Assembly: GCA_027063545.1 (NCBI GenBank)
Contig: JAMORN010000141.1
Coordinates: forward strand, 1-6,971
Length of the DNA: 6,971 bases
From: JAMORN01 sp027063545 [NCBI: bacterium]
GTDB taxonomy: Bacteria; JAMORN01
Direction: 5' to 3'
The notes under the pieces were generated by a model. That model worked only from the letters and a program-made list of their open reading frames with translations. It had not been told where the DNA came from and searched no databases. Both the position numbers and the translations under genes were made by a program. Positions 1-6,971 of this stretch are shown here, piece after piece; within the stretch, counting starts at the first letter, position 1, and every line of letters begins with the position of its first letter.

Positions 1-255
1 AAACAGAAGGCTAGAATGAAATATATGGTAATAGTGAAAAATCCGAATATATATATAGATTCTCCAATGAGTGCTTATGATTATTTATTAACAGTACTTT
101 TAAGAGTTAGAGAAATGTATGCAACATTACCTGATATAGATGAAATAATTATTTCTGCTGAAGACCAAATTATATATGATATTATTGTACAAATACTTGA
201 CATAGCAAGATTAGCAGGCTTTAAGAAATTAATGTTTGCTAAGTTAAGAGTATAA
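1..255 (+). CDS. exbD: ExbD/TolR-family biopolymer transport protein, C-terminal part (5' end outside window)
   Basis: The reading frame is open from base 1 with no stop, so this is the last 84 residues of a longer gene; the ATG at base 16 is an internal methionine. ExbD/TolR proteins have one N-terminal membrane helix and a periplasmic domain, and work with an ExbB/TolQ-type channel to turn proton flow into mechanical work on a TonB-like partner. What is visible fits the end of the periplasmic domain: a short strand ending in NIYID, a helical stretch, then EIIISAEDQIIYDIIVQ and a final DIARLAGFKKL, the usual 'residue of a helix, then AGF-x-K-hydrophobic strand' ending of the family. The membrane helix with its key Asp is not in the window. 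It ends 33 nt before a second ExbD-like gene and is clearly in the same operon. The family call is fairly secure; whether it is ExbD, TolR or an Agl-type paralogue is not. Confidence 0.8.
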   Translation, partial: KQKARMKYMVIVKNPNIYIDSPMSAYDYLLTVLLRVREMYATLPDIDEIIISAEDQIIYDIIVQILDIARLAGFKKLMFAKLRV

Positions 256-273
256 ATTGTTTTAATATTAGTT

Positions 274-279
274 AGGAGG
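274..279 (+). promoter_or_regulatory. Ribosome binding site of the second ExbD-like gene
   Basis: A full AGGAGG lies 9 nt before the ATG at 289 and 12 nt before the adjacent second ATG at 292. The spacing favours 289 as the start. A third ATG at 282 is in another frame and reaches a stop within a few codons. Confidence 0.8.
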
Positions 280-288
280 ATATGTCTT

Positions 289-780
289 ATGATGCATAGA
301 AAAGAAAGAGAGGATGCAAAATTACAGATTACCTCATTGATGGATGCAATGACAATTTTGCTTCTCTTTTTACTAAAAAACTTAAGTACAGAAGGAGTTA
401 TTTTAACAAATGCAGATGATTTGGTACTTCCTCTATCTATAAGTGATAAGGCTCCACAAGAGATGACAGTACAGATAGCTATAACACCAAAGAAAATTTT
501 AGTAGATAATATACCTATAGTTGATGTGGCTGTTGCACGTCAAGATACTATTAAAAGTATTCAATATACAATAAAGCCACTGGAAAAAGAATTAAAGAAG
601 CACTATGAAGAAGAGCTCCAAATGGTTAAAATAGGAGCTTTAAAAAAAGTTAAAGGAGAGATAATAATACAGGCTGATAAAAATACTGAATATGATATAT
701 TATATAAAGTGCTTCTTACATGTGGGTCTGTTGGGTATAATAAAATTAAATTGGCAGTAATGAAGAAAGATGCCGATTAA
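289..780 (+). CDS. exbD: ExbD/TolR-family biopolymer transport protein
   Basis: This is a complete 163-residue protein, slightly longer than typical ExbD (about 140). It has a short charged cytoplasmic tail (residues 1-12), then the single membrane helix at about 14-30 (ITSLMDAMTILLLFLLK). Asp19 sits where ExbD/TolR proteins keep the membrane aspartate needed for proton-driven function. The periplasmic part runs from about 35. It includes a VQIAITPKKILVDN strand pair, a Lys/Glu-rich helix at about 93-115, and the family ending GEIIIQADKNTEYDILYKV followed by GYNKIKLAV. It follows another ExbD-like gene by 33 nt and precedes the TonB-like gene by 14 nt, so two different ExbD-type subunits and their energy transducer are made together. 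Tandem non-identical ExbD genes are common in gliding-motility (Agl) and related systems. The ExbD family is clear; the process served is unknown. Confidence 0.87.
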   Translation: MMHRKEREDAKLQITSLMDAMTILLLFLLKNLSTEGVILTNADDLVLPLSISDKAPQEMTVQIAITPKKILVDNIPIVDVAVARQDTIKSIQYTIKPLEKELKKHYEEELQMVKIGALKKVKGEIIIQADKNTEYDILYKVLLTCGSVGYNKIKLAVMKKDAD

Positions 781-794
781 AATGGAGGTTCTTT

Positions 795-1790
795 ATGAAA
801 CAGTTTGATAGGGAATTTTTAATTCAAGAAATTGAGGAATTGAAAAGAGAAGATACAGATAAGTTTTTTCTAGGGGCTCTTTTCATTTCATTAGCTATTT
901 TTATATTTTTAGCATGGCGTTTTAGTACAATGGAACCTCCGGTTGAAGAAAGTGATTTTTTTGATAAGTTGGATGAGGAGGTTAAGGGAAATTTGGTTGT
1001 AATGAAAAAAGAAGAGAAAAAAAAGCCACAAAAGAAAAAAGAAAAGAAAAAGAAAGAGAAGAAAAAGGTTGAGAAGGATAGAAAAGGAAAGAAGAAATTA
1101 AGAGAATCAGATAGAGTTGCATCTGGGGGTTCAAGAAGAGGTGGCGGTGATCCACGTGCAAGAGTTACAGCAAAAGGTGTATTAGGAATTGTTTCTGGAA
1201 AGATTAAAGGGCCTGCTATTGCAGATGCAGATCCATTTGGAAAGGGTGGGTTTGCTTCTGATATAGATGCGATTTTAATGGGTACAGGTGGTCTTAAAAG
1301 AGGGGGAGGCGGCGGTATAGGCCGTAAAGGAGTTGCAGGAATAGGTTTCGGTACAGGATATGGTTCAGGATTTGGAGGAGGAGCAGGTGGAGTTGATGAT
1401 TTATTAGGTTCTTTAGCAGGTGGTGTGGGGACTGTTAAATTAAAGAAAAGAGGAAAGATTAAGGCTGTAGCACCTTCTTCTATTACTGGTGATGCAGAAG
1501 GTGGTGGAAGAAGTAAAGAAGAGATAAGAAGGGTAGTATTAAAACACTTAGGAGGTTTAAAATACTTATATAATAAATATTTGAAAAAGAATCCAAATTT
1601 AAAAGGAAAAATAACAGTAAAGATGGTAATTGCACCAAGTGGAAAGGTTATAAAAGTAGTTATTCTTGAAAGTACATTAAATTGTCCTGATTTAGAAAGA
1701 GAGATTGTTAGAGCTATTAAAAGATGGAGATTTAGAAGAATACCTAAAGGAACAGTTACAGTTATATACCCATTCCACTTTACTCAATAG
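795..1790 (+). CDS. TonB-like energy transducer with AgmX/PglI-type C-terminal domain
   Basis: This 331-residue protein has the layout of a TonB/TolA-type transducer. It has a cytoplasmic tail (1-22), one membrane anchor at about 24-41 (FFLGALFISLAIFIFLAW), and an acidic stretch (47-63). A very Lys-rich linker follows (about 71-102), then a Gly-rich flexible linker (about 110-215). The folded C-terminal domain is at about 238-331. That domain matches the AgmX/PglI (myxobacterial adventurous-gliding) type: a helix ending in YLYNKYLKKNPNLKGKI, a strand with IAPSGKVIKVVI, then STL, a helix ending in RWRF, and a final VIYPFHF strand. It probably spans the periplasm and carries ExbB-ExbD-derived force to an outer-membrane or envelope partner. 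GGAGG at 784-788 lies 6 nt before the ATG. It is the last gene of its operon, ending 50 nt before the terminator stem. The Cys usually found near 258 and 303 in this domain are absent (Leu and Glu here); the only Cys is 297. The architecture is secure; the partner is unknown. Confidence 0.82.
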   Translation: MKQFDREFLIQEIEELKREDTDKFFLGALFISLAIFIFLAWRFSTMEPPVEESDFFDKLDEEVKGNLVVMKKEEKKKPQKKKEKKKKEKKKVEKDRKGKKKLRESDRVASGGSRRGGGDPRARVTAKGVLGIVSGKIKGPAIADADPFGKGGFASDIDAILMGTGGLKRGGGGGIGRKGVAGIGFGTGYGSGFGGGAGGVDDLLGSLAGGVGTVKLKKRGKIKAVAPSSITGDAEGGGRSKEEIRRVVLKHLGGLKYLYNKYLKKNPNLKGKITVKMVIAPSGKVIKVVILESTLNCPDLEREIVRAIKRWRFRRIPKGTVTVIYPFHFTQ

Positions 1791-1840
1791 TTTATTTGTA
1801 TGGGTTATTTATGGATTATTAGTAAACATGATAGTAGAGA

Positions 1841-1879
1841 GGGAAATGTTTGGAATTTTCCAGACATTTCCCTTTTTTT
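1841..1879 (+). terminator. Strong rho-independent terminator closing the ExbD/TonB-like operon
   Basis: The 5' arm at 1841-1853 (GGGAAATGTTTGG) pairs with the 3' arm at 1860-1872 (CCAGACATTTCCC). The 13-bp stem has a single G-T wobble and a 6-nt loop, and is followed directly by seven T. It lies in the 164-bp gap between the TonB-like gene and the ABC transporter operon, so it separates two transcription units that share a strand. The rest of the gap (1880-1940) is AT-rich with no firm promoter match. Confidence 0.93.
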
Positions 1880-1954
1880 ATTATATATTAAAAATTATTT
1901 TTTTAATTAATAGAGTAGTTATTTGAAAAACAATAAAAAAAAGGAGATAAAAAT

Positions 1955-3436
1955 ATGGAAAGAAATGTGAAATATTTAGTGCTTATGTTATTTGTGGTCA
2001 CAATATTATTTATTTTTATGTCTTGTTCAACAAATAAACAGAAAACCGAATTTAAAGTACTTCTTAGGATGATGCCAGCACAATATGAGTATTATACTCA
2101 ACAGGTTATTCCAGAGTTTGAAAAAAAGTATAATTGTAAGGTAACTGTTGTTCAATTTGAAAAAATGTGGGATATAGAGAAGATTTTAAAATTAGAACAG
2201 CAAAAAGATTCTGCTAATATGATAGGAGTTGTAAAGGTCCCATTTGAAATGACAAGAGATTTAGCAAAGAAGGGATATTTAGAATCTTTTGATAATATTG
2301 TTGGAAAAGATACCTTAGAACAGGATGAAGCTATATATTATCCATTTGCTTTAAGTTTAGGGTATGTTGATGGCAAACTTTATTATTTTCCAAGAAAATT
2401 AGAAACAAGAATTTTAGTATATTTAAAATCTAAGGTTGAAGATGCTGTGAAAAATTGGCAAAAGTTTAAACCACAAATTGATAGTATATTAAAAATAGAA
2501 AATGGGTATGGATTACCAAAGGGATATACACTAGAATCTGATCCTAATAAATGGGATTATTATGATGTCTTTGTAGTAGGATACTATTGGGCAAATACTG
2601 AATATAATGGTGTAAAAATGCCAAGATATGCTCATAGAGCAAAGAATTATGAAGGAACTGCTTTAGGATTAATAGAAAGAGCATATAGATTAAATGCAAC
2701 TCAAGATAGTATAGTAAAATTGTTAACTAAGCCAGTAGTTGATATGTATAAATGGGAAGCGTTATATGTGAAATATATTTATAATCCATTAATGTGGCAA
2801 GAAGGCTGGAGTGGTTCTGGAATATGGAATGCTTTCAAAGATGGAAAGGTGTTTATGGCAGAAATGCAACAAATAGATTGTTTTTTCTTACATGGTTGGC
2901 CAAATTCGCCTGAAATGATGGGATATGTTAAAAATCCTGATGATTTAGGTTTTGCTTTAGTACCTAAAGGAGTTTCTTTAGAACTTGATAAAGATGGTAA
3001 TCCAGTTTATACAGGTACAAAGAGTATTACAACAGGTGGTTGGTGGTGGGGTATTCCTAAAACTGCTAAGTATAAAAAGTTAAGTTATGAATTTATAAAA
3101 TTTGTTACTAGTAAGAAGATTCAAGCACAGGAAGTTGCCAAATATGGAATATTACCTGTAAGAAAAGACTTAGTGTTTAAATTACCAGAAGTTTTTGATT
3201 ATGGTTGGGTTGGAGAGATGTTTAAGGTATCGTCTGAACAGGTAAAAACAAATGGAACAACAGTTGTACCTTTAATAGCGGATTATCCAACTCTTGCTAA
3301 ATATTATATTGATATTTGGTATAAAGCTGTAGTGAATGTTTATAGTAAAGATAAGTCTAAAAAGATTAATGAAGCTGAGATAGTAAACTTTATTAAGAAA
3401 AATTATGAAGAGAAAATTGCTAAATTGAAAAAATAG
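1955..3436 (+). CDS. ABC transporter solute-binding lipoprotein (extracellular, family 1; carbohydrate type)
   Basis: This 493-residue protein captures the solute for the permeases encoded just downstream. It starts with a lipoprotein signal: basic residues 3-6, a hydrophobic core (7-21), and Cys24 in a FMSC lipobox followed by ST. The mature protein therefore would be lipid-anchored in the periplasm. Family features are a first strand FKVLLRMM, then VIPEFEKKYNCKVTVV (51-66), DLAKKGYLESFDNI (102-115), an NAFKDGKVFMAEM segment (292-304), GFALVPKG (332-339), and TTGGWWWGIPKTAKYKKLSYEFIKFV (359-384). The last is the usual 'GG-x-x-x-x-IPK, then cell-wall-side helix' region. It is longer than many homologues (about 400-450) and very rich in Trp and Tyr between 199 and 320, typical of sugar-stacking pockets, so an oligosaccharide is an inference only. 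AAGGAG at 1941-1946, 8 nt before the ATG, is a strong ribosome site, unlike those of the two permeases. It is the first gene of the operon; the next gene starts 6 nt after its stop, in the same frame. Confidence 0.9.
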   Translation: MERNVKYLVLMLFVVTILFIFMSCSTNKQKTEFKVLLRMMPAQYEYYTQQVIPEFEKKYNCKVTVVQFEKMWDIEKILKLEQQKDSANMIGVVKVPFEMTRDLAKKGYLESFDNIVGKDTLEQDEAIYYPFALSLGYVDGKLYYFPRKLETRILVYLKSKVEDAVKNWQKFKPQIDSILKIENGYGLPKGYTLESDPNKWDYYDVFVVGYYWANTEYNGVKMPRYAHRAKNYEGTALGLIERAYRLNATQDSIVKLLTKPVVDMYKWEALYVKYIYNPLMWQEGWSGSGIWNAFKDGKVFMAEMQQIDCFFLHGWPNSPEMMGYVKNPDDLGFALVPKGVSLELDKDGNPVYTGTKSITTGGWWWGIPKTAKYKKLSYEFIKFVTSKKIQAQEVAKYGILPVRKDLVFKLPEVFDYGWVGEMFKVSSEQVKTNGTTVVPLIADYPTLAKYYIDIWYKAVVNVYSKDKSKKINEAEIVNFIKKNYEEKIAKLKK

Positions 3437-3442
3437 TTTTAT

Positions 3443-4339
3443 ATGAAGATTTTAAAAGAGTATCTTTTTGAATTAATAATTATAGCCCCAGCAACTTTAT
3501 TTTTGCTGGGGTTTTTTATTTTAATTTTATTTTATCTTATAGGTGTTAGTTTTTTTCCTCAAGGTGATTTTACATTATCAGTATATAGTGCTATTTTTGA
3601 AGATCAAGAGTTTAAACGAATAGTATTAAGAACTATAATTTTTGTATTTATAGGTACCCCTCTTGAACTTATATTATCTATTATTTTTGCTATTCTTTTA
3701 TTTAATAAAGGTATTTTATCGTCTATTGCAAGGTCATTATATATTGTACCTTTTGCAATTCCCACAATAGTTACAGCAATAGTTCTTTTTGTATTGTTTG
3801 ACTATCCTGGGGGGCATATAAATGTTTTACTTCAGGGAAAATATTTTATATTCCCTTTTAAAATCATATCTGAGCCAATAAATTGGAGAAGTTCAGAATT
3901 TTTATCTTTATTTGTATCTATGTTGGGTAAATTATGGAGGGATCTTCCTATTTCTACGTTTATAATATTAACAGGATTATCAAATATATATAAAGAAGAG
4001 ATAGATAGTGCCAAAGTTTTAGGAGCTGGAGATTTTCAGATTTTAAAACATATAGTTATACCAGAATTAATACCATCAATTTTTACCGTATTATTTCTAA
4101 GATCTATAGAGTTTTGGAAGGAGTTTATCTTCCCATTTATACTAGCCCCTAGATATTATTTAATATCAACAGTTATTGAAAATTACTATCATAACTGGAA
4201 TATGGTAGATAAAGCAAGTGCAGTTTCTCTAATTCTGTTAGGATTTATAGTAATAACAATAATATTAATACGCTTTTCTATGAATTTATTAAGATTTTTT
4301 ACTTTCAGACTGGTTAAAAACTATGAGATTAAAAATTAA
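3443..4339 (+). CDS. ABC sugar transporter permease (MalF/UgpA-type, binding-protein-dependent)
   Basis: This 298-residue inner-membrane protein forms one half of the transport channel. About six membrane helices are visible: near 11-33 (IIIAPATLFLLGFF, the standard first helix of the MalF/UgpA group), 62-86, 97-119, 155-178, 205-235 and 260-278. The EAA loop that docks onto the ATPase is at about 185-211, with KEEIDSAKVLGAG and then HIVIPELIPSI; the key Gly is 194. The start at 3443 is 6 nt after the binding-protein stop. No other in-frame ATG occurs until residue 160, and this start gives the expected N-terminus. No AGG-type ribosome site precedes it, so translation probably depends on ribosomes finishing the upstream gene. 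A complete intrinsic-terminator structure lies within codons 15-25. The 3' end overlaps the next permease by 17 nt. Confidence 0.92.
   Translation: MKILKEYLFELIIIAPATLFLLGFFILILFYLIGVSFFPQGDFTLSVYSAIFEDQEFKRIVLRTIIFVFIGTPLELILSIIFAILLFNKGILSSIARSLYIVPFAIPTIVTAIVLFVLFDYPGGHINVLLQGKYFIFPFKIISEPINWRSSEFLSLFVSMLGKLWRDLPISTFIILTGLSNIYKEEIDSAKVLGAGDFQILKHIVIPELIPSIFTVLFLRSIEFWKEFIFPFILAPRYYLISTVIENYYHNWNMVDKASAVSLILLGFIVITIILIRFSMNLLRFFTFRLVKNYEIKN
3486..3517 (+). terminator. Intrinsic-terminator structure inside the 5' end of the permease 1 gene
   Basis: CCCCAGCAA at 3486-3494 pairs perfectly with TTGCTGGGG at 3503-3511. The 9-bp stem has an 8-nt loop (CTTTATTT), can be extended by a G-T and an A-T pair at its base, and is followed directly by six T (3512-3517). 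This is the full form of a rho-independent terminator, yet it lies within codons 15-25 of permease 1, 50-81 nt after the binding-protein stop. The encoded residues (APATLFLLGFF) are ordinary for this helix, so the protein does not require this base sequence. The codons used here (gcc, ctg, ggg) are GC-rich choices that are uncommon in the surrounding AT-rich genes. It would be expected to stop some transcripts after the binding-protein gene. The structure is seen directly; its activity in the cell is inferred. Confidence 0.75.
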
Positions 4340-5153
4340 AAATTTAATAATTAATTTTGGACTTCTTTTGATTATAATAGAGACATTGACTCCAATATAC
4401 TTTATGATAAAGTATTCTATTTCAGATAGAGATAGTATTATCACAGGAGGCGATGTAATTCCTCTATGGCCTTATCATCCTACATTTATGGTTTATAAAT
4501 ATCTTCTTTCAAGCCCTAAATTTATAGATGTTTTCTTAAATAGTGTTAAGGTTGCGGGTTTTACATTGCTTTTTGCTCTTATGTTAGGTGTTCCTATGGC
4601 CTATGGTTTATCAAAAATAAAAAGTGTTTATAGAGATTTTCTTTTAGTTTTTTTGATGTCTATAAGGGTGTTTCCTGATATTGTTTCAGTTATTCCTATT
4701 ACAGAATTTTTTATCAAATTAAACTTAGATAATACAATTTTAGGAGTTAGTTTAGCTCATACCCTTTTGGCTTTGCCTTATGTAATTTTTATTTTATTAG
4801 CAGATTTTGAAAAGGTCCCTCCAGAAATAGAACTTCAGGCGTATAATTTAGGAGCATCTAAAACAACAACTTTCTTAAAAATAATTATGCCAATGGTAAT
4901 CCCTTCTATTATAGTGTCTAGTATTTATATATTTATCTTGAGTTGGGATGAGTTTATTTTTAGTTATTTTATATTAGGATATGGAGAAATAGAAACTTTA
5001 CCAGTATATTTAAATAAAATGCTTTCATTTCAACCGCCTCAGAATATATTAATGGGTGTAGCAGTACTTTTAAGTTTGCCAGTATTTGTTTTTGTTCTTT
5101 TAATCCAAAAAAGACTTTTAATAAATATTAAAGAAGGGGCATTAAAAGAATGA
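4323..5153 (+). CDS. ABC sugar transporter permease (MalG/UgpE-type, binding-protein-dependent)
   Basis: This 276-residue protein is the second half of the channel. It has the usual features of the MalG/UgpE group: a first helix at about 8-28 with TLTPIYFMIKYSI, a periplasmic segment, then FLNSVKVAGF (71-80) leading into helix 2, and helices near 105-125, 138-160, 190-216 and 243-262. The EAA loop for contact with the ATPase is at 168-194 (EIELQAYNLGAS, then IIMPMVIPSI; key Gly 177), followed by SWDEFIFSYFIL (207-218), the counterpart of the common SWNEF motif. The start lies 17 nt inside permease 1 in a different frame, with no clear ribosome site, so it is probably translated by coupling. 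The end overlaps the ATPase gene by four bases (ATGA). Permease 1 and this protein are different subunits, so the channel is a heterodimer. Confidence 0.93.
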   Translation: MRLKIKNLIINFGLLLIIIETLTPIYFMIKYSISDRDSIITGGDVIPLWPYHPTFMVYKYLLSSPKFIDVFLNSVKVAGFTLLFALMLGVPMAYGLSKIKSVYRDFLLVFLMSIRVFPDIVSVIPITEFFIKLNLDNTILGVSLAHTLLALPYVIFILLADFEKVPPEIELQAYNLGASKTTTFLKIIMPMVIPSIIVSSIYIFILSWDEFIFSYFILGYGEIETLPVYLNKMLSFQPPQNILMGVAVLLSLPVFVFVLLIQKRLLINIKEGALKE

Positions 5154-6262
5154 AGGAAATGTTAAGATTGGAACATGTATATAAAACATACAATAATACA
5201 GATGGAATAAAAGATATTTCATTTATTGTGAATAAAGGAGAATTTGTTTCTCTTCTTGGTTCATCTGGCTGTGGAAAAACTACAACTTTAAAGGTTATAG
5301 CAGGTCTTGAAAAGGTTAATAGTGGAAAGGTTTATATAGATGGGAAAGACGCTACAAATTTTCCTCCACAAAAAAGAGATGTAACAATGGTTTTTCAGAA
5401 TTACGCTTTATTCCCACATTTTACTGTTTTTGATAATATTGCTTTTGGATTAAAGATGAGAAAGGTTAATGATTATGATATTGTAAAAAAGGTTAAAAAT
5501 ATTGCTTCTATACTTGAGATATCTGAATATTTAGATAGAAAGCCTTCAGAATTATCTGGAGGGCAAAAACAAAGAGTTGCTCTTGCTAGGGCTTTGGTAG
5601 TTGAACCTAAAATTTTACTTTTAGATGAGCCTTTATCAAATATAGATGCTGTTTTAAGAAGGACAATGATACTAGAATTAAAATCTCTACATAAAAAATT
5701 AAACACAACAATTGTTTATGTTACTCATAATCAACTTGAGGCTATTTCAATGAGTGATAGAATAATAATAATGAAGGATGGAAGGATTATTCAGGAGGAT
5801 ACACCTGAGAAGATTTTTACAAATCCAAAGAATAGGTTTGTTGCTTCTTTTATTGGAGAGTTTAAAATGAATTTTATTGAGGGTAGAATTGAAGAAAGAG
5901 TTGGAGATTTAAAGTTTGTTGCTTATAATGACATAGTTTTAAACTTAACAGACTATCAAAAGAGTAAATTATGGGCTTTTAAAGATAAATTTGTTATATT
6001 AGGGATTAGACCTTCTGATATATATATAAAACATCCAAGAGAAGGTCTTTTAGGTAATGATTTTTCAGGCGTAGTTGATATTATTGAACATTTTGGTATA
6101 AATAAACTTTTAATAGTAAAGATTAAGGGTTTCCCTATTACAATATTAGTACCTAAAGATTTTAATGTATCTGAGAATGATACCATAAGTTTTTCACTTT
6201 TACCAGAAAATTTTTATTTTTTTGATGTTGAAACAGGTGAAAATATTTTTTACGAGGTATAG
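5150..6262 (+). CDS. ABC sugar transporter ATP-binding protein (MalK/UgpC-type)
   Basis: This 370-residue cytoplasmic ATPase drives the importer and would act as a homodimer on the two permeases. All motifs are intact: Walker A GSSGCGKTT (37-45), Q-loop Gln83 in VFQNYALFPHFTV, signature LSGGQKQR (135-142), Walker B KILLLDEP (154-161) with catalytic Glu160, D-loop SNIDA (163-167), and H-loop His193 in YVTHNQLEA. The length and the C-terminal region (about 240-370, with GIRPSDIYI at 285-293) match the MalK/UgpC/MsmK group, which has an extra TOBE-type regulatory domain. The start at 5150 overlaps the permease 2 stop as ATGA, with a GGGG-containing ribosome site about 10 nt upstream (5131-5139); Met4 at 5159 is a less likely start. 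Members of this group can serve several sugar importers, but here the gene is built into one operon. Substrate cannot be read from it. Confidence 0.95.
   Translation: MKEMLRLEHVYKTYNNTDGIKDISFIVNKGEFVSLLGSSGCGKTTTLKVIAGLEKVNSGKVYIDGKDATNFPPQKRDVTMVFQNYALFPHFTVFDNIAFGLKMRKVNDYDIVKKVKNIASILEISEYLDRKPSELSGGQKQRVALARALVVEPKILLLDEPLSNIDAVLRRTMILELKSLHKKLNTTIVYVTHNQLEAISMSDRIIIMKDGRIIQEDTPEKIFTNPKNRFVASFIGEFKMNFIEGRIEERVGDLKFVAYNDIVLNLTDYQKSKLWAFKDKFVILGIRPSDIYIKHPREGLLGNDFSGVVDIIEHFGINKLLIVKIKGFPITILVPKDFNVSENDTISFSLLPENFYFFDVETGENIFYEV
6254..6257 (+). promoter_or_regulatory. Ribosome binding site deciding the start of the small lipoprotein
   Basis: GAGG, at the very end of the ATPase gene, lies 9 nt before the ATG at 6267. 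It picks this start over an in-frame ATG at 6222, which would add 15 residues ahead of an otherwise perfect lipoprotein signal and would lie within the ATPase gene. Confidence 0.6.
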
Positions 6263-6266
6263 AATT

Positions 6267-6674
6267 ATGAAAAATTTAAAGATTAAATCATTATTATTAT
6301 CATTAATTTCTTTAATAATAATTTTTTCCTGTTCTACCATAGATGTAAAAAAAGAACTGGAGAAAGAAATTCAAAAAGATTTAAATACAGCGGTTTCTTC
6401 AATAAAAGATACTTCCTATTTACTAAAAAAACCTTATTGGAAAATAAAGAGATTTGATATGGTATCAGGCACATTAATATCCTACGTAGCCATAGTAGAT
6501 TTATTTTATTTAGATACAAATAAACTTCCTTACTTTCAAAGGATTGTATATAGATATAATGAACCCAAAAAAAGATGGGAGAGGCATAGAAAATATATGT
6601 TAAAAATATCTTTAGCTAATGAGTCGGGAAAAGAGTTAGATAAGTATATAACAGATTTTAATTTTAAAAAATAA
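6267..6674 (+). CDS. Small lipoprotein of unknown function at the end of the transporter operon
   Basis: I do not recognise this 135-residue protein. It starts with a lipoprotein signal: Lys2, Lys5 and Lys7, a hydrophobic core (9-20), and Cys22 in an IFSC lipobox, followed by ST as in the binding protein of the same operon. A charged, probably helical segment (about 28-50) comes next, then PYWKIKRFDMVSGTLISYVAIVD (56-78) with alternating polar and hydrophobic residues suggesting beta strands, a very basic stretch (100-109, with RWERHRK), and a Lys-rich end. The mature protein would be anchored in the envelope. It starts 4 nt after the ATPase stop, so it is almost certainly co-transcribed with the importer and may assist it, but nothing shows how. 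It could equally be a lineage-specific envelope protein unrelated to uptake. Whether it is a real gene is not in doubt given its start site, signal peptide and placement. Confidence 0.75.
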   Translation: MKNLKIKSLLLSLISLIIIFSCSTIDVKKELEKEIQKDLNTAVSSIKDTSYLLKKPYWKIKRFDMVSGTLISYVAIVDLFYLDTNKLPYFQRIVYRYNEPKKRWERHRKYMLKISLANESGKELDKYITDFNFKK

Positions 6675-6712
6675 TTTAACAAGTAAAAAGATTTCTACTA
6701 TTTTGAAGGTTC

Positions 6713-6721
6713 TGTTATAAA
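6713..6721 (+). promoter_or_regulatory. Possible extended -10 promoter for the DsbD-like gene
   Basis: TGTTATAAA reads as TG-N followed by TATAAA, the extended -10 form used with a weak -35. The matching -35 region (about 6692-6698) is poor. Transcription would start near 6728, giving a leader of under 20 nt before the ATG at 6745. No terminator lies between the small lipoprotein gene and this point, so read-through from the transporter operon is also possible. AT-rich sequence makes chance matches likely. Confidence 0.35.
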
Positions 6722-6744
6722 ATAAATATAAAAAAGGGAGAAGT

Positions 6745-6971
6745 ATGGGATCATTTAATTTAGCAGATTTTTTAGTTCATGGAAATATTATTTTAGCAAC
6801 AATAATTGTATTCTTTTTTGGACTTTTGACTGCTTTTACTCCTTGTGTGTGGCCTATGTATCCAATTACGGCAAGTATTATTGTTGGAAGAAGTAAAGAA
6901 AATCAGACAAAGAGCAAAAATTTTCTTTTAACATTTATTTATGTTTCTGGAATGGCTTTTACATATTCAAT
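6745..6971 (+). CDS. dsbD: DsbD/CcdA-family membrane thiol-disulfide electron carrier, N-terminal part (3' end outside window)
   Basis: The first 75 codons are present and the frame runs off the window. DsbD and CcdA proteins carry electrons across the inner membrane from cytoplasmic thioredoxin to envelope thiol proteins, for disulfide repair or cytochrome c maturation. The visible part has a first membrane helix (about 15-31) leading into FTPCVWPMYPITASIIVG (31-48). Its Cys34-Pro context matches the redox-active Cys of the first helix of E. coli DsbD, and FLLTFIYVSGMAFTYS (60-75) matches the start of the next helix. The start is supported by GGGAG at 6736-6740. There is no periplasmic alpha domain before the first helix, unlike full-length enterobacterial DsbD, so this is either a short DsbD or a CcdA-type protein; a C-terminal thioredoxin-like domain may lie beyond the window. 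The gap from the lipoprotein gene is 70 bp and it need not belong to the same operon. Confidence 0.85.
   Translation, partial: MGSFNLADFLVHGNIILATIIVFFFGLLTAFTPCVWPMYPITASIIVGRSKENQTKSKNFLLTFIYVSGMAFTYS

What the first reader, a model, noticed from the sequence alone, without database searches (positions are those of the whole stretch)
3437..3520. Complete intrinsic terminator hidden in the first codons of a permease gene, right after the binding-protein gene
Seen: a perfect 9-bp GC-rich stem with an 8-nt loop and six T lies within codons 15-25 of permease 1, not in an intergenic gap. The gap between the two genes is only 6 nt, so there is no other room for a control hairpin. The GC-rich codons used (gcc, ctg, ggg) are uncommon in these AT-rich genes and could have been replaced by AT-rich synonyms without changing the protein. 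Known: many binding-protein importers make far more binding protein than permease, often through hairpins between the genes, as after malE in enterobacteria. Inferred: here the control element has been built into coding sequence, leaving a short abundant transcript for the binding protein and a small share of read-through for the rest.
Basis: partly seen in the sequence, partly recalled or inferred. Interest (0 to 1): 0.72.

Follow-up and report, generated by a model that had tools for sequence, protein, structure and literature searches.

The report
Transcription stop signal inside permease gene
A textbook "stop transcribing" signal is written into the first codons of a nutrient-importer gene, with rare codons that chance would almost never assemble, so it probably lets the bacterium make much more binding protein than membrane channel; nobody has yet measured the RNA.

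Summary
Window 3486-3511 is a perfect 9-bp, 6-GC stem with an 8-nt loop, then TTTTTTATTTTA, inside codons 15-25 of permease 1, 49 nt past the binding-protein stop. It is not chance: none of 20,000 synonymous recodings folds as stably, and none of 3,000 reaches its terminator score (recalled formula). In 149,282 sampled codons of this genome, perfect stems (at least 8 bp, 5 GC) with a T tract number 2, against 0.05 expected. Five other coding-sequence sites resist recoding; two have good scores, one of them in the only other permease gene found directly after a binding-protein gene. Hairpins without a T tract are not in excess; two control DNAs show no clear overall excess.

There are no RNA data and no close relative; the one near homologue (51% identity) has no convincing terminator there. 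Internal terminators after binding-protein genes are known in Clostridia, in intergenic gaps. Best reading: a partial intrinsic terminator placed in coding sequence, a new variant of a known kind.

The parts
1955..3436 (+). extracellular solute-binding protein gene (start looks lipoprotein-like, by eye)
   Evidence: Pfam SBP_bac_8 5.6e-22, SBP_bac_1 9.3e-8; AAGGAG upstream, duplex energy -7.1
3437..3442 (+). 6-nt gap between binding-protein gene and permease 1; no Shine-Dalgarno-like sequence before the permease start
   Evidence: duplex energy +0.4, weaker than 82% of 402 starts tested
3443..4339 (+). permease 1 (binding-protein-dependent importer membrane component)
   Evidence: Pfam BPD_transp_1 1.5e-15; matched from residue 2-3 by the homologue L033/L055 (51% in its best segment), so the hairpin region is truly coding
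3486..3494 (+). 5' arm of hairpin, CCCCAGCAA (codons 15-18)
3495..3502 (+). 8-nt loop
3503..3511 (+). 3' arm of hairpin, TTGCTGGGG (codons 21-23: ttg ctg ggg)
3512..3531 (+). T tract (six T, then T-rich; 80% T, no G or C)
4323..5153 (+). permease 2
   Evidence: Pfam BPD_transp_1 3.9e-14
5150..6262 (+). ATPase of the importer
   Evidence: Pfam ABC_tran 1.6e-36
1836..1877 (+). ordinary intergenic terminator after the ExbD/TonB genes (yardstick)
   Evidence: 19 pairs then T-rich; -25.6 kcal/mol

Best explanation
The hairpin is a working, partial intrinsic (Rho-independent) terminator placed in the 5' coding part of permease 1. RNA polymerase coming from the binding-protein gene often stops at about 3515-3520 and leaves a short, 3'-protected binding-protein mRNA; the minority that reads through makes the permeases and ATPase. 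The 49 nt between the binding-protein stop and the stem leave room for a terminating ribosome (inferred), and permease 1 has no visible ribosome-binding site, so few ribosomes should sit on the stem when polymerase passes (inferred). Shown: the signal, its improbability, its place. Inferred: termination, its efficiency, and the protein ratio.
For: Complete hairpin plus T tract. Terminator score (d'Aubenton-Carafa form, recalled) 43.5, the highest of the 12 coding-sequence hits at -12 kcal/mol or better once one false ORF is set aside, and inside the range of the 18 sites outside called genes in the same sample, -39 to 61. Recoding nulls: 0 of 20,000 for energy, 0 of 3,000 for score (45.9 as measured there). 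Synonymous shuffling of all sampled genes gives 0.05 perfect stems plus T tract (mean of 60) against 2 seen. With a slightly looser stem (4 GC) hairpins with a T tract are 4 vs 0.45 expected, those with neither tract 2 vs 2.8. Energy-based scan: 13 seen vs 2.6 expected at -12 (12 without the false ORF), while pMP118 gives 4 vs 2.4 and E. coli K-12 26 vs 22. The other permease gene found directly after a binding-protein gene in this genome, L076 693-1697, has the second strongest coding-sequence hairpin, -18.8 kcal/mol, 0 of 4,000 recodings. Genes are purine-rich (mean 56.9%), which a 2026 paper links to polymerase outrunning ribosomes (PMC13323073, abstract and passages); in such cells a hairpin in coding RNA is free to form. 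Precedent for the function: PMC9045158 (abstract, passages, discussion section).
Against: No RNA data. The only near homologue (L033) has at the same site a weaker hairpin, -10.6 kcal/mol, matched by 6% of its own recodings, and score -16.8, reached by 13%, so no conservation is shown. Among 28 placed homologue loci (33 given, 5 not placed, about 8 placed poorly), none shows a hairpin plus T tract inside early permease codons; two have one at or just before the estimated start (L004, L014). The second case in this genome, L076, lies at codons 137-146, not in the first codons. The other recoding-resistant sites are mixed: L057 may have a miscalled start, and scores are low for L068 (5.0) and L167 (4.5) and negative for L066 (-21.6). 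Controls show small start-proximal excesses of their own: E. coli 5 vs 2.1 at -14 (maximum of 20 shuffles 5), pMP118 4 vs 1.4 at -8 (maximum of 30 shuffles 4). In PMC9045158 a cluster with only 24 bp between the genes was transcribed without a drop (passage). Prompt translation of permease 1 would melt the stem.
Confidence: 0.6

Rival explanations
1. The hairpin acts mainly as a barrier to 3'-to-5' decay. The whole operon is transcribed, the distal part decays, and the hairpin protects the binding-protein mRNA, as described for malE-malFG in E. coli. The T run is only the Phe codons.
For: Position just past the binding-protein gene; the T run is expected from the protein; malE precedent in the introduction of PMC5927463 (passage).
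Against: Hairpins without a T tract are not enriched in coding sequence (2 vs 2.8) while those with one are (4 vs 0.45); a barrier needs no T tract. The two roles are not exclusive: a terminator hairpin also protects its 3' end.
Confidence: 0.17
2. A translation-linked switch: translation of the first permease codons melts the stem and lets polymerase through, so the permeases are made only when ribosomes restart efficiently after the binding-protein gene.
For: Permease 1 lacks a ribosome-binding site and starts 6 nt after the upstream stop, as in reinitiation; the stem begins about 14 codons in, so an early ribosome could block it (inferred).
Against: The hairpin stays formed in the one minimum-energy fold of 3337-3560 that I looked at, so no antiterminator was seen; no Rfam family reaches its cut-off; purine-rich genes suggest polymerase outruns ribosomes.
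Confidence: 0.1
3. A chance or mutational palindrome with no function, kept because it costs little.
For: The one near homologue lacks a comparable terminator. Perfect palindromes in coding genes are known from nematomorph mitochondria (PMC6649704, start of abstract in a listing). A 1.57-Mb genome offers many places to look.
Against: Recoding and shuffle nulls; excess limited to T-tract hairpins; no clear overall excess in two other DNAs.
Confidence: 0.1
4. A translation-speed element: the hairpin slows ribosomes within the first membrane segment to help membrane targeting.
For: It lies in the first hydrophobic segment of permease 1 (translation) and uses rare codons.
Against: It would need neither a T tract nor so perfect a stem; other recoding-resistant sites lie in genes of soluble-looking proteins (L167 RecG-like, L068; names by eye, not searched).
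Confidence: 0.03

Closest known systems
Internal intrinsic terminators after binding-protein genes in ABC-importer operons of Ruminiclostridium cellulolyticum and other Clostridia (PMC9045158)
   Same: Binding-protein gene first, single stem-loop plus U-rich tract before the permease genes, no antiterminator reported, energy beyond -10 kcal/mol; stems of 5-13 bp were tested there.
   Different: Theirs lie in intergenic regions (over 50 bp were searched); here the gap is 6 nt and the signal is inside permease codons. Theirs were shown on RNA; here it is sequence only.
malE-malFG differential mRNA decay in E. coli (PMC5927463, introduction passage; the intercistronic REP element is recalled)
   Same: Excess of binding protein over permeases from one transcript.
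   Different: Acts by decay, with an intercistronic element (recalled); here a T tract follows and the element is coding.
ORF-internal RNA 3' ends in Borrelia burgdorferi, including potB and bmpB (PMC10319736, passages)
   Same: RNA 3' ends inside genes; one 148 nt into the permease gene potB, with a hairpin and rare codons just upstream; 151 of 994 ORF-internal 3' ends have a significant terminator score in that paper.
   Different: The potB fragment responds to spermidine, the gene follows an ATPase gene, and the paper leaves its mechanism open; the passages I saw propose no binding-protein/permease ratio.
Internal termination sites in Methanococcus maripaludis operons, such as afuA-afuB (PMC10450193, passages)
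   Same: Termination between genes of an ABC importer operon sets subunit amounts.
   Different: Archaeal, and in the intergenic region.

Membership tests
Intrinsic (Rho-independent) terminator | stable GC-rich stem with short loop | tested here: met
   9 bp, 6 GC pairs, loop 8, -17.2 kcal/mol
Intrinsic (Rho-independent) terminator | U-rich tract directly after the stem on the same strand | tested here: met
   TTTTTTATTTTA at 3512; on the other strand the stem is followed by CTAT
Intrinsic (Rho-independent) terminator | RNA 3' ends at the tract / release of polymerase | not testable with these tools
   no RNA data for this genome
Binding-protein/permease internal terminator (as in PMC9045158) | located after a 5'-end binding-protein gene and before its translocator genes | tested here: met
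   gene order 1955-6262, Pfam; stem starts 49 nt past the stop codon
Binding-protein/permease internal terminator (as in PMC9045158) | lies in an intergenic region (over 50 bp in that study) | tested here: not met
   gap 6 nt; stem is coding
Binding-protein/permease internal terminator (as in PMC9045158) | higher transcript level upstream than downstream | not testable with these tools
   no RNA data
Attenuator or riboswitch | alternative antiterminator fold or a known sensing domain | tested here: inconclusive
   hairpin kept in the single minimum-energy fold of 3337-3560; Rfam: 3 weak matches in the window, all far below cut-off. Unknown kinds not excluded
Intercistronic decay barrier (malE-malF type) | hairpin in the gap between genes | tested here: not met
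   coding location, 6-nt gap

The most novel reading that the evidence does not exclude
This organism, with a median gap of 10 nt between same-strand genes, routinely writes partial terminators into the coding sequence of downstream operon genes, mostly near their starts, so that synonymous codons carry a second message that sets the ratio between neighbouring genes. The permease case is the clearest of up to six such dual-coded sites in the roughly 31% of the assembly that I could read as letters. (Lowered from 0.30 to 0.28 on re-check, because one of the other sites, L066, has a negative terminator score and L057 an uncertain start.)
Probability: 0.28. Interest if true: 0.72.

Novelty: new variant of a known kind. 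Interest (0 to 1): 0.5.

Why it matters
If true, gene ratios in tightly packed operons can be set by synonymous codons alone. That would explain how genomes with almost no intergenic space keep unequal subunit amounts, would warn against recoding such genes, and would mean that terminator surveys limited to intergenic DNA miss a class of control sites.

Tried and rejected
Close relatives: none found. The own phylum holds only this genome in the set. The 'relatives' searches covered 59 and 386 genomes, this one included; those listed are told to share only its domain, and the best matches outside this genome were E = 6e-20 and 2.8e-26. The phylum of the L033 genome gave 1 of 296 at E 1e-25, L033's genome itself; its family, asked with the binding protein, 1 of 3, again itself. 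The genome-contig scan gave one locus, viral contigs none, plasmids 560 records, all under 60% identity and the 40 listed at 25-29%. So the wobble-conservation test could not be done.

Repeat-element idea: no second copy of the hairpin in the 185 loci then held; the 4 listed matches are all loci cut from the window's own contig. The second DNA match in the genome covers only the T-rich tract. Regulatory RNA family: no Rfam match near cut-off.

False leads: the L142 hairpin (GCCCTGC...GCAGGGC, TTTTTTT) lies in an ORF that my caller invented and looks like an ordinary intergenic terminator; it is in the counts and was removed. L057 may have a wrongly called start. L070 is in the counts but is not unusual under recoding (1,793 of 4,000). 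In the controls too, three of the start-proximal hits are caller errors when held against the annotation: L189 24920-25270 (DsrA terminator), L186 28328-28723 (between two genes), L195 40643-41218 (before the annotated start). ORFs came from a simple caller of mine (at least 100 aa, first ATG/GTG/TTG), not from an annotation, and ORFs that contain N were dropped.

Limits: the sample is 140 fetched contigs plus the window, 633,554 bases, of which 145,682 read N: 40% of the assembly fetched, 31% readable. The assembly is 83% complete. The terminator score formula is recalled, not fetched. The remark that 2 permease genes are among the 4 strongest hits is post hoc. One search was given 7 of the window's 8 ORFs (the cut one at 1-255 was left out). 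I did not test Rho-dependent termination, although permease 1 is pyrimidine-rich and a Rho domain is present.

Full report
What is there. The window carries ExbD and TonB genes closed by an ordinary terminator (1836-1877), then a four-gene importer operon: binding protein 1955-3436, permease 1 3443-4339, permease 2 4323-5153, ATPase 5150-6262. The reported hairpin is exactly as described: CCCCAGCAA (3486-3494), loop of 8, TTGCTGGGG (3503-3511), then TTTTTTATTTTA. It starts 49 nt after the binding-protein stop codon and spans codons 15-23 of permease 1; codons 24-25 are the T run. It folds at -17.2 kcal/mol and is the most stable 30-nt stretch in the operon, where the mean is -1.7.

It is truly coding. 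A homologue from a Spirochaetes metagenome genome (L033, 51% identical in its best segment; the same place is L055) matches permease 1 from residue 2-3 onward, and the first hydrophobic segment that the hairpin encodes (IAPATLFLLGFFILILF) lines up by eye with LSPAVLYLGGFLIIILF. So the permease does not start further downstream.

It is not chance. I sampled 140 contigs of the same assembly plus the window (633,554 bases, 145,682 of them N; 442 ORFs, 149,282 codons). The stem depends on rare codons: GCC 6.9% of Ala, TTG 9.3% and CTG 1.3% of Leu, GGG 13.4% of Gly. Drawing synonymous codons at genome frequency for codons 11-32 gave a perfect stem of at least 9 bp with 6 GC plus a T tract once in 200,000 trials; none of 20,000 draws reached the observed energy and none of 3,000 the observed terminator score of 45.9, while 0.27% had any score of 0 or more. 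Shuffling synonymous codons among all sampled genes gave 0.05 perfect stems (at least 8 bp, 5 GC) with a T tract on average over 60 shuffles, against 2 seen: this one and L057. The T run by itself is no surprise, because Phe is TTT nine times in ten here.

It is not alone. A looser scan (one mismatch, G-U pairs, energy limit) finds 13 coding-strand hairpins with T tracts at -12 kcal/mol or better, against 2.6 on average in 50 shuffles (maximum 6); in the first 60 codons 6 against 0.6 (maximum 2). One of the 13, L142, is an artefact of a false ORF. Recoding each of the 13 sites 4,000 times leaves 7 that no recoding matches: L057, L076 (position 408), L068, the window site, L167, L066 and the L142 artefact; the other 6 are matched by between 11 and 1,793 recodings. 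Of the five other real or possible cases the terminator scores are 21.7 (L057, whose start may be miscalled), 18.0 (L076), 5.0 (L068), 4.5 (L167) and -21.6 (L066); the window site has 43.5.

Controls. The same pipeline gives 4 vs 2.4 at -12 in the AT-rich plasmid pMP118 (196 ORFs) and 26 vs 22 in 250 kb of E. coli K-12 (208 ORFs): no clear overall excess. Start-proximal counts are somewhat high there too: E. coli 5 vs 2.1 at -14, pMP118 4 vs 1.4 at -8, each equal to the largest shuffle. With the L142 ORF removed, perfect hairpins (at least 8 bp, 4 GC) with a T tract are 4 vs 0.45 expected, those with only an A tract before them 1 vs 0.3, those with neither 2 vs 2.8. Palindrome-making mutation would not care about a T tract, so this favours termination, though the numbers are small.

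The second importer. The genome has five permease-domain matches and three matches to the binding protein's Pfam family. The third binding-protein gene, L198, runs to the end of the stretch I could read, and none of the five permease matches is on its contig. The two permease genes on C152 have no binding-protein gene next to them in the contig. Thus two permease genes directly follow a binding-protein gene: the window's and L076 693-1697, 24 nt after its binding-protein gene. Both hold a strong coding-sequence hairpin, and they are two of the four hairpins at -17 kcal/mol or better. By the formula 12/(442x441) that is about 6 in 100,000 by chance, but I noticed it after the fact, and in L076 the hairpin is at codons 137-146 with a poorer tract (TTATTTCC).

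Mechanism. The position fits a terminator that ends the binding-protein message and lets a share of polymerase pass. Permease 1 has no visible Shine-Dalgarno sequence (duplex energy +0.4, weaker than 82% of 402 starts), so ribosomes probably arrive by reinitiation and late. Genes in this genome are purine-rich (mean 56.9%; permease 1 46.6%, 2.9th percentile). A 2026 paper ties such bias to polymerase outrunning ribosomes in species that have Rho (PMC13323073, abstract and passages); a Rho RNA-binding domain is present here. If transcription is uncoupled, a hairpin in a coding region can terminate like one in a gap. The pyrimidine-rich permease genes might also be Rho targets, which I did not test. 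These steps are inference. Median same-strand gap is 10 nt and 74% are under 30 nt (315 pairs), which would explain why such a signal has to overlap a gene.

Against. There are no RNA data. L033 has a weaker hairpin at the same site (-10.6 kcal/mol; 6% of its own recodings fold as well) with score -16.8, reached by 13% of recodings: no sign of a conserved terminator. Of 33 permease loci given to the scan, 28 could be placed; none has a hairpin with a T tract in early permease codons, and two have one at or just before the estimated start (L004, L014). The estimated starts of about eight of these are unreliable.

Known things. Internal terminators that make binding-protein transcripts exceed translocator transcripts are established in Clostridia (PMC9045158: abstract, passages and discussion section), described in what I read as intergenic; that study searched gaps longer than 50 bp, and a cluster with a 24-bp gap showed continuous transcription. 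ORF-internal RNA ends are common in Borrelia, including one in the permease gene potB (PMC10319736, passages), and occur in E. coli (PMC7815308, passages). An archaeal importer uses intergenic internal termination (PMC10450193, passages). The result lists of my text searches named no report of a binding-protein/permease terminator placed inside permease codons; they are lists of titles and abstract starts from open-licence papers only, so this is weak evidence of absence.

Verdict. The most likely reading is a partial intrinsic terminator inside coding sequence that raises binding protein over permease: a new variant of a known kind, at about 0.6. Conservation and RNA evidence are missing.

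Noticed in passing
L167 3923-6040 (-), hairpin about codons 25-34: A gene that looks like RecG (by eye) carries AAAAGCCCAG...CTGGGCTTTT in its first codons, terminator-like on both strands (A tract before, T after); 0 of 4,000 recodings fold as well, but its sense score is low, 4.5.
   Followed up: partly
L076 693-1697 (-), codons 137-146: The second importer's permease has a 13-pair hairpin then TTATTTCC in mid-gene, built with rare codons CGT, ACG, CTC.
   Followed up: partly
L057 2865-4226 (-), nt 28-67 of the called ORF: 16-bp perfect hairpin plus T tract soon after the upstream gene, inside a called TTG-start ORF with a lipoprotein-like start (by eye); either a coding-sequence terminator or a wrongly called start.
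   Followed up: partly
L068 844-1956 (+), nt 118-149; L066 3946-4530 (+), nt 26-63: Two more start-proximal hairpins in operon genes that none of 4,000 recodings matched; scores 5.0 and -21.6, so the second is a poor terminator.
   Followed up: partly
L191 3752-5407 (+), nt 82-117 of the called ORF (E. coli K-12 pgi): The control showed a -21.4 kcal/mol hairpin plus TTTTCTAA in the first 40 codons of pgi; whether it terminates was not checked.
   Followed up: no
L033 4977-5060: The homologous permease 1 in the Spirochaetes genome has no ATG/GTG/TTG near its 5' end (frame reads LEKTIKAGNLFKDYLF); a rare start such as ATA after GGAG seems possible.
   Followed up: no
whole genome G000: No second genome of its phylum is held; genes are purine-rich (56.9%) and gaps very short (median 10 nt), a good setting to study terminators in coding sequence.
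   Followed up: partly
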